Part shown: positions 1 through 64,000 of the stretch, piece after piece | Layout: the number at the start of each line of letters is the position of its first letter | Numbering within the stretch: position 1 is the stretch's first letter | From: Chromohalobacter nigrandesensis | Lineage (GTDB): Bacteria; Pseudomonadota; Gammaproteobacteria; Pseudomonadales; Halomonadaceae | DNA: 64,000 bases | Direction of reading: 5' to 3' | Assembly (NCBI RefSeq): GCF_023061285.1 | Contig: NZ_JAKGAM010000007.1 | Location: 62,001 to 126,000, forward strand | Program-made: the position numbers and the translations under genes | Notes under the pieces: model-generated | What the model was told of the DNA's origin: nothing | What the model saw: the letters and a program-made list of their open reading frames with translations, nothing else | The model's database searches: none

Positions 1-1328
1 GGGAAGGGGCTGCCCGTGGCTATCAGCGCCTCGCCCCGGGTCCATTCGAGAATGTCCTGAGGAACGGCTTCGACCTTGGACGTCGGATTGGAAAGCGGCA
101 TCACCAGCGGCTGTGCACAGCCCGCGTGCAACGTCTTGATCACCTCTTCGGTGAACAGCCCGCTTTGCCCGGAGACTCCGATCAATACGCTGGGCTTGGC
201 ATTGCGCACCACGTCGAGGAGATCACGACTCTGGGAGTCCCAGTCGCTCAAGGTGGCAGGCTCATGCGCCAGGCGCTGCTGGAAGTCGTAGAGCCCGTCC
301 ATATCGCTGGTCAATAGCCCGAAACGGTCGACCATATAAACGCGACGGCGCGCCTCGGCCTCGCTCAGGCCTTCCATCGTCATCGCCACGACGATCTGCT
401 CGGCGATACCGCAGCCTGCAGAGCCGGCCCCGAGAAATGCGATGGTCTGGTCCTTGAGCGCCTCACCCTTGGTCTTGCACGCCGCCAGCAACGTCCCCAC
501 GCACACCGCCGCCGTGCCCTGGATGTCGTCGTTGAAGCAGCACAGCTGGTCGCGATAACGCTCGAGCAGCGGCATGGCGTTGGTCTGGGCGAAGTCCTCG
601 AACTGCAACAGCACGTTGGGCCAACGCCGTTGCAGCGCCTCCATGAACATGCCGATGAACTCGTCGTACTCTTCCTGACTGACCCGCTTATGGCGCCAGC
701 CCATGTACATGGGATCGTCGAGAAGCTTCTGATTGTTGGTGCCCACATCGAGCACGATGGGCAGCGTGTAGGCCGGGCTAATGCCACCGCAGGCGGTATA
801 CAGCGACAGCTTGCCGATGGGAATGCCCATACCGCCGATGCCTTGATCGCCCAGCCCCAGAATACGCTCGCCGTCGGTGGCCACGATCACACGCACCTTG
901 TCCTTCGTGGCGCTACGCAGGATATCGTCCATGCGGTGGCGATCGGGATACGAGATGAAGAGCCCGCGGTGATTGCGGTAAATATTGGAGAACTCTTCGC
1001 ATGCCTCGCCCACCGTGGGGGTATAGATGATCGGCAGCATTTCCTCGAGATGCTCTTCCAGCAGACGGAAGAACAGCGTCTCGTTGTCGTCCTGAATCGC
1101 CCGCAGGTAAATGTGCTTGTCGAGGTTGTTCTGACACAGAGTGTACTGGTGATACGCGCGCTCGAGCTGCTCTTCGATGCTCTCGACATTCTGCGGCAGC
1201 AAGCCCACCAGGTTGAATTCGACACGCTCTTCGCTGGTGAAGGCGCTGCCCTTGTTGAGTAGCGGCATCTCCAGCAGTGAGGGGCCAGCATAAGGAATAT
1301 AAAGGGGACGCTTGGATGTTTCGCTCAT
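1..1328 (-). CDS. maeA: NAD-dependent malic enzyme (C-terminus cut by window start)
   Basis: Oxidative decarboxylation of malate to pyruvate with NAD reduction, in the cytoplasm. I translated the minus strand from the ATG at 1328, which has GAGG about 6 nt upstream. The product starts [15 protein letters not shown] and contains the malic-enzyme signature [19 protein letters not shown] (active-site Tyr in YTPT), the central [15 protein letters not shown] and [12 protein letters not shown] metal-site segments, and the NAD-binding loop [15 protein letters not shown]. About 442 codons are present; the family (E. coli MaeA/SfcA) has about 565, so the C-terminal fifth lies outside the window. The assignment is secure; cofactor preference (NAD rather than NADP) is inferred from overall similarity to the SfcA type. 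Confidence 0.95.
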
Positions 1329-1388
1329 CGTTTGCCTCACGCAGGTGACGGAACTCGAAGCCCTGAGGCTCCGCACGGCTCGGGCTTT

Positions 1389-1394
1389 ACTATA
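1389..1394 (-). promoter_or_regulatory. Candidate -10 element of maeA
   Basis: Minus-strand TATAGT lies directly downstream of the 21-bp repeat array and about 60 nt before the maeA start codon. No -35 resembling TTGACA is found 16 to 18 nt upstream; that interval is occupied by the repeat, so an activator-dependent promoter is a reasonable guess. Confidence 0.4.
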
Positions 1395-1463
1395 CACGCC
1401 ACCTTGCCACTCGCGCACGCCACCTTGCCACTCGCGCATGCCACCTTGCCACTCGCGCATGCC
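1395..1463. repeat. 21-bp tandem repeat, about 3.3 copies
   Basis: Three consecutive 21-bp units (1395-1415, 1416-1436, 1437-1457) differ by one base (CACGCC or CATGCC at the unit start), followed by a partial fourth copy to 1463. The core read on the plus strand is GCCACCTTGCCACTCGCG. The array sits between the terminator-like hairpin of the upstream yeeE-type gene and the -10-like TATAGT of maeA. A 21-bp period equals two helical turns. Confidence 0.9.
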
Positions 1464-1465
1464 AC

Positions 1466-1503
1466 AATGATGCACGGCGCCCTGAAGGGCGCCGTGCATC
1501 ATT
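1466..1503 (-). terminator. Perfect 18-bp inverted repeat after the YeeE/YedE gene
   Basis: Arms 1466-1483 and 1486-1503 are perfectly complementary (inner part GGCGCCCT/AGGGCGCC). The hairpin starts 20 nt past the stop codon of the YeeE/YedE gene on the minus strand. It lacks a long T tail, so it may act as a terminator, a transcript 3' end stabiliser, or both. Confidence 0.65.
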
Positions 1504-1522
1504 CGCGCTTGCCGATCACCGA

Positions 1523-2746
1523 TCAGCCACTGCGCGCCACCGGGCGTGCCGGGCCCGAGAAAAACCACGGGCGTAGCCGCACGCCCAGCATGTTGCCGGC
1601 AAACGCCGCGACCAGCCACAGCCAGCCATGTAAGCTGCCTGAGGCGATTCCGCCGAAATAGGCGCCGATATTGCAGCCAAATGCCAGGCGCGCTCCATAG
1701 CCCAACAGAAATCCGCCGATGGCTGACGCCAACACGGAACGTAGCGGAATGCTGAATTTCGGCGCAAAACGGCCTGCCAGCGCTGCGGCGGCCATCGCCC
1801 CCAGGATGATGCCCACGTTCATGACCGTGGTGATATCGCTCCAGACATTGGCGTTCAAGGCCGCCTCATTGCCAGCCGCCTGCCAATAGCCCCAGCCGCT
1901 GACGTCGCCGCCTAGCGCCTCGAAGCCCTTGGCGCCCCATAGAGCGAACGCCGAGGTAATACCCCATGGACGCCCGGCGAGCGCCAGCGTGATGAAATTG
2001 AGCACTGCCAGCCCTATCGCACCGGCCAATAGCGGCCAGGGACCTTGCAGCCAACGCGAACGACCGGCCTCGACCTGCGGCGCCCGTTCGAGCTGACCGT
2101 GCCGGCGCCTCTCCATGGCCACCGTCAGCGCGGCGATCGCGGCGAACAACACCAGACTCACGACGATGCCGCCGCCCACGCCGAACAAGCCATGCAACGA
2201 CGTCGGCTGGAACGCCGGCCACGTCTGCCACCAGGCAAAATGCGCCGTGCCGACCAGGGAGCCGATGATGAAGAACACCAGAGTGATCACCATGCGCGCA
2301 TTACCGCCGCCCACTGTGAACAAGGTGCCCGAAGCACAACCACCGCCGAGCTGCATGCCGAGCCCGAACAGGAACGCACCGACCAGGACAGAGACCCCGA
2401 TGGGCGCGATATAACCCGAGACCGGCGTACCGAAAAGAGTCCCTGCGCCAAGCGCCGGGAAGAACAGCACGACCGCGAGAGCCAGCATGACCATCTGCGC
2501 GCGCAGACCTCGCCCACGACGCTCAGTGATGAATACACGCCACGCGGAGGTAAAGCCGAAAGCGGCATGATAGAGCACCATGCCCAGGGCGCCCCCCACG
2601 ATCATGAGCAACCCCGTGGTCGCCTCAAAGGCCGTTCCCACGGCCAGAGCGCCCAGGAGCAAGACTATCGCCGCCGCCAATGCCAACGGCGGTACGCCGC
2701 GACGCGGCGTCGGCGAAGCGGATGAAACGCTGGATGCGTCAGGCAT
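1523..2746 (-). CDS. YeeE/YedE-family (TsuA-like) sulfur-compound transporter
   Basis: Inner-membrane protein of 407 residues with about ten hydrophobic segments and a duplicated fold. The two diagnostic Cys-containing loops of the YeeE/YedE (DUF395) family are present: [10 protein letters not shown] near residue 135 and [20 protein letters not shown] near residue 360. Characterised relatives (TsuA) take up thiosulfate through conserved cysteines, so import of thiosulfate or a related sulfur compound is the likely role. The length matches full-size two-repeat members rather than the half-size pairs. GGAGGTTGCG precedes the ATG at 2746. No TusA-like partner gene is adjacent. The substrate is inferred from the family. 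Confidence 0.85.
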
Positions 2747-2860
2747 CGCAACCTCCTATTATCGTTCGAATGGAAATTGCTATCTAGCTTAGTGCCTAAC
2801 CCGCCCTTTTAAAAATTCATAAAACACATTTTCGCTATAGCGTTTGGCAATATAAAAACA

Positions 2861-2890
2861 CAAGCCCCGTGTCGCGAGACACGGGGCTTG
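2861..2890 (-). terminator. Rho-independent terminator of trpS
   Basis: Perfect 13-bp stem (2861-2873 and 2878-2890, CAAGCCCCGTGTC with a 4-nt loop), followed on the minus strand by a T-rich tract (TGTTTTTATA). It lies 45 nt past the trpS stop codon. Confidence 0.9.
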
Positions 2891-2934
2891 GCAGAGCGCG
2901 CAAAAGCGCACCGATAAAAGTGACAGATGAGGCG

Positions 2935-3948
2935 TTACACGAAACGTCCCAGGCCAGCGACCTCACGCACACGCTCCATGAGCGGCTGCGCCTCGGCACG
3001 CGCCTTGTCGGCGCCCTGCTTGAGCACGTTCTCGATATGCCCGGGATCCTCGAGCAAGGCGTTATAGCGCTCGCGGGGTTCGCGCAGGTGCGCGTTGAGG
3101 TATTCGAAGACCCGATCCTTGGCTTCACCCCAACCGATACCGTTCTCGTAGTCGGCCCGCATGGTGGCGGTTTCTTCCGCAGTGGCAAACGCCGAGAAGA
3201 TCTGGAACAGCGTGCAGCTATCGGGGTCCTTGGGCTCGCCGGGCTCCAGGGAGTTGGTCTTGATCTTGCGTACTAGCTTCTGGAGCTTCTTCTCGGAAAC
3301 GAACAGCGGGATGGTGTTGTTGTAACTCTTGGACATCTTGCGGCCGTCGAGCCCGTTGAGCACTTCCACCTTGTCGTCGACCACCGCCTCGGGCAGCGTG
3401 AAATACTGGCCCTTGTAGAGATGATTGAAGCGTCCCCCCATGTCGCGCGCCATCTCGATATGCTGGATCTGATCGCGCCCCACCGGCACCTTATTGGCGT
3501 TGAACATCAGGATGTCCGCCGCCATCAGCACCGGGTAACCGAACAACCCCATGCTCACGCCTTTATCCATATCCTGATGGCCCAGCTCTTCGTTCTCGGC
3601 CACCGCCGCCTTGTAGGCATGAGCGCGGTTCATCAGCCCCTTGGCGCAGACGCAGGACAGCATCCAGGTCAACTCAGGGATTTCGGGAATGTCCGACTGG
3701 CGGTAGAACACAGCGTTGTCGGTATCCAGGCCCAGCGCCAGCCAGGTGGCGGCGATTTCCAGGCGCGACTGCTGCACGCGCCGGGGGTCCTGGCACTTGA
3801 TCAACGCATGCAGGTCCGCGAGGAAGTAGAAGGAATCAACATCGGGACGCTGGCTGGCCTCGATGGCCGGTTTGATGGCCCCGACATAATTGCCGAGATG
3901 CGGGGTGCCGGTGGTGGTAATGCCGGTCAGGACGCGTGTCTTGGTCAT
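2935..3948 (-). CDS. trpS: Tryptophanyl-tRNA synthetase
   Basis: Class Ic aminoacyl-tRNA synthetase charging tRNA-Trp. The HIGH-like motif is TPHLGNYVG near residue 15 and the KMSKS loop is [10 protein letters not shown] near residue 200; the dimer-interface and anticodon-binding C-terminus follows. I prefer the ATG at 3948 ([16 protein letters not shown], 337 aa), which matches the family length of about 334, over the ATG at 4011 that would add 21 residues with no family counterpart. No clear Shine-Dalgarno sequence precedes either start. No trp biosynthesis gene is adjacent; a terminator follows, so it is probably monocistronic. Confidence 0.95.
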
Positions 3949-4047
3949 GAAATTGGGCTGATCGCAACGAAATGTGAGAATCCGCCCAGTGTACAACGAC
4001 GTCCCGGCCAAGGCGACCGGGCCCGGCCGGAACGTCGTGGTCCATTG

Positions 4048-5163
4048 CTATGCCATCAGGCTCTTGGGGTCGACCGCGTCCAGACCGAATGCCTGGGCCA
4101 CCGCCGGATGCGTGATGCGCCCAGCATGTACGTTGAGCCCCGCGAGGAAGTGAGGATCCTCCGCCAGGGCGCCTTGCCATCCCTTGTCGGCCAATGCCAG
4201 CACGAACGGCAAGGTGGCGTTGGTCAATGCTTGAGTGGAAGTGCGCGCCACGGCACCCGGCATGTTGGCAACGCAGTAATGCACCACGTCATCCACCACA
4301 TAGGTGGGGTCGGCATGGGTCGTCGCGCGACTGGTCTCGAAGCAGCCGCCCTGATCGATGGCCACGTCCACCAGCACACTGCCCGGACGCATGTCACCGA
4401 GCATCTTGCGGGTGATCAGCTTGGGCGCCTGCGCCCCCGGCACCAGCACCGCACCGACGATGATATCCGACTCGCGAGCCGCCGTTTCCAGCGCATCTGC
4501 CGTCGAATACACGGTGTTCAGCCGGCCTTGATAACGATGGTCGAGCACTTCCAGCCGCTCCAGCGACTTGTCGAGCACGGTGACTTCCGCGCCCAGGCCC
4601 AGCGCCATGCGCGCGGCGTTTTCACCGACCACGCCACCGCCGATCACCGTCACCTTGGCCGGTGCCACGCCGGGTACCCCCGGGATCAGAATACCGGCAC
4701 CGCCCTGCGCCTTTTCCAGGCTATGCGCACCAGCCTGGATGGCCATGCGGCCGGCGACACGGCTCATCGGCGCGAGAAGCGGCAATGCACCCTGGTCATC
4801 GGTGATCGTCTCATAGGCGATGCAGGTAGCTTCGCTGTCCATCAGCCCCCGCGTCAGCGACTCCTCGGCCGCCAAGTGCAGATAGGTGAACAGCGTATGG
4901 CTCGGTTTGAGGCGCTTGACCTCCTCTGGCTGAGGCTCCTTTACCTTGACGATCAGCTCGGCGTTATCCCATAGCGCGTCAAGATCCTGCTCGATACGCG
5001 CCCCCGCCGCCTCATACTCGGCATCGGGGAAGCCGGCCCCCTCACCCGCCGATGTCTGCACCGCCACGCGATGACCGCGTGCCACCAGCTCGCGCACCAC
5101 GCTTGGCGTCAAGGCAACACGATACTCATGATTCTTGATTTCCTTGGGTATGGCGATTTTCAT
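4048..5163 (-). CDS. ald: Alanine dehydrogenase
   Basis: Reversible NAD-dependent oxidative deamination of L-alanine to pyruvate and ammonia. The 371-aa product has the AlaDH/PNT N-terminal domain ([20 protein letters not shown]), the catalytic Lys of VKVKEPQ and His of TYLHLAA near residues 75 and 96, and the Rossmann segment [20 protein letters not shown] near residue 175. The length equals the family norm (about 370). GGAGGCGCC precedes the ATG. The gene stands alone; about 190 nt upstream on its strand hold no other gene and no recognisable Lrp site. Confidence 0.95.
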
Positions 5164-5351
5164 GGCGCCTCCACTTCAGAGGATGTCTACAAAATAGGCT
5201 CAACGTCTATCCATTACAGCACACGCACAGGAATCGGAGGGAGGCAGGAGACAAAACGGGATGACGCGCTATAAAGCCACGCTTATAGAGAAAACTTTAC
5301 GCCGACAGCGCCCATCGCCGAACGATTTGCGCCAAGCATGCCATGCTCGCC

Positions 5352-5675
5352 TCAGAGAGGACGTGCCTGACCACACTGCCAGCAGGTATCGAAGACGCCT
5401 TCCAGCGATTCACCACAGGCAGGGCAACGCCACGCTGAGAGGCCCTCAGCGGGTCCATTGAGGGCTTCATCGACCAATGCCTCGGCGCGTTGACGATGGC
5501 CTACCGGCACCCAGACCTCCGGCTCGCATTCACCGGGCGGTAACTCACCGGCGCCACCGCCGAGGGTCATATTACGCAGCACGGGCGTCAACCCGGCGCT
5601 GGCCAGCACGTTATGCACGTGGTTGACCAGCAGCGCGTTGGGGTGACGAAAGACGCGAACGCTCTCCAACGTCAT
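5352..5675 (-). CDS. DUF2007 domain protein with C-terminal zinc ribbon
   Basis: Small protein of 107 residues from the ATG at 5675 (MTLESVRVFRHPNALLVNHV). The first 65 residues fit DUF2007, a ferredoxin-like fold proposed to act in signalling. The last 35 carry two CxxC pairs (CPACGESLEGVFDTCWQCGQ), a likely zinc ribbon. An in-frame extension upstream would run through the 3' end of the methyltransferase gene and has no family support. The start lies 2 nt past that gene's stop codon, so the two are probably co-transcribed and translationally coupled. The biochemical role is unknown. Confidence 0.8.
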   Translation of the reverse strand: MTLESVRVFRHPNALLVNHVHNVLASAGLTPVLRNMTLGGGAGELPPGECEPEVWVPVGHRQRAEALVDEALNGPAEGLSAWRCPACGESLEGVFDTCWQCGQARPL

Positions 5676-5677
5676 GT

Positions 5678-6868
5678 TCAGTTGCGGAAAACCCGCACCC
5701 CCAATGCCTTGAGGTAGGCGGTTTCGGGAATCGCGGGATGCACGGGATGATCCGCCCCCTGGTGGCCCTGATAGATGACCTGCCCATGACGATCCTGATG
5801 GCGCACAGCACCACGCACGCACTCCATCAAGCGCTCCGGCGCCAAGTGCATCGAGCACGATGCCGAGAGTAGCATACCATCGCGTCCCAGCAGCCGGATC
5901 GCCTCACGGTTGAGCCGCGCGTAGGCGCGTTCGCCGTTGGGAATATCCTTGCGCTTCTTGATGAAAGCCGGCGGATCGAGCACGATCACGTCGAACTGCT
6001 CGCCCTCCGCCTTGAGGGCTGCCAATGCCTCGAAGGCTTCGCCCTCGCCGACGGCCACTTGCTCGGTCAGGCCGTTGAGCGCGGCGTTCTCGGCCACGCG
6101 CTCCAGGGCCTGGGCGGAGCTGTCCACGCACAGCACTTCGCTGGCACCGTGCGCCGCCGCCTGAACGCCCCAGCCACCGACATAGCTGAACACATCCAGC
6201 ACCCGCTTGCCGGCGACCAGACCATTGAGCCACGCCCGGTTGGGGCGATGGTCGAAGAACCAACCGGTCTTCTGGCCGTCGAGTACCGGCGCCACGAAAC
6301 GCACGCCATTCTCCTCGAGCAGCACCTGATCGGGCAGCTCGCCATAGGCCACCTCGACCTCGTCGCCGAGTTGTTCCTGACGACGTCCGGAGGAATCGTT
6401 CTTGAACACGATGGCGCGCGGCGCCAGCACCTTCTCGAGCGCAGCGACGACCTCATCGCGCAGCCGGTCCATGCCCACCGTATTGAGCTGCACGACCAGC
6501 ACGTCATCGAAGCGATCGACGACGAGCCCCGGCAGCAAGTCGCCCTCGCCATGCACCAGGCGATAGAAGGGCTTGGCGAACAAACGCGCGCGCAGGCTCA
6601 ACGCCTGTTTGAAGCGGTGGACCAGCAGCGAACGGTCGAGACGCACATCGACATCCCGCGAGACGATACGCGCGCAGATCAGCGAGTGCGGATTGACATA
6701 GGCGATGCCCATCGGCTTGCCATTGGCGGCCTCGATGACCGCCTGGGCGCCTGGCTCGAAATCCTTCAGCGGCGTGACCGCGATATCGATCTCGTTGGAA
6801 TAGAGCCATAAATGGCCCGCCTTGAGACGCCGATCGGCGTTTTTCTTTAGGCGTAGACGTTCGGTCAC
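5678..6868 (-). CDS. rlmI: RlmI-type 23S rRNA (cytosine-C5) methyltransferase
   Basis: SAM-dependent methyltransferase of 396 residues from a GTG at 6868 (AAGAGG 6 nt upstream), the same length as E. coli RlmI, which makes m5C1962 in 23S rRNA. An N-terminal PUA domain (LRLKKNADRRLKAGHLWLYS) is followed by an EEHUD segment and a Rossmann domain with motif I VLDVFSYVGGWGVQAAAHG near residue 225, motif IV LDPPAFIKKRKD near residue 310 and the Cys-containing SASCSMH. The alternative, much longer reading frame begins inside the mutM region and has no support. It starts 41 nt downstream of the mutM stop. Confidence 0.85.
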   Translation of the reverse strand: MTERLRLKKNADRRLKAGHLWLYSNEIDIAVTPLKDFEPGAQAVIEAANGKPMGIAYVNPHSLICARIVSRDVDVRLDRSLLVHRFKQALSLRARLFAKPFYRLVHGEGDLLPGLVVDRFDDVLVVQLNTVGMDRLRDEVVAALEKVLAPRAIVFKNDSSGRRQEQLGDEVEVAYGELPDQVLLEENGVRFVAPVLDGQKTGWFFDHRPNRAWLNGLVAGKRVLDVFSYVGGWGVQAAAHGASEVLCVDSSAQALERVAENAALNGLTEQVAVGEGEAFEALAALKAEGEQFDVIVLDPPAFIKKRKDIPNGERAYARLNREAIRLLGRDGMLLSASCSMHLAPERLMECVRGAVRHQDRHGQVIYQGHQGADHPVHPAIPETAYLKALGVRVFRN

Positions 6869-6908
6869 GGAAAACCTCTTGGCGAAGACATCGCGCAGCG
6901 CGAAGCGC

Positions 6909-7724
6909 TCAGCGCTGACAGTGGGGACAAAAAACGCTGGCCCGCTGACCCAGCGTAGCCAAGCGTAACGGCTCGCCGCAACGCCTGCAGGGCGCTTCTT
7001 GCCGCCCATAGACATTGAGGCGCTGAGCGAAATAACCGGGCTCGCCGGTGCCGCTGACGAAGTCGCGCAGCGTCGTGCCGCCCTGCGTGATCGCCGCCGC
7101 CAGCACCTCGCGTGCCGCCTCGGCCAGACGCTCATAGCGCTCGCGGGAGATACGCCCCGCCGCGCGCCGGGGGTCGATCCCCGCCAGGAACAACGCTTCA
7201 CTGGCGTAGATGTTGCCGACACCCACCACCACGGCGTTGTTCATCAGGAACGGCTTGACGGCAATGCGCCGCTTGCGTGAAAGCCGGTAGAGACGCTCAC
7301 CGTCGAAATCCGGCGACAACGGTTCGGGGCCCAGGCGTGCCAGGCGCGGATCCTCGAGCAGCGAGCCCTGCAGCCAATCGACGAAGCCGAAACGACGTGG
7401 GTCGTGATAACGCAGAATCGCGCCATCCTCCACGACCAGGTCGACATGATCGTGCTTTCTGGGCATATCACCGAGACGCGCCACGCGCAGGCTCCCGGAC
7501 ATTCCCAGATGCCATAGCAGGGTACGCTCGCCGATAGGCATGAGCAGATACTTGGCACGCCGCCCTAGCGTACCGATTCGCTGACCGACGAGCGTATCCG
7601 CCAGATCGTCCGGCACCGGCGTGCGCAGACGTGGCTGACGCACGATGACCTCGCGAATCTCCCGCCCTTCTATATAGGGCGCAATACCGCGACGCGTCGT
7701 CTCGACTTCGGGGAGTTCGGGCAT
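6909..7724 (-). CDS. mutM: Formamidopyrimidine-DNA glycosylase
   Basis: Bifunctional base-excision glycosylase/AP lyase removing 8-oxoguanine and Fapy lesions. The 271-aa product begins MPELPEVE: the mature N-terminal Pro and Glu-3 form the active site. A Lys in RRAKYLLM (beta-hairpin) and the H2TH region [19 protein letters not shown] follow. The C-terminus has the zinc finger CRRCGEPL and CPHCQR. Length and motifs are complete. It lies downstream of the rpmBG terminator and so probably has its own promoter. Confidence 0.97.
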
Positions 7725-7754
7725 GCTAGCCTCCCGCTACCTTTCTTGCTGGCA

Positions 7755-7784
7755 TAAAAAAACCCGGAGCGACCCGGGTTTTTC
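7755..7784 (-). terminator. Terminator of rpmB-rpmG
   Basis: Stem AACCCGG (7761-7767) and CCGGGTT (7774-7780) with a 6-nt loop. On the minus strand the stem is followed by a run of T residues. It separates the ribosomal-protein operon from mutM. Confidence 0.9.
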
Positions 7785-7823
7785 TGACAGGTGAACGTCA
7801 CCTGCGGCGAAGGAGGACCAAGA

Positions 7824-7979
7824 TCACTTGATCTTGGCTTCCTTGTACATCACGTGCTTGCGGACGACCGGGTCGAATTTTTTCATTTCGAGCTTATCCG
7901 GCGTGTTCCGCTTGTTCTTGTCGGTGGTGTAGAAATGGCCGGTTCCGGCGCTGGACACCATCTTGATCTTATCACGCAT
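7824..7979 (-). CDS. rpmG: 50S ribosomal protein L33
   Basis: 51-residue basic protein ([19 protein letters not shown], ending [13 protein letters not shown]), the standard length and sequence of the non-zinc form of L33: the four Cys of the zinc-binding type are absent. It is too short for usual ORF cut-offs. It lies 30 nt downstream of rpmB on the same strand. Confidence 0.96.
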
Positions 7980-8009
7980 GACTCGTTACTCCCTGTTTGG
8001 ACGCGCTGT

Positions 8010-8246
8010 TTAGACGCGGTCACCACGCTTGCGGATATCGCTGAGCACTTCTTCAATGCCTTTCTTGTCGATGATGCGCATGCCCTTGGAGGAAACGCGC
8101 AGCTTGACGAAGCGCTTTTCGCCTTCCACCCAGAAACGATGGGTGTGCAAGTTCGGCAAGAAGCGACGGCGGGTTTTCCGCTGGGAGTGAGAAACATTGT
8201 TACCAGTCACCGGGCGCTTGCCGGTAACCTGACATACTTGGGACAT
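8010..8246 (-). CDS. rpmB: 50S ribosomal protein L28
   Basis: 78 residues from the ATG at 8246 ([20 protein letters not shown]), with the L28 signature [19 protein letters not shown] and C-terminal [13 protein letters not shown]. First gene of the rpmB-rpmG operon, which ends at the hairpin near 7770. radC lies upstream on the same strand, as in many gammaproteobacteria. Confidence 0.97.
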
Positions 8247-8416
8247 GGAAGCCTCCAACCACTGGCGAGTTGTTCAAAACCTGTCGGGCAAACCGGGAAT
8301 GGCAGGCTACCGCCTTCTGCCCTGATTCAAAGGGCGTACTTTATACCAGACGTCAAGCCGTGCCGCAAGCTCGCGGAGGCTCGACGGACGGCCAACCTGG
8401 CATCGCGGGCACGGCC

Positions 8417-9091
8417 TTAAAGCCATCCGCGTTCGGCAAACGATATTACCTCACCATCGCCGACGACGAAATGGTCCAGCACACGGATATCGAAAAGCCC
8501 CAGCGCCTCCTTGAGTCGCTGGGTGATTCGCCGATCGGCATCGCTCGGCTCCGCCACGCCCGAAGGGTGATTATGGGCAAAGATCAACGCCCCCGCATTG
8601 AGCGCCAGCGCCCGGCGCGACACCTCGCGCGGATACACGGAGGCACTGTCGAGCGTGCCTTCCGAAAGCGTCTCGAAGCGAATCACGCGGTGCTGCGTAT
8701 CCAGAAACAACGCCGCGAATGACTCGTGGGGCAAGTGGCGCAACTGCGACGTCAAGAACTGGCGCACCAAAGCCGGCGACGTCAGGGCACCGCCACGCTC
8801 CAGCAAGCTCCCCAAATGCCGCCGAGAAAGTTCCAACGAGGCCTGAAGCTGCACATACTTGGCCTCGCCCAGGCCATGCTCCGCGCAAAAGCGCGCTTGA
8901 TCCGCCTCCAACAATGGCCGCAGACCGCCAAAAGCGACCAGCAGATCACGCGCAAGATCTACCGCCGAGCGCCCCTTCACGCCCACACGCAGGAAGATCG
9001 CCAGCAACTCCGCATCCGACAGCACCGGCGCTCCCAGGGTAAGCAACTTTTCACGCGGGCGCTCGCCTTCCGGCCAATCGCGGATTCCCAT
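8417..9091 (-). CDS. radC: RadC-family JAB/MPN domain protein
   Basis: 224-residue RadC. N-terminal helix-hairpin-helix-like UPF0758 domain ([14 protein letters not shown]), then a JAB1/MPN metalloprotease-like fold with the metal-binding HNHPSG and a following Asp ([11 protein letters not shown]) near residue 185. Despite the name, a role in recombination has not held up; the true function is unresolved. In many gammaproteobacteria radC is divergent from coaBC, but here about 8.9 kb of sugar-acid genes separate them. Confidence 0.93.
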
Positions 9092-9207
9092 CGCCAGTTC
9101 CCCTCAGATTGCGGATGTCACGGCATACTCAAGCATAATATCAGAAATATCTCATAAATTGACACTATCGCACGCCGGCCATCCTCAACCAAAGTTGCAT
9201 CGCATGA

Positions 9208-9220
9208 TTGGCTAAGCCAA
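9208..9220. promoter_or_regulatory. Candidate operator palindrome upstream of the GntR regulator
   Basis: Perfect 13-bp palindrome TTGGCTAAGCCAA ending 42 nt before the regulator start codon. Size and symmetry suit a FadR-type GntR dimer. It is the only clear dyad in the radC/gntR divergent region, so it may serve autoregulation. Binding is inferred. Confidence 0.4.
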
Positions 9221-9262
9221 CTACCATACTAGTCATACAACGCATCGATTCAGGATCTTCAC

Positions 9263-10009
9263 ATGACGCCATCACTGCTCGCGCTCTGGGACGAACAGCC
9301 CGACGGTAATGTCCGTCAACGCCTCTATGCGGTCCTGCGCCAATCGATCATTCGCATGACGTTGGCGCCCGGCCAGGCGCTGTCGGAGAAAGAGATCGCC
9401 GAGACCTTCGCGGTCAGCCGGCAACCCGTACGTGAAGCTTTTATCCGCCTCTCAGAGGCCGGTTTGATCGAGGTGCGCCCCCAGCGCGGCACCTATGTCG
9501 TGCACATTTCTCAAGCCGATGTCATGGAAGCACGCTTCGTTCGTGAAGCTATCGAGATCGCCGTCGCACGGGACGCCGCCGAACAGGGACTCGCCTCGGG
9601 GGTACGTGATGAACTGCACGAACTCATCGACCGCCAGCAACGCTGCATCGAGCCGCAGGACCACGACCGCTTCTACCGTCTCGACGAGGCGTTCCATCGC
9701 ACGCTGGCACTAGAGACGGGGCACGACGCCGCCTGGCGCGTGACTCAGGAGGTCAAGGCACAGCTCGACCGAGTGCGCTATCTGAGCGTGCCGGATGCCA
9801 CACCCATCACCAAGTTGATCGACCAGCACACCCGTATTCTCGACAGTATTATCGCGCGCGATGCCGACGCCGCCGAACAAGCCGTACGGGAACACCTGCG
9901 CGAAATACTCAGCTCGCTGCCGGCCCTGGTCGAGCGTTTCCCCGAGCTCTTCGAGGCCACCTCGACCGGTGGTCGTCGAACTACGCTGCCTTCTGGAGCC
10001 AGTGCATGA
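9263..10009 (+). CDS. GntR-family (FadR/FCD) regulator of the sugar-acid island
   Basis: 248-residue transcription factor. The N-terminal winged helix covers about residues 18-85 ([20 protein letters not shown], then [20 protein letters not shown]). An all-helical FCD ligand-binding domain follows with the typical metal-binding Asp/His pattern ([16 protein letters not shown]). The last codons overlap the ManD start as ATGA, so it is transcribed with the catabolic genes. By family analogy (RspR, UxuR, ExuR) it probably represses the island until a hexonate or pathway intermediate binds. AGGA lies 9 nt before the ATG. Confidence 0.88.
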
Positions 10010-11217
10010 AGATTCGCGACGCCTATACCATCGTCACCAGCCCCGGCCGAAATTTCGTAACGCTCAAGATAATCACCGACACCGACATTTACGGGATCGG
10101 CGACGCCACCCTCAACGGCCGCGAGATGGCGGTGACGGCCTATCTCGACGAGCATGTGGTACCGGCGCTGATCGGCCGCGACGCCAGCCGTATCGAAGAC
10201 ACCTGGCAATACCTTTATCGCGGCGCTTACTGGCGGCGCGGCCCGGTGACCATGACCGCCATCGCCGCCGTCGACATGGCCCTCTGGGACATCAAGGCCA
10301 AGGCCGCCGGCATGCCGCTCTATCAACTGCTCGGCGGCAAAAGCCGCGAGCGGGTAATGACCTACGCCCACTGCACCGGCCAGGAGATCGATGACTGCCT
10401 GGAAGAGGTCGCCCGCCATGTGGAGATGGGTTACCGCGCGGTACGCGTCCAATCAGGTGTCCCGGGGATCAAGACCACCTATGGCGTGGCCAAGAACCCT
10501 GGCGAGCGTTACGAGCCGGCCGACTCTTCGCTACCCGCCGAACACGTCTGGAGCACCGAGAAGTACCTCAACCATGTGCCCAAGCTGTTCGCCGCCGTGC
10601 GCGAGCGATTCGGCGACGACCTGCATGTCTTGCACGACGTTCATCATCGCCTGACACCGATCGAGGCTGCGCGGCTAGGCAAGGCCGTCGAACCCTACCA
10701 CCTGTTCTGGCTGGAGGACTGCGTAGCGGCCGAGAATCAGGAGGGGCTACGCCTGATTCGTGAACACACCACCACGCCGCTGGCAATCGGCGAAGTATTC
10801 AACTCGATCCACGACTGCCGCGAGATGATCCAGAACCAATGGATCGACTATATCCGCATGCCGCTCACTCATGGCGGCGGCATCACCGCGCTGCGCCGCG
10901 TTGCCGATCTGGCCGCGCTTTATCACGTGCGCACCGGTTTCCACGGCCCCACCGACCTGTCGCCGATATGTCTCGGCGCGGCGATTCACTTCGACACCTG
11001 GGTACCCAACTTCGGTATCCAGGAACACATGCCGCATACCACCGAGACTGACGCGGTTTTCCCCCACGACTATCGCTTCGAGGACGGCCATTTCCTGGTG
11101 GGCGAGTCCCCGGGACACGGCGTCGATATCGATGAAGAGCTCGCCGCGAAGTACCCCTACGAACGTGCCAGCCTGCCGGTCAACCGTCTCGAAGACGGCA
11201 CGCTATGGCACTGGTAG
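10006..11217 (+). CDS. manD: Mannonate dehydratase ManD (enolase superfamily, RspA-like)
   Basis: 403-residue mandelate-racemase/muconate-lactonising enzyme. Metal ligands Asp211 (LHDVHH), Glu237 (WLEDC) and Glu263 (IGEVF) are present, with Arg147, Tyr159 and His213, the residues used as acid/base in characterised ManDs. The Chromohalobacter salexigens ManD has a known structure and belongs to the low-efficiency group that acts weakly on D-mannonate and D-gluconate; this sequence looks almost the same from memory. A full UxuA lies in the same island, so this enzyme need not carry the main flux. The start overlaps the regulator stop codon. Confidence 0.9.
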
Positions 11218-11254
11218 GTCATTCGCCTTGCGTAACACGAATCAGGAGTCATTC

Positions 11255-12277
11255 ATGAAAGCCTTTGAAGTTCGCGCCCCCCACGATTTCGGCATCGTGG
11301 ACGTCGAGGACCCTCGAGTCGGCGCCGACGAGGTGCTGGTCGGCCCCGCCTTCGCCGGTATCTGCGGCTCCGACATGCACATCATTCACGGCGACAACGC
11401 CTTCGTGCGTTTCCCGCGCATTACCGGGCATGAGTTCGCCGGGGTCGTCGAAGCGGTCGGAGAAAGCGTCACAGGCATTGCGGCAGGTGACCGAGTCTGC
11501 ATCGACCCGGTGATCAACTGCGGCGAGTGCTACCCGTGCCGCATCGGCCGCCCCAACGTCTGCAGCCGCCTCGAAGTGATCGGTGTGCACCGCGACGGTG
11601 GTTTCGAGCAGCGCGTCAGCGTACCGGCAGGCAATGTCCATCATATCCCCGAGCACGTCGGCCTCGACCAGGCCGCTCTGGTCGAACCCTACACCATCGC
11701 CTGTAACGTCCTCGACCGCATGCAGTCTCACGACGGCGATGCTCTGCTGATCCTCGGTGCTGGCGTGATCGGCCTGACGATTCTCCAGGTTGCCCGGGCC
11801 AAGGGGCTAACCAATATTACCGTCAGCGATGTCATCGACGATCGCCTGGAAGTGGCCCACTCGCTGGGCGCCAGCCACACCGTCAATGGTCAACGAGAAG
11901 ACCTCGAGGCGGTGATGACTGAGCGCACCGGCGGCGAAGGCGTTCCGTTGATCGCCGACGCCGCCTGCGTGCCGGCGCTGTTCCCACAGCTCGCGCGAAT
12001 CGCCTCGCCAGCCGGGCGTATTGGCTTACTGGGTTTCAACACGACGCCCAGCGACTTAGTCCAGCTCGAGGTAATCAAGAAGGAGCTGAGCATCGTCGGC
12101 TCACGACTCAACAACCGCAAGTTTCCCGAAGTTATCGAGATGCTCGCCAGCGGGCGGCTCGATGCCATGGCGCTGGTCAGCCACCGGCTGCCCTTCGCTG
12201 AGATGGGTGAAGCGATCCACATGATCGATCACCACCCGGAACGCGTGTGCAAGGTACTCATCGAGCTCGATGCCTGA
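11255..12277 (+). CDS. Zn-dependent medium-chain dehydrogenase, probable L-gulonate 5-dehydrogenase
   Basis: 340-residue MDR-family alcohol dehydrogenase. Catalytic zinc ligands are Cys37 (GICGSDMH) and His59-Glu60 (GHEFAG). The structural zinc lobe has four Cys (CGECYPCRIGRPNVC). The Rossmann motif is LGAGVIGLTILQVARA near residue 170. AGGAG precedes the ATG at 11255. The RspB-type relative in C. salexigens was reported to oxidise L-gulonate to D-fructuronate; the same role fits the fructuronate reductase and UxuA further on. L-idonate or galactonate oxidation are alternatives. Confidence 0.82.
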   Translation: MKAFEVRAPHDFGIVDVEDPRVGADEVLVGPAFAGICGSDMHIIHGDNAFVRFPRITGHEFAGVVEAVGESVTGIAAGDRVCIDPVINCGECYPCRIGRPNVCSRLEVIGVHRDGGFEQRVSVPAGNVHHIPEHVGLDQAALVEPYTIACNVLDRMQSHDGDALLILGAGVIGLTILQVARAKGLTNITVSDVIDDRLEVAHSLGASHTVNGQREDLEAVMTERTGGEGVPLIADAACVPALFPQLARIASPAGRIGLLGFNTTPSDLVQLEVIKKELSIVGSRLNNRKFPEVIEMLASGRLDAMALVSHRLPFAEMGEAIHMIDHHPERVCKVLIELDA

Positions 12278-12379
12278 AGCGCTAAGCGATTCGGCCCTCG
12301 CACTCGCCAATGACCGAATGCAAACCACTACTCAACGCTCAACAACAACAGCCATCAAACAGAGTCAGGAGTGAACGTC

Positions 12380-13348
12380 ATGCTCAAACAGCTACTCGTC
12401 AGCGCCGTTATCGGCTCAAGCATACTCGCCGCCCCGTTCGCCACAGCTGCGGATTACACCCTCAAGTTCGGCCACCTGGCCAACGAAGAAAACATCTGGA
12501 ACAAAGCCGCCGAGCGCTTCAAACAAGTCGTCGAAGAAGAGTCCGACGGCCGCATCGAGGTACAGATATTTCCCAACGAGCAGTTGGGCACCGAGATGGA
12601 AGTCATCAACAGCATTCAACTCGGCACCGCTGATATGACCATCACCGGAGAAAGCCTGCAGAACTGGGCCCCCAAGGCGGCGATGATGGCCGTGCCCTAC
12701 GCCTTCCGCGACTCCGAGCACCTGCACAAGGCGGTCGAGGGCGATATCGGCAAGCAGATCGAACAACAGGTCGAGGAGAAAACCGGCCTGGTACCGGTCG
12801 CCTGGTTCGAACGCGGCACGCGTGAACTGACTTCCAACCGGCCGATAAAGAAGCCCTCTGACCTTGATGGCTTGCGTTTGCGCGTACCCAACGTGCCTCT
12901 GTTCGTCGATACCTGGCAGGCGCTTGGCGCCAAGCCCACGCCGATGGCCTTCAGCGAGGTGTTCACATCGCTGCAGCAGGGCACCATCGATGGTCAGGAG
13001 AACCCACTGTCACTGATCGAAAGCGCCAGCTTCAATGAGGTTCAGGACTACGTGAACGTGACCGATCACGTGCGTAGCTGGATCTACGTGGTGATCGGCA
13101 AGAACAAGCTTGAGTCAATGCCGGAGGACCTGCAGGAGGTGGTCCTCGATGCGGCTCAGCAGATGCAGTCCTATGAGGCGAAACTCTTCTCCGAGGACCA
13201 GAAACGTCTGCGCAACGCGCTCGAAGAGGCAGGCATGGAGTTCGTCGAAGTCGATCAACAAGCCTTTGCCGACGCGGCCGAGCCGGCCGTCAAGGAATCG
13301 CTGAACGACGAACAGCAGACACTCTACGAGGAGATTCAGGACCTCTAA
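12380..13348 (+). CDS. dctP: TRAP transporter substrate-binding protein (DctP)
   Basis: 322 residues from the ATG at 12380, which has AGGAG 8 nt upstream; a GTG 9 nt earlier overlaps that ribosome-binding site and is less likely. A signal peptide with cleavage near ATAA/DYTLKF is followed by the periplasmic DctP fold, including the Arg in TSNRPIKKPSDLDGLRLRVP that usually holds the substrate carboxylate. It binds the sugar acid for the DctQM permease that follows. The substrate, L-gulonate or another hexonate/hexuronate, is inferred from the neighbours. A strong hairpin follows the stop codon. Confidence 0.92.
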   Translation: MLKQLLVSAVIGSSILAAPFATAADYTLKFGHLANEENIWNKAAERFKQVVEEESDGRIEVQIFPNEQLGTEMEVINSIQLGTADMTITGESLQNWAPKAAMMAVPYAFRDSEHLHKAVEGDIGKQIEQQVEEKTGLVPVAWFERGTRELTSNRPIKKPSDLDGLRLRVPNVPLFVDTWQALGAKPTPMAFSEVFTSLQQGTIDGQENPLSLIESASFNEVQDYVNVTDHVRSWIYVVIGKNKLESMPEDLQEVVLDAAQQMQSYEAKLFSEDQKRLRNALEEAGMEFVEVDQQAFADAAEPAVKESLNDEQQTLYEEIQDL

Positions 13349-13367
13349 TCCGGCCATGCACCTCATC

Positions 13368-13397
13368 CCGGGGCCGGGCCGGACATGACGGCCCCGG
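13368..13397 (+). promoter_or_regulatory. Hairpin between dctP and dctQ
   Basis: Perfect 9-bp GC stem (CCGGGGCCG 13368-13376 and CGGCCCCGG 13389-13397) with a 12-nt loop and no T tail. It starts 20 nt after the dctP stop. Intercistronic hairpins at this place commonly stabilise the upstream part of the transcript so the binding protein outnumbers the permease. Confidence 0.65.
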
Positions 13398-13428
13398 CAC
13401 TCTACCGACTCGCCGAGGAATATCCCTG

Positions 13429-14001
13429 ATGAGCGATTCCGATTCCATATCGAGCGATCCGCTGCACGACATCGCTGAGATTCCCCCCCTCGGCGGTATC
13501 TGGGGGCGGTTGGTCAGCGGGCTCGACCGCCTGTTCGCTCTACTCGCATCGCTGGCGCTGATAGCCATCGCCGCGGTGGTGATCCTGCAAATCGTCTCCC
13601 GAGTGGCGCTGCCTAGTTCCCCAGCCTGGACCGAGGAGCTATCGCGCTATCTGTTCATCTACATGGTGGCGCTGTCATCCGGGCTCGTCCTGCGCCGCAA
13701 CCGCCATGTCAACGTAGAACTTTTCCAGCATCTGTTAGGCCGACGCAGCCAGCTGGTCTACCGAGCACTATGTTGTTTGGTCGTGGGTGTCTTCTCAGCG
13801 TGGATGATCCCCCACGCCATGCAATTCGCCCAGGTAGGTGCCTTCCAGACCTCGCCGACTCTAGAGGTCCACATGCACTATATCTTCTTCTCGACCGTCG
13901 CCCTGTTCGGCTTGTCCGCCCTGTATGCGGCGATCGGCTTGATCGAGGCCGGGGTGGCCATCGCTCACGGCGGATCGACCCATGCCAGGGAGACGCCATG
14001 A
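13429..14001 (+). CDS. dctQ: TRAP transporter small permease (DctQ)
   Basis: 190-residue inner-membrane protein with four hydrophobic segments and the DctQ signature around PAWTEELSRYLFIYMVALSS near residue 64. It pairs with DctM to form the sodium-driven sugar-acid importer. The stop codon overlaps the dctM start as ATGA. Confidence 0.92.
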   Translation: MSDSDSISSDPLHDIAEIPPLGGIWGRLVSGLDRLFALLASLALIAIAAVVILQIVSRVALPSSPAWTEELSRYLFIYMVALSSGLVLRRNRHVNVELFQHLLGRRSQLVYRALCCLVVGVFSAWMIPHAMQFAQVGAFQTSPTLEVHMHYIFFSTVALFGLSALYAAIGLIEAGVAIAHGGSTHARETP

Positions 14002-15281
14002 TGGAAGTCGCCGTCCTGTTCTGCGTATTTATTGTTCTGCTGCTGGTAGGCATCCCCATCGCCTTCTCGCTGGGCATCGCTTCACTTTCTTACCTGCTGC
14101 TATCGGACATCTCGCTGACCATCGTCCCGCAGCGCATGTACGGTGGTATCGACACCTTCGTGTTGCTGTGCATTCCCGGTTTCGTGCTAGCCGGCAACCT
14201 GATGAACGTCGGCAACATTACCGATCATATCGTGCGTTTCGCGAACGCCTTGATGGGTCATATCCGCGGTGGTCTGGGGCTGGCCAACGTGGGCGGCTCA
14301 ATGATCTTCGGCGGTATCTCCGGCACCGCCGTGGCCGATGCGGCAAGTATCGGTTCAGTGATGATCCCCGGCATGTCCCGCGCCGGCTACGACAAGCCCT
14401 TCGCCGCCGCAGTGACCGCCGCCTCATCGACAGTGGGGCCGATCATTCCCCCTAGCGTACCGATGATCATCGCCGGCTCGCTATCCGGCGTCTCGGTCGG
14501 CCGGATGTTTCTGGCCGGCGCCATTCCGGGACTGTTGCTGGGCCTGGCGATGATGATCACCGTGTACATCCTGGCGGTGAAGCGTGGTTATCCCAAGGAG
14601 CGACGGGCGACCTTCAGGGAACTGGTCAAGGAAGGCCGCAGCGCGTTCTGGGCGCTGCTGATGACATTCATCATCCTCTACGGGATCATCGGTGGCGTCT
14701 TCACTCCCACCGAGGCGTCTATCGTCGCCAGCCTATATGCCTTGGTCATCGGCATGTTCGTCTACAAAGGCATTACCTGGCGCAACCTGCCGCAAATCGT
14801 CGTCGACACCGTATTGACCTCCGGCTCGCTGATGCTGCTGGTGGGCCTAGCCAACCTGTTCGGCTGGATCCTCACCAGCCAGCAGATCCCGCAGATGATC
14901 GCCGACCAGATCCTTGGCTTCAGCGAGAACCCCATCGTGGTGATCCTGATTCTCAACCTGATCCTGCTGGTCGTAGGCACCTTCATGGAGACCATCGCCG
15001 CGCTGATCATTCTGTTCCCGGCGCTGTTGGGCGTGGCCACCGGGGTGGGCATGGACCCGGTCCATTTCGGGCTGATGGCGGTGCTTAACCTGATGATCGG
15101 ACTGACCACCCCCCCCCTTGGAGTCTGCCTTTTCGTTGTCGCGGGTATCGGCAAGCTGCCGATGCTGCGCGTGGCACGGGCCATCGTACCGTTCCTGATC
15201 TGCAACCTGGTGGTACTGCTACTGGTGTCCTACGTGCCAGCCCTTTCGCTGTGGCTACCCAACCTGCTAATGGGAGACTGA
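13998..15281 (+). CDS. dctM: TRAP transporter large permease (DctM)
   Basis: 427-residue inner-membrane permease with about twelve hydrophobic segments, starting MMEVAVLFCVFIVLLLVGIP at the ATG overlapping the dctQ stop. Family motifs include GGSMIFGGISGTAVADAASI, TAASSTVGPIIPPSVPMII and GLTTPPLGVCLF. It carries the sugar acid across the inner membrane with sodium co-transport. uxuB-type gene begins 6 nt after its stop. Confidence 0.94.
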   Translation: MMEVAVLFCVFIVLLLVGIPIAFSLGIASLSYLLLSDISLTIVPQRMYGGIDTFVLLCIPGFVLAGNLMNVGNITDHIVRFANALMGHIRGGLGLANVGGSMIFGGISGTAVADAASIGSVMIPGMSRAGYDKPFAAAVTAASSTVGPIIPPSVPMIIAGSLSGVSVGRMFLAGAIPGLLLGLAMMITVYILAVKRGYPKERRATFRELVKEGRSAFWALLMTFIILYGIIGGVFTPTEASIVASLYALVIGMFVYKGITWRNLPQIVVDTVLTSGSLMLLVGLANLFGWILTSQQIPQMIADQILGFSENPIVVILILNLILLVVGTFMETIAALIILFPALLGVATGVGMDPVHFGLMAVLNLMIGLTTPPLGVCLFVVAGIGKLPMLRVARAIVPFLICNLVVLLLVSYVPALSLWLPNLLMGD

Positions 15282-15287
15282 TCGATC

Positions 15288-16745
15288 ATGACGCCGACAC
15301 CGATACTCAGCACGTATGCACCGGCCACGGTGGGCATCGTCCATCTCGGCCTTGGTGCTTTTCATCGCGCCCACCAAGCGGCCTACCTGGAGCGCAACCT
15401 GGCCCGCCACGATGGCGGCCCGTGGGGCATTGCCAGCGCCAATCTGCGTTCCAATCGCCAGCTCGTCGAGCTGATGCGCGAACGCGATCAGCGCTATCAC
15501 GTCGCCGAATACGCCGACAGCGAAACCCTCACCCTGCGCGAGATCACGGCGATTCGCGAAACATTCTATACCGGTCCCGGCGGTGAGGATCTCGAGACCT
15601 TGTTGACCCGCATGAGCGAGCCCACCGTGCGCATCGTCACACTGACCGTGACCGAGAAGGGCTATTACCTCGATCCGGCGGACGGCCGGCTGCTGCTCGA
15701 CGCAGAGCCGATTTGTCACGATATCGCCACTCCCACGCAGCCGCAGACCGCACCGGGCATGCTGGTCGAAGCGCTGGCTAGACGATTCACGGCCGATACT
15801 CCGGCATTCACGGTGCTGTGCTGCGATAACATGCCCGATAATGGCAAACGCACTCGCCGCGCGGTGATCGAGCTGGCGCGCCAACGCGATGAGGAGCTCG
15901 CCGCATGGATCACCGAACACGTCGCCTTCCCCTGCAGTATGGTCGACCGCATCGTCCCGGCAATGAGCGAGGCTGATTTCGAGCGCCTGCGCGCGCAGGG
16001 CATCGACGACCCAGCGGCGGTAACCTGCGAGGCTTTCAGCCAATGGGTGATCGAGGATGACTTTCCCCAGGGACGTCCTGACTGGGAGCATGAAGGCGTC
16101 GAGATGGTCGCCGACGTCGCGCCCTTCGAGACCATGAAGCTGCGCATGCTCAACGGCAGTCATTCGCTGCTCGCCTACCTCGGCGTGCTGGCGGGGATCG
16201 AGACAGTGGCCGACGCCATCGGCCGCGAGGAATTCATCGGCCTGCTGCGCCGCTACATGCGTGACGAGGCCGCGCCGACGCTGAATATACCCGAAGGCAC
16301 CGACCTCGACGCTTACGCTGATAGCCTGCTGGCCCGCTTCACCAACGACAGCCTGCACCATCGCCTGCAGCAGATCGCCATGGACGGCTCGCAGAAGCTG
16401 CCCCAGCGCTGGCTGAGCGGCACCCGGCAACGTCTCGTCGATGATGCGGATATTCGCTGCGCCGCACTCGGCGTGGCGGCATGGATCCGCTATACCGCCG
16501 GTCGCGACCTGGCCGACGCTCACCACCCGGTCGACGATCCGATGGCCGAGACCTTCGCCGCGTTGCATGTCGAACACGACAAGCCCGAGTCACTGATCGC
16601 CGCCTTTCTCGCCCTCGACGCTATTTTCCCGCGAGAACTGGCCGAGGATGCCCGTTTTCGCAGCGCAGTACTCGATGCCTACCACACACTGAATGGCAGC
16701 GGCGTCACAGCGGCCCTGGCCGCACTCGACGCCCCGACACGATAG
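15288..16745 (+). CDS. uxuB: Mannitol-dehydrogenase-family oxidoreductase, probable D-fructuronate reductase
   Basis: 485-residue polyol-specific long-chain dehydrogenase. The N-terminal Rossmann motif is VHLGLGAFHRAHQA near residue 18. The catalytic K-x4-N-x2-H pattern is KLRMLNGSH near residue 283. UxuB-type members reduce D-fructuronate to D-mannonate with NADH. The position directly upstream of uxuA favours this over mannitol or altronate (UxaB) activity. It starts 6 nt past dctM and ends 9 nt before uxuA. Confidence 0.88.
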   Translation: MTPTPILSTYAPATVGIVHLGLGAFHRAHQAAYLERNLARHDGGPWGIASANLRSNRQLVELMRERDQRYHVAEYADSETLTLREITAIRETFYTGPGGEDLETLLTRMSEPTVRIVTLTVTEKGYYLDPADGRLLLDAEPICHDIATPTQPQTAPGMLVEALARRFTADTPAFTVLCCDNMPDNGKRTRRAVIELARQRDEELAAWITEHVAFPCSMVDRIVPAMSEADFERLRAQGIDDPAAVTCEAFSQWVIEDDFPQGRPDWEHEGVEMVADVAPFETMKLRMLNGSHSLLAYLGVLAGIETVADAIGREEFIGLLRRYMRDEAAPTLNIPEGTDLDAYADSLLARFTNDSLHHRLQQIAMDGSQKLPQRWLSGTRQRLVDDADIRCAALGVAAWIRYTAGRDLADAHHPVDDPMAETFAALHVEHDKPESLIAAFLALDAIFPRELAEDARFRSAVLDAYHTLNGSGVTAALAALDAPTR

Positions 16746-16754
16746 GATACGACC

Positions 16755-17930
16755 ATGGAACACACCTGGCGCTGGTTCGGTCCCGACGACCCGATCACCC
16801 TCGACGACATCCGCCAGACTGGAGCCACCGGTATCGTCACCGCCCTGCACGAGATTCCCAACGGTGAAGCCTGGCCTCACGAGGCGATTGCCGAGCGCAA
16901 GCGCTTGATCGAGGCCGCCGGACTCACCTGGTCGGTGGTCGAAAGCGTGCCGGTCCACGAGGACATCAAGAAGGCCAGCGGCGACTGCGATGCCTATATC
17001 ACCAACTATCAGCAGACGCTGCGTAACCTGGCCGCCTGCGGTATAGACGTGGTCTGCTACAACTTCATGCCGGTGCTCGACTGGACGCGCACCGACCTGG
17101 CCTGGCCGCTACCCACCGGCGGCACGGCGCTGCGCTTCGACCAGACCGCCTTCGCCGCCTTCGACCTGTACCTGCTTGAGCGTCCCGGCGCCGAACGCGA
17201 CTACGATGCCGCTGAACGCGACGCCGCCAACCGCTATCTCGACACCCTCGACGAGGCCGCTCGTAGCCGGCTGATCGACACCGTCATCGCCGGGTTGCCC
17301 GGTGCCGAGGAGCATTACACCCTGGCACGCTTTCGCGAGGTAATCGCCGGCTACGCCGAGATCGACGCTGCCCGGCTGCGCGACAACCTGGGCCGCTTCC
17401 TGCGCGCCATCGTACCGGTGGCCGAAGAGGTCGGCATCCGCCTGGCGATCCATCCCGACGATCCACCCCGCTCACTGTTCGGACTACCACGCGTGGTTTC
17501 GACGCCCGACGACGTTCAATGGATCTTCGACGCCGCCCTCAGTCCTGCCAATGGCATGACCTTCTGCACCGGCTCCTACGGCGTCAGTGAGGCAATCGAC
17601 CTGGTCGCGATGGGTGAGCGCTTCGCCGAGCGCATCTACTTCGCCCATCTGCGTGCGACCCGGCGCGAGGAAGATACGCGGACCTTCCACGAAGCGGCGC
17701 ACCTCGATGGCGATGTCGACATGGTCGGCGTCGTGAGGGCCCTGTTCGAAGAGGAACGTCGGCGCGAGCGTAACGGCGGGCCACGCCTGCCGCTACGCCC
17801 CGATCATGGCCATCACCTACTGGATGATCTATCTCGCGCGACACGCCCCGGCTATCCACTGATAGGCCGTCTCAAGGGGTTGGCAGAATTACGGGGAATA
17901 GAGATCGCCGTCAAACAGCTATGCGCTTAA
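16755..17930 (+). CDS. uxuA: D-mannonate dehydratase UxuA
   Basis: 391-residue TIM-barrel dehydratase turning D-mannonate into 2-keto-3-deoxy-D-gluconate. Diagnostic segments: [13 protein letters not shown] near residue 60, [15 protein letters not shown] near residue 97, [17 protein letters not shown] near residue 236, CTGSYG, and the C-terminal [12 protein letters not shown]. The metal-binding His and Cys of the family are in these segments. The length equals E. coli UxuA (394). AGGATACGACC precedes the ATG. Last gene of the island; no KDG kinase or aldolase gene follows, so those must be encoded elsewhere. Confidence 0.95.
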
Positions 17931-18005
17931 AGCGGCGCCCGCTACGCAAAGCCGAGGCACGGTGTGGTAAGGTGGAGGGCCTGCAAAACGGTCAGGATTC
18001 CCGTC

Positions 18006-19241
18006 ATGCCAACACTCTTCGGCAAGCGCGTGTTACTCGGCATCAGCGCCGGTATCGCCGCTTACAAAAGCGCTCAACTCGCTCGCCTGTTGAAAAAGGC
18101 GGGCTGCGAGGTGCGTGTGATCATGACCGAGGGCGCGCAGGCTTTCATTACGCCACTGACGCTTCAGGCCCTCACCGGGGAGCAGGTTCGCACGTCACTG
18201 CTCGACCCCGAGGCAGAAGCCGGCATGGGCCATATCGAGCTGGCGCGCTGGGCGGAGTTGATTTTCGTCGCGCCGGCCACCGCCGATCTCATGGCGCGCC
18301 TGGCGCATGGCCATGCCGACGACCTGCTCACCACGCTGTGCTTGGCCAGCGAGGCGGAGTGCGTCATGGCGCCGGCGATGAACCAGGCCATGTGGCGCCA
18401 TCCGGCGACCCAAGCCAATGTCGCGACGTTGCACACTCTGGGGTGGCGCCTGCTGGGCCCCGATGGTGGCGAGCAGGCATGTGGCGATGTCGGGCTCGGC
18501 CGCATGCGCGAACCGGAAGCGCTGATCGCCGAGCTCGCGGAGGCGCCGGCGGTGCGCGATGCCGAAGCGCTGCGGATAACGATCACCGCCGGCCCGACCC
18601 ATGAAGCGCTCGATCCGGTACGTTATCTCTCCAACCACAGTTCCGGGAAGATGGGCTATGCCCTGGCCGCTGCCTGGGCCCGACGTGGCGCCCGCGTGCG
18701 CTTGATCAGCGGTCCTGTCACCCTGGCGACGCCCCCAAATGTCGAACGCATCGATGTGACATCGGCCAGCGAGATGCTCGCCGCCACCGAGCACGCCGCC
18801 GCCGAGAGCGATATCTTCATCGGCTGTGCAGCGGTCGCCGACTATCGCGCCGAGCACGTCGCCGAACACAAGCTCAAGAAGACCGACGCCAGCGAGACGA
18901 TGACGCTCACCCTGGTCAAGAACCCCGATATCGTGGCCGAGATCGCCGCGCGTTCACCGCGCCCGCTGATGATAGGTTTTGCCGCCGAGACCCGTGACGT
19001 GGAACGCTATGCGCACGACAAGCTGACCCGCAAGGGCATGGATATGATCGTCGCCAACGATGTCTCCCAGGCCGGGCTCGGCTTCGGCGCCGACGACAAC
19101 GCTGCCCTGTTGCTGTGGCGTGACGGCGATGACACCGACAGCCAAACGCTGCCGCCGCAGCCCAAGACCACCCTGGCCGACGCCATCGTCGACCGGGTAT
19201 TGATGCTTTACGCTCACCGCGCCTCCACGGCGCACGACTGA
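18006..19241 (+). CDS. coaBC: Bifunctional phosphopantothenoylcysteine decarboxylase / phosphopantothenate-cysteine ligase
   Basis: Two consecutive coenzyme A synthesis steps. The 411-aa protein has an N-terminal FMN-binding CoaC domain ([17 protein letters not shown]; active-site His in [16 protein letters not shown]; Cys in [14 protein letters not shown]) and a C-terminal CoaB domain from about residue 190 ([35 protein letters not shown]). The start at 18006 gives the family N-terminus. It heads the conserved coaBC-dut-algC-argB run. Confidence 0.97.
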
Positions 19242-19254
19242 CGGACCCATTCCC

Positions 19255-19731
19255 ATGTCAGATGCCTCGTTGTCTTCCGACACGACCTTGTCGGTGAAGA
19301 TTCTGGACGAACGCGTCCACGACTTCCCGCTCCCCGGTTACGCCACCACCGGCAGCGCCGGCATGGACCTGCGCGCCCTGCTCGATGGCCCGCTGACTTT
19401 AGCGCCGGGCGACTGCGAGCTGGTGCGCACCGGCCTTGCCGTGCACATCGGCGACCCGGGCCTTGCCGGCATGATCCTGCCGCGCTCCGGCCTGGGGCAT
19501 AAACACGGCATCGTGCTGGGCAATCTCGTCGGCCTGATCGACTCCGATTATCAGGGCGAGCTGATGATCTCGGTCTGGAATCGCGGTGACACGACGTTCG
19601 TTCTGGAACCGGGCGAACGCCTGGCACAATATGTGCTTGTGCCCGTGGTACAGGCCAAGCTCGACATCGTCGAGGACTTTGCCACCAGCGAGCGCGCCGG
19701 AGGGGGCTTCGGCCACTCCGGCCGCCATTGA
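19255..19731 (+). CDS. dut: dUTP diphosphatase
   Basis: Hydrolyses dUTP to dUMP, keeping uracil out of DNA. 158 residues with the five trimeric dUTPase motifs: [43 protein letters not shown], and the flexible C-terminal P-loop-like [10 protein letters not shown]. The N-terminus is about 6 residues longer than in E. coli. It begins 13 nt past coaBC. Confidence 0.97.
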
Positions 19732-19802
19732 GTTCGGGCGGGCGACGCTGACGGTTGCCCGATGTTCACGGCCATATGGCCATCGACTCGAAGGGATTCA
19801 CC

Positions 19803-21215
19803 ATGAGCCAACAAGCTCCCAACACCTCCATCAGCGCGGCCATCTTCCGCGCCTATGACATTCGCGGCATCGTCGACGACAACCTGACCGAGGAAGGCGT
19901 CGAGCTGATCGGGCGTGCCATCGGTGCCGAAGCCGCCAGCCGCGACGAAGCTACCGTGGTCGTCGCTCGCGACGGCCGCCACTCGGGCAAACGTCTTCAA
20001 GCGGCCCTGATCCGCGGCCTGCGCGGCGCGGGACGCGATGTCATCGACATCGGCATGGTGCCCACGCCGGTGCTCTACTTCGCCACCCACACGCTGGAAG
20101 GCACGAGCTCCGGCGTCATGGTCACAGGCAGCCATAACCCGCCTGACTACAACGGCTTCAAGATCGTGCTCGGCGGCGAAACGCTCTCCGGCGACGCTAT
20201 CACCGCACTTTATCAGCGTATCCAGGACGGTGCGCTCGGCGAAGGTGAAGGTAGTCTGCGCGAGATGGATGTGCGCGAGGCGTATCTCGAGCGCATCCTC
20301 GGCGATATCCGTCTGAGCGGGCAGATCAAGGCCGTGGTCGACTGCGGCAACGGCGTGGCCGGTGAGCTCGGCCCGCAACTGATCGAGCGCCTGGGCGCCG
20401 AGATGACGCCGCTGTTCGCCGAGATCGACGGCGATTTCCCCAACCATCACCCGGACCCCGGCAAGCTGGAAAACCTCGAGGACTTGATCCGCACCGTCAA
20501 GGACACCGGCGCGGATATCGGCCTGGCCTTCGATGGTGACGGCGACCGCCTCGGCGTGGTCACGCCCAAGGGCGAGGTGATCTATCCCGACCGCCTGATG
20601 ATGGCCTTCGCCGAGGATCTACTCCAGCGTAGTCCCGGCGCACGCATCATTTTCGACGTCAAATGCACCGGCAACCTGGCCCAAGTGGTCGAGAAGGCCG
20701 GCGGCACACCGGAGATGTGGCGTACCGGGCACTCGCTGATCAAGGCGCGCATGAAGGAAACCGGCGCGGCGCTGGCTGGCGAGATGAGCGGCCATATCTT
20801 CTTCAAGGAACGCTGGTACGGCTTCGACGACGGCCTCTACGGTGCCGCCCGTCTGCTGGAGATTCTGTCCCGGCAACGTTCGACACAAGGGCTGGACGCC
20901 GACGCCTTCTTCGAACGCTTCCCGCAGGACCTCAGCACGCCGGAGCTCAACGCCAAGGTCAGCGACGAGAACAAGTTCGCCATCGTCGACAAGCTCGCCC
21001 GGGAAGGCGACTTCGGCGAAGATGGCGTGAAGACCACTCTCGACGGCATCCGCGTCGACTATGCCGACGGCTGGGGCCTGTGTCGCGCGTCCAACACCAC
21101 GCCGATGCTGGTGCTGCGCTTCGAAGGCAAGAACGAAGAAGCGCTGGCGCGCATTCAGGGCCAATTCCGCGATGCCCTCAAGCAGGTCGCCCCCGAGGCC
21201 GATCTCCCCTTCTGA
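19803..21215 (+). CDS. algC: Phosphomannomutase / phosphoglucomutase
   Basis: Alpha-D-phosphohexomutase of 470 residues interconverting mannose- or glucose-6-phosphate and the 1-phosphates, for LPS and exopolysaccharide precursors. It has the phosphoserine loop MVTGSHNPPDYNGFK near residue 105, the metal loop FDGDGDRLG near residue 240, the sugar-binding GEMSGHIFFKE near residue 325 and the phosphate-binding RASNTTPMLVLRFEG at the C-terminus. The ATG at 19803 (MSQQAPNTSISAAIFRAYDI) matches AlgC; an earlier in-frame start would add 16 non-homologous residues. Only a weak AAGGGA serves as ribosome-binding site. Confidence 0.93.
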   Translation: MSQQAPNTSISAAIFRAYDIRGIVDDNLTEEGVELIGRAIGAEAASRDEATVVVARDGRHSGKRLQAALIRGLRGAGRDVIDIGMVPTPVLYFATHTLEGTSSGVMVTGSHNPPDYNGFKIVLGGETLSGDAITALYQRIQDGALGEGEGSLREMDVREAYLERILGDIRLSGQIKAVVDCGNGVAGELGPQLIERLGAEMTPLFAEIDGDFPNHHPDPGKLENLEDLIRTVKDTGADIGLAFDGDGDRLGVVTPKGEVIYPDRLMMAFAEDLLQRSPGARIIFDVKCTGNLAQVVEKAGGTPEMWRTGHSLIKARMKETGAALAGEMSGHIFFKERWYGFDDGLYGAARLLEILSRQRSTQGLDADAFFERFPQDLSTPELNAKVSDENKFAIVDKLAREGDFGEDGVKTTLDGIRVDYADGWGLCRASNTTPMLVLRFEGKNEEALARIQGQFRDALKQVAPEADLPF

Positions 21216-22187
<972 letters not shown>

Positions 22188-22292
22188 CAATTCCCCTCGC
22201 ACCCGGGACGGTGCGCCGCGATGCGCGACGATTTGTCGGCATCCCGGCAGCCCATTAGGATGGGCTAACACGATTCCAACAGAAGAAAATCG

Positions 22293-22910
22293 ATGACGCA
22301 GGAAACACCCAAGCAAAGTCGCCGGGAGCAGATCCTCCAGGCGCTGGCGCTAATGTTGCAGGAGGACAGCGGCAAGCGGATCACGACCGCCGCCCTGGCC
22401 CGCCAGGTCGGCGTCAGCGAAGCCGCCCTCTATCGGCATTTCCCCAGCAAGGCACGGATGTTCGAAGGGCTGATCGAATTCATCGAGGAGACGCTATTCG
22501 AGCGCATTCGCCGCATCCTCGATGAGGAGCCGCAGGCACAGGCGCGTTGTCATCATATCCTGACACTGCTGCTGGGCTTCGCCGAAAAGAACCCCGGCCT
22601 GTGCCGGTTGCTCGTCGGCGATGCCTTGACTGGCGAAACCGCGCGCTTGCGCGTACGCATGACGCAGCTCTTCGACCGCCTGGAAACCCAGCTCAAGCAG
22701 ATCCTGCGCGAAGCCGAGATTCACGAAGGCTTGCGCACCACGCTACAGGTCTCGGCCACCGCCAACCTGCTGCTGGCTGCGGCCGATGGGCGCATCACGC
22801 AATATGTGCGCAGCGACTTCCGGCGTCTTCCCACCGAGCACTGGGAAGATCAGTGGCAGATGCTCTCCGCCCGCCTGCTGGTCGCCACACCGCATCCCGC
22901 CCACGTGTAG
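22293..22910 (+). CDS. slmA: Nucleoid occlusion factor SlmA (TetR family)
   Basis: 205-residue TetR-fold protein that blocks FtsZ ring assembly over the nucleoid when bound to its DNA sites. The helix-turn-helix is ITTAALARQVGVSEAALYRH near residues 30-50, followed by FPSKARMFEGLIEFIEETLF, characteristic of SlmA. Length and the argB neighbourhood match other gammaproteobacteria. Confidence 0.95.
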   Translation: MTQETPKQSRREQILQALALMLQEDSGKRITTAALARQVGVSEAALYRHFPSKARMFEGLIEFIEETLFERIRRILDEEPQAQARCHHILTLLLGFAEKNPGLCRLLVGDALTGETARLRVRMTQLFDRLETQLKQILREAEIHEGLRTTLQVSATANLLLAAADGRITQYVRSDFRRLPTEHWEDQWQMLSARLLVATPHPAHV

Positions 22911-22924
22911 ACGCCACAGACGAC

Positions 22925-22949
22925 AATGCCCGGCGCATGGCCGGGCATT
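22925..22949. terminator. Convergent terminator between slmA and rpoH
   Basis: Perfect 10-bp stem AATGCCCGGC / GCCGGGCATT with a 5-nt loop, 15 nt past the slmA stop and about 55 nt past the rpoH stop on the other strand. It probably serves both directions. Confidence 0.75.
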
Positions 22950-23004
22950 GCTGCTTTCGCGCGTGGGTCCCGTCGCATTGACCTTGGCGCGTTAGCGCTC
23001 GAAC

Positions 23005-23871
23005 TCAGGCGGCGAAGCCGTCGCCGAGCTGTTGCTTGATCTTCTTCATGGCATTTTTCTCGAGCTGACGAATACGCTCGGCGGAGACGCCGTACGCATC
23101 GGCCAGCTCATGCAGCGTAGCCTTGGACTCGGAAAGCCAACGACGCTTCAGGATATCCTGCGAACGTTCATCGAGCTTACCCAGCGCCGTCTGCAGGCGA
23201 TGCGAGGAGTCTTCCTCCCAGTCCGCCGCTTCGAGCTGCGCGGCAGGATCGTAGCGCTCGTCGTCGAGGTAATGAACCGGCGCCTGATAGCCCTGATCTT
23301 CATCTTCGGAAGGCGAGGCATCGTAGCCGGCATCGAACGCCGAGAGACGGCCTTCCATCTCACGCACCACCTGCGGCTTGACGTCGAGATCCTTGGCAAT
23401 GGCATCGACTTCGTCGTTATTGAGCCACGCCAGGCGCTTCTTGGCGCCACGCAGATTGAAGAACAGCTTGCGCTGGGCCTTGGTGGTGGCGATCTTCACG
23501 ATGCGCCAGTTGCGCAGCACATATTCGTGAATCTCGGCCTTGATCCAGTGCACGGCGAACGATACCAGGCGCACACCCTGATTCGGGTCGAAACGCTTGA
23601 CGGCCTTCATCAAGCCGACGTTGCCTTCCTGGATCAAGTCAGCCTGGGGCAGACCGTAGCCGGAATAGCTGCGCGCAATGTGCACCACGAAACGCAGATG
23701 CGACATGACAAGGCGCCGCGCCGCTTCGAGATCGCCTTGTTCGTAAAGGCGAAAGCCCAGCTCGCGTTCCTCGTCGGAGGACAGCACAGCAATGCGATTG
23801 ACGGCCTGAATGTAACCATTCAGGTCATGACCGGGAGAAAGATGACCCACGGGCTGAAGACTGTTGCTCAT
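23005..23871 (-). CDS. rpoH: RNA polymerase sigma-32 (heat shock)
   Basis: 288-residue alternative sigma factor directing transcription of chaperone and protease genes. Region 2 reads [20 protein letters not shown], then [20 protein letters not shown]; the RpoH box is [11 protein letters not shown] near residue 130, a diagnostic separating it from sigma-70 and sigma-38. Region 4 helix-turn-helix is [20 protein letters not shown] near residue 250. It lies downstream of ftsYEX as in E. coli, with 154 nt of upstream DNA that carries a sigma-E-like promoter. Confidence 0.97.
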
Positions 23872-23971
23872 GCAGATGTCTCCATCGGTTGCTCACCCTG
23901 CGTGCGTGGCGTAATCCAACATCCACGGCGGCACGGCAAAGGAATCATGTGCCTGATAGCACGGATGACCC

Positions 23972-23999
23972 ATTAGAAGGCTAACTTGAACGAAAGTTC
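23972..23999 (-). promoter_or_regulatory. Candidate sigma-E promoter of rpoH
   Basis: On the minus strand GAACTT (23994-23999) is followed after exactly 16 nt by TCTAAT (23972-23977). This matches the RpoE consensus GAACTT-N16-TCTGA closely, about 100 nt upstream of the rpoH start codon. E. coli rpoH also has a sigma-E promoter. The -35 lies in a TTGAAC/GTTCAA dyad. Confidence 0.55.
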
Positions 24000-24025
24000 A
24001 ATACATGCCATCAGGCGTGTCAAGC

Positions 24026-25018
24026 CTAGCGGGGTTTGATGTCGGCAAGATGACGGCCGACGGCTAACCAAGCACCCAGCCAGCCAAGCAGTGTACTACA
24101 AAAACATAGCAAAACCGAGCCTTTCAGACCCAATCGCGGTAGCGTAAAGTGCGCCCCGTAACTCTCGGCCAAGGCGGTGACCGGCGCCGACAACCAGTGG
24201 CCGCCCAGTACCAGCAATACGATCGCCAGCACGCCACCGCCCAGGCCGTACCAAGCACCGCTATACAGGAACGGACGGCGCACGAACGCATGGGTGGCCC
24301 CGATCAGCGTCACCACCTCGATCTCCTGACGGCGACTCTCCACCGCCAGGCGAATGGTATTGCCTACCACCAGTAGCACGCCCAGCCCGAACAGTCCCGC
24401 CAGCGCCAGGGCCAGACGCTGACCCAACTCGGCCAGACGCCGCAGGCGCTCCAGCCAGGCGAGATCGACTCGCGCCTCATCGACGCCGTCGACCGCTTCG
24501 AGATTGCTCGCCAGCACTCGCACAGAATCGGGGTCGGTATCAGCCGGGGTGACCACCACCGCTGCAGGCAGCGGGTTGTCTTCCAGCGAGGCCAGCGCGT
24601 CCTCGAGCCCCACGCCCTGTTGAAATTCAGCCAGCCCTTCGGCGGCGGTCACCAACCGCGCTCCCGCCACCGGCGCCTGATCGCGCAACCGCGCGGCGAC
24701 ATCCATCGCCGCACGCTCATCGAGGCGCGTGTCGAGATAGACGGTCACGGTCGCGCTTTCGTCGAGTTCGGCATCCAGCAACCGAGCACTGTCCAGCGCC
24801 AGCCACAACCCACTGGGCAGCACCAGAGCGATGGCAATCGCCAGCATGGTCAACAGGCTGCTCAGCGGGCGCTTGGCAAGTCGCTGGGCGCTATCGAGCC
24901 ACATCGCACGATGATGACGCAGCCACGCCCGCGTGCGGCTTTCCAGTCCTACCTGCGAGGCTCGGGCGCCACGCCGCGCGGGACGCTGGCTTTCCGGAGA
25001 CGTCGTGCGTCGGGTCAT
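24026..25018 (-). CDS. ftsX: Cell division protein FtsX
   Basis: 330-residue inner-membrane partner of FtsE in the divisome complex that controls amidase activation through EnvC-type factors. A basic cytoplasmic N-terminus of about 50 residues (RRTTSPESQRPARRGARASQ) precedes the first membrane segment (LSSLLTMLAIAIALVLPSGL). A periplasmic domain of about 120 residues and three C-terminal membrane segments follow. The start overlaps the ftsE stop as ATGA. Confidence 0.94.
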   Translation of the reverse strand: MTRRTTSPESQRPARRGARASQVGLESRTRAWLRHHRAMWLDSAQRLAKRPLSSLLTMLAIAIALVLPSGLWLALDSARLLDAELDESATVTVYLDTRLDERAAMDVAARLRDQAPVAGARLVTAAEGLAEFQQGVGLEDALASLEDNPLPAAVVVTPADTDPDSVRVLASNLEAVDGVDEARVDLAWLERLRRLAELGQRLALALAGLFGLGVLLVVGNTIRLAVESRRQEIEVVTLIGATHAFVRRPFLYSGAWYGLGGGVLAIVLLVLGGHWLSAPVTALAESYGAHFTLPRLGLKGSVLLCFCSTLLGWLGAWLAVGRHLADIKPR

Positions 25019-25683
25019 GTCGCCTCCTCGTCGCCGACCAATCGGCCTTCGCGCAAGCGCAGGACCCGGTGCCGCAGGCGCGTGATCAGCGCCAGGTCGT
25101 GACTGGCGACCATCACCGTGGTACCGATACGGTTGAAGTCCTCGAACAATCGCATGATATCGGTGGAGAGCTGCGGATCGAGGTTACCAGTGGGCTCGTC
25201 AGCGAGCAGCAACGACGGCTTGTTGACCACCGCCCGAGCGATGCCGATGCGTTGGCGCTCACCGCTGGAGAGCTCGATGGGCAGCGCCGTTTCCCGGTAC
25301 AGCAGCCCAACCTTGTCCAGTGCAGCCCGCACACGACGCGCCGACTCGCGGGGCTCCACGCCTTGAATCTCCAACGGCAGCGCCACGTTGGCGAAGACAC
25401 TCCGATCGAACAATAGTTGGTGGTCCTGGAAGACCACCCCGATCTGGCGGCGATAGTAGGGAATCTGGCTGAGATGAAAGCGGTCGAGATCATGACCGGC
25501 CACCAGCACGCGGCCGCGTGAGGGCTTTTCCAGGCGCATGATCAAGCGCAGCAACGAGCTCTTGCCGGCTCCCGAGTGCCCGGTGAGGAACAACATTTCG
25601 CCCCGCCCAACCCGAAAGTTGATATCGGCGAGGGCTTCGGAGCGCCCGCCGTAACGTTTGCCGACATGCTCGAAGACGATCAT
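25015..25683 (-). CDS. ftsE: Cell division ATP-binding protein FtsE
   Basis: 222-residue ABC ATPase from the ATG at 25683 (MIVFEHVGKRYGGRSEALAD). Walker A is GHSGAGKSSL, the signature is LSSGERQRIGIARAVVN, Walker B is LLLADEPTGNLD, and the switch His is in VASHDL. It works with FtsX in septal peptidoglycan splitting. A longer frame extends into ftsY but lacks homology. It starts 4 nt past the ftsY stop; ftsY-ftsE-ftsX form one operon. Confidence 0.96.
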   Translation of the reverse strand: MIVFEHVGKRYGGRSEALADINFRVGRGEMLFLTGHSGAGKSSLLRLIMRLEKPSRGRVLVAGHDLDRFHLSQIPYYRRQIGVVFQDHQLLFDRSVFANVALPLEIQGVEPRESARRVRAALDKVGLLYRETALPIELSSGERQRIGIARAVVNKPSLLLADEPTGNLDPQLSTDIMRLFEDFNRIGTTVMVASHDLALITRLRHRVLRLREGRLVGDEEAT

Positions 25684-25687
25684 ACCG

Positions 25688-27193
<1,506 letters not shown>

Positions 27194-27329
27194 GGGCGTG
27201 ATCTACGTCTACGCGGACGACGCGCGCCACGTTTTCCGCGACATGGCGGAAATGACGCTCGGCGTCCTGAAGTGTCTGAATCGCCACATCCTATCACTGT
27301 GCGACGGATGGCGGTACAATCCGCCGATC

Positions 27330-27953
27330 ATGAATCGACGTCGCTCCTCCTCCGCCAAGCGCCCTGCCCGTGGCACGCGTCGCGCCTCGCCGTCACGCAC
27401 CAACGGGCGCTTGCGTCTCATCGGCGGCGACTACCGTCGCCGACAGTTGCCCGTGCTCGAGCGCCCCGGGCTACGCCCCACGCCGGACCGCATCCGCGAG
27501 ACGCTATTCAACTGGCTAGCCTTCGAGCTCGCCGGCGCACAGGTTCTCGACTTGTACGCCGGCACCGGCGCGCTAGGGCTGGAAGCACTCTCGCGCGGCG
27601 CTGCCCAGGCCCTTTTCGTGGAGACAGACAGCGATGTCGCCGCCAGCCTGAGCACCAACATCGCCACGCTGAACACTAATGGCCATGTGCATCGCCAAGC
27701 CGCCATGGCGTTTCTCGCCGGCCCCGCGACGCCCTGCGATATCGTGTTCCTCGACCCCCCCTTCCGCCAGGGTCACGCCGCCGACGCCTGCCAGGCCTTG
27801 GAGGAACACGGTTGGCTGAATGAGGCAGCGTGGATCTATCTGGAAATAGAGCACGAATGCGAGCCTCGGGTGCCCGCTAACTGGCAACTGCATCGCGAGG
27901 TGCGCGCCGGCGATGGCATCGGGCGTCTTTATCGTCGCCAGCGCGCTGCCTGA
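27330..27953 (+). CDS. rsmD: 16S rRNA (guanine966-N2)-methyltransferase RsmD
   Basis: 207 residues from the ATG at 27330 (MNRRRSSSAKRPARGTRRAS). Motifs: LRLIGGDYRRRQLPVL, RPTPDRIRETLFNWL, VLDLYAGTGALGLEALSRGA (SAM site), and the catalytic VFLDPPF. Methylates G966 of 16S rRNA within the 30S particle. The first 25 residues are an unusually basic extension. It is divergent from ftsY, the common arrangement. TACAAT at 27315-27320 would be a -10 only for a nearly leaderless transcript. Confidence 0.95.
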   Translation: MNRRRSSSAKRPARGTRRASPSRTNGRLRLIGGDYRRRQLPVLERPGLRPTPDRIRETLFNWLAFELAGAQVLDLYAGTGALGLEALSRGAAQALFVETDSDVAASLSTNIATLNTNGHVHRQAAMAFLAGPATPCDIVFLDPPFRQGHAADACQALEEHGWLNEAAWIYLEIEHECEPRVPANWQLHREVRAGDGIGRLYRRQRAA

Positions 27954-28076
27954 CGTCCTGTCGGGGCCAGGAGACGCTTGTCGCGCGCGCGTCGCGCGCG
28001 TACGCTAACCGCCAACGGCTCGGCAAGATTCGCCCGTGCCACTCGCATCGCCCCATCCACCGTGTAGGAGAAGTCC

Positions 28077-28286
28077 ATGAGCCTCGAACTTTTCAACCAG
28101 CTCGAGCAGAAGGTGCAGAACGCTGTCGAGTCCATCGAGATGCTGAAAATGGAGGCGGAAGAGCTGCGCGAGGAGAACACGCGCCTCAAGCAGGAGCGTG
28201 ATGAATGGGAACGCCGTCTTAACGGACTGCTAGGCAAGTTCCAGGATATCGAAAACGACGCCAGCGATAATTCGCAAAACCAGTAA
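28077..28286 (+). CDS. zapB: ZapB-like cell division protein
   Basis: 69-residue coiled-coil protein (MSLELFNQLEQKVQNAVESI) with heptad hydrophobics through about residue 58 and a polar Asn/Ser tail. ZapB stabilises the Z ring through ZapA and links it to the terminus. A strong ribosome-binding site AGGAGAAG precedes the ATG. It lies with rsmD and the ftsYEX operon, a cell-division neighbourhood. The stop codon is the first triplet of a decamer-like tandem array. Confidence 0.85.
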   Translation: MSLELFNQLEQKVQNAVESIEMLKMEAEELREENTRLKQERDEWERRLNGLLGKFQDIENDASDNSQNQ

Positions 28287-28323
28287 CTACTGATAACTAC
28301 AGATAACTACAGATAACTACAGA
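28281..28323. repeat. 10-bp tandem repeat overlapping the zapB stop codon
   Basis: Four adjacent units ending TAACTAC (CAGTAACTAC, TGATAACTAC, then AGATAACTAC twice) plus a partial AGA. The first TAA is the zapB stop. It lies between zapB and the convergent rimI gene. Confidence 0.85.
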
Positions 28324-28335
28324 CGGGAAGCGCCG

Positions 28336-28806
28336 TCAGTCGACCGCTCGCACCGCGAGCGGCCTCGACATCAGGATGGCCGCTTCGCGGACGCCTCCCC
28401 TCGCCTCGGCGGGGGGATAGTAACCGCGCCGACGCCCATCCTCGTCGAAACCGTATCGGCGGTACAACGCCAGGGCGGGCGCGTTGCTTTCGCGCACTTC
28501 CAGCAGTAGCCGCTCGGCGCCATCCTGCCGGGCGCGCGTCACGAGATGCGCGAGCAACATGCCTGCCATACCTTGACGACGCGCGTGCGGTGCCACGGTG
28601 ATCGCTTGCAGCTCGGCCTCGAAGGGCAGCCAGGCAAGCACCGCATGCCCCAGTAAGGTCGCGTCACGCCACGCGCCCCATACTTCCAGGGTGTCGTCGG
28701 CGAGTGTCCGCGCCAGTATCGCCCGCTTCCAGGGGTGTAGTTGCCCCGCTTCCTCAAGCGCCTCCACGGCATCCAGATGCGCCGGCGTCAGCCGCTCAAG
28801 ACGCAT
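28336..28806 (-). CDS. rimI: Ribosomal protein S18 alanine N-acetyltransferase
   Basis: GNAT acetyltransferase of 156 residues from the ATG at 28806; an alternative ATG at 28827 would enlarge the overlap with the upstream gene. The acetyl-CoA loop is VAPHARRQGMAGMLLAHLV near residue 80, and the RimI-typical LLEVRESNAPALALYRRYGF follows. It acetylates the N-terminal Ala of S18 (and, in some species, other proteins). It overlaps the end of the holD-like gene, the same order as holD-rimI in E. coli. Confidence 0.9.
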   Translation of the reverse strand: MRLERLTPAHLDAVEALEEAGQLHPWKRAILARTLADDTLEVWGAWRDATLLGHAVLAWLPFEAELQAITVAPHARRQGMAGMLLAHLVTRARQDGAERLLLEVRESNAPALALYRRYGFDEDGRRRGYYPPAEARGGVREAAILMSRPLAVRAVD

Positions 28807-29647
28807 CGTCGTGGCCGGCCCAGGCATCGCGCCACACCGCGAGCTGCGGCCACAAGGCGCGCTTGGCGGCGGCGGATGACTTGAGTGTCGCCAGCGACGG
28901 CAGCGTCCAACAAGGTAGGCCCAGAGTCTCGCTATGCGCTTCCTCGAGGGCCAGTACCGCGTTCAGGGTCGTGTCCTGGCCGAACACCAACAGTCGCTCG
29001 GGACGCCAGCCACGTCGTGCCTGACCGGCGAGATAGGCACGCAGGCCGTCGCGCGCATCGTCCAGGGGCGCCGTCGTCACCGGCGCGTTGTCGACGAGCG
29101 GCCATTGAAAACTGCGGAACTCGAGCGCCGCGTCCACAACGATGCCGGCCACGCGCAATAGGTTGCCCAGCAGTTCGAGCGCCGTACGATCGGGCGCCGT
29201 CGCCTCAGGCACCAGCAACAACCAGCGCCCTTCCAAGGCCGCGACTTGCAGATCATAGCGCAGCGCCGCTTGGGGCCCGGCCTCGCCAACCTCAGCGGTC
29301 GACGCCGCCGACTCGGCGGCATCCTCCGGCATCGACCTCGAAGACGACTCGGTGGGCGCATCGCCCAGCAGCAATGCGCGCGCCGACACACTCGAGGCCG
29401 GCTTGCCAGTATCTCGCGATGGCGTCGCCCCCGACGATGTCTCCTTCGAAGGTGGTGTCGACGGCGCCCGCACTGCATCGTCGAGCAGCGCTTGCAAGTG
29501 CACACCATGGTTCGTCGGCGCTTCGGCGGGGGGCGTTTCCCATTCGCACGCGGGCGTGGGTAGTGCATTGGGCAGCCGATAACGACTGGCCCAGGCGCCA
29601 AGCCCCATGGCCTCGAGGTATTGCAACCGCTGGACGTCGCCTACCAT
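28796..29647 (-). CDS. holD: DNA polymerase III psi subunit (HolD-like) with long linker
   Basis: 283 residues from the ATG at 29647, placed one base after the bolA stop (TGACATG), a sign of translational coupling. The N-terminus RLQYLEAMGLGAWASRYRLP resembles the HolD peptide that docks on the clamp loader (WQLQQLGITQW in E. coli). Residues 139-170 (GRWLLLVPEATAP) and the C-terminal LPSLATLKSSAAAKRALW, then PQLAVWRDAW, match the folded psi domain. Residues 35-130 are Ser/Thr/Pro/Ala-rich and probably disordered, making the protein twice the usual length of about 137. Position before rimI supports the call. Confidence 0.72.
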   Translation of the reverse strand: MVGDVQRLQYLEAMGLGAWASRYRLPNALPTPACEWETPPAEAPTNHGVHLQALLDDAVRAPSTPPSKETSSGATPSRDTGKPASSVSARALLLGDAPTESSSRSMPEDAAESAASTAEVGEAGPQAALRYDLQVAALEGRWLLLVPEATAPDRTALELLGNLLRVAGIVVDAALEFRSFQWPLVDNAPVTTAPLDDARDGLRAYLAGQARRGWRPERLLVFGQDTTLNAVLALEEAHSETLGLPCWTLPSLATLKSSAAAKRALWPQLAVWRDAWAGHDDAS

Positions 29648-29648
29648 G

Positions 29649-29960
29649 TCAGTGTGCGCCACCGCCCCGGCAATCGGGAGAATCCGGGCGCGCTTCGCCA
29701 CGCTGGCGCCATTCCTCGGGCGTGTAGAGATGCAGGGCCAGGGCATGCACCGGACCGGACAGCTCGTCGGCCAGCACTGCGTACACCTGCTGATGACGCT
29801 TGACCGGCATCAGGCCCGCGAAGCGCTCGGCGACCAGGGTCACCTTGAAGTGCGTTTCGGAGTCCGGTGGCACATGGTGCATGTGGCTTTCATTCTCGAC
29901 CGTCACATGCTCGGGATCGAGCGATTGCAGTTTCTCTTCGATACGTGCCTGAACACTCAT
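29649..29960 (-). CDS. bolA: BolA family protein
   Basis: 103 residues from the ATG at 29960, preceded by GGAGGAAGG. The BolA core is complete: ESHMHHVPPDSETHFKVTLV near residue 25 and ELSGPVHALALHLYTPEEW near residue 68; the conserved His residues could bind a [2Fe-2S] cluster with a monothiol glutaredoxin. BolA proteins act in iron sensing and in morphology and stress control. It is the first gene of bolA-holD-rimI. Confidence 0.9.
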   Translation of the reverse strand: MSVQARIEEKLQSLDPEHVTVENESHMHHVPPDSETHFKVTLVAERFAGLMPVKRHQQVYAVLADELSGPVHALALHLYTPEEWRQRGEARPDSPDCRGGGAH

Positions 29961-30026
29961 GACACCTTCCTCCTCTGTCGGATACGCGTCATTGTAACGT
30001 TTCCCACGCTGGTGAATAAGCATCGC

Positions 30027-31412
30027 TCACGCCTCGGCACGCGCCAGCGGAATCCGCCACACGCTGAGCGCCAACGCCACCACGACACTGGCGCAGCCCA
30101 GCCATAGCGCATACGACAGTGACCCCCAGGACAACGCCAGCATCAACCCCACTGAGGCGGTCCCCAAGGCCTGACCGAAGGTCCGTACAGAGGCCAGGAC
30201 GCCCGAGGCGTTGGCGCTGTAGGCCAATGTCACGCTGCCGATCATCTCGCGATTGTTGGGCGCCTGAAACAGCCCATAGCCGACCCCGCATAACACCGCC
30301 CGCCAGGCGATCGACACGCCACCGGACTCGGCCGTCAAGGTCACCAGGCTCAGCATCCCGAGCAGGAAGATCGCCAGACCGAGCGACGAGATCAACGTCG
30401 GATTGAAACGGTCGGCGAGCCGCCCCGAGAGCGGCCCTACCAGCATCAGCGCCAGCGGCCAGGGGGTGAATAGCAGCGCAGCTTCGATCGGCGTCGCCCC
30501 CATCACCGTCTGAAACATGAACGGCAACCCCACGAAGGTGATCCCCTGGGCGACGAAGGCCATCAGCGAGATCATCGCAGCGATGCTGAAACGCGTGGCG
30601 CGAAACATCGGCAACGGCACCAAAGGTGCATCCGCACGACGTTGACGCCACACGAAAAGCCCCAGGCACAGCACGCTGAGCACCAACGGCAGCCAGGCAC
30701 TGATGCCGCGCGCACCGTGGCCGATATGATCGAGCGAAAACACGAAACCGCTGAGCATCGCGGCCGACAGCAAAGCCCCCAGCCAATCGAATCCCCGGGA
30801 CTCGATGGTCTCGCTGGGTAGCGCGCGAATCCCCAGGATCAAGGCCAAAAGCCCCAGCGGCAGGTTGATGGCGAACAGCCACGGCCAACTCGCGAAATGC
30901 AGAATGATGCCGCCCAGCGATGGACCGAAGGCGATACCGAAGGCCACCACCAGGGCGCCCATGCCGATTGCCGAGCCCAGCAGGCGCGAAGGGAAAATCA
31001 AACGATACATGGAGGGGCCGATGCTCAACATCGCCGCGGCGCCGATGCCTTGCAGCATGCGCGATACCACCAGCCACTCGAAACTACGCGACAGCGCGCA
31101 GCACAAGGAAGCCAGCACGAACAACGCCAGACCGCCCAAGTACAGGCGTCGCCGCCCAATGAGCCGACTCAAGGCGGCAAACCCCAGCAACAGAGCCGCG
31201 CACACCAATTGATAAACGTTGGTGATCCACACTGCGCGTGACTCGCTCACCGCCAGCTCTTGCGCCAGGGTGGGCAAGGCGATATTGACGATGCCATTAT
31301 CGAGCACCGACATCAGCGTCCCCAGCACCATCACCAGCATCGCCAGGCGGCGCTGGGGACCGGGCAGGCCTTCGTCGCCGGGGCGTGTCACGAAAAGACG
31401 CCGCATCAGCAC
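30027..31412 (-). CDS. MFS transporter, DHA2 (EmrB/QacA-like) drug exporter
   Basis: Inner-membrane protein of 461 residues with about 14 hydrophobic segments. Motifs of DHA2 exporters: LDNGIVNIALPTLAQEL in TM1, with the Asp and the hydrophobic context of EmrB/QacA, SRLIGRRRLYLGG (motif A) and GPSLGGIILHFASWPWLFAI (motif C region). Proton-coupled export of hydrophobic compounds is likely; the substrate is unknown. No membrane-fusion partner is adjacent. Start is ambiguous: GTG at 31412 has better ribosome-binding spacing, ATG at 31406 is the alternative. Confidence 0.85.
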   Translation of the reverse strand: MLMRRLFVTRPGDEGLPGPQRRLAMLVMVLGTLMSVLDNGIVNIALPTLAQELAVSESRAVWITNVYQLVCAALLLGFAALSRLIGRRRLYLGGLALFVLASLCCALSRSFEWLVVSRMLQGIGAAAMLSIGPSMYRLIFPSRLLGSAIGMGALVVAFGIAFGPSLGGIILHFASWPWLFAINLPLGLLALILGIRALPSETIESRGFDWLGALLSAAMLSGFVFSLDHIGHGARGISAWLPLVLSVLCLGLFVWRQRRADAPLVPLPMFRATRFSIAAMISLMAFVAQGITFVGLPFMFQTVMGATPIEAALLFTPWPLALMLVGPLSGRLADRFNPTLISSLGLAIFLLGMLSLVTLTAESGGVSIAWRAVLCGVGYGLFQAPNNREMIGSVTLAYSANASGVLASVRTFGQALGTASVGLMLALSWGSLSYALWLGCASVVVALALSVWRIPLARAEA

Positions 31413-31512
31413 GTCGCCACGCCTTTGCTTCTCACCGACGCTCTCGTCTCACGACACACCAACGGCTCAATAGGCGCCACGTCCCGGTTCTCTACACTGC
31501 TCACCGAACGCG

Positions 31513-31899
31513 TCAATCCTCTTCGGTTTCAAGCAGCAGCCCATCATCGATCTCGGATATCTCGAGCGGCACTTCATCATCGAGATCCAGCGCCAGATAG
31601 CTGTGCTCGACGACGAGGAACTGCTCGAACAGCGCCCAGTCGAGCGGTTCAGGCCACTGGCGCGCGTCTTCTTCCCAAGCGCTCAGCTCGTTCTCGAGCA
31701 GATCGAGGTGGCGCTCACGCACGTAGGCGGCCAGCACCTCGGGCGAATCCATTTCCGGGATAAGGTAGATGGTGCTTTCCCGCTCGACATCGTCGAGGGT
31801 CAGATCGTCCTCACCGACGGTGGGCTCCAGCGAGTTGATCCAGTCAACGAACGCTTGGGTCGGCTTGACGCTCAGCGCGGAGCGATTGAGCAGCTTCAT
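31513..31899 (-). CDS. Conserved hypothetical acidic protein
   Basis: 128 residues from the ATG at 31899, preceded by AAGAGGTGACACCG. The sequence starts MKLLNRSALSVKPTQAFVDW and has Asp/Glu-rich stretches (GEDDLTLDDVERE, LDLDDEVPLEISEIDD) and a WPEPLDWALFEQFLVVEH motif. No membrane segment, signal peptide, Cys pair or known catalytic motif is visible. Similar proteins occur, as far as I recall, in Pseudomonas and Halomonas. Function unknown. Confidence 0.72.
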   Translation of the reverse strand: MKLLNRSALSVKPTQAFVDWINSLEPTVGEDDLTLDDVERESTIYLIPEMDSPEVLAAYVRERHLDLLENELSAWEEDARQWPEPLDWALFEQFLVVEHSYLALDLDDEVPLEISEIDDGLLLETEED

Positions 31900-32003
31900 C
31901 GGTGTCACCTCTTTTGGGAACCGCTCGGAGTCGGCGGAATTCGGACCGCAGCCATTATGGGCGCTCGACGCGCCTCTTACCAATAACTCTTGCCCGGCTT
32001 CGC

Positions 32004-32092
32004 CGCGAGCCGCGAGCCGCGAGCCGCGAGCCGCGAGCCGCGAGCCGCGAGCCGCGAGCCGCGAGCCGCGAGCCGCGAGCCGCGAGCCGCGA
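32004..32092. repeat. Heptanucleotide array CGCGAGC, 12.7 copies
   Basis: Twelve perfect tandem copies of CGCGAGC (32004-32087) plus five bases. It lies in the 353-nt gene-free stretch between the hypothetical gene start (31899) and the lysS stop (32253). The only other clear contents of that stretch are a second heptamer array and a short CTGGGC/GCCCAG hairpin at 32236-32250. Confidence 0.95.
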
Positions 32093-32133
32093 AAGTCAGT
32101 ATCGAGTCATGCCGAAAGCTCGCAACCCATTCT

Positions 32134-32189
32134 CGTAGCCCGTAGCCCGTAGCCCGTAGCTCGTAGCTCGTAGCTCGTAGCCCGTAGCC
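32134..32189. repeat. Heptanucleotide array CGTAGCY, 8 copies
   Basis: Eight tandem heptamers: CGTAGCC three times, CGTAGCT three times, CGTAGCC twice. It lies 41 bp from the CGCGAGC array but has a different unit, so the two arose by separate expansion. Confidence 0.93.
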
Positions 32190-32252
32190 ATGGATTTTGA
32201 GCTTTCTTTCCGCTTATAGCTTCTCACTGACAGCTCTGGGCAAAGCCCAGCG

Positions 32253-33755
32253 CTATTCCGGGCGCATCGCCGGGAACAACAACACATCGCGAATCGACGG
32301 GCTATCGGTGAGCAGCATCACCAGGCGGTCGATACCGATGCCCTCACCCGCCGTCGGCGGCATGCCGTACTCCAGTGCGCGCACGTAGTCGGCATCGTAG
32401 TACATCGCCTCCAGATCGCCGGCGTCCTTCTCGGCCGCCTGGGCGGCGAAGCGCTCGGCCTGGTCTTCGGCATCGTTGAGCTCGGAGAAGCCGTTGGCGA
32501 TCTCGCGGCCACCGACGAAGAACTCGAAGCGGTCGGTGACGTGAGGATTGGTATCGTTGCGCCGCGCCAGCGGGCTGACTTCGGCCGGATACTCGGTAAT
32601 GAACGTCGGCTGATCGAGCTTTTCTTCGGCGACGTGCTCGAAGATTTCGGTCTGCAGCTTGCCGAGGCCCCAGTTCGGCTTGACCGGGATCTTCAAGCGT
32701 TCGCAAGTTGCCTGTGCCCCTTCAAGGGTGTCGATGTCGCCTTCGCCGATACCATCGCCGTATTCCAGAATCGACTGGCGCAGGGTGAGCCGCTGGAACG
32801 GCTCGCCGATATCATAGTTCTTGCCCTGATACTCGACCGTCGTGGTGCCCAGCACCTCGTGGGCAACCTCACGAATCATCGCCTCGGTCAGGTCGAGCAG
32901 ATCACGATAATCGGCATAGGCCCAGTAGAATTCGAGCATGGTGAACTCAGGGTTATGCCGCGTCGACAGCCCCTCGTTACGGAAATTGCGGTTGATCTCG
33001 AACACCCGCTCGAAGCCGCCAACCACCAGCCGCTTGAGATACAACTCCGGCGCCACGCGCAGATACATGTCGATATCCAGCGCGTTGTGATGCGTGACGA
33101 ACGGCCGTGCCGTGGCACCGCCGGGGATCTGCTGCAGCATCGGCGTTTCGACTTCCATGAAGCCGCGCTCGACCAGGAAGCGCCGAATGCCGCTGATCAC
33201 CCGCGAACGCACCTCGAAGACGCGCCGCGACTCGGGGTTCATGATCAGGTCGACGTAGCGCTGGCGATAGCGCGCCTCGGTGTCAGTCAGGCCGTGGAAC
33301 TTGTCCGGCAGGGGACGCAGGCTCTTGGTCAGCAAACGCGCCTCGCCCATCATCACGTACAGATCGCCCTTGCCGGATTTGTGCACCGGCCCGCGCGCCG
33401 CGACGATATCGCCGATATCCCAGCTCTTGATGTCTTCCAGCACCTCGGCGGGCAGGCCTTTCTTGTCGACATACAGCTGAATCTGGTCGGAAACGTCCTG
33501 GATGACGATGAACGGCCCACGCTGGCGCATGATGCGCCCGGCGACCGACGCCTGACGGTCGAGCGTTTCCAGCTCGGCCTTGTCCTTGTCGCCCAGCTCG
33601 GCCTGCAATTCGGCGGCGAGACTGTCGCGACGAAAATCATTGGGAAAGGCGCTACCGCCTTCTTCCGCAGCTTGGGCGCGGCGTGCCGCCAACTTGGCGC
33701 GACGCTCCGCGATCAGATGATTCTCGTCGTGTTGAGAGGAGTCTTGATTGGCCAT
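32253..33755 (-). CDS. lysS: Lysyl-tRNA synthetase (class II)
   Basis: 500 residues from the ATG at 33755 ([20 protein letters not shown]); an upstream ATG at 33821 would add 22 residues read from the repeat-rich leader and is rejected. The N-terminal OB fold ([18 protein letters not shown]) binds the anticodon. Class II motifs: motif 2 near [20 protein letters not shown] and motif 3 near [20 protein letters not shown]. It charges tRNA-Lys. lysS lies downstream of prfB as in E. coli, but 166 nt with a strong hairpin separate them. Confidence 0.97.
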
Positions 33756-33780
33756 GTCGTTACCTGTGAAGAATAAAAGA

Positions 33781-33815
33781 AAGCTGGAAGCTGGAAGCTG
33801 GAAACTAGAAGCCAA
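33781..33815. repeat. Heptads of the AAGCTGG type, about 5 copies
   Basis: AAGCTGG three times, then AAACTAG and AAGCCAA, in register at 7 bp. It forms the 5' arm of the long inverted repeat described at 33791-33894. Confidence 0.88.
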
Positions 33816-33894
33816 GATCAAACCACCACTTCACAATCACTCAACGGCTTTTGAAGTTTGACTTTTGATCTTGCTTCCCTCTTACAGCTTCCAG
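33791..33894 (-). promoter_or_regulatory. Long imperfect hairpin between prfB and lysS
   Basis: Two perfect 10-bp arm pairs are nested: CTGGAAGCTG (33791-33800) with CAGCTTCCAG (33885-33894), and CAAGATCAAA (33813-33822) with TTTGATCTTG (33864-33873). GAAGC/GCTTC extends the inner stem after a one-base bulge, and a 7x7-nt internal loop separates the stems. The terminal loop is 41 nt. It would form in a prfB-lysS transcript and could terminate, attenuate or direct processing. Confidence 0.7.
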
Positions 33895-33921
33895 GCACGA
33901 AGTGCCGCTCTTCAGGCTTTC

Positions 33922-35020
33922 TTAAAGCCCCTGTTTCAGGCTCGCCTCGATGAACTGATCCAGATCGCCGTCGAGCACTTTCTCGCAGTTGCTGGATTGC
34001 ACCCCCGTGCGCAAATCCTTGATGCGCTGGTCATCGAGCACATAGGAGCGGATCTGACTGCCCCAGCCGATATCCGACTTGTTGTCCTCGGCTTCCTGCT
34101 TGGCGGCATTGCGCTTGTCCATCTCTATCTCCCACAACTTCGCCCTGAGTTGCCGCATGGCGAAGTCGCGGTTGGCATGCTGGCTGCGCTGGCCCTGGCA
34201 TGCCACCACGATCCCCGTGGGTTCGTGGGTGATACGCACCGCCGAGTCGGTGGTGTTGACGTGCTGGCCACCCGCACCGCTGGAACGGTAGGTATCGACG
34301 CGCAGATCGGACGGATTGACCTCGATCTCGAAGTTGTCGTCGATTTCCGGCGACAGGAACACCGAGGCGAACGAGGTATGCCGACGCCCACCCGAATCGA
34401 ACGGACTCTTGCGCACCAGGCGATGCACGCCGGTCTCGGTACGCAGCCAGCCGAAGGCGTAATCGCCTTGAATGTGCAAAGTCGACGACTTGATGCCCGC
34501 CACATCGCCGCTGGACAACTCGATGATATCAGTCTTGAAACCGTGATGTTCGCACCAGCGCAAGTACATGCGCAGCAGCATGTTGGCCCAGTCCTGCGCC
34601 TCGGTGCCGCCGGAGCCGGCCTGGATGTCGAGATAGGCGTTGTTGGTATCCATCTCGCCGGAAAACATACGCCGAAACTCGAGCTTGGTGAGCTGTGACT
34701 CGAGCTTTTCGAGTTCGCTTCTCACTTCATCGACGGTGGCGTCATCTTCCTCCATCACCGCCAGCTCGAGCAGCTCCTGGTGATCCGTCAGGCCCTTTTC
34801 CAACGTATCGAAGGTCTCGACGACCGCCTCCAGGGTGGCGCGCTCCTTGCCCAGCTTCTGCGCGTAGTCTGGATCGCTCCACACATCCGGGTTTTCCAGT
34901 TCGCGGGAGACTTCCTCTAGCCGTTCTTTCTTTGCGGCATAGTCAAAGATACCCCCTCAGGACGTCTGTCCGTTCGGACAGGTCCTTGATGAGGTGGTTG
35001 ATCGGGTTGATCTCTTGCAT
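33922..35020 (-). CDS. prfB: Peptide chain release factor 2 (programmed +1 frameshift)
   Basis: RF2, terminating at UGA and UAA. Translation starts at the ATG at 35020 ([20 protein letters not shown]) and reaches an in-frame TGA at 34943-34945 after 25 codons. The classic +1 shift then reads GAC and continues to 33922, giving 365 residues, the canonical length. The SPF tripeptide that reads UGA is in [14 protein letters not shown], and the catalytic GGQ in SGAGGQHVN. Automatic gene calls may wrongly place the start downstream. The shift lets RF2 autoregulate. Confidence 0.97.
34942..34957 (-). promoter_or_regulatory. prfB programmed frameshift site
   Basis: On the minus strand: AGGGGG (internal Shine-Dalgarno) TAT CTT TGA C, the exact canonical prfB arrangement with the slippery CUU in the P site and a poor-context UGA-C stop. 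Confidence 0.97.
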
Positions 35021-35127
35021 GGGAATCCTTTGCAGGTGCGCTGATTCGCACCGCAGCGGCGTGCTTGCCAGCATACGGTGAAGAAAAGAGACACATTGTA
35101 GCCAATGCACTCGCGAGCGGCTATCCC

Positions 35128-35146
35128 ATGCCGCGCTACGCGGCAT
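35128..35146. repeat. Short palindromic hairpin upstream of oppA
   Basis: ATGCCGCG (35128-35135), CTA loop, CGCGGCAT (35139-35146). It lies in the 265-nt divergent stretch between prfB and oppA; nothing else is recognisable there. Confidence 0.6.
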
Positions 35147-35285
35147 TCGTAAGCGCTCTATCGAATATGTGAAAAAGCATATACGAAATTTGCAATAGAC
35201 ACGTTTCACCAGACGGGGAGAAGGTAATCCAACAGATGTGGTGCCTTTCACGGCATCCGGCACAACAACAAACGGAACCCACAAC

Positions 35286-36887
35286 ATGCTTCGACACTCG
35301 CATACCCTACTCGGCGCCATGGCGCTGTCTTCTCTGTCATTGACGTCTCTAGCCCTGGCAACACCGGCCCAGGCCGAGACACTGAATATCGGCGTCATGG
35401 GTGAACTGGCGTCCTTCGACACCTCGCAGGTGTCCGGCGGCGTCTGGGAATCCCAGGTGTTGATGGATGTCTACGAAGGCCTGCTCAAGAAAAACCCCGA
35501 GGGCGAGGCCATCCCCGGCATGGCCACCGATTGGGAGATTTCCGAGGACGGCAAGGCCTACACCTTTCACCTGCGCGACGATGCCAAGTGGTCCGATGGC
35601 GAACCGGTCACCGCAGAGGATTTCGTGTTCGGCTGGCAACATCTGCTCGACCCGGCCAGCGCCTCGAAATACGCCTATCTGCTCTACCCGATCAAGAACG
35701 CCGAGACGGTCAACGTCGGCGACAAGCCGCTCGAGGCGTTGGGCGCCGAGTCACTGGACGGCGGCAAGACCCTCAAGGTCACCCTCGAGTCGCCGACACC
35801 GTTCTTCCTGCAGCTACTGACCCACTACACCGCCTATCCCTTGCCCAAGCATGCCGTCGACGAATACGGCAAGAAGTGGGTCAAGATGGACAACATCGTC
35901 ACCAACGGTGCCTTCGAGCCGGCGGAATGGATCTCCCAGTCACGTATCACCGTCGAGAAAAACCCCGAATACTATGACGCCAGCGAGGTCAGCCTCGACA
36001 GCGTCAATTACTTCAATACCGAAGATCGCAATGCTGCCATCTCGCGCTTTCGTGCGGGTGAGCTGGATATCATCCGCGATTACCCCTCGAGCCGTTACCA
36101 GTGGCTCGAGGAAAACCTGCCAAAGGCCACCCACCTGAGCCCGATGCTGGGGACCTACTACTACGTACTCAATACTCGCGAAGGCCGACCGACCGCCGAC
36201 AAACGTGTCCGGGAAGCATTGAACCTGGTCGCGCGCCGCAAGGTGCTCTCCGAGCAGATCATGGCCGGCAGCTTCAAGGACGCCTACTCGCTGGTCCCGC
36301 CCGGCACCAGTCATTATGACGTCCAGCGCATGGACGGCGTCGACGGCGATTACGCCAAGCGCCTGGCCAAGGCCAAGCAGCTAATCGAAGACGCCGGCTA
36401 CGGCCCCGACAACCCGCTGCATCTGCAGTTGCGCTACAACACCTCCGACGAGCACAAGAAGATCGCCATTGCCCTGGCGGCGATGTGGAAACCGCTGGGT
36501 GTCGAGGTCGAAATGACCAATGCCGAAGCCACCGTCCACTACCAGACCATCCAGGAAGGTGACTTCGACGTCGCTCGCGCCGGCTGGATCGCCGACTACA
36601 ACGATGCCGAAAACTTCCTGACGCTGCTACGCAGCGGCGTCGGCAACAACTACGGCGGCTACGACAACGCCGAGTACGACAAGCTGCTCGACCAGGCCGC
36701 CAGCACCCTGGATCTCGACAAGCGCGAGGCGCTCCTCGAGGAGGCCGAGAACGTCGCCCTCGACGACTACGCCCTGGTGCCATTGCTCTACTACGTGACG
36801 CGCAACCTGGTGAACCCCGATATCAGCGGCTGGCAGGACAACGCCGAGGATGACCATCCTTCACGTTGGGTGCAGTTCTCTGAGTAA
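35286..36887 (+). CDS. oppA: Oligopeptide ABC transporter periplasmic binding protein
   Basis: 533 residues from the ATG at 35286. The signal peptide MLRHSHTLLGAMALSSLSLT, then SLALATPAQA, is cleaved before ETLNIG; there is no lipobox. Family-5 solute-binding fold: DWEISEDGKAYTFHLRDDAKW, then SDGEPVTAEDFVFGWQHL near residue 85, YPLPKHAV, and VKMDNIVTNGAFEPAEW. It most resembles OppA/MppA oligopeptide binders. It heads oppABC(DF). A structured element separates it from oppB. Confidence 0.92.
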   Translation: MLRHSHTLLGAMALSSLSLTSLALATPAQAETLNIGVMGELASFDTSQVSGGVWESQVLMDVYEGLLKKNPEGEAIPGMATDWEISEDGKAYTFHLRDDAKWSDGEPVTAEDFVFGWQHLLDPASASKYAYLLYPIKNAETVNVGDKPLEALGAESLDGGKTLKVTLESPTPFFLQLLTHYTAYPLPKHAVDEYGKKWVKMDNIVTNGAFEPAEWISQSRITVEKNPEYYDASEVSLDSVNYFNTEDRNAAISRFRAGELDIIRDYPSSRYQWLEENLPKATHLSPMLGTYYYVLNTREGRPTADKRVREALNLVARRKVLSEQIMAGSFKDAYSLVPPGTSHYDVQRMDGVDGDYAKRLAKAKQLIEDAGYGPDNPLHLQLRYNTSDEHKKIAIALAAMWKPLGVEVEMTNAEATVHYQTIQEGDFDVARAGWIADYNDAENFLTLLRSGVGNNYGGYDNAEYDKLLDQAASTLDLDKREALLEEAENVALDDYALVPLLYYVTRNLVNPDISGWQDNAEDDHPSRWVQFSE

Positions 36888-36948
36888 GGACACCTTTGCA
36901 CAACCTACAAGTGAAAGGTGGACGCCGAGAGCAAACCGAAGCGAGGGT

Positions 36949-37022
36949 CATTCGTCATGGCCGGAAAACAGTTCCCGACTTTTCCGGCATTTCCGCCATC
37001 CATGGCGGTCAGATGACGAATG
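36949..37022 (+). ncRNA. Predicted three-way-junction RNA fold between oppA and oppB
   Basis: P1 is a perfect 10-bp closing stem (CATTCGTCAT 36949-36958 with ATGACGAATG 37013-37022). Inside it are P2, a perfect 9-bp stem (GCCGGAAAA 36960-36968 with TTTTCCGGC 36980-36988, 11-nt loop), and P3, a 6-bp stem (CCGCCA 36993-36998 with TGGCGG 37003-37008, 4-nt loop). It lies in a 238-nt intercistronic gap. It may protect the oppA transcript 3' end, act as a cis-regulator of oppBC, or be a repeat element; I do not recognise a known family. Confidence 0.55.
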
Positions 37023-37125
37023 TAGCGCCCAAGGATGGGGTCACAGCGCCCTCGCGCAGGCTTGCTAGCGGACCAGTCCATCCCTGTGATACCGCCCCGT
37101 CTGCAGACGATGTACGGAATGCCCC

Positions 37126-38052
37126 ATGCTGACCTATACCCTGAAACGCCTGCTGATGGCGATTCCCACCCTGCTGATCGTGATCACGATCTCGTTTTTC
37201 CTGATGCGCGTGGCGCCGGGTGGGCCGTTCGACGGCGAGCGCCAATTACCCCCGGAAATCGAGGCCAACCTCAAGGCGGCCTATCACCTCGATGAGCCGT
37301 TGCCCCAGCAATACCTGCGCTACATGGGCAATTTGTTGCAGGGGGATTTCGGGCCGTCGTTCAAGTACAAAGATTTCTCGGTCACCGAGCTGATCGCTCA
37401 AGGCTTTCCGGTGAGTCTCGAGATCGGCGGCCTGGCCATTCTTCTTGCGCTGTTGATCGGGCTTCCGCTGGGGATCATCGCGGCCCTGCGGCGCAACTCA
37501 GGTGTAGATTACACGGTCATGGGCACGGCATTGGCAGGTATCGCAGTGCCCAACTTCGTGATCGCGCCGATCCTGGCGCTGGTATTCGGCGTCCTGCTTG
37601 CCTGGCTCCCCGCCGGCGGCTGGAACGGCGGCGCCCTGCCCAATCTCGTGCTGCCGGTGATCGCGCTGTCGATCCAGCAGATCGCCTATATCGCACGCAT
37701 GATGCGCGCCAGCATGATCGAGGTGTTGGGCAGTCACTACATTCGCACGGCGCGTGCCAAGGGGCTTTCCGAGCGCCAGGTGATCTGGCGCCACGCCATC
37801 CGCCCGGCGCTGCTCCCCGTGACGTCCTACCTGGGTCCGGCAATCGCCGGCATCATCACCGGCTCGGTGGTGATCGAGCAGATCTTCGGCATTCCCGGCA
37901 TCGGCCGCTACTTCGTGCAGGCCGCGCTCAACCGCGATTACACCCTGGTGATGGGCACGGTGGTGTTCTACGGCGCACTGATCGTGCTGATGAACCTGCT
38001 CGTCGACCTGCTTTATTCCGCACTCGATCCGCAAATCCGTTATGACGACTGA
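37126..38052 (+). CDS. oppB: Oligopeptide ABC transporter permease OppB
   Basis: 308-residue inner-membrane permease with six membrane segments. N-terminal MLTYTLKRLLMAIPTLLIVI is typical of DppB/OppB. The EAA loop that meets the ATPase is YIRTARAKGLSERQVIWRHA near residue 206. FGIPGIGRYFVQAALNRDYT near residue 257 is a further hallmark. Confidence 0.95.
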   Translation: MLTYTLKRLLMAIPTLLIVITISFFLMRVAPGGPFDGERQLPPEIEANLKAAYHLDEPLPQQYLRYMGNLLQGDFGPSFKYKDFSVTELIAQGFPVSLEIGGLAILLALLIGLPLGIIAALRRNSGVDYTVMGTALAGIAVPNFVIAPILALVFGVLLAWLPAGGWNGGALPNLVLPVIALSIQQIAYIARMMRASMIEVLGSHYIRTARAKGLSERQVIWRHAIRPALLPVTSYLGPAIAGIITGSVVIEQIFGIPGIGRYFVQAALNRDYTLVMGTVVFYGALIVLMNLLVDLLYSALDPQIRYDD

Positions 38053-38068
38053 CCGGCGAGAAACGACC

Positions 38069-38998
38069 ATGACGACGGACACCACGTCCTACAGCGGGCA
38101 CAAACTGCCGCCCGGCAGTCCCAACCCGCCGGCCGAACCCGATCCCGTGGCGGGCGAAAGTCTCGGACAAGATGCCTGGCGACGGCTCAAGCAGAACAAG
38201 GCGGCGATGGTCAGCCTGATATTGCTGGTCCTCATCAGCGCAGTATGCGTGGCAGGACCTTACCTGCTCCCTTGGGGACTCGCCGAGGTTGACTGGAATG
38301 CCTTCAGTGTCGCCCCGACCCTGGAGAACGGCCACTTCCTGGGTACCGACGCCAACGGTCGCGACCTGCTCACCCGCACGCTCTATGGCGGCCGCGTATC
38401 GCTGTCGGTGGCCTTGGTGGCCACCTTCGTCAGCTTGGTGATCGGGGTGCTCTACGGGGCCATTTCCGGCTATGTCGGCGGGCGTGTGGACAACCTCATG
38501 ATGCGCTTCGTCGACATCATGTACTCGCTGCCGTTCATGTTCCTGGTGATCCTGTTGATGGTGGTGTTCGGGCGCAACATCTTCCTGATCTACGCCGCCA
38601 TCGGCGCGGTCGAGTGGCTCGACATGGCGCGCATCGTGCGCGGCCAGACGCTGGCGCTCAAGCAGCGCGAGTTCATCGAAGCCGCCCATGCACTGGGGGT
38701 CCGCGATCGCAAGATCGTCACCCGCCACCTGATCCCCAACGCCATCGGCCCGGTGATCATCTACGTCACGCTCACCGTGCCCAAGGTCATCCTGCTCGAG
38801 AGCTTCCTGTCGTTTCTCGGCCTCGGCGTGCAGGAGCCGCTGACCAGTTGGGGCGTGTTGATCTCCGCAGGGACCGACATGATGCAGAGCGCACCGTGGC
38901 TGCTGCTGGTGCCGTCGCTATTTCTCGCCGTGACGCTGTTCTGTCTCAACTTCCTGGGCGATGGGCTGCGCGATGCCCTCGACCCGAAAACACGCTGA
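38069..38998 (+). CDS. oppC: Oligopeptide ABC transporter permease OppC
   Basis: 309 residues from the ATG at 38069 (GGCGAG upstream); an in-frame ATG at 38042 overlapping the oppB end would add 9 residues and cannot be excluded. A hydrophilic N-terminus of about 45 residues precedes the first membrane segment (MVSLILLVLISAVCVAGPYL). GTDANGRDLLTRTLYGGRVS near residue 92 is the OppC/DppC hallmark, and the EAA loop is EFIEAAHALGVRDRKIVTRH. Confidence 0.93.
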   Translation: MTTDTTSYSGHKLPPGSPNPPAEPDPVAGESLGQDAWRRLKQNKAAMVSLILLVLISAVCVAGPYLLPWGLAEVDWNAFSVAPTLENGHFLGTDANGRDLLTRTLYGGRVSLSVALVATFVSLVIGVLYGAISGYVGGRVDNLMMRFVDIMYSLPFMFLVILLMVVFGRNIFLIYAAIGAVEWLDMARIVRGQTLALKQREFIEAAHALGVRDRKIVTRHLIPNAIGPVIIYVTLTVPKVILLESFLSFLGLGVQEPLTSWGVLISAGTDMMQSAPWLLLVPSLFLAVTLFCLNFLGDGLRDALDPKTR

Positions 38999-39005
38999 GG
39001 TGACC

Positions 39006-40604
39006 GTGGCTGACAATCTGCTTGAAATCGACAACTTGAGCGTCGACTTCCAACTGCCCAACGGCACCGTCTCGGCGGTCAAGGACGTCAGTTTCTCCAT
39101 CCAGCCTGGCGAGACGCTGGCGCTGGTCGGCGAGTCCGGCTCCGGCAAGTCGGTGTCATCCACCGCCGCGATGCGGCTGTTGCCCGAGCTGGCGCGAACG
39201 TCTGGTGCCATTCGCTTCAAGGGCGAGGACCTGTTGAGCGCCACGCCCAAGCGCATGCGCCGCATCCGCGGCAACGCCATTTCGATGATCTTCCAGGAGC
39301 CGATGACCTCGCTCAACCCCTTGCAGCGCATCGGTCGGCAGATCGCCGAGGTGCTGGAAAAGCACCTCGGCCTCAATGGACGCCAAGCGCGCCCCAAGGT
39401 CATCGAACTGCTCGAGCAAGTCGGCATTCCCGAACCTTCACGGCGCATCGACAGCTATCCCTACGAGCTCTCCGGTGGCCAACGCCAGCGGGTGATGATC
39501 GCCATGGCGCTGGCCTGTGAGCCCGAGCTGTTGATCGCCGACGAACCGACCACCGCGCTCGACGTCACTGTGCAGGCGCAGATCCTGGCGCTTCTCAAGG
39601 ACCTGCAGGCGCGCTACGGCATGGCGATTTTGTTCATCACCCACGACCTGGGAATCGTCCGCCACTTCGCCGACCGGGTGTGCGTGATGCGCCACGGCGA
39701 ACTCGTCGAATCAGGCACCACCGGCGAAGTGTTCGGCAATCCCCGACACGCTTACACACGCATGCTGATCGATGCCGACCCGCATGGCCGCAAGGCTCCC
39801 GTCGACACGACGATGCCGATGCTGCTGGAAGCGAAAGACCTGCGTGTGCGCTTCGCGCTCAAGAAGCGCTTGTTCCGCGCCAGCGAATACTTCGAGGCGG
39901 TACGCGGCATCGACCTGAGCATTCGTCGCGGCCAGACCGTGGGCATCGTCGGCGAGTCCGGCTCGGGAAAGTCGACGCTCGGCCGGGCGCTGTTGCGACT
40001 CCTCAAGAGTCGCGGCGAGATTCGCTTCGACGGCAGCGATATCGCCGCCCTCGATACCGGCAGCATGCGCCCGCTGCGTTCACGCATGCAGGTGGTCTTC
40101 CAGGACCCCTTCGGCTCGCTGTCGCCACGCATGACCGTCGGCGAGGTGATCAGCGAGGGGCTGCGCGTACATCATCCGGAATTCAACCGCCGCCAACGCG
40201 AAGCGCAGGTCATCGAGGCGCTCGAGGAAGTCGCGCTCGACCCGGCGATGCGCAACCGCTATCCCCACGAGTTCTCCGGCGGCCAGCGTCAGCGTATCGC
40301 CATCGCCCGGGCGCTGGTGCTCAAGCCGGAATTCCTGCTGCTCGACGAACCCACCTCGGCGCTGGACCGCTCGGTGCAGGTCACGGTGATCGACCTGCTG
40401 CGCAACCTGCAGCAAAAGCATGACCTGACCTACCTGTTCATCAGCCACGATCTCTCGGTGGTACGCGCCTTGGCCGACACGGTGCTGGTGATGAAGGAAG
40501 GTCAGGTGGTCGAGCAAGGCACCACCGAGGAGATTTTCGCCCAGCCGCGCGAGCGTTATACACAAGAACTGATGAGGGCCGCCTTCGTCGACGACGCCGC
40601 CTGA
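39006..40604 (+). CDS. oppDF: Oligopeptide ABC transporter fused ATPases (OppD-OppF)
   Basis: 532 residues from the GTG at 39006, with GAGGTGA upstream. Two full ABC domains lie in one chain, as in YejF/GsiA. Domain 1: Walker [14 protein letters not shown] near residue 42, signature [20 protein letters not shown], Walker [13 protein letters not shown]. Domain 2: Walker [14 protein letters not shown] near residue 317, signature [20 protein letters not shown], Walker [13 protein letters not shown] separate OppD and OppF pair is therefore not needed. Start overlaps no gene; it begins 8 nt past oppC. Confidence 0.95.
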
Positions 40605-40642
40605 ACCGCACGCATTAACTCCAAGAACAAACGACTTCGGCT

Positions 40643-40702
40643 GCAGGCGCTAACGGCGCCTGCCTAGGGCACCTGCGGCCGTTTGGTGGGGCACTTGCCC
40701 CA
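40643..40702 (+). terminator. Two hairpins downstream of the opp operon
   Basis: GCAGGCGC/GCGCCTGC (40643-40663, 5-nt loop) and TGGGGC/GCCCCA (40687-40702, 4-nt loop) lie 40 to 100 nt past the oppDF stop. No T tract follows. They probably mark the end of the operon and precede the promoter of the lipoprotein gene. Confidence 0.55.
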
Positions 40703-40729
40703 AAACACACTCCGTCAAGGAGCTTTTAG

Positions 40730-41017
40730 ATGCACAAGAAAACTGGATGTTTGATCACTGCAAGCCTGCTGGTGCTGGCCGGTTGTCAGGGCTATGCCCC
40801 GCCCGGCGATGGTGAAGGTAGCTTCGAGCGCGGCAAGCTCGAGATGAGCGCACCACCTGAGCAGATCGCGCATTTCAACGAACTCGATACCGATGGTAAC
40901 GGCACCATCGATCCCAGCGAAGCACGTACCGATACCGACCTACTGTCCACTTTCGGCACTCTCGATAAGGACAGCGATCGGCAACTGTCGCTCGAGGAAT
41001 ATCTCGACGGCCAGTAA
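40730..41017 (+). CDS. EF-hand lipoprotein
   Basis: 95 residues. The signal peptide ends in the lipobox LAGC (Cys19), so it should be lipidated; the next residues QGYAPP lack the inner-membrane retention Asp, suggesting the outer membrane. Two EF-hand loops follow: DTDGNGTIDPSE near residue 53 and DKDSDRQLSLEE near residue 78, both with Ca-coordinating positions 1, 3, 5 and 12. Calcium binding or sensing is inferred. AAGGAG precedes the ATG. The porin gene starts 63 nt downstream on the same strand. Confidence 0.85.
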   Translation: MHKKTGCLITASLLVLAGCQGYAPPGDGEGSFERGKLEMSAPPEQIAHFNELDTDGNGTIDPSEARTDTDLLSTFGTLDKDSDRQLSLEEYLDGQ

Positions 41018-41080
41018 GCCAAAGCCATGAAACCGCTATCTGCGGACAACAAGAAACACAATGACTCACAAGGTTTTTTC

Positions 41081-42205
41081 ATGAATAACAATCGCAAACT
41101 GACCGGTTTGGCCATTGCAATCGCCGCCGCCCTTACGACCCAACAGGCCATTGCCGCCACCCTGTATGAAACCACCCGCGACAAACTCACCCTCAGCGGA
41201 CGTATCGCCGCCGGTAGTAGCTTTGTCGACGAGGTCGACGACGACCACGATCCGGTCAATGCAGGCTCGCGGGTCCGACTGATCCACGAACACAACTTCC
41301 AGGGTGGCTGGTCATCCGTCGCCCGCGCCGAATGGGGCTTCGATCCGTTCTTCGAGGATGGCACCGACGCCCATTACAAGCGCATGCTCTACGCAGGGGT
41401 CAGCCACGATGACTACGGAACGCTGTTGGTCGGCAAGCAATACTCACTATGGTATGACATGGTCGCCTACTGGACCGACTGGTTCTGGTACAACGGCGCC
41501 ACTGCCCAGGGAAGCTTCAACGGCGCGGCCGGCGATGGCGGCTTCGAGGGTAACGGTCGCCCCGACAATGCCGCCACCTACAAGAACACCTTCGGTGACT
41601 GGACGGTAGGCGTGCTTTATCAGACATCACGCGACGACGTGCCCACCAACGCCGGCTACACAGGCAACCTGGAGGGCTACGAACGTGACTATACCGGCCA
41701 AGGTGCAGTGGTTTACAAGCCCAGCGATGACTGGTCGTTCGGCGCCACCTATACCCATAGCGCTATCGACGGCAAAACCGCTGGCGACGGCAAGACCTCT
41801 GAGAATGTCGATGCCGGCTTGCTTGCAGCCCGCTGGACACCCGGCAATTGGTACTTCGCACTGAGCGGCGGTGAATACCATAACCTGGTTCGTGGCAGTA
41901 GCTTCACCGGCACCGACGAAGCCGACGGCATCATCGACGAAGCACGTGGTTACGAGGGCGTGGCACTGTACAACGTCAAGCACCAAGTGCCAGGAACAGT
42001 GCAACTCTATACGGGGTTCAATCGTCTCGAGGACTCCAACTCCGACGCGCGTGATGCCTTCTACCTGGCCGGCGCCGCTTGGCTAACCCTCGACGACAAC
42101 CTGATTATCGCCTTGGAGCGCAAGTTCGACGACTCGGTGGAAGCCGATGGCAGCAGCAATCTCGGAAACGACGAGACTGATCTACTGGTGCGCTATAACT
42201 TCTGA
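41081..42205 (+). CDS. Outer-membrane porin (OmpC/OmpF-like)
   Basis: 374 residues from the ATG at 41081 (MNNNRKLTGLAIAIAAALTT), signal peptide cleaved after AIAA. The barrel opens with LYETTRDKLTLSGRIAAGSS and has the porin L3-type segment KRMLYAGVSHDDYGTLLVGK. The C-terminus DLLVRYNF ends in Phe, the BAM recognition signature. Loops are rich in Asp (DEVDDDHD), as expected in a halophile. A GACCAACGTTGGTC palindrome overlaps its stop codon. Confidence 0.9.
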   Translation: MNNNRKLTGLAIAIAAALTTQQAIAATLYETTRDKLTLSGRIAAGSSFVDEVDDDHDPVNAGSRVRLIHEHNFQGGWSSVARAEWGFDPFFEDGTDAHYKRMLYAGVSHDDYGTLLVGKQYSLWYDMVAYWTDWFWYNGATAQGSFNGAAGDGGFEGNGRPDNAATYKNTFGDWTVGVLYQTSRDDVPTNAGYTGNLEGYERDYTGQGAVVYKPSDDWSFGATYTHSAIDGKTAGDGKTSENVDAGLLAARWTPGNWYFALSGGEYHNLVRGSSFTGTDEADGIIDEARGYEGVALYNVKHQVPGTVQLYTGFNRLEDSNSDARDAFYLAGAAWLTLDDNLIIALERKFDDSVEADGSSNLGNDETDLLVRYNF

Positions 42206-42219
42206 CCAACGTTGGTCTA

Positions 42220-42249
42220 CACGCCGGGAGCAGCGTTGTTCCCGGCGTG
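42220..42249 (+). terminator. Hairpin after the porin gene
   Basis: Perfect 10-bp stem CACGCCGGGA (42220-42229) and TCCCGGCGTG (42240-42249) with a 10-nt loop, 15 nt past the porin stop. The following bases (ACGCTCTTACTCTTT) are only moderately T-rich. Confidence 0.7.
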
Positions 42250-42409
42250 ACGCTCTTACTCTTTCGAAAAACATGTCCGAGAAAAGTAAGTCGCGAATAT
42301 GATGCCAAGCAAAATCCGGCCATGCGGTCGGATTTTCTGATTGTGAGTCGAATCGAGCGTGCCTTAACACATGCTAAATACAAGCGCAGGATTGGAGCTT
42401 AGCCTCGGC

Positions 42410-42440
42410 ATCCACGCTAGCCAGGATGGCTAGCGTGGAT
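42410..42440. promoter_or_regulatory. 14-bp inverted repeat upstream of ectD
   Basis: ATCCACGCTAGCCA (42410-42423), GGA, TGGCTAGCGTGGAT (42427-42440): perfect arms, 3-nt spacer, 95 nt before the ectD start. There is no T tail on either strand, so an operator or a leader-RNA hairpin is more likely than a terminator. It is the main feature of the 329-nt porin/ectD gap. Confidence 0.6.
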
Positions 42441-42534
42441 ATATGACGGTGTTGTCGACGTTAGCTTGCCCAGCTACGGTTATATGCGAACGGTAGCGAC
42501 ACCGTTTCAAAGCAGACTAATGGAGGAGTTTGCA

Positions 42535-43440
42535 ATGAAAGAGACTCAAGATCTGTTCCCGACGCGCCTGGAACGCAAACTGGGGATGTTCGAGCGCATC
42601 GACCCGGTAGTGCATAGCGAAGGCGAGCAACGCAAGGGGCCGCTCAGCGAAGCCGAGCTCGACGAATTCGAACGCAAGGGCTTCCTTTCCTTCGAAGGAT
42701 TCTTCAACGAAGACGAGATGGCCGCGTTCCTGGACGAGTTGGCCGACTACGAGAACGACGATGACCTCAAGCTCTCGGAAGGCACCATCCTCGAGCCAAG
42801 CAAGCAGGAAATTCGTTCGATCTTCGGCATCCACGAGGTATCCGAGCGTTTCAGCCGCCTGACCCGTGACCCGCGCCTGCTGGCGATGGTCCAGCAGATC
42901 CTCGGCGGTGATGCCTATATCCACCAGTCGCGGATCAACTACAAGCCCGGCTTCAAGGGCAAGGGCTTCGACTGGCATTCCGATTTCGAAACCTGGCACA
43001 GCGAAGACGGCATGCCCCGCATGCGCTCGGTGAGCTGTTCGATCATTCTCACCGAAAACGGTGAATTCAACGGCCCGCTGATGCTGGTACCCGGCTCGCA
43101 CAATTACTTCGTTCCCTGCGTGGGCCGCACGCCGGAGAACAACTACAAGGAGTCGCTGAAGAGTCAGGAAATCGGCGTACCGGACAACGCCAGCCTGCGC
43201 GAGCTGATGCTCCAGGGCGATATCGAGGCACCCAAGGGGCCTGTCGGCTCGTTGGTGATGTTCGAGTGCAATACCATGCATGGCTCGAACCTCAACATGT
43301 CGTGCTGGCCACGCAGCAACCTGTTCTTCGTCTACAACAGTGTCGAGAACACGCTGCACGACCCGTACTGCGGTAACCGCCCGCGGCCCGAGTTTCTGGC
43401 CAACCGCAAGGACTGGAGCCCCTTGAAACCTCTCAAGTGA
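42535..43440 (+). CDS. ectD: Ectoine hydroxylase
   Basis: Fe(II)/2-oxoglutarate dioxygenase making 5-hydroxyectoine from ectoine. 301 residues from the ATG at 42535, preceded by TGGAGGAG; the upstream in-frame extension has no family counterpart. The EctD signature runs from FDWHSDFETWHSEDGMPRMR near residue 142, with iron ligands His and Asp in WHSD; the third ligand is in NTMHGSNLNMS near residue 246, and the 2-oxoglutarate Arg follows in WPRSN. ectABC is not in the window, so it is an unlinked ectD. Hydroxyectoine helps at high salt and high temperature. Confidence 0.96.
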   Translation: MKETQDLFPTRLERKLGMFERIDPVVHSEGEQRKGPLSEAELDEFERKGFLSFEGFFNEDEMAAFLDELADYENDDDLKLSEGTILEPSKQEIRSIFGIHEVSERFSRLTRDPRLLAMVQQILGGDAYIHQSRINYKPGFKGKGFDWHSDFETWHSEDGMPRMRSVSCSIILTENGEFNGPLMLVPGSHNYFVPCVGRTPENNYKESLKSQEIGVPDNASLRELMLQGDIEAPKGPVGSLVMFECNTMHGSNLNMSCWPRSNLFFVYNSVENTLHDPYCGNRPRPEFLANRKDWSPLKPLK

Positions 43441-43500
43441 GAGGTTCAAAGAAGGCCGTGCACCACCTTTGTCACTGACATGGCCTTAGGCTGGACCTGA

Positions 43501-43536
43501 AACGACGAACCCCGGCATTTGCCGGGGTTCGTCGTT
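43501..43536. terminator. Bidirectional terminator between ectD and fadL
   Basis: Perfect 16-bp stem (43501-43516 and 43521-43536, AACGACGAACCCCGGC) with an ATTT loop, placed between the convergent stops at 43440 and 43562. Confidence 0.9.
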
Positions 43537-43561
43537 ATAGACGCTGTACAAGACCTCTCTC

Positions 43562-44902
43562 TCAAAAACGATAATCCATCGAGAGCGCGAAGACGTTGGC
43601 ATCCACTTCATAGGTCCCGGAAAGATCGCCACGGCTGGCATTCTCGTTGGTCGGCGTTGCGTTCTGGTCCATATCGCCGTCATCACCGAACACGCGCATG
43701 TATCCCGCCGTCACGCCAAACTCCGACGTCGGCATCCAAGTCGCACCAAGAGTCGCCCAACGGCGGTCGGCATCTGGCACGCGCGGCGTACGATGCTCGC
43801 TGTCCGGCACCGGGGATTCGTCGACTCCTAAGCCAGCGCGCAGCAACCACTGCGGATTGAGCTGATAGTTGGCCCCGACCGAGAAGGCCCAGGTATCGTC
43901 CCAGTTTTCGGTCGTAGTGCTCAATTCGCGGCCACCAGATTCGACGGTCAGCTCCTTGAAGCTGCTCCATTCCGTCCATTCGGCATTGGCCATCAAGGCG
44001 AGCCGGTCGGTCAATTGGTGGTAGATACCAAGGTTGAGGTTGGCCGGCGTGGTCAAATCCGCCTTGCCTCCAGCATCCTGAAAGCGTCCCATGCGCTGGG
44101 CCCTCGCCAGAATTTGTTGCCCGAACGCGTTGTCGGAGCTGTAGTCAACGTTACCGTCCAGCGTCAGCTCGACCTCTGAACGATAGCTGATGCCCAGGCG
44201 TGTCCGCTCGGTGGCCTGAAAAAGCGCACCCAGCGTGTAGCCGTAGCCCCAATCATCGCCGGTCACCTCGGCCATGCCATCGGCATTGCCAACCAAGGCG
44301 GGATTGCCAGAACTGCCACCGAGATCGATGGCATTAGACAGAGTAGCGTCAGCATACTGAGCACGCAGACCCACCGCCAAGTTGAGACGATCGGTGGCGC
44401 GATAGTTCAGCGTCGGCTGGATATCGATGGTCTCGAGCTCGGTTTCAACGGCGTGATAGCGGCCGATCCACTCCTTGTCATACTTCGTCGAGAGGCCATA
44501 CGGCGCGGAGATCGCAAGCCCCAAGTCGAAGCGTTCATCCAGGCGCGTCTTGAAGGCAAAGCTGGGCACCCAGGCTTCCTCACCGCCTTTGCGCGAGCCG
44601 CCACGATCATAGCTCAAAGGTGACCCGGCTGGGCTAGCCGACGCATCGGTCAATTCGAAGCTGGCATCGATATAGGAAATACCGCCAGCCACTTGGGTGC
44701 CCTCGACATTCCCGATAGCCGCCGGATTGTAGGTCATGTAGCTGACGTCCTCGGCACCAGCCGCAGCACCTGCCATGGCGTTGCCCAGTACCTTGGCGCT
44801 CTGTTCACGAACCTGAAATCCCGAGGCTGCGGCCTGTCCAGACGCTATCACGGCGGATGCCAGAGTCACGGCAAGCGTGAGCTTGTTAATGTTGTTATGC
44901 AT
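43562..44902 (-). CDS. FadL-family outer-membrane transport protein
   Basis: 446 residues from the ATG at 44902 (GAGGACG upstream), signal peptide MHNNINKLTLAVTLASAVIA then SGQAAA. The mature N-terminus SGFQVREQSAKVLGNAMAGA, then the NPA motif YMTYNPAAIG, is the FadL hatch signature. The C-terminus ALSMDYRF ends in Phe. It carries long-chain fatty acids or other hydrophobic compounds (toluene-type TodX relatives) across the outer membrane. No beta-oxidation genes are adjacent, so the substrate is open. Confidence 0.92.
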   Translation of the reverse strand: MHNNINKLTLAVTLASAVIASGQAAASGFQVREQSAKVLGNAMAGAAAGAEDVSYMTYNPAAIGNVEGTQVAGGISYIDASFELTDASASPAGSPLSYDRGGSRKGGEEAWVPSFAFKTRLDERFDLGLAISAPYGLSTKYDKEWIGRYHAVETELETIDIQPTLNYRATDRLNLAVGLRAQYADATLSNAIDLGGSSGNPALVGNADGMAEVTGDDWGYGYTLGALFQATERTRLGISYRSEVELTLDGNVDYSSDNAFGQQILARAQRMGRFQDAGGKADLTTPANLNLGIYHQLTDRLALMANAEWTEWSSFKELTVESGGRELSTTTENWDDTWAFSVGANYQLNPQWLLRAGLGVDESPVPDSEHRTPRVPDADRRWATLGATWMPTSEFGVTAGYMRVFGDDGDMDQNATPTNENASRGDLSGTYEVDANVFALSMDYRF

Positions 44903-45158
44903 GAAAACGTCCTCTTCTGCGGAGACGTGGAGGCGAAAATCGTCTAGATTTTTACCCTTGCCCGAATAATGGCGTGCCTCTTCGTTTTGGCTGATGGCCG
45001 TTTGCAAGTCAAGAGCGAACGTTTGTTTTAATCTTTAAAACGCTCATCCTTTAGTCTTATCAGTCGTCTCTCACCTAGCCTCTCTCCGGGGAGTAGTCTC
45101 ATTTATTCATGCATTTCAGTCTGTTGCCTGGAGATCACAGGAAGAGTCCAAGATCATC
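44903..45158. other. Divergent intergenic region fadL / copper operon
   Basis: 312 nt separate the two start codons. Besides the fadL ribosome-binding site next to 44902 and the MerR-type promoter at 45159-45190, I see only AT-rich stretches near 45025-45060 that may hold the fadL promoter. No ORF or repeat is supported. Confidence 0.5.
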
Positions 45159-45190
45159 TTGACCTTTGTGTTACCCAAAGGTTTTAGACT
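45159..45190 (+). promoter_or_regulatory. MerR-type promoter and operator of the copper operon
   Basis: -35 TTGACC (45159-45164) and -10 TAGACT (45185-45190) are 20 bp apart, the overlong spacer that MerR activators correct by untwisting DNA. The spacer holds the dyad ACCTTTG...CAAAGGT (45162-45182), very close to the ACCTTCC...GGAAGGT layout of the E. coli copA promoter. Confidence 0.88.
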
Positions 45191-45214
45191 TCCCATACTA
45201 CTCAGGAGGGCGCC

Positions 45215-45652
45215 ATGAAAGTCAGCGATCTGGCCCGAGCCACCGACGTCACCGGCGAAACGGTGCGCCATTACACGCGTGAGGGGCTACTGCATCCGCA
45301 GCGCGATCCCGACAACGGCTATCAGCTCTACGATGCCGACGACCTCAATCGCCTGCGCTTCATTCAGCGCGCACGCACGCTGGGATTCAGCCTTCGCGAG
45401 GTACGCGAGATCCTCGAGCACGCCGATCACGGCGACTCCCCGTGCCCCATGGTGCGCGACCTGCTGGCCGAACGCTTGCCGGAGATTCAGGCGCGCATCC
45501 GCGAGTTGCAGGCCCTGGCAACGCGCATGGAACACGCCTTGTCCTCCTGGCGGGACATGCCGGATGGCACGCCCGACGGCCATAGCCTGTGTCGGCTGAT
45601 CGAGAGCTTGCCCATGGAGGGTGACGACGATTTCTCACGCCAGGCGCCATGA
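45215..45652 (+). CDS. MerR-family metal-responsive regulator (CueR/HmrR-like)
   Basis: 145 residues. The winged helix ([20 protein letters not shown], then [19 protein letters not shown]) is followed by the dimer helix. Cys77 in GDSPCPMV and Cys126 in [10 protein letters not shown] are the likely metal ligands; the usual CueR Cys-x7-Cys loop is not intact, so the sensing chemistry may differ. The copA neighbour and the copA-like operator argue for Cu(I); Zn or Pb sensing is the alternative. The stop codon overlaps an in-frame copA ATG. It is transcribed with copA, not divergently as in E. coli. Confidence 0.87.
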
Positions 45653-45675
45653 GCGCAGCCAACGGAGAACGCAAG

Positions 45676-48222
45676 ATGAGCACGATGGCTCCCCATTCTT
45701 TCAGCGTGCCCGGCATGAACTGCCAGGGTTGCGTCAAACGCATGCGCGAGGCGATCCGAGCTGAAGACGCCCAGGCCGAGGTCACCGGCGAGCCCGCCGA
45801 TAAGCGTCTCGACGTCGAGTCATCTCTGGACGCGGCGCGTCTGAGCGCATTGCTCGAGCAGGCCGGCTATCCGCCGACAACGACGAATATCGCCGACGAC
45901 AGCGCGTCAACGACGCCTTCGACGGCCTCGAGTGGCGACCGGCAAGACGCCGAGACAAGACCCGACGGGGCGCCGATTCGTCTATCGTTGTCCGGCATGA
46001 CCTGCGCCGGCTGCGTCAATACCGTTACCCAGGCCCTGAACGCCACGCCCGGCGTGCGCTCGGCCAGCGTCAACTTCGGCTCGCATACCGCCGAGGTCGT
46101 CGGTGACGCGCGTCCCCAGCAATTGGTCGAAGCCGTCGAAGCGGTCGGCTACGGCGCCGAGCCCATCGAGGATCTCGGCCAGGCGTCGCGCACCCGCGAG
46201 CACAACGAAGCGCGCGAGTACCGCCAGCGGCTTCGCGACACAGCACTGGGGCTCATTCCCGGGGTGCTGCTGATGGGCAGCATGCTGTTTCATCATCCAC
46301 ATCTGAGCGGTATGGAGCGCTGGGTCTGGCTGCTGATCGGTTTGCTCACGCTGGGCATCATGGCTACGGCGGGGCGTCGCTTCTTCATCAATGCCTGGAA
46401 AACCTTCCGTCATCACCAGGCCAACATGGATACCCTGATCGCCGTCGGCACCGGCACCGCTTGGCTCTATTCGATGACGGTGGTGCTGATCCCCGAGGCG
46501 ATTCCAGTCGCCGCGCGCGGTCTCTATTTCGAAGCCTCGGTGATGATCATCGGCCTGATCAGCCTCGGCAATGCCATGGAGTTGCGCGCCCGAGGGCGCA
46601 CCTCACGGGCGCTCAATCGCCTGCTCGACCTGCAGGCACCCACCGCTCGAGTGATTCGCGACGGCGACGAGCGCGACGTGCCGCTCGACGACGTCGCCGT
46701 CGATGACCGCATTCGCGTGCGTCCCGGCGAGCGCCTGGCCGTGGATGGCCGTGTCGAGGAAGGCGACAGTCATGTCGACGAAGCGATGTTGACCGGCGAG
46801 CCTCAGCCCGTCGCCAAGCATCCCGGCGACGAGGTCAGTGCGGGCACGGTCAACGGCCGTGGCACGCTGGTCTATATCGCCACCCGTATCGGCGCCGACA
46901 GCCGCCTGGGGCGCATCGTCGAGCAAGTGGCCAGCGCCCAGAACTCGCGCCCGCCCATCGGCGCCCTGGCCGACCGGATTTCTGCCATCTTCGTGCCCAG
47001 CGTGTTGATCATCGCCGTCCTCACGGCCTTGGTCTGGTTCAACTTCGGCCCCGCGCCGCAGTTGGTCCACATGCTGGTTACCGCCACTACCGTACTGATC
47101 ATCGCCTGCCCATGTGCCCTGGGGCTGGCGACACCGATGTCGACCATGATCGGTGTCGGCAAGGCCGCCGAGCACGGCATCCTGGTACGCGACGGCGATG
47201 CGCTGCAGACCGCCAGCAAGCTGACGACCTTGGTGGTCGACAAGACCGGCACGCTGACCGAGGGGCGCCCGCGCGTGACCGCCGCCCAGTGGGCCACCGA
47301 GGATACCCAAACAGCATTGAGCTGGGTAGCGGCCCTCGAACGTGGCTCCGAGCACCCGCTCGCCGAGGCACTCGGCGACTACGCCGAGCAGCAGGGCGCC
47401 ACGCAGACCGCGCTTCCCGAACTCCACGAGTTTCAGGCGCTCAGCGGGCGTGGCGTCACCGCCGTCACCGACACCAACCAGTCGTTGCGCCTGGGCAATG
47501 CCGCGTTGATGCGCGACGGCGATGTCGAACTGGGCCAGGCCCAGGCCTGGGGCGCCGAGCTCGAAGACAAGGCACAGACACCGCTGTACCTGGCCGCCGA
47601 TGGACAGGTATTGGGCGTCTTCGGCATCAGCGACCCGCTACGTGAGGATAGCCGCGACGCCGTGGCGCGCTTGCAGGCGGACGGCATCGAGGTGGTCATG
47701 CTGACCGGCGATAATGCGCATACCGCCCAGGCCGTGGCGAAGGCGCTGGGTATCGCGCGCGTCGAAGCCGAACTTTTGCCGGAGGACAAGCGCGAGATCG
47801 TCGCGCAGTTGCAACGCGACGGGCATCTCGTCGGCATGACCGGCGACGGCATCAACGACGCCCCGGCCCTGGCACAGGCCGACGTGGGCTTCGCCATCGG
47901 TCAGGGCACCGACGTGGCGATCGAATCGGCCGGCATCACGCTGATGCGCAACTCGCTACACGGCGTGGCCGATGCCATCGAGATCAGCCGCGCCACGTTG
48001 CGCAACATCAAACAGAACCTGTGGGGCGCCTTCGGCTACAACGGCCTGGGGATTCCCATCGCCGCCGGGGTGTTCTATCCGCTGACGGGAATACTGCTCT
48101 CGCCCATCGTCGCCGCCGTGGCCATGTCGCTGTCCTCGGTCACCGTGGTCAGCAACGCCAACCGCTTGAGGCTATTCAAATCCACGGCACACAGTGCCAA
48201 AACGTCTGAGGAGGCCGCATGA
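45676..48222 (+). CDS. copA: Copper-exporting P1B-type ATPase
   Basis: 848 residues from the ATG at 45676, which has GGAG 9 nt upstream; an ATG at 45649 overlapping the regulator stop is the alternative (857 aa). Two N-terminal heavy-metal domains: GMNCQGC at residue 14, and GMTCAGC near residue 110. About eight membrane segments follow, with the Cu(I) motif [10 protein letters not shown]. Also seen are phosphorylation site [18 protein letters not shown] (HP motif), TGDNAHTAQ and [16 protein letters not shown]. Exports Cu(I) or Ag(I) from the cytoplasm. It overlaps the next small ORF as ATGA. Confidence 0.96.
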
Positions 48223-48296
48223 CGTTCCTCATCAACCTGATCGGGCTGGCATTGATCGCCGGCATCGTCTGGTGGTTCTGGCTATCGCCACGTTGA
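48219..48296 (+). CDS. 25-residue membrane peptide coupled to copA
   Basis: [20 protein letters not shown] then WLSPR: one hydrophobic helix ending in a WWxW cluster and a basic tip. The ATG overlaps the copA stop as ATGA, and GGAGG lies 6 nt upstream within copA, so translation is very likely. From memory, similar N-terminal anchors occur on membrane-bound cupredoxin proteins encoded after copA in other gammaproteobacteria. Here a stop follows directly and no cupredoxin domain is found downstream, so it is either a stand-alone accessory peptide or a remnant. Confidence 0.65.
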
Positions 48297-48355
48297 GATC
48301 ATTGCCGTGTGATGGCTATGCTGGGGGCATTGCGTCGCGGTAAACGGGGAGTGAT

Positions 48356-48775
48356 ATGCCACGCATTCAAGGCGTTCTCGAAACCGCCCTCTACGTCACC
48401 GACATGGCCCGTGCCCGGGCCTTCTTCGAGAACGTGATGGAGCTGACGGCCTTCACTGCCGATCATCGCTTCACCGCGTACGAGGCCGGGCCGAGCAGCG
48501 TGTTGCTGCTGTTTCAACAAGGCAGTACCCAGGAAACCGTGACCCTGCCGCACGGCATGGGCACCATACCGCCCCACGACGGCACCGGGCGTGTGCATCT
48601 GGCGCTGGCCATTACCCCAGAGGCACTAGCCGAGTGGGAGGACCAACTCGCCGCACACGACGTTCCCATCGAAGGTCGCACCCACTGGCCGAAGGGCGGT
48701 GAAAGCCTCTACTTCCGCGACCCCGACGGCCATTTGCTGGAACTGGCCACGCCCGGCGTCTGGCCGAATTACTGA
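48356..48775 (+). CDS. VOC-family (glyoxalase/bleomycin-resistance-like) protein
   Basis: 139-residue vicinal-oxygen-chelate fold: two beta-alpha-beta-beta-beta modules, ALYVTDMARARAFFENVMEL at the start and DPDGHLLELATPG at the end. Likely metal ligands are His81 (HLAL) and the terminal Glu; the first-strand ligand position is Tyr rather than His. Candidate activities are a dioxygenase, isomerase or fosfomycin/bleomycin-type thiol transferase; the sequence does not decide. It lies 59 nt after the copper operon and may be read with it. Confidence 0.82.
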   Translation: MPRIQGVLETALYVTDMARARAFFENVMELTAFTADHRFTAYEAGPSSVLLLFQQGSTQETVTLPHGMGTIPPHDGTGRVHLALAITPEALAEWEDQLAAHDVPIEGRTHWPKGGESLYFRDPDGHLLELATPGVWPNY

Positions 48776-48819
48776 GAGGGAAGACGTCAGTACGACGCTA
48801 CGCGTCTTGAAGAAGGAAG

Positions 48820-48838
48820 AACGCCGCTACGCGGCTGG
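48820..48838. repeat. Palindromic element with CGCTACGCG core
   Basis: ACGCCGCTACGCGGC at 48821-48835 forms a short GC hairpin (GCCGC/GCGGC, TAC loop). A related copy, GACGCTACGCGTC, lies at 48794-48806. Both are embedded in GAAGAAGGAAG-type sequence between the convergent VOC and recJ genes. Confidence 0.55.
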
Positions 48839-48870
48839 AAGAAACCCCAGGGAAACAGAATCGCTCCCGC

Positions 48871-48912
48871 CTCTTCCCTCTTCCCTCTTCCCTCTTCCCT
48901 CTTCCCTCTTAA
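48871..48912. repeat. Heptanucleotide array CTCTTCC, 5 copies plus a variant
   Basis: Five perfect heptamers (48871-48905), then CTCTTAA, whose TTA is the recJ stop codon on the minus strand. The polypyrimidine strand could pair with the GAAGAAGGAAGA stretch at 48809-48820. Confidence 0.93.
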
Positions 48913-50705
48913 ACAGGCTCGGCATGCTCGACCATCAACTGCAAGGATTCACGCCCCCGCCAGCGATTGCGCGATAGCTTATAGGCACAGCGCAGTCGGT
49001 CACCGAGCCCGAACGGCGGCAGTTCGCCGGGTGTCAGGGCGCGAAACCAGATCGCCTTGAGGCTCACCGTGCCGCACGAGAGCTCGAGCATCAGATGGTT
49101 GCCCTCGGCGCCCACCGGGCGTAGCTGCTCGATGCGAAACTCGCCGTCGAACAGCGGCGCGTCGAACTCGCGACCGTAGGGCGCCAGGCGCGCCAGCTCG
49201 TCCACCGCCGCCAGCGATAGCTGCTCGGGCGTCAAGGCGCCGTCGGTCAGCACATAGGGGAAAAGTGCGCGGCCACCGAGTTGTTCCTCGACCGCCACGA
49301 GAAAGGCATCGCGAAATTGCGCCAGACGCTCGCGCGGTACGCCGATACCCGCCGCGCCCCGATGCCCACCGAAACGCGGCAATGCCTCGGGGGCCAGTTC
49401 ATGCGCACGCTGCAGTGCATCGCGCAGATGCAACCCCTCGATGGAGCGTCCCGACCCGGTCAACATCCCCGGCGCGGCGGCCGGTGTAAGCACCAGCGTG
49501 GGACGCCCGAAGGCCTGCACCAGGCGCGAGGCGACGATGCCCTGCACGCCGGCATGGCCGTCCTCGAGGAAGACCACGATGGCCGACGCCCCCTCGGCCA
49601 GCGCGTCGAGCGCCAATGCCCGGGCGCTCTCGACCATGTCCGCCTCGATCGCCTTGCGCGACTGGTTATCGGTATCCAGCACTTCGAGATGACGCCGCGC
49701 CGAGGCGTCGTCGGCGGCGAGCATGAAATGCAGCGCCGCGTAGGGATCGTCGAGGCGCGAGCGCGCGTTGATGCGCGGCCCCATCTGAAAGGCCAGGGTC
49801 TCAGCATCGAAGGGTACGCTGTCGTCCCCCAGTCGCTCGGCCATGACCCGCCAGCAGGCAGCGCCCATGCGGTTGATCAGCGTCAGCCCATGGCTGACCA
49901 CGGCGCGGTTGGCGGGGCTCGCGCCCAACGAGACGCAATCCGCCACGGTGCCCAGTGCCACGTAGGACAGCCACGGCGATAGCTTCGGAATCGAGGGCGA
50001 AGCCACGCCCTGCTCGATGAGCACTGAGCGCGTCAGTGACATGGTCAGCCACGCCACCATACAACCGGCGATGGTGGGATCCGGGTAATCGCAATCGCTG
50101 CGCGTGGGATTGACGGTGGCATACGCCGACGCCGGCGGTCCCGCCGTCGGCAAGGCGTGATGGTCGGTGACCACGACATCGAGCCCCGCCTCACGCAGGC
50201 GCGCGATACGCGGCTCGTCGGAGCTGCCGCAGTCGGCGGTGATCACCAGACTGGGTCGTGGCGACAACGCCAGGGTGCGCTCCACCAGCGGCAGACTGAT
50301 GCCGTAGCCATCGAAGATACGATGCCCGATCAAGCTATGCAGCTTGTGCATCGGTACGCCGAACAACTCATTCAGGGTCCGCAGAATGACGACGTGCGAG
50401 GTGATACCGTCGACGTCGTAATCGGTCAAGATGCCGATATGCTCGCCCTCGGCCACCGCCAGGGCGATCCGCTCGGCGGCACGGCGCGCGTCCTGCAGAC
50501 GCTCGGGATGCGCCAGATAGCGCAGGCTGGGGTCGATCAGCGACGCGATATCGTCCGTGTAGTCGTGCAGACGCCCGGCGAGTATCCGCGCCTGCAGTTC
50601 GCTGAGCCCGGCCGACTGCGCGCGGCGATAGACATCCTCATCGCGCGGGCGAGACAGGATACGGCGATTCAGCAGGCGTTGCGGATCATGCTCGGCTACT
50701 GACAA
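48909..50705 (-). CDS. recJ: RecJ-family single-strand-DNA-specific exonuclease
   Basis: 598 residues from a TTG at 50705 with GGAGTCATCC upstream; no ATG gives the conserved N-terminus. DHH phosphoesterase motifs: DYDVDGITS near residue 98 (canonical RecJ has DFDADG), ADCGSSDEP near residue 160 and VTDHHALP near residue 181. The DHHA1 segment RFGGHRGAAGIGV follows near residue 450, with a C-terminal OB fold. 5'-3' exonuclease in recombination and mismatch repair. Its position before thrC-hom-dsbC-xerD fits recJ. The stop codon lies within a heptamer array. Confidence 0.87.
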   Translation of the reverse strand: MSVAEHDPQRLLNRRILSRPRDEDVYRRAQSAGLSELQARILAGRLHDYTDDIASLIDPSLRYLAHPERLQDARRAAERIALAVAEGEHIGILTDYDVDGITSHVVILRTLNELFGVPMHKLHSLIGHRIFDGYGISLPLVERTLALSPRPSLVITADCGSSDEPRIARLREAGLDVVVTDHHALPTAGPPASAYATVNPTRSDCDYPDPTIAGCMVAWLTMSLTRSVLIEQGVASPSIPKLSPWLSYVALGTVADCVSLGASPANRAVVSHGLTLINRMGAACWRVMAERLGDDSVPFDAETLAFQMGPRINARSRLDDPYAALHFMLAADDASARRHLEVLDTDNQSRKAIEADMVESARALALDALAEGASAIVVFLEDGHAGVQGIVASRLVQAFGRPTLVLTPAAAPGMLTGSGRSIEGLHLRDALQRAHELAPEALPRFGGHRGAAGIGVPRERLAQFRDAFLVAVEEQLGGRALFPYVLTDGALTPEQLSLAAVDELARLAPYGREFDAPLFDGEFRIEQLRPVGAEGNHLMLELSCGTVSLKAIWFRALTPGELPPFGLGDRLRCAYKLSRNRWRGRESLQLMVEHAEPV

Positions 50706-50774
50706 GGATGACTCCTCGGGAGACGGCGGGATGGCAAACCGGGGCGTCGCGGATCACCACGACGCCCTGAAACA

Positions 50775-52163
50775 TCAGCGGCGCTGTTCGGCGACGAAGG
50801 CTTGCACCGCCTCGAGCTCGGCCGGCAGCACGCTGTAGCGCTCTTCGCGCTCGAGCAAGTCGGCCATGTGCTCAGGCAGCGGCACGCCCTCGAAGCCTGC
50901 CTGGAGCACCGCGTCGGCGAACTTGGCCGGATGCGCGGTCGCCAGGGTGATCATCGGCGTCGCGGCATCCGTACGCACACGCTCGGCGGCGCGATAGCCC
51001 GTCGCGGTATGCGGATCGAGCAACTCCTTGGTACGCCCATGCGCTTCGCGAATCACCTCGAGGATGGTGGCGTCATCAACGCTATGGCTGGCGAATTTCT
51101 CGCGCAGTTTGGCCAACGGCGCTTCGGCGAGTACTGCGGGTTCTTGCTGGAAGCGCTCGAGCAAATCGCGCACGGCATCGCCATCGCGGTCGTAAGCCTC
51201 GAACAGCAAGCGTTCGAAATTCGACGACACCACGATATCCATCGACGGTGCCAGGGTCGCCTTGAGCGCCTGCTTGGAGAAATCATTGTCGGCCAGGGTG
51301 CGATGCAGGATGTCGTTAGCATTGGTCGCGACGACGAACTGCTTGACCGGCAAGCCCATGCGATAGGCCACGTAGCCGGCGAAGACGTTACCGAAATTGG
51401 CCGACGGCACGCAGAAGCTCACCTCGCGATGCGGCGCGCCCAGGGCCACCGCAGAGGCCACATAGTAGACCACCTGCGCCATGATGCGCGCCCAGTTGAT
51501 GGAGTTGACCGCCACCAACCGCGTACCGTTGAGGAAGCCCTGGTCGGCGAAGCTGGCCTTGACCATCGCCTGAGCAGCGTCGAAATCGCCTTCGATGGCG
51601 ATATTGAAGACGTTATCGGCGAGCACCGTGGTCATCTGCCGGCGCTGCACCTCGGAGACCCGGTTATGCGGATGCAGGATGAAGATGTCAAGGTTGTCGC
51701 AATGCCGACAGCCCTCGATCGCCGCCGACCCGGTATCGCCGGATGTCGCCCCCATGATCACCGCACGCTCGCCGCGCTTGGCCAGGAAGTGATCGAGGAT
51801 GCGCCCCAGCAACTGCAGGGCGATATCCTTGAACGCCAGCGTCGGGCCGTGAAACAGCTCGAGCAGGAAGTGATTGGCGTCGAGTTGATTCAGCGGCACC
51901 ACGGCATCGTGGCTGAAGGTCGCGTAGGCGTCCTTGACCAGGGCGCGGAAGGTATCGTCGTCGATCTCGCCGTTGACGAAGGGTTTCATCACCCGAAAGG
52001 CGACCTCGGCATAGGAAAGCCCCGCCATCGCCTCGAGCTCTTCCGTCGAGAGCGTGGGAATCGTCTCCGGCACGTAAAGACCGCCATCGGAGGCCATCCC
52101 GGTCAGCACCACTTCTTCGAAACTCAGCGCCGGCGCCTGGCCGCGCGTACTGATATAACGCAT
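50775..52163 (-). CDS. thrC: Threonine synthase
   Basis: PLP enzyme converting O-phosphohomoserine to threonine. 462 residues. N-terminal MRYISTRGQAPALSFEEVVL, PLP lysine in GPTLAFKDIALQLLG near residue 113, phosphate loop ATSGDTGSAAIEGC, and VPSANFGNVFAGYVAYRMGL. The length matches the longer class (fungal and proteobacterial) form. GGAGTGAAGC precedes the ATG. It is downstream of hom with a hairpin in the 110-nt gap. Confidence 0.97.
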   Translation of the reverse strand: MRYISTRGQAPALSFEEVVLTGMASDGGLYVPETIPTLSTEELEAMAGLSYAEVAFRVMKPFVNGEIDDDTFRALVKDAYATFSHDAVVPLNQLDANHFLLELFHGPTLAFKDIALQLLGRILDHFLAKRGERAVIMGATSGDTGSAAIEGCRHCDNLDIFILHPHNRVSEVQRRQMTTVLADNVFNIAIEGDFDAAQAMVKASFADQGFLNGTRLVAVNSINWARIMAQVVYYVASAVALGAPHREVSFCVPSANFGNVFAGYVAYRMGLPVKQFVVATNANDILHRTLADNDFSKQALKATLAPSMDIVVSSNFERLLFEAYDRDGDAVRDLLERFQQEPAVLAEAPLAKLREKFASHSVDDATILEVIREAHGRTKELLDPHTATGYRAAERVRTDAATPMITLATAHPAKFADAVLQAGFEGVPLPEHMADLLEREERYSVLPAELEAVQAFVAEQRR

Positions 52164-52180
52164 GCTTCACTCCGTGAGTG

Positions 52181-52227
52181 GCGAGCTTCGAGCCGCGGGC
52201 TCCGAGCTGTTGTTGCTCGAAGCTCGC
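52181..52227 (-). promoter_or_regulatory. Hairpin between hom and thrC
   Basis: Perfect 13-bp inverted repeat GCGAGCTTCGAGC (52181-52193) / GCTCGAAGCTCGC (52215-52227), 21-nt loop. The sequence around it reads as degenerate heptads (GAGCTTC, GAGCCGC, GGGCTCC, GAGCTGT). It would lie in the hom-thrC mRNA. Confidence 0.7.
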
Positions 52228-52273
52228 GGCTCGTCACTCGAAGCCACTGTTATAGCGCCCCGAAACCGGCGCT

Positions 52274-53596
52274 TTATTCCTGCTCGTCGAGCGATTCGAC
52301 GCGAATCCGCGTCACCGGACCGGCGATATCGGCCAGCGATTCGAGCTGACGGATCGCTTGGTTCATGTGCTGCTCGCGGGTGCGGTGCGTCATCAGGATG
52401 ATGGGGACCAGCTCACCTTCGATGGCTTCCTTCTGGATGATCGCCTCGATGGAGATCCCTTGCTCTGAGAGGATCGTCGCCACCCGTGCCAGCACGCCCG
52501 GGCGGTCCACCGCCAGCAGACGCAGGTAATAGGCGGTGACGATGTCCTCCATGGGCAGTATCGGCAGCGAGCCATCGGCCTCGTCGATGCCGCTGAAGGC
52601 CAGATACGGCACCCGGTAATGGTGCTCGGTGGTGATATCACGCGCCACGTCGAGCAGGTCGGCGACCACCGCCGAAGCCGTAGGCTCGGCCCCCGCGCCG
52701 GCGCCATAGTAAAGCGTCGGCCCCACGGCATCGCCCATCACCGCGATGGCGTTCTTGACGCCATGCACGCTTGCCAGCAGGCGTTCCTTGGGGATCAAGG
52801 TCGGATGCACCCGCAGTTCGAGTCCCTGGTCGGTGCGCTTGGAAAGCCCCAGATGCTTGATGATGTAACCCAGTTGATCGGCCTGCTCGACATCCTCGGC
52901 GGTGACCCGCGAGATGCCTTCCGTATAAGCCTTATCGAACTGCAGCGGCACACCAAAGGCAATCGACGCCAGGATGGTCAGCTTATGCGCGGCGTCGATG
53001 CCTTCGACATCGAAGGTCGGATCGGCTTCGGCATAGCCCAGCGCCTGCGCCTCGGCGAGTACATCGTCGAAGGCGCGGCCTTCGTCACGCATGTGGGTCA
53101 GGATGTAGTTGCCGGTGCCGTTGATGATGCCGGCAAGCCATTGAATGCGGTTGGCACCCAGGCCTTCACGCAACGACTTGATCACCGGGATGCCACCGGC
53201 CACGGCCGCCTCGAAGGCCACGATCACGCCCTTCTCGTGGGCGGCCTGGAATATCTCGTTGCCGTGCACGGCGATCAACGCCTTGTTGGCGGTGACCACG
53301 TGCTTGCCGTTCTCGATGGCGGTCATCACCAGCTCGCGAGCTACGTCGTAGCCGCCGATCAACTCGACCAGTACATCGACATCGGGATTGCGTGCCACCT
53401 CGAAGACATCGCGGGTGACCTTGACCCCGGCGGTTTCGCATTGCGGGTTATCGCGACGCGTACCGACTTGCTCGACGATAATCGGTCGACTGGCGCGACG
53501 AGCGATATCGTCCGCATTACGCGTCAACACATTGAAGGTACCGCCACCCACGGTCCCTAGCCCACAGATACCTACTCTCACCGGTTTCAACGTCAC
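52274..53596 (-). CDS. hom: Homoserine dehydrogenase
   Basis: NAD(P)-dependent reduction of aspartate semialdehyde to homoserine. 440 residues from a GTG at 53596 with GGGGAGC upstream. Rossmann motif GICGLGTVGGGTFNVL at residue 9; catalytic region NGTGNYILTHM and AEADPTFDVEGIDAAHKLTI near residue 200; a C-terminal ACT domain from about residue 350 (RLLAVDRPGVLARVATILSE) should give threonine feedback inhibition. It is monofunctional, without an aspartokinase domain. Confidence 0.96.
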   Translation of the reverse strand: MTLKPVRVGICGLGTVGGGTFNVLTRNADDIARRASRPIIVEQVGTRRDNPQCETAGVKVTRDVFEVARNPDVDVLVELIGGYDVARELVMTAIENGKHVVTANKALIAVHGNEIFQAAHEKGVIVAFEAAVAGGIPVIKSLREGLGANRIQWLAGIINGTGNYILTHMRDEGRAFDDVLAEAQALGYAEADPTFDVEGIDAAHKLTILASIAFGVPLQFDKAYTEGISRVTAEDVEQADQLGYIIKHLGLSKRTDQGLELRVHPTLIPKERLLASVHGVKNAIAVMGDAVGPTLYYGAGAGAEPTASAVVADLLDVARDITTEHHYRVPYLAFSGIDEADGSLPILPMEDIVTAYYLRLLAVDRPGVLARVATILSEQGISIEAIIQKEAIEGELVPIILMTHRTREQHMNQAIRQLESLADIAGPVTRIRVESLDEQE

Positions 53597-53674
53597 GCTC
53601 CCCTTGCTCAGTGTATGTGTCCAGCGGACCTCCTCTGCCTAGCGTCGGAGGTCATCCTATTTATCGTCGCTCGG

Positions 53675-54409
53675 TCATTGCTGGATGCCGAGCATCGACG
53701 CCAGCCGCTCGGCCGGCACGTACCCCGGTACCATACGGCCATTCGGCAACACGATGGCGGGCGTCCCCTGAATCCCCAGCTCACGTCCAAGTTCGTACTG
53801 CTCGGCCACTGGTGCCTCGCACTGCGCCGTGGCGTCCGGGGTTTCTCCGCCCATCGCGCCGGTGAGCGCCTCGGTGGCGTTGTCGGCGCACCAGGCCTGG
53901 CTCAGCACGCGTGCCGCCTCGGAGTCGACACCGGCACGTGGAAAGGCCAGATAGTCTACCTCGATTCCCATCCGATTGAGACGGGGAACTTCCTTATGCA
54001 GTTTTTGGCAATAAGGGCACGAGGTATCGGTAAAGACGGTAATGCGTGCCTTGACCTCGCCGGCAGGCTTGTAGATGACGCGCTCATCCTCGGGGACGTC
54101 ATCGAGACGCGCCTGGCGGCGCTCGTTGGCGGCACGTTCGGTCAGGTTGACCATCTGCCCGTCGCGGTTTCGATACAGGTCACCGACCACCATGTATTCC
54201 CCGTCGGCATCTGTATACAGGGTTTCGCCGCTCTCGAGGCGCACTTCATAGAGCCCCGATAACGGCGACTCCTCGATCGACGCTACCGGCATCGGCTGCC
54301 CGTTGTGGGTCAGCTTGTCAGCCAGCCCCTCGGGGGGTGCAGCAAGGCTTAGCGGCGCGGCCAGAAGGGCCAGGGCGCCCCCCATTACGGACAATACGGC
54401 TCTAGACAT
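53675..54409 (-). CDS. dsbC: Thiol:disulfide interchange protein DsbC
   Basis: Periplasmic disulfide isomerase, 244 residues from the ATG at 54409, 2 nt past the xerD stop with AGAGG upstream. Signal peptide MSRAVLSVMGGALALLAAPL then SLA. The N-terminal dimerisation domain is followed by a thioredoxin fold with the active site TDTSCPYCQKLHKE near residue 130 (CPYC; E. coli DsbC has CGYC) and the cis-Pro loop GIQGTPAIVLPNG. A second Cys pair (WCADN, QCEAP) is conserved. A TTG at 54415 is an unlikely alternative start. Confidence 0.94.
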   Translation of the reverse strand: MSRAVLSVMGGALALLAAPLSLAAPPEGLADKLTHNGQPMPVASIEESPLSGLYEVRLESGETLYTDADGEYMVVGDLYRNRDGQMVNLTERAANERRQARLDDVPEDERVIYKPAGEVKARITVFTDTSCPYCQKLHKEVPRLNRMGIEVDYLAFPRAGVDSEAARVLSQAWCADNATEALTGAMGGETPDATAQCEAPVAEQYELGRELGIQGTPAIVLPNGRMVPGYVPAERLASMLGIQQ

Positions 54410-54411
54410 GA

Positions 54412-55299
54412 TCAACCTCTAGGATGATGTTGGGCGTGCAGCGCTTCCAGGCGCGCTTGGGCCACCTGGGTATAGATTTGCGTGGTCGACAGATCACTGT
54501 GTCCCAGCAACAACTGTACGACACGCAAATTGGCGCCATGATTCAACAGATGCGTGGCGAATGCATGGCGCAGCGTGTGTGGCGAAAGGGGCTTGTCGAT
54601 ACCAGCCACCACGGCATGCCGCTTGATACGATGCCAGAACGTCTGGCGGGTCATGAACCCATCATGGCGTCCGGGAAACAAGGGCGGTCGCGTCGGATCG
54701 TTCATCAAGCCCCCACGCCCTTGCCGCAGGTAGCGCTCAAGCCATGCGGTCGCCTCCTCGCCCAGCGGGACCAAGCGCTCCTTATCGCCCTTGCCGAGCA
54801 CGCGCAGCACGCCTTGACGCAAGTTGACCGCATCCACCGTCAAGCCGACCAGTTCGGAGACGCGCAGACCACATCCATACAACACCTCGAGCATGGTGCG
54901 GTCGCGCAGCCCCAGCGAGGTATCCAGGTCCGGGGCCTCGAGCAGACGCTCAACCTCGGCTTCATCCAGGGTATTGGGCAACCGGGCGACGGCCTTGGGC
55001 GCACGCTCCTCGGCCAGAGGATCATGGGCGATATGCCCCTCGGCCAGCGCCCAGCGATAGAAGCGCCGCAGGCAAGACAGCAGGCGTGCCACCGAGCGAG
55101 GATGATAGTGCTCGCGACGCGCCGTCAGAAACGTCTCCAGCGCGTTTCCCCCGGGGGCCAACAGACGCTCGCCACGCAACGTGAGGTGCGCGAGCCAGGC
55201 ATCCAGATCGCGCCGATAGGCGTCCAGCGTATGCCGACTCAACCCACGCTCCAGCCAGAGCCCATCGAGAAAAGCATCACGCCACTCGAGATCATCCAC
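54412..55299 (-). CDS. xerD: Site-specific tyrosine recombinase XerD
   Basis: 295 residues from a GTG at 55299 with AGGAGGG 8 nt upstream; a longer frame would run back through the rplS terminator. N-terminal SAM-like domain (LWLERGLSRHTLDAYRRDLD), then the catalytic domain with Arg in YGCGLRVSELVGL, Lys in GKGDKERLVPLG, HTLRHAFATHLL (H-x-x-R), LLGHSDLSTTQIYTQV (His and nucleophile Tyr). Acts with XerC at dif to resolve chromosome dimers. Followed by dsbC. Confidence 0.96.
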   Translation of the reverse strand: MDDLEWRDAFLDGLWLERGLSRHTLDAYRRDLDAWLAHLTLRGERLLAPGGNALETFLTARREHYHPRSVARLLSCLRRFYRWALAEGHIAHDPLAEERAPKAVARLPNTLDEAEVERLLEAPDLDTSLGLRDRTMLEVLYGCGLRVSELVGLTVDAVNLRQGVLRVLGKGDKERLVPLGEEATAWLERYLRQGRGGLMNDPTRPPLFPGRHDGFMTRQTFWHRIKRHAVVAGIDKPLSPHTLRHAFATHLLNHGANLRVVQLLLGHSDLSTTQIYTQVAQARLEALHAQHHPRG

Positions 55300-55342
55300 C
55301 GATTCTGCCCTCCTCGCGCCGTCTTCGCCTACCCCATATGCA

Positions 55343-55375
55343 AAAACCCCGCGAGCCAAGGGCCCGCAGGGTTTT
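55343..55375 (-). terminator. Terminator of the rpsP-rimM-trmD-rplS operon
   Basis: AAAACCC (55343-55349) pairs with GGGTTTT (55369-55375), with an imperfect GC-rich inner stem. The minus strand continues into TTTTTG. It lies 57 nt past the rplS stop and upstream of xerD. Confidence 0.85.
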
Positions 55376-55431
55376 CGTCGAGCGCCCGCCAAAGGAAGCG
55401 CTCATGACGTCTCGACGACGCCGCAAGCCGC

Positions 55432-55791
55432 TTAACGAGTCAGCTTTTCCTTGATACGAGCGGACTTGCCACTACGCTCGCGGAGGTAGTACAGCTTGGC
55501 CTGGCGCACGTCACCGCGACGCTTGACCTCGATGGAGTCGACCAGCGGGCTGTACGTCTGGAAAGTACGCTCGACGCCGACACCGTGGGAAACCTTGCGC
55601 ACGGTGAAGGCGGAGTTGAGCCCGCGGTTACGCTTGCCGATCACCACACCTTCGAAAGCCTGCAGACGCTCACGGTTACCTTCCACGACCTTGACCTGAA
55701 CGGTCACGGTGTCACCCGGCGAGAATTCCGGAATATTCTTGCTCATCTGCTCGGTTTCGAGCGCCTGGATCACTTTGTTCTTGCTACTCAT
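55432..55791 (-). CDS. rplS: 50S ribosomal protein L19
   Basis: 119 residues from the ATG at 55791 ([20 protein letters not shown]), with the L19 core [40 protein letters not shown] and the C-terminal [18 protein letters not shown]. It sits at the 30S/50S interface. Last gene of the rpsP operon. Confidence 0.97.
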
Positions 55792-55900
55792 GACTAAACT
55801 CCTTGATATTTGGATGACCGTCTCTTCATTGTGTCGAGAGTCGGTCGTGATCCCGGCGTCGCGAAACGCGGGAATCGACGTAATGGGTGACGCGCGGCGC

Positions 55901-56704
55901 TCATTCGTCGAGCGTCCGTCGCTCCTCCGTCCTGCCGACGTGCTGACTCGCGGCATCTTCTGCGATGAACTCGTCGAGCAATCGTTGCTGCTCGCGATCC
56001 AGAGCGCGACCTTCGAGAAGGTCGGGTCGCCTGAGCCAGGTGCGCCCGAGGGACTGCTTCAGCCGCCAACGGCGAATCGCCGCGTGGTTGCCACTCAGCA
56101 GGATGTCCGGCACACCACGCCCATCGATCGTCTCGGGACGCGTGTAATGCGGGCAATCCAGAAGCCCCTCGCTAAAGGAATCCTCGAGTGCCGAATCGCC
56201 ATGACCGAGCACACCCGGCACCAGCCGGGAGACGGCATCGACCATCACCATGGCCGGCAATTCACCCCCGCTGAGCACATAATCGCCGATCGACCATTCT
56301 GCGTCGATGTCGGCCTCGACCACTCGCTCGTCGATACCTTCGTAACGACCAGCGACAACGATCAGTGCCTCCAGGTCGGCCAGCTCCCGCACACCGCGTT
56401 GATCGAGCCGCCGTCCCTGAGGCGACAGATAAACCACGCGAGTGCGCTCCGGCGCACAACCACGGCGTTCGGCGTCACGGCGAGCCTCGGCGATGGCGGG
56501 TCGTAGCGTGTCGACCTTCATCAGCATGCCGGGACCACCGCCATAAGGCCGATCATCCACCGTGCGGTGCTTATCCGTGGCGTAATCCCGGGGATTCCAG
56601 AAATCCACCACTAGCAATCCCTGGTCGACGGCACGCCCCGTTACGCCGTAACGAGTGATCGCCTCGAACATCTCCGGGAACAAGGAGACAACACCAATCC
56701 ACAC
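55901..56704 (-). CDS. trmD: tRNA (guanine37-N1)-methyltransferase
   Basis: 267-residue SPOUT methyltransferase making m1G37, which prevents frameshifting at proline and other codons. Begins at a GTG at 56704 ([20 protein letters not shown]). Trefoil-knot motifs [20 protein letters not shown] and [20 protein letters not shown] near residues 112-150; [20 protein letters not shown] in the C-terminal tRNA-binding domain. The C-terminus carries an extra Arg/Glu-rich tail. It starts 38 nt after rimM. Confidence 0.97.
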
Positions 56705-56742
56705 GGCTTCATCACTCGACCAATGACACCGGCGATACGGCG

Positions 56743-57315
56743 TCAGAATTCAGGATCCCAATCCACTGTCATACGCCCGGCATCGAGATCCACTTCGCGG
56801 ATCACGCCGTCGGGCAGAAACGGTAATAACCGCTCCCGGTCATCGAGACTCGCCTCGCAGGGCTTGATCACCAACACATCGTTGGCACCCGTCTCGAAGA
56901 GATAATTCACTTGCCCCAGACATTCACCGGACAGTGTCTCGACTCGCAAGCCTTCGAGCTGATACCAGTAATAGTCGCCCGGCGCGAGCGCCGGCAACGC
57001 CTGCTTGGGCAGGAGAATATCCGCGCCGGCCCAACGTTCGGCCAGTTCGCGGCTCGAGATGCCTTCAAGGCTGGCGACCAGCCCTTTTCCATGGGGGCGC
57101 CCCTGATTCAGCTTGCACTCGAGGTACTCGCCGCGCAGTGACAACACCCATTCAGCATGCTCGAAGATGCCCTCGATGGGGCTGGTGTACGAATACACCT
57201 TCAACCACCCTTTCACGCCGTAGGGACTGGTCAGGCGACCAAGCACCACATGCTCGTCGTCTTGCGCCGCATCGGCGCGACCGGTCTCGTGCGACATAGA
57301 GGGCAGTGCACTCAC
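56743..57315 (-). CDS. rimM: Ribosome maturation factor RimM
   Basis: 190 residues. The start is a GTG at 57315 overlapping the rpsP stop (GTGA), chosen for coupling; an ATG at 57297 would drop six residues. N-terminal domain [23 protein letters not shown]-barrel region from about residue 115 ([20 protein letters not shown]), C-terminal [20 protein letters not shown]. It assists 30S head assembly around S19. Between rpsP and trmD as in most bacteria. Confidence 0.96.
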
Positions 57316-57563
57316 GCTTGCTGCTTGCGTGCTTCTTTCAGAAGCTCAGCGACGCGATCGGAGAGCTGAGCACCCAGCCCCTGCCAATGCTCGGCACGCT
57401 CGAGATCGACGCGCAGACGCTCTTCCTGACCGCGGGCGACCGGGTTGAAGAAGCCGATACGCTCGATGAAACGGCCATCGCGAGACTTGCGCGAGTCGCT
57501 GACGGTGAGGTGGTAAAAGGGACGCTTCTTGGCGCCACCACGGGCCAAACGGATGGTAACCAT
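57312..57563 (-). CDS. rpsP: 30S ribosomal protein S16
   Basis: 83 residues, [20 protein letters not shown], with [20 protein letters not shown]. Standard length and sequence. First gene of rpsP-rimM-trmD-rplS. Confidence 0.98.
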
Positions 57564-57650
57564 GCGTTATAATCCTACGGTTGAAGTTTTACGTTACGCC
57601 ACGAACTGTCGCGGCGGGCAAGACCCACCTGCGAAGACGCAGCATTCTAC

Positions 57651-57681
57651 GGAAAAAGGCCCGTATTGGAAACCTTTTTCC
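57651..57681 (-). terminator. Terminator of ffh
   Basis: Perfect 9-bp stem GGAAAAAGG (57651-57659) and CCTTTTTCC (57673-57681), 13-nt loop, 17 nt past the ffh stop. The descending arm itself supplies the T run. Confidence 0.7.
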
Positions 57682-57697
57682 TTGACAACGAAAGGCG

Positions 57698-59134
57698 CTA
57701 TCGACGGCGCGGAAGGCCGCCACCGGGGCCACCGCCCATGCCTGGGCCACCCATACCACCAGGGCCGCCCATGCCACCTGGACCACCCATGCCACCTGAG
57801 CCACCGCCCATATCGCGCATCATTTTCTGCATGCCGCCTTTCTTGCCGGCCTTTTTCATCATCTTCTGCATCTGCTTATGCTGCTTGAGCAGACGATTGA
57901 GATCGGGCACTTGCAAGCCAGCGCCGGCTGCGATGCGACGCTTGCGCGAACCGCTGATGATTTCTGGCTTGCGGCGCTCCTTCGGAGTCATAGAGTTGAT
58001 CAACGATTCGAGCTTGCCCAGTTCCTTCTCGGCACCCGGTCCCTGCGCGGCTTCGGCCATCTGCCCCATGCCGGGTAGCTTGCCCATCAAGCCGCCCATG
58101 CCGCCCATCTTCTTGAGCTGCTGGAGCTGTTCGCGAAAATCCTCGAGATCGAAACCGTTGCCTTTCTTGACCTTCTTGGCCAGCTTCTCGGCCTTGCCTT
58201 GGTCGACACTGCGCTCGGCTTCTTCGATGAGCGACAACATGTCGCCCATGCCTAGAATCCGCGATGCGACACGATCCGGGTGAAACGGCTCGAGAGCATC
58301 GACCTTCTCGCCCATGCCCATGAACTTGATCGGCTTGCCGGTGACATGACGCACCGAGAGCGCCGCACCGCCGCGGGCGTCACCGTCGGCCTTGGTGAGA
58401 ATCACCCCGGTCAGCGGCAACGCTTCATGGAAGACCTGTGCGGTATTGGCGGCATCCTGACCGGTCATGGCGTCGACCACGAACAGCGTCTCATCCGGCG
58501 AGATCGCCCCATGCAAGGTCTGGATTTCTTCCATCATCGCCTGATCGACGGAGAGTCGACCGGCGGTATCCACGATCACCACGTCGTGAAACTGGATCTT
58601 GGCATGCTTGATCGCCGCCTGGGCGATGTCCGCCGGCTGCTGGGCGCTGGTCGAGAGAAAGAAGTCGACCTCCACCTCTTTGGCCAGCGTCTCGAGCTGG
58701 TCAATGGCGGCCGGGCGATAGACGTCAGCAGAGACCACCAGCACTTTTTTCTTTTCACGCTCACGCAGGAAGCGCGCCAACTTGGCGACCGAGGTCGTTT
58801 TACCCGCGCCCTGCAGGCCGGCCATCAAGACGACCGAAGGCGTGCTCTTGAGCGACAACGCCTCGTTGGCCTCGCCCATGATCGCTTCCAGCTCCTGCTG
58901 GACGATCTTGACGAATTGCTGGCCCGGGGACAGGCTGCGCGAGACCTCTTGGCCCACGGCGCGCTCGCGCACCCGCTCGACGAACGCCTTGACCACCGGC
59001 AGGGCCACATCGGCCTCCAGCAGCGCACGACGCACCTCGCGCAGCGTGTCCTTGATGTTGTCCTCGGTCAGCTTGGCCTGACCGGTGATCGACTTCAGTG
59101 TGCCCGACAGGCGATCGGTCAAACTTTCAAACAT
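57698..59134 (-). CDS. ffh: Signal recognition particle protein Ffh
   Basis: 478 residues from the ATG at 59134 (MFESLTDRLSGTLKSITGQA). NG GTPase domain: P-loop GLQGAGKTTSVAKL near residue 102, DVYRPAAIDQLETLA, DTAGRLSVDQ, TKADGDARGGAALS. The Met-rich M domain binds 4.5S RNA, and the C-terminus is a Gly/Met repeat (GGMGGPGGMGGPGM) ending in basic residues. Together with FtsY in this window, both protein halves of the SRP pathway are present. Confidence 0.97.
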   Translation of the reverse strand: MFESLTDRLSGTLKSITGQAKLTEDNIKDTLREVRRALLEADVALPVVKAFVERVRERAVGQEVSRSLSPGQQFVKIVQQELEAIMGEANEALSLKSTPSVVLMAGLQGAGKTTSVAKLARFLREREKKKVLVVSADVYRPAAIDQLETLAKEVEVDFFLSTSAQQPADIAQAAIKHAKIQFHDVVIVDTAGRLSVDQAMMEEIQTLHGAISPDETLFVVDAMTGQDAANTAQVFHEALPLTGVILTKADGDARGGAALSVRHVTGKPIKFMGMGEKVDALEPFHPDRVASRILGMGDMLSLIEEAERSVDQGKAEKLAKKVKKGNGFDLEDFREQLQQLKKMGGMGGLMGKLPGMGQMAEAAQGPGAEKELGKLESLINSMTPKERRKPEIISGSRKRRIAAGAGLQVPDLNRLLKQHKQMQKMMKKAGKKGGMQKMMRDMGGGSGGMGGPGGMGGPGGMGGPGMGGGPGGGLPRRR

Positions 59135-59230
59135 GGCGCTCTCCGGCAGGAATTGCCTAGGCATGAAACAAAGATTATACGCGTTCGTAGCGACTCTCTC
59201 CATGCACCCGTCACGATGCACGAGCGGCGG

Positions 59231-59260
59231 GGGGATTCGCTACGGCGCGGGGATTCGCTA
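59231..59260. repeat. Direct repeat upstream of the CcsA-like gene
   Basis: GGGGATTCGCTA occurs twice, 18 bp apart (59231-59242 and 59249-59260), in the ffh/ccsA divergent region. A plus-strand TATAGT (59259-59264) follows directly and may be the -10 of the ccsA-like gene; the -35 is weak. Confidence 0.6.
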
Positions 59261-59349
59261 TAGTAACGCTCTCGAGTCCGCGTGACATGCTCACGTGATA
59301 TTGACGCTTCATTTTCTTCGACGCCGACCGGCGCAGGGATTGGCCACCG

Positions 59350-60150
59350 ATGCAGGCGCTGCCTTTTGCGATTCTCGCCATTGTCTGTTATCTCGCCGCA
59401 GGCGCCTGGCAGGCGCTGGCGCTTGCCAGGCGTGTCGCGCCCAGAATGCCCTGGGTACGTGCGTTGGGCTTGCTCGCGGTCAGCGCCCACGCCGTGGTCG
59501 TGGCGCATAGTGTGTTTCTGGGTCGAGGCCTGCATCTGGGGCTGTTCGAAAGCGCTTCCCTCTTCAGTTGGTTGATCGCCGCCCTGTTGATCGCGGTCAG
59601 TCTGGTCAAGCCATTGTTGAATGCCGGTGTCGTCCTCTTCCCACTCGCCGCGCTGACGCTGATTGCACTGATGCTTTACCCCAGTCACATGGTCGAATCC
59701 AACGTTTCGCCCGGCATCGTCTTTCATATCGTGACCTCCAGCGTGGCCTCCGCACTGCTCAGCATCGCGGCGGTACAAGCCGTGCTGGTGACATTCCAGA
59801 ACCATGCCCTCAAACGCCGTCATACACGTGGAATCATCCAGGTGCTGCCCGCGCTGACGAGCATGGAGCGCTTGCTGTTCGAGCTCATCGGCGCCGGCTT
59901 GCTCTTGCTGACGGCGGCCATCGTCAGCGGCTTCATTTTCATCGACAATCTCTTCGCCCAGCACCTCGTCCACAAGACGGTATTCTCTCTCGCCGCCTGG
60001 CTGGTCTTCACGGGGCTGCTCATCGGTCGTCACTGGCTGGGTTGGCGCGGCGCGCGCGCGATGCGCTGGACACTGGGCGGCTGCCTGTTACTGGTGCTCG
60101 GCTACTTCGGCACCAAGGTCGCGCTACAGCTTATTTTCCACGATATCTAG
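59350..60150 (+). CDS. CcsA/YpjD-family cytochrome c assembly protein
   Basis: 266-residue inner-membrane protein with eight hydrophobic segments. It fits the CcmC/CcmF/CcsA family in its short YpjD form; His residues in AVVVAHSVFLGRG, SPGIVFHIVTS and QHLVHKTVFS could ligate haem. The WWD tryptophan motif of true haem-delivery proteins is not clear, so the exact role is uncertain. The ffh-ypjD-corB order is common in gammaproteobacteria. Confidence 0.83.
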   Translation: MQALPFAILAIVCYLAAGAWQALALARRVAPRMPWVRALGLLAVSAHAVVVAHSVFLGRGLHLGLFESASLFSWLIAALLIAVSLVKPLLNAGVVLFPLAALTLIALMLYPSHMVESNVSPGIVFHIVTSSVASALLSIAAVQAVLVTFQNHALKRRHTRGIIQVLPALTSMERLLFELIGAGLLLLTAAIVSGFIFIDNLFAQHLVHKTVFSLAAWLVFTGLLIGRHWLGWRGARAMRWTLGGCLLLVLGYFGTKVALQLIFHDI

Positions 60151-60228
60151 GCAAACGCACGGCAACTTGACACTTCCGGGGGGAAACCCTACAAACGATG
60201 TTGGCTTTTAAGCGAGGACCTCTCCACC

Positions 60229-61512
60229 TTGAGCGATGACATACCCTTAGGGCTGCTGCTGACGCTGCTGTTCGTGCTCATCTGCCTATCCGCCTTCTTT
60301 TCCAGCTCGGAAACCGGAATGATGTCGATCAACCGCTATCGTCTGTCGCACCAGGCCAATAGCGGAGAGCGCACCGCCAAGCGCGTAATGCGCCTGCTGA
60401 GCCGCCCCGACCGGCTGATCGGTGTCATCCTCATCGGCAATAACTTCGTCAACAACCTCGCTGCCTCCATTGCTACGATCATCGCCATCCATTTCTTCGG
60501 CGATGTCTCCGGACCGGCCATCTCCACCGCCGTGCTGACCATCGTGATTCTGATCTTCGCCGAGGTCACGCCCAAGACGTTCGCCGCCGTCAAACCAGAA
60601 CGCATCGCCTATCCTGCGTCCGTGGCACTGGAACCGCTACTCAAACTCTTCTATCCATTGGTGTGGCTCGTCAATGCGATTTCCAATGGCCTTTTGCGGC
60701 TCATGGGCGTCAAGGATATCGACGGCAGTGCCGACAACCTGACGCGTGACGAACTGCGTACGGTCGTTCACGAGGCCGGCACCATGATCCCCCGGCGCCA
60801 CCAGTCCATGCTGCTGTCGATCCTCGATCTAGAAAACGTGACCGTCAACGACATCATGGTGCCACGCCAGGAAATCGCCGGCATCGACCTCGACGACGAC
60901 CTCGAAACCATCCTCGCCCAGATCCGCTCCAGCCAGCACACGCGCGTACCGGTCTACAAAGGCGACATCAACAACATCATCGGCATCCTGCACCTGCGCA
61001 ACGCCGCGCGCTTCCTCTCCAAGCCCGAGGTGACCAAAGCCGCCATCGTCCAGGAGGCCCGCGAGCCCTATTTCATTCCCGAATCGACGCCGCTTCACAC
61101 CCAGTTGCTCAATTTCCAGCAGCAGAAGCGTCGTATCGGCATCGTGGTCGACGAATATGGCGACGTAGAAGGGTTGGCGACACTGGAAGACATCCTCGAG
61201 GAGATCGTCGGCGAGTTCACTACCGACGAAGCGGCCACGCATCGCGAGATTCATCCTCAGGACGACGGCAGCTATATCATCGAGGGCACGACCAACATCC
61301 GCGATATCAACAAAGTACTCGCCTGGCAGTTGCCTACCGATGGCCCCAAGACACTCAACGGATTGATCCTCGAACACCTGGAAGCCTTTCCCGACGCGCC
61401 CGCCTGCCTGCAACTGGGGGCGATCCGCATGGAAATCCTGCAGATCAAGGACAACCTGATCACCTCGGCGCGTTGCTGGCAGTCGGCACGCCGCACCTGG
61501 GCGCTGAGTTAA
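60229..61512 (+). CDS. CNNM/CorB-type (HlyC/CorC family) transporter-associated protein
   Basis: 427 residues from a TTG at 60229; no in-frame ATG gives the conserved MSDDIPLGLLLTLLFVLICL start. DUF21 membrane domain (FFSSSETGMMSINRYRL, GVILIGNNFVNNLAASI, FAEVTPKTFAA), then a CBS pair (IMVPRQEIAGIDLDDDL; GIVVDEYGDVEGLATLEDIL) and a C-terminal CorC_HlyC domain. Relatives act in Mg2+/Co2+ efflux; older annotation as haemolysin is misleading. Confidence 0.88.
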   Translation: MSDDIPLGLLLTLLFVLICLSAFFSSSETGMMSINRYRLSHQANSGERTAKRVMRLLSRPDRLIGVILIGNNFVNNLAASIATIIAIHFFGDVSGPAISTAVLTIVILIFAEVTPKTFAAVKPERIAYPASVALEPLLKLFYPLVWLVNAISNGLLRLMGVKDIDGSADNLTRDELRTVVHEAGTMIPRRHQSMLLSILDLENVTVNDIMVPRQEIAGIDLDDDLETILAQIRSSQHTRVPVYKGDINNIIGILHLRNAARFLSKPEVTKAAIVQEAREPYFIPESTPLHTQLLNFQQQKRRIGIVVDEYGDVEGLATLEDILEEIVGEFTTDEAATHREIHPQDDGSYIIEGTTNIRDINKVLAWQLPTDGPKTLNGLILEHLEAFPDAPACLQLGAIRMEILQIKDNLITSARCWQSARRTWALS

Positions 61513-63401
61513 TCCGCCGTCACGCCGATCTCGGCCTCGGCCTTGCGCTTGAGCTCGACCACGCGCCGCTCCATGTCGGCGCGCTTGGCCTCGCCCGCTG
61601 GAATAGGGTCGCCGAAATGCAGCGCAACCCGGGCCCGGAAACGCCGTGGCCACTTGGTCAATGCCTTGCCGCCGCGATTCGAAGTCCATGATCCCCATAG
61701 CCCGGCCAGTCCGGCAGGCACCACCGGCACAGGGTCTCGCGCCAGGATGATATCCACGCCACGGCGAAAACGCTGCATCTCGCCGTCCGTCGTCAAGCGC
61801 CCCTCGGGGAACAGCATCACCACCTCCCCCTGACGCAAGGCATGACTCACTTCATCCAGGGCACGCCGCACACCGCCTGGGTCGCAGCGCTCGGAATCCA
61901 CCGGGATGGCGCCGGCAATGCGAAAAAACCAGTTGAGCCACCGGGATTCGTAAATGGGACGATCCATCAAGAAACGCAGCGGACGCGGACACCCACCGCC
62001 CAGGATCAAGGCATCCATGAAGCTGACATGGTTGCACACCACCAACGCCGCGCCGCGTGCAGGGACGGCTTGGCGCCCGCGAAAACGCAGCCGATACAGC
62101 ACCCGGATCAGCACGAAAATCGACAGGCGCAGTGCCGGACGCGGCACCAGACACAGGATGATCGCCGCCAGCGTCAGGGACACCGCCGACAGGGCCAGCA
62201 TGAAGGTATTCAGCGAGGCGCCGATCGCACTCAGCACGACGACACCGAAGCCCGCCGCCAGCACCATGAACAGTGCATTGAGGATATTGTTGGCGGCGAT
62301 CATGCGGGCGCGATTGTCATCGTCGCTTTCGATCTGAATCAGCGTATACAACGGCACGATGTACAAGCCGCCGCCCAGACCGATCACCGCGAAGTCGAGA
62401 AACTGCCGCCAGAAACCCGGCGACAGGCTCAATGTCGCCAACCCCGACTGACTGCCCGCCAGCGGCTGACTCAACCCCAGATCGAGACCGGCCAGGCCGA
62501 AGAGCAAGGCACCGGCCGGGATCAAGCCGACCTCCAGGCGACCCGCCGACAAACGTGCACACAGCAGCGCACCCGCACCGACACCCAGCGCAAACGCCCC
62601 CAGCAAGGTACTGACCACGGCTTCATCGCCATGCACGACATCGCGTGTCCAGGCCGGCATCTGGGTCAGATAGCAGGCCCCTAGAAACCAGAACAGACTG
62701 ATGCCCAGCAAGGCGCGAAACACTTGCGGCTGACGCCAGGCGTCGCGCAGCACTTCACGTCCGCCACGCCAGGGTCGCCACGGCGTAGCACCCACCTGGG
62801 TGGGCGGTGCACTCGGCACCCACAGGCTAGCGAGAAGCCCCAGGAGCGCCAGCACCACTAAGGTGGCGGCGATACTTCCCCGCGCCCAGTCACCCTCGAG
62901 CGACGCCAGCACCCCTGCCAGCAGCGTGCCCAGCAGGATCGACAGGAAAGTACCCAGGCTGACCCAGGCGTTGCCCTTGACGAGCTCGGTTGGCGACAAG
63001 TGTTGCGGCAGGATAGCGTACTTCACCGGCCCGAAGAGCGCCGACTGGGTACCCATCATGAACAACAATGCCAGCAGTACAGCATAGGCCTCGTACCAGA
63101 CGGCGGCCGCCGCCATGCTCATGGTCACGAGTTCCAGCACCTTGAGGCGTCTGACCAGACGACGCTTGTCGAGACGGTCGGCCAGTAAGCCGCCCCATGC
63201 CGAAAACAACAGGAAAGGCAGGATGAAAAGCCCCGCCGCGAGATTGTTGAGCAATCCCGTGTCCCAGCCATAGCGCGGCACAGCGACGAAGGTCAGTAGC
63301 AACAGCAGGACATTCTTGAAGACGTTGTCGTTGAACGCCCCCAGGGCCTGTGTCCAGAAGAAGGGAGCGAATCGACGCTGGGTAAGCAATCGGGGGATCA
63401 C
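61509..63401 (-). CDS. MFS (LplT-like) transporter fused to PlsC-type acyltransferase
   Basis: 630 residues from a GTG at 63401 overlapping the TetR stop (GTGA). Residues 1-400: MFS permease with the LplT-like start RFAPFFWTQALGAFNDNVFK. Residues 430-630: 1-acylglycerophosphate acyltransferase with NHVSFMDALILGGG (an H-x4-D catalytic pair), FPEGRLTTDGEMQRFRRG and VPAGLAGLWGS. Likely takes up or flips lysophospholipid and re-acylates it on the inner membrane. In E. coli LplT and Aas are separate. The acyl-activating domain of Aas is absent. Confidence 0.88.
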   Translation of the reverse strand: MIPRLLTQRRFAPFFWTQALGAFNDNVFKNVLLLLLTFVAVPRYGWDTGLLNNLAAGLFILPFLLFSAWGGLLADRLDKRRLVRRLKVLELVTMSMAAAAVWYEAYAVLLALLFMMGTQSALFGPVKYAILPQHLSPTELVKGNAWVSLGTFLSILLGTLLAGVLASLEGDWARGSIAATLVVLALLGLLASLWVPSAPPTQVGATPWRPWRGGREVLRDAWRQPQVFRALLGISLFWFLGACYLTQMPAWTRDVVHGDEAVVSTLLGAFALGVGAGALLCARLSAGRLEVGLIPAGALLFGLAGLDLGLSQPLAGSQSGLATLSLSPGFWRQFLDFAVIGLGGGLYIVPLYTLIQIESDDDNRARMIAANNILNALFMVLAAGFGVVVLSAIGASLNTFMLALSAVSLTLAAIILCLVPRPALRLSIFVLIRVLYRLRFRGRQAVPARGAALVVCNHVSFMDALILGGGCPRPLRFLMDRPIYESRWLNWFFRIAGAIPVDSERCDPGGVRRALDEVSHALRQGEVVMLFPEGRLTTDGEMQRFRRGVDIILARDPVPVVPAGLAGLWGSWTSNRGGKALTKWPRRFRARVALHFGDPIPAGEAKRADMERRVVELKRKAEAEIGVTAD

Positions 63402-64000
63402 GACTCTCTCGGACCGTACTTGAGTCCCATCAGCGTGGTGGTCAGCAATTGATCGAGCAACTCGGTGACTTCCAGCGACTGGCCCTGCCAGACGCCCAAA
63501 CGTTCGTTGAGCCCCAGTTGAACCAAACCATGCACACTCCCCCATAGGGTACGCGCCATGCGCCGTGCCTCGAGTTCCCCCATCAGCGGCTGGTACTCGG
63601 CAAGCGCCGCCTCGACACGCACGAACAGGCCCTCGATCATGTCATTCTGACGTTGGTCCAGCTCGCCCTCTTGGGCTAGCGGGTATTCGAACAGCATCTG
63701 CCAGCGATAGGGCTCATGCTGCGCGAATATCCAATAAGCCGTCGCCAATGCCTTCAGACGCGACTCGGGATCGGCGCCCTCAAGTTCCTCCACGGCCACC
63801 CGCAGGCGCCTCAGCGTCTCGACGTTGACGTATTGCAGCAGGTTGCCAAAACTACCGTAGAGTTTCAGCAGCGTGCTAGGCGCACATCCCACCTCGCGCG
63901 CCAACGAGCGCAGCGACAGCGTATGCACAGGATTATCGCGTAGCCAGGCGTCACACGCCGCCATGACCTGGCTATGCAGCACCTCGGGTGCATGCTGTCT
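63398..64000 (-). CDS. TetR-family regulator (N-terminus cut by window end)
   Basis: The reading frame stays open to the window edge (residues RQHAPEV precede the GTG at 63982), so the true start probably lies beyond 64000. Helix-turn-helix: HTLSLRSLAREVGCAPSTLL, then KLYGSFGNLLQYVN. The C-terminal ligand domain of about 130 residues resembles TetR_C_33-type regulators (WQMLFEYPLAQEGELDQRQN, LWGSVHGLVQLG). Its stop overlaps the start of the transporter-acyltransferase gene, making control of phospholipid recycling or membrane stress likely. Confidence 0.85.
   Translation of the reverse strand, partial: RQHAPEVLHSQVMAACDAWLRDNPVHTLSLRSLAREVGCAPSTLLKLYGSFGNLLQYVNVETLRRLRVAVEELEGADPESRLKALATAYWIFAQHEPYRWQMLFEYPLAQEGELDQRQNDMIEGLFVRVEAALAEYQPLMGELEARRMARTLWGSVHGLVQLGLNERLGVWQGQSLEVTELLDQLLTTTLMGLKYGPRES

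Follow-up and report, generated by a model that had tools for sequence, protein, structure and literature searches.

A mobile-looking structured repeat in the oppA-oppB gap of Chromohalobacter nigrandesensis, related to YPAL/RU-2 and TwoAYGGAY and carrying a predicted CsrA-type loop

The intergenic gap between oppA and oppB in Chromohalobacter nigrandesensis contains one copy of a dispersed repeat, with a common fold that is preserved by compensatory base changes, loops of fixed sequence, a location at the 3' ends of genes with a bias toward the sense orientation and a patchy presence within a single genus. It is homologous to the TwoAYGGAY RNA, to the RU-2 repeat and, on the antisense strand, to the small RNA Ysr224. 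We consider it probable, taking the explanation as a whole, that the gap acquired an inserted copy of a MITE-like YPAL/RU-2 - TwoAYGGAY element, which provides a 3' structure favoring the oppA mRNA and presents a CsrA-type site. Everything in this explanation that goes beyond a conserved fold on the mRNA strand is what we infer.

The fold in the oppA-oppB gap

The window, a stretch of 64,000 nucleotides to which all positions refer, contains oppA at 35238-36887 (forward strand, with the start of a mechanically called ORF) and oppB at 37126-38052 (forward strand). The gene names are those of the initial annotation, and the 238-nt gap that it described between the end of oppA at 36887 and the ATG of oppB at 37126 is confirmed. 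OppB is 97-99% identical to its homolog in named Chromohalobacter. The three-way junction proposed at 36949-37022 proved to be exact in every pair: the 10-bp closing stem joins CATTCGTCAT (36949-36958) to ATGACGAATG (37013-37022) with 10/10 pairs, the 9-bp stem joins GCCGGAAAA (36960-36968) to TTTTCCGGC (36980-36988) with 9/9 pairs, and the 6-bp stem joins CCGCCA (36993-36998) to TGGCGG (37003-37008) with 6/6 pairs. Such complementarity had been judged unlikely to occur by chance, and none of 200 dinucleotide shuffles equaled the minimum free energy of the 74 nt (-34.4 kcal/mol, z -5.34). In the minimum free energy structure, the second stem forms 8 of its 9 pairs and is rearranged at the top.

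The pairing extends beyond the reported junction. An inner stem, seen in the fold of the locus and in alignment A3, is formed by GCGAGGG (36941-36947) and CCCTCGC (37049-37055), and an interrupted outer stem, with the same two sources of support, is formed by CCGAGAGCAAACC (36925-36937) and GGCTTGCTAGCGG (37059-37071). An additional hairpin, CCC-AAGGAU-GGG (hairpin B, 37028-37039), closely follows the junction. The whole repeat begins 34 nt after the oppA stop codon and spans 36922-37078 on the forward strand, as bounded by the covariance model R1, and the real insertion ends may lie somewhat outside. It scores 92.0 bits with R1 and 67.9 bits with R2, a model built from elements of other families only.

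Aligned copies from this genome and genus show the layout of the short form: an outer stem, the inner stem GCGAGGG/CCCTCGC, hairpin A with a loop that is mostly AUGGAU, and hairpin B (CCC-ANGGAN-GGG). The three-way junction corresponds to hairpin A of the long form. Four copies (L216, L217, L018 and L033) make up a subfamily with longer common ends, AACTCATTTCC...GAAACTCTAA, which are imperfect inverted repeats, and from their sequences the full mobile unit is likely to be this longer-ended form.

The initial annotation recognized no known riboswitch or repeat family in the fold. This holds for riboswitches: no Rfam family reached its gathering score in the window, by which a riboswitch or other Rfam family was rejected as the identity of the gap, and a lax Rfam scan of the gap gave a single weak match to a microRNA (E 0.2). 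It does not hold for repeats, as the element belongs with YPAL/RU-2 and TwoAYGGAY.

Copies within and beyond the genome

Used as a query against its own genome, the oppA-oppB gap matched nine other places, all by its second half, and BLAST searches identified the element in 10 of 10 genomes of the genus, this one included. R1, built from 19 short copies of which seven come from this genome, located 14 places in the genome (E 2.4e-15 or better), in addition to six reverse-strand shadows of the same places (E 5e-4 or weaker). In a census at E<=1e-5 with strict filters, R1 identified the element in 103 of 151 genomes of the family and in 24 of 369 genomes of the class, 22 of which lie outside the family. 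The elements underlying R2 had been found and aligned with R1; in a search of 136 kb, R2 recovered all 14 copies of this genome, that of the window among them, and three other element-bearing loci, and nothing else.

A few arrangements are worth recording. Inverted pairs of elements, 86-87 bp apart, were observed in two genomes (G229:C71:12109-12409 and G466:C361:4379-4676), and eight of the distant elements listed, on contigs of G217, G229, G423 and G466, start 44-249 bp from the contig start, as if adjoining another repeat. One copy with a long outer stem (L035, G008:C278) appears to lie inside or beside a stretch of low complexity that may be coding.

The 14 copies speak against the opp-specific fold implied by the initial annotation, which had offered an attenuator or an sRNA target among the possible roles. 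A cis regulator dedicated to opp (attenuator, riboswitch or sRNA target) would be in keeping with a strong fold inside the opp operon, but the element is found behind other ORFs at 13 further places in the genome, and R1 detects it in 4 of 80 named oppB loci, 77 of which have an oppA-like gene upstream. Besides the lack of an Rfam riboswitch, no intrinsic terminator is present in the gap, which speaks against an attenuator of the intrinsic-terminator type, and the single terminator match lies inside oppB. The census of copies thus largely refutes a dedicated opp regulator, which we regard as highly improbable.

Covariation and conserved loops

According to the initial annotation, the fold should recur in homologs with compensatory changes. 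It has indeed been maintained for a long time with double changes, on the strand of the oppA mRNA. Alignment A3 consists of 78 rows, 3 of which are reverse-strand shadows; 98.2% of its cells are paired, and both-side changes were observed at 26 of 29 pairs, including all 10 pairs of helix 1, the outer stem. Its covariation is 0.602 compared to 0.172 after shuffling (0/500) and <=0.092 with the partners slid, values that are biased toward the structure because alignments A1 and A3 were selected by or fitted to R1. In 13 of the 14 copies of this genome, individual folds revealed self-complementary outer stems whose sequences differ widely between copies. The minimum free energy fold of L226, another copy of this genome, lacks the common outer stem when computed with 45-nt flanks.

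While the stems vary, the two apical CANGGANG loops are constant: ANGGAN occupies loop 1 in 70/74 forward rows of the short form, and loop 2 in 72/75 forward rows. Across the 20 rows that represent other families, conservation at the C, A, GGA and G of each loop mostly reaches 90% or more, whereas nearly all stem positions are below 70%, and little is fixed in these 20 elements beyond CANGGAYG, AGC, CCANGGANGG and the tail UUNACNGCG.

During replication, template-switch correction of quasi-palindromes keeps the two arms complementary without any function. Such correction, rather than selection, could have produced the covariation in the stems, but unpaired linkers are also retained and the loops are strand-specific, and we find this origin decidedly unlikely.

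The 51-nt module of the long form

The opp site of another genome of the genus, G002, carries a short element, in which DNA matching positions 3-73 and 125-238 of the query is directly adjacent (BLAST). Because the short element joins these flanking pieces, the window copy holds a 51-nt module (36961-37011) in loop A, splitting it as AUG^GAU. We read the three-way junction, from this sequence comparison, as a long variant with the module inside the first CANGGANG loop. Module hairpin 1 (GCCGGAAAA...TTTTCCGGC, 36960-36988) has the loop UCC on the plus strand and GGA on the minus strand, and module hairpin 2 (CCGCCATCCATGGCGG, 36993-37008), which is nearly invariant, reads CCGCC-AUGGAU-GGCGG on the minus strand, with a CsrA-type loop. 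Since both hairpins show GGA on the minus strand, the module, which is a repeat in its own right, resembles an additional two-GGA unit that has been inverted.

With the junction as query and at most six matches scored per genome, matches were obtained in 54 of 151 genomes of the family, with at least 1-6 in each, some of them partial. Among the loci listed, the module was found by eye inside hairpin A of the element in 30 of 31, with L117 lacking the 3' part. It also occurs in another frame in G024, G034, G130 and other genomes, for example behind the hairpin TTGCGA-CATGGATG-TCGCAA. In 42 junctions, double changes were observed at 6 of the 10 pairs of the closing stem, 88.4% of the cells are paired, and the covariation is 0.252 compared to 0.087 after shuffling (0/500); hairpin 2 is scarcely variable. 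The loops were counted on the minus strand in 48 junctions, a set that excludes L285 and L280: hairpin 2 reads CC-AUGGAU-GG in 43 and the loop of hairpin 1 contains GGA in 46 (43 by script, before L122, L123 and L129 were re-anchored).

At one locus, L276 (G048:C1), two junction modules stand in tandem, and hairpin 2 of the first has diverged (CCACCCTCCTTGGTGG). We also considered whether module hairpin 2 (CCAUCC) contacts hairpin B (GGAUGG) loop to loop; such a contact fits the window copy and was dropped as no clear rule emerged. Counted by eye, 14 of 30 long copies (excluding L117) have GGAU in loop B, and 24 of 72 ANGGAN loops contain it.

Placement relative to genes

Thirteen of the 14 copies in this genome are preceded by a gene in the same orientation, whose stop codon lies 17-159 nt upstream, and the remaining copy is antisense, 30 nt from a stop. 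We collected another 96 copies, almost all of which belong to other genera of the family, and could classify 94 of them by the orientation of the flanking genes (++ 50, −− 18, +− 23, −+ 3). Genes were called with a simple script based on ORFs and GC position that ignored ORFs across an element; the context loci are mostly top-scoring matches, and the control gaps were drawn from the same loci, including this genome. Divergent gaps are avoided (p 0.0003), accounting for 3 of 94 copies compared to 12 of 52 control gaps, and sense copies outnumber antisense copies (50 compared to 18, p 0.0001), although both p-values are optimistic given that many family loci are orthologous or come from related genomes. 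The count omits three copies of the genus (L069, L081 and L082) and two opp copies (L104 and L105), while its long set still includes the genus copies L106 and L121. The usual distance from stop codon to element is about 30 nt in either orientation.

Of 18 elements from other families, 11 were sense and 7 were not, a strand bias short of significance (p 0.48), and 2 of the 18 lay in divergent gaps; the placement result therefore rests on the Halomonadaceae. Near what appears to be the same gene end in different Chromohalobacter genomes, L004 on the one hand and L017 and L023 on the other carry the element in opposite orientations and with different outer stems.

Mobility and the opp site across genomes

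The copy C45 of this genome has a clean empty site in two other genomes of the genus, G007 and G006, in which the flanks are joined with 4 and 7 nt between them, a difference of about 173 bp; it is also absent, less tidily, from G003 and G005. The C45 copy and its closest paralog are homologous over 169 bp (88.8%), up to nearly these borders. Gain rather than precise loss would be the simpler reading of this locus.

The four oppB loci with an element detected by R1 belong to C. sarecensis, which has the long form, and to C. israelensis, Halomonas sp. EAR18 and Halomonas sp. KAO, which have the short form. No element was found in the opp gaps of the close Chromohalobacter loci L134, L135, L137 and L138, and in Chromohalobacter sp. 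296-RDG and 11-W the gap measures 58 nt and lacks the element. Two of these Chromohalobacter species (L137 and L138) have instead a different gap of 100 nt, with the hairpin TGCCGCACTC...GAGTGCGGCA and a loop with CCTTCCATGG. Against a role at opp, this copy is not retained from one species to another, and its long form is without one of the two loops. Because of the empty site at C45 and the missing opp copy in close relatives, the element family looks mobile. Terminal direct repeats were not in clear excess among 70 loci (mean longest flank match 5.71 compared to 5.45 in mismatched pairs); a 9-bp sequence, CCCAGTGAT, flanks the opp copy of G002 (L081).

A serious rival, which we rate as less likely than a role for oppA, is that the element is a selfish passenger, a non-autonomous mobile element that is tolerated behind stop codons, has no effect on opp, and uses its fold and loops for its own transposition. 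Presence and absence within the genus, at opp as well as at C45, is what this predicts, and so are the many copies in some genomes and the lack of a conserved target gene. The stems differ from locus to locus and nevertheless stay paired via double changes, whereas a dead insert would lose its pairing; nor would tolerance alone lead us to expect a sense bias of 50 to 18. Repeated insertion of diverged versions, combined with an insertion bias, could nonetheless yield both the pairing and the bias.

Another rival places the function at the level of DNA, with the hairpins acting as extruded single strands for a transposase or another DNA-binding protein, as in REP/RAYT systems. Strand-specific fixed loops and covarying stems would suit the recognition of single-stranded DNA equally well, antisense copies do occur, and of the 19 genus copies in A1, 18 have a GTAG ahead of hairpin B. 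Yet the GTAG is not retained in other families, the orientation tracks transcription more often than not, and a search for the Y1 (RAYT-type) transposase (PF01797) gave 0 matches in this genome and matches in 5 of 14 controls, on which ground a RAYT/REP identity was rejected. We hold recognition as DNA to be unlikely.

CsrA-type loops and a proposed role

An ANGGAN loop placed directly on a C-G-closed stem has been described as the high-affinity loop for RsmE, and one CsrA dimer as bridging sites 10-63 nt apart (PMC4005645, PMC7652899). Hairpin B at 37028-37039 presents the ANGGAN hexaloop on a stem that characterizes CsrA/RsmE ligands, the two GGAs of the short opp copy are 22 nt apart and hence within the bridging range, and csrA is present in this genome. 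These features suggest that a CsrA-type regulator could bind the exposed loop or loops. On the other side, the SELEX ligands of CsrA are described as having mostly four or fewer contiguous pairs, very stable stems being perhaps disadvantageous (PMC7652899), and in this light the approximately eight pairs of hairpin A count against binding. The conserved AGC and UUNACNGCG outside the loops are unaccounted for by CsrA, and the antisense copies between co-directional genes (18 of 68) are unexplained by a purely sense CsrA site. A literature search for CsrA combined with 3'UTR returned no paper.

Our preferred reading, an element with a role for the oppA message, can be laid out as follows. Being mainly located behind stop codons, such elements would be transcribed as a long hairpin topped by two small CANGGANG-loop hairpins, and the opp copy is probably a structured tail on the oppA message. 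Of the roles offered in the initial annotation, protection of the oppA 3' end seems the most natural one in cis. The element would be transcribed within the oppA-oppB mRNA as an intercistronic hairpin and could block 3'-to-5' exonucleases, so that the oppA part of the message is favored; the binding protein might then be produced in excess of the membrane parts, by analogy to the REP behind malE. Binding of CsrA to the exposed loop or loops may link the fate of the message with the Csr system, or CsrA may be titrated in this way. In the window copy, the module has displaced loop A, which would leave hairpin B as the only CsrA-type site and sole CANGGANG loop on the mRNA strand, where short copies would offer two; the module itself would present two GGA loops on the opposite strand.

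More speculatively, in a reading that we hold to be rather unlikely, a class of mobile DNA in the Gammaproteobacteria may spread ready-made pairs of CsrA-binding hairpins into 3' untranslated regions, such that transposition rewires the Csr network and the copies serve as a dispersed CsrA decoy. In the Halomonadaceae, an inverted two-GGA module in the first loop would add CsrA-type loops on each strand, and a copy could then work in either direction of transcription.

Relation to known RNAs and repeats

The TwoAYGGAY model (RF01731) was run on elements of other families found with R1 and gave 44.0 bits for L103 (gathering score 43), 40.4 bits for L089 and 38.3 bits for L098. In 24 genomes, 22 outside the family and two of the family, it gave hits at E<=0.01 in 10 and over the cut-off in 3, with 12 hits in G336, 11 of them above the cut-off; the genome-wide counts are lower bounds, as G497 was missed even though its L103 scores 44.0 bits. 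The hits of R1 and RF01731 coincide at five sites, spread over four genomes (G204:C110, G204:C62, G251:C164, G437:C2:326340 and G466:C361:4571). No RF01731 match was obtained at 36880-37130 up to E 5, on four loci of this genome up to E 0.5, or in the whole genome at E<=1, where control genomes gave none either. The window copy thus falls short of the gathering score that its distant relative L103 exceeds. Nor does it have both loops of TwoAYGGAY, loop A being split and hairpin B (AAGGAU) alone left, while short copies carry both in the wider ANGGAN form. Its homology to TwoAYGGAY runs via intermediate sequences, through the coincidence of R1 and RF01731 and the 67.9 bits obtained with R2. TwoAYGGAY itself has been listed as a probable RNA for which a cis-regulatory role is improbable (PMC2864571), and described as a predicted CsrA binder based on its loop motifs, with a poorly conserved outer stem (PMC4333381).

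The Ysr224 model (RF02770) gave hits in 37 of 369 genomes at E<=0.001, reached its gathering score in 0 of the 369, and had no match in this genome at E<=0.001. All 12 Ysr224-model loci that were fetched contain an R2 element on the opposite strand, 11 of them also with R1.

The published RU-2 sequence scored 47.1 bits (E 4.7e-12 for 5 Mb) against an HMM of 20 elements from outside the Halomonadaceae and 32.9 bits against an HMM of all 75 rows, and did not match an HMM restricted to the 55 Halomonadaceae rows; the comparison with RU-2 used sequence HMMs alone, and its link to the window copy is indirect. As controls, RU-3 gave no hit and the few shuffles reported scored 1.0-1.6 bits. RU-2 contains both loops (CAAGGATG and CATGGATG, 24 nt apart), AGC and UUUACGGCG. 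It is described as a mobile Yersinia repeat of about 168 bp, RU-2/YPAL (PMC2759123), and YPAL, the Yersinia palindromic sequence, as a mobile element for which empty sites and target duplications of 3-26 bp are known and which perhaps affects the stability of upstream transcripts (PMC2229807). Membership of the element in YPAL is supported by this homology to RU-2 and by the empty sites, at C45 in G007 and G006 and in the 58-nt opp gaps.

We conclude that YPAL/RU-2, TwoAYGGAY, a predicted CsrA binder, and Ysr224, which reads the strand opposite to the GGA loops, are one family. Their union gives TwoAYGGAY a natural history, as a mobile element behind stop codons, and YPAL a testable RNA partner in CsrA. 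The Rfam model misses the Halomonadaceae branch, in which copies are numerous, and the short and long forms at the same opp site provide a natural experiment. Among the articles listed in a literature search for each name, none joined the three; listings of the literature on repeats in Halomonas and Chromohalobacter offered nothing that we recognized as the present element, and two papers on repeats name neither genus.

The element resembles TwoAYGGAY RNA (RF01731, clan CL00106) in combining two GGA hairpins with an outer stem of poor conservation, but hairpin B is shorter in the alignments, the window copy lacks loop A, and the copies of this genome are unmatched by RF01731. The likeness to the Yersinia sRNA Ysr224 is that its model reads the antisense strand of the element, even though no hit exceeds its gathering score and none occurs in this genome. 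With YPAL/RU-2 the element shares a similar size (about 173 bp for the C45 copy), empty sites and an intergenic location; in contrast, the target duplications reported there have no general excess here, and the nested module is absent from the passages that describe YPAL (PMC2229807, PMC2759123). REP/RAYT systems are defined by a palindrome of 20-40 bp with a GTAG tag at its foot (PMC3733652), unlike the present element, which is longer than 100 bp, has no such GTAG palindrome and no general GTAG, and is without a Y1 transposase. The CsrA/RsmE hairpins of RsmZ and the glgC leader resemble it in having ANGGAN hexaloops on a C-G-closed stem, paired at bridging distance, but here the loops sit behind genes and within repeats, and their binding is predicted. 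The setting is like that of the REP behind malE in the malE-malF operon, likewise a hairpin in the gap after the binding-protein gene of an ABC operon, although the two sequences are presumably unrelated and this genome has no RAYT. A REP placed in the malE 3'UTR has been reported to raise MalE in E. coli (PMC4942690).
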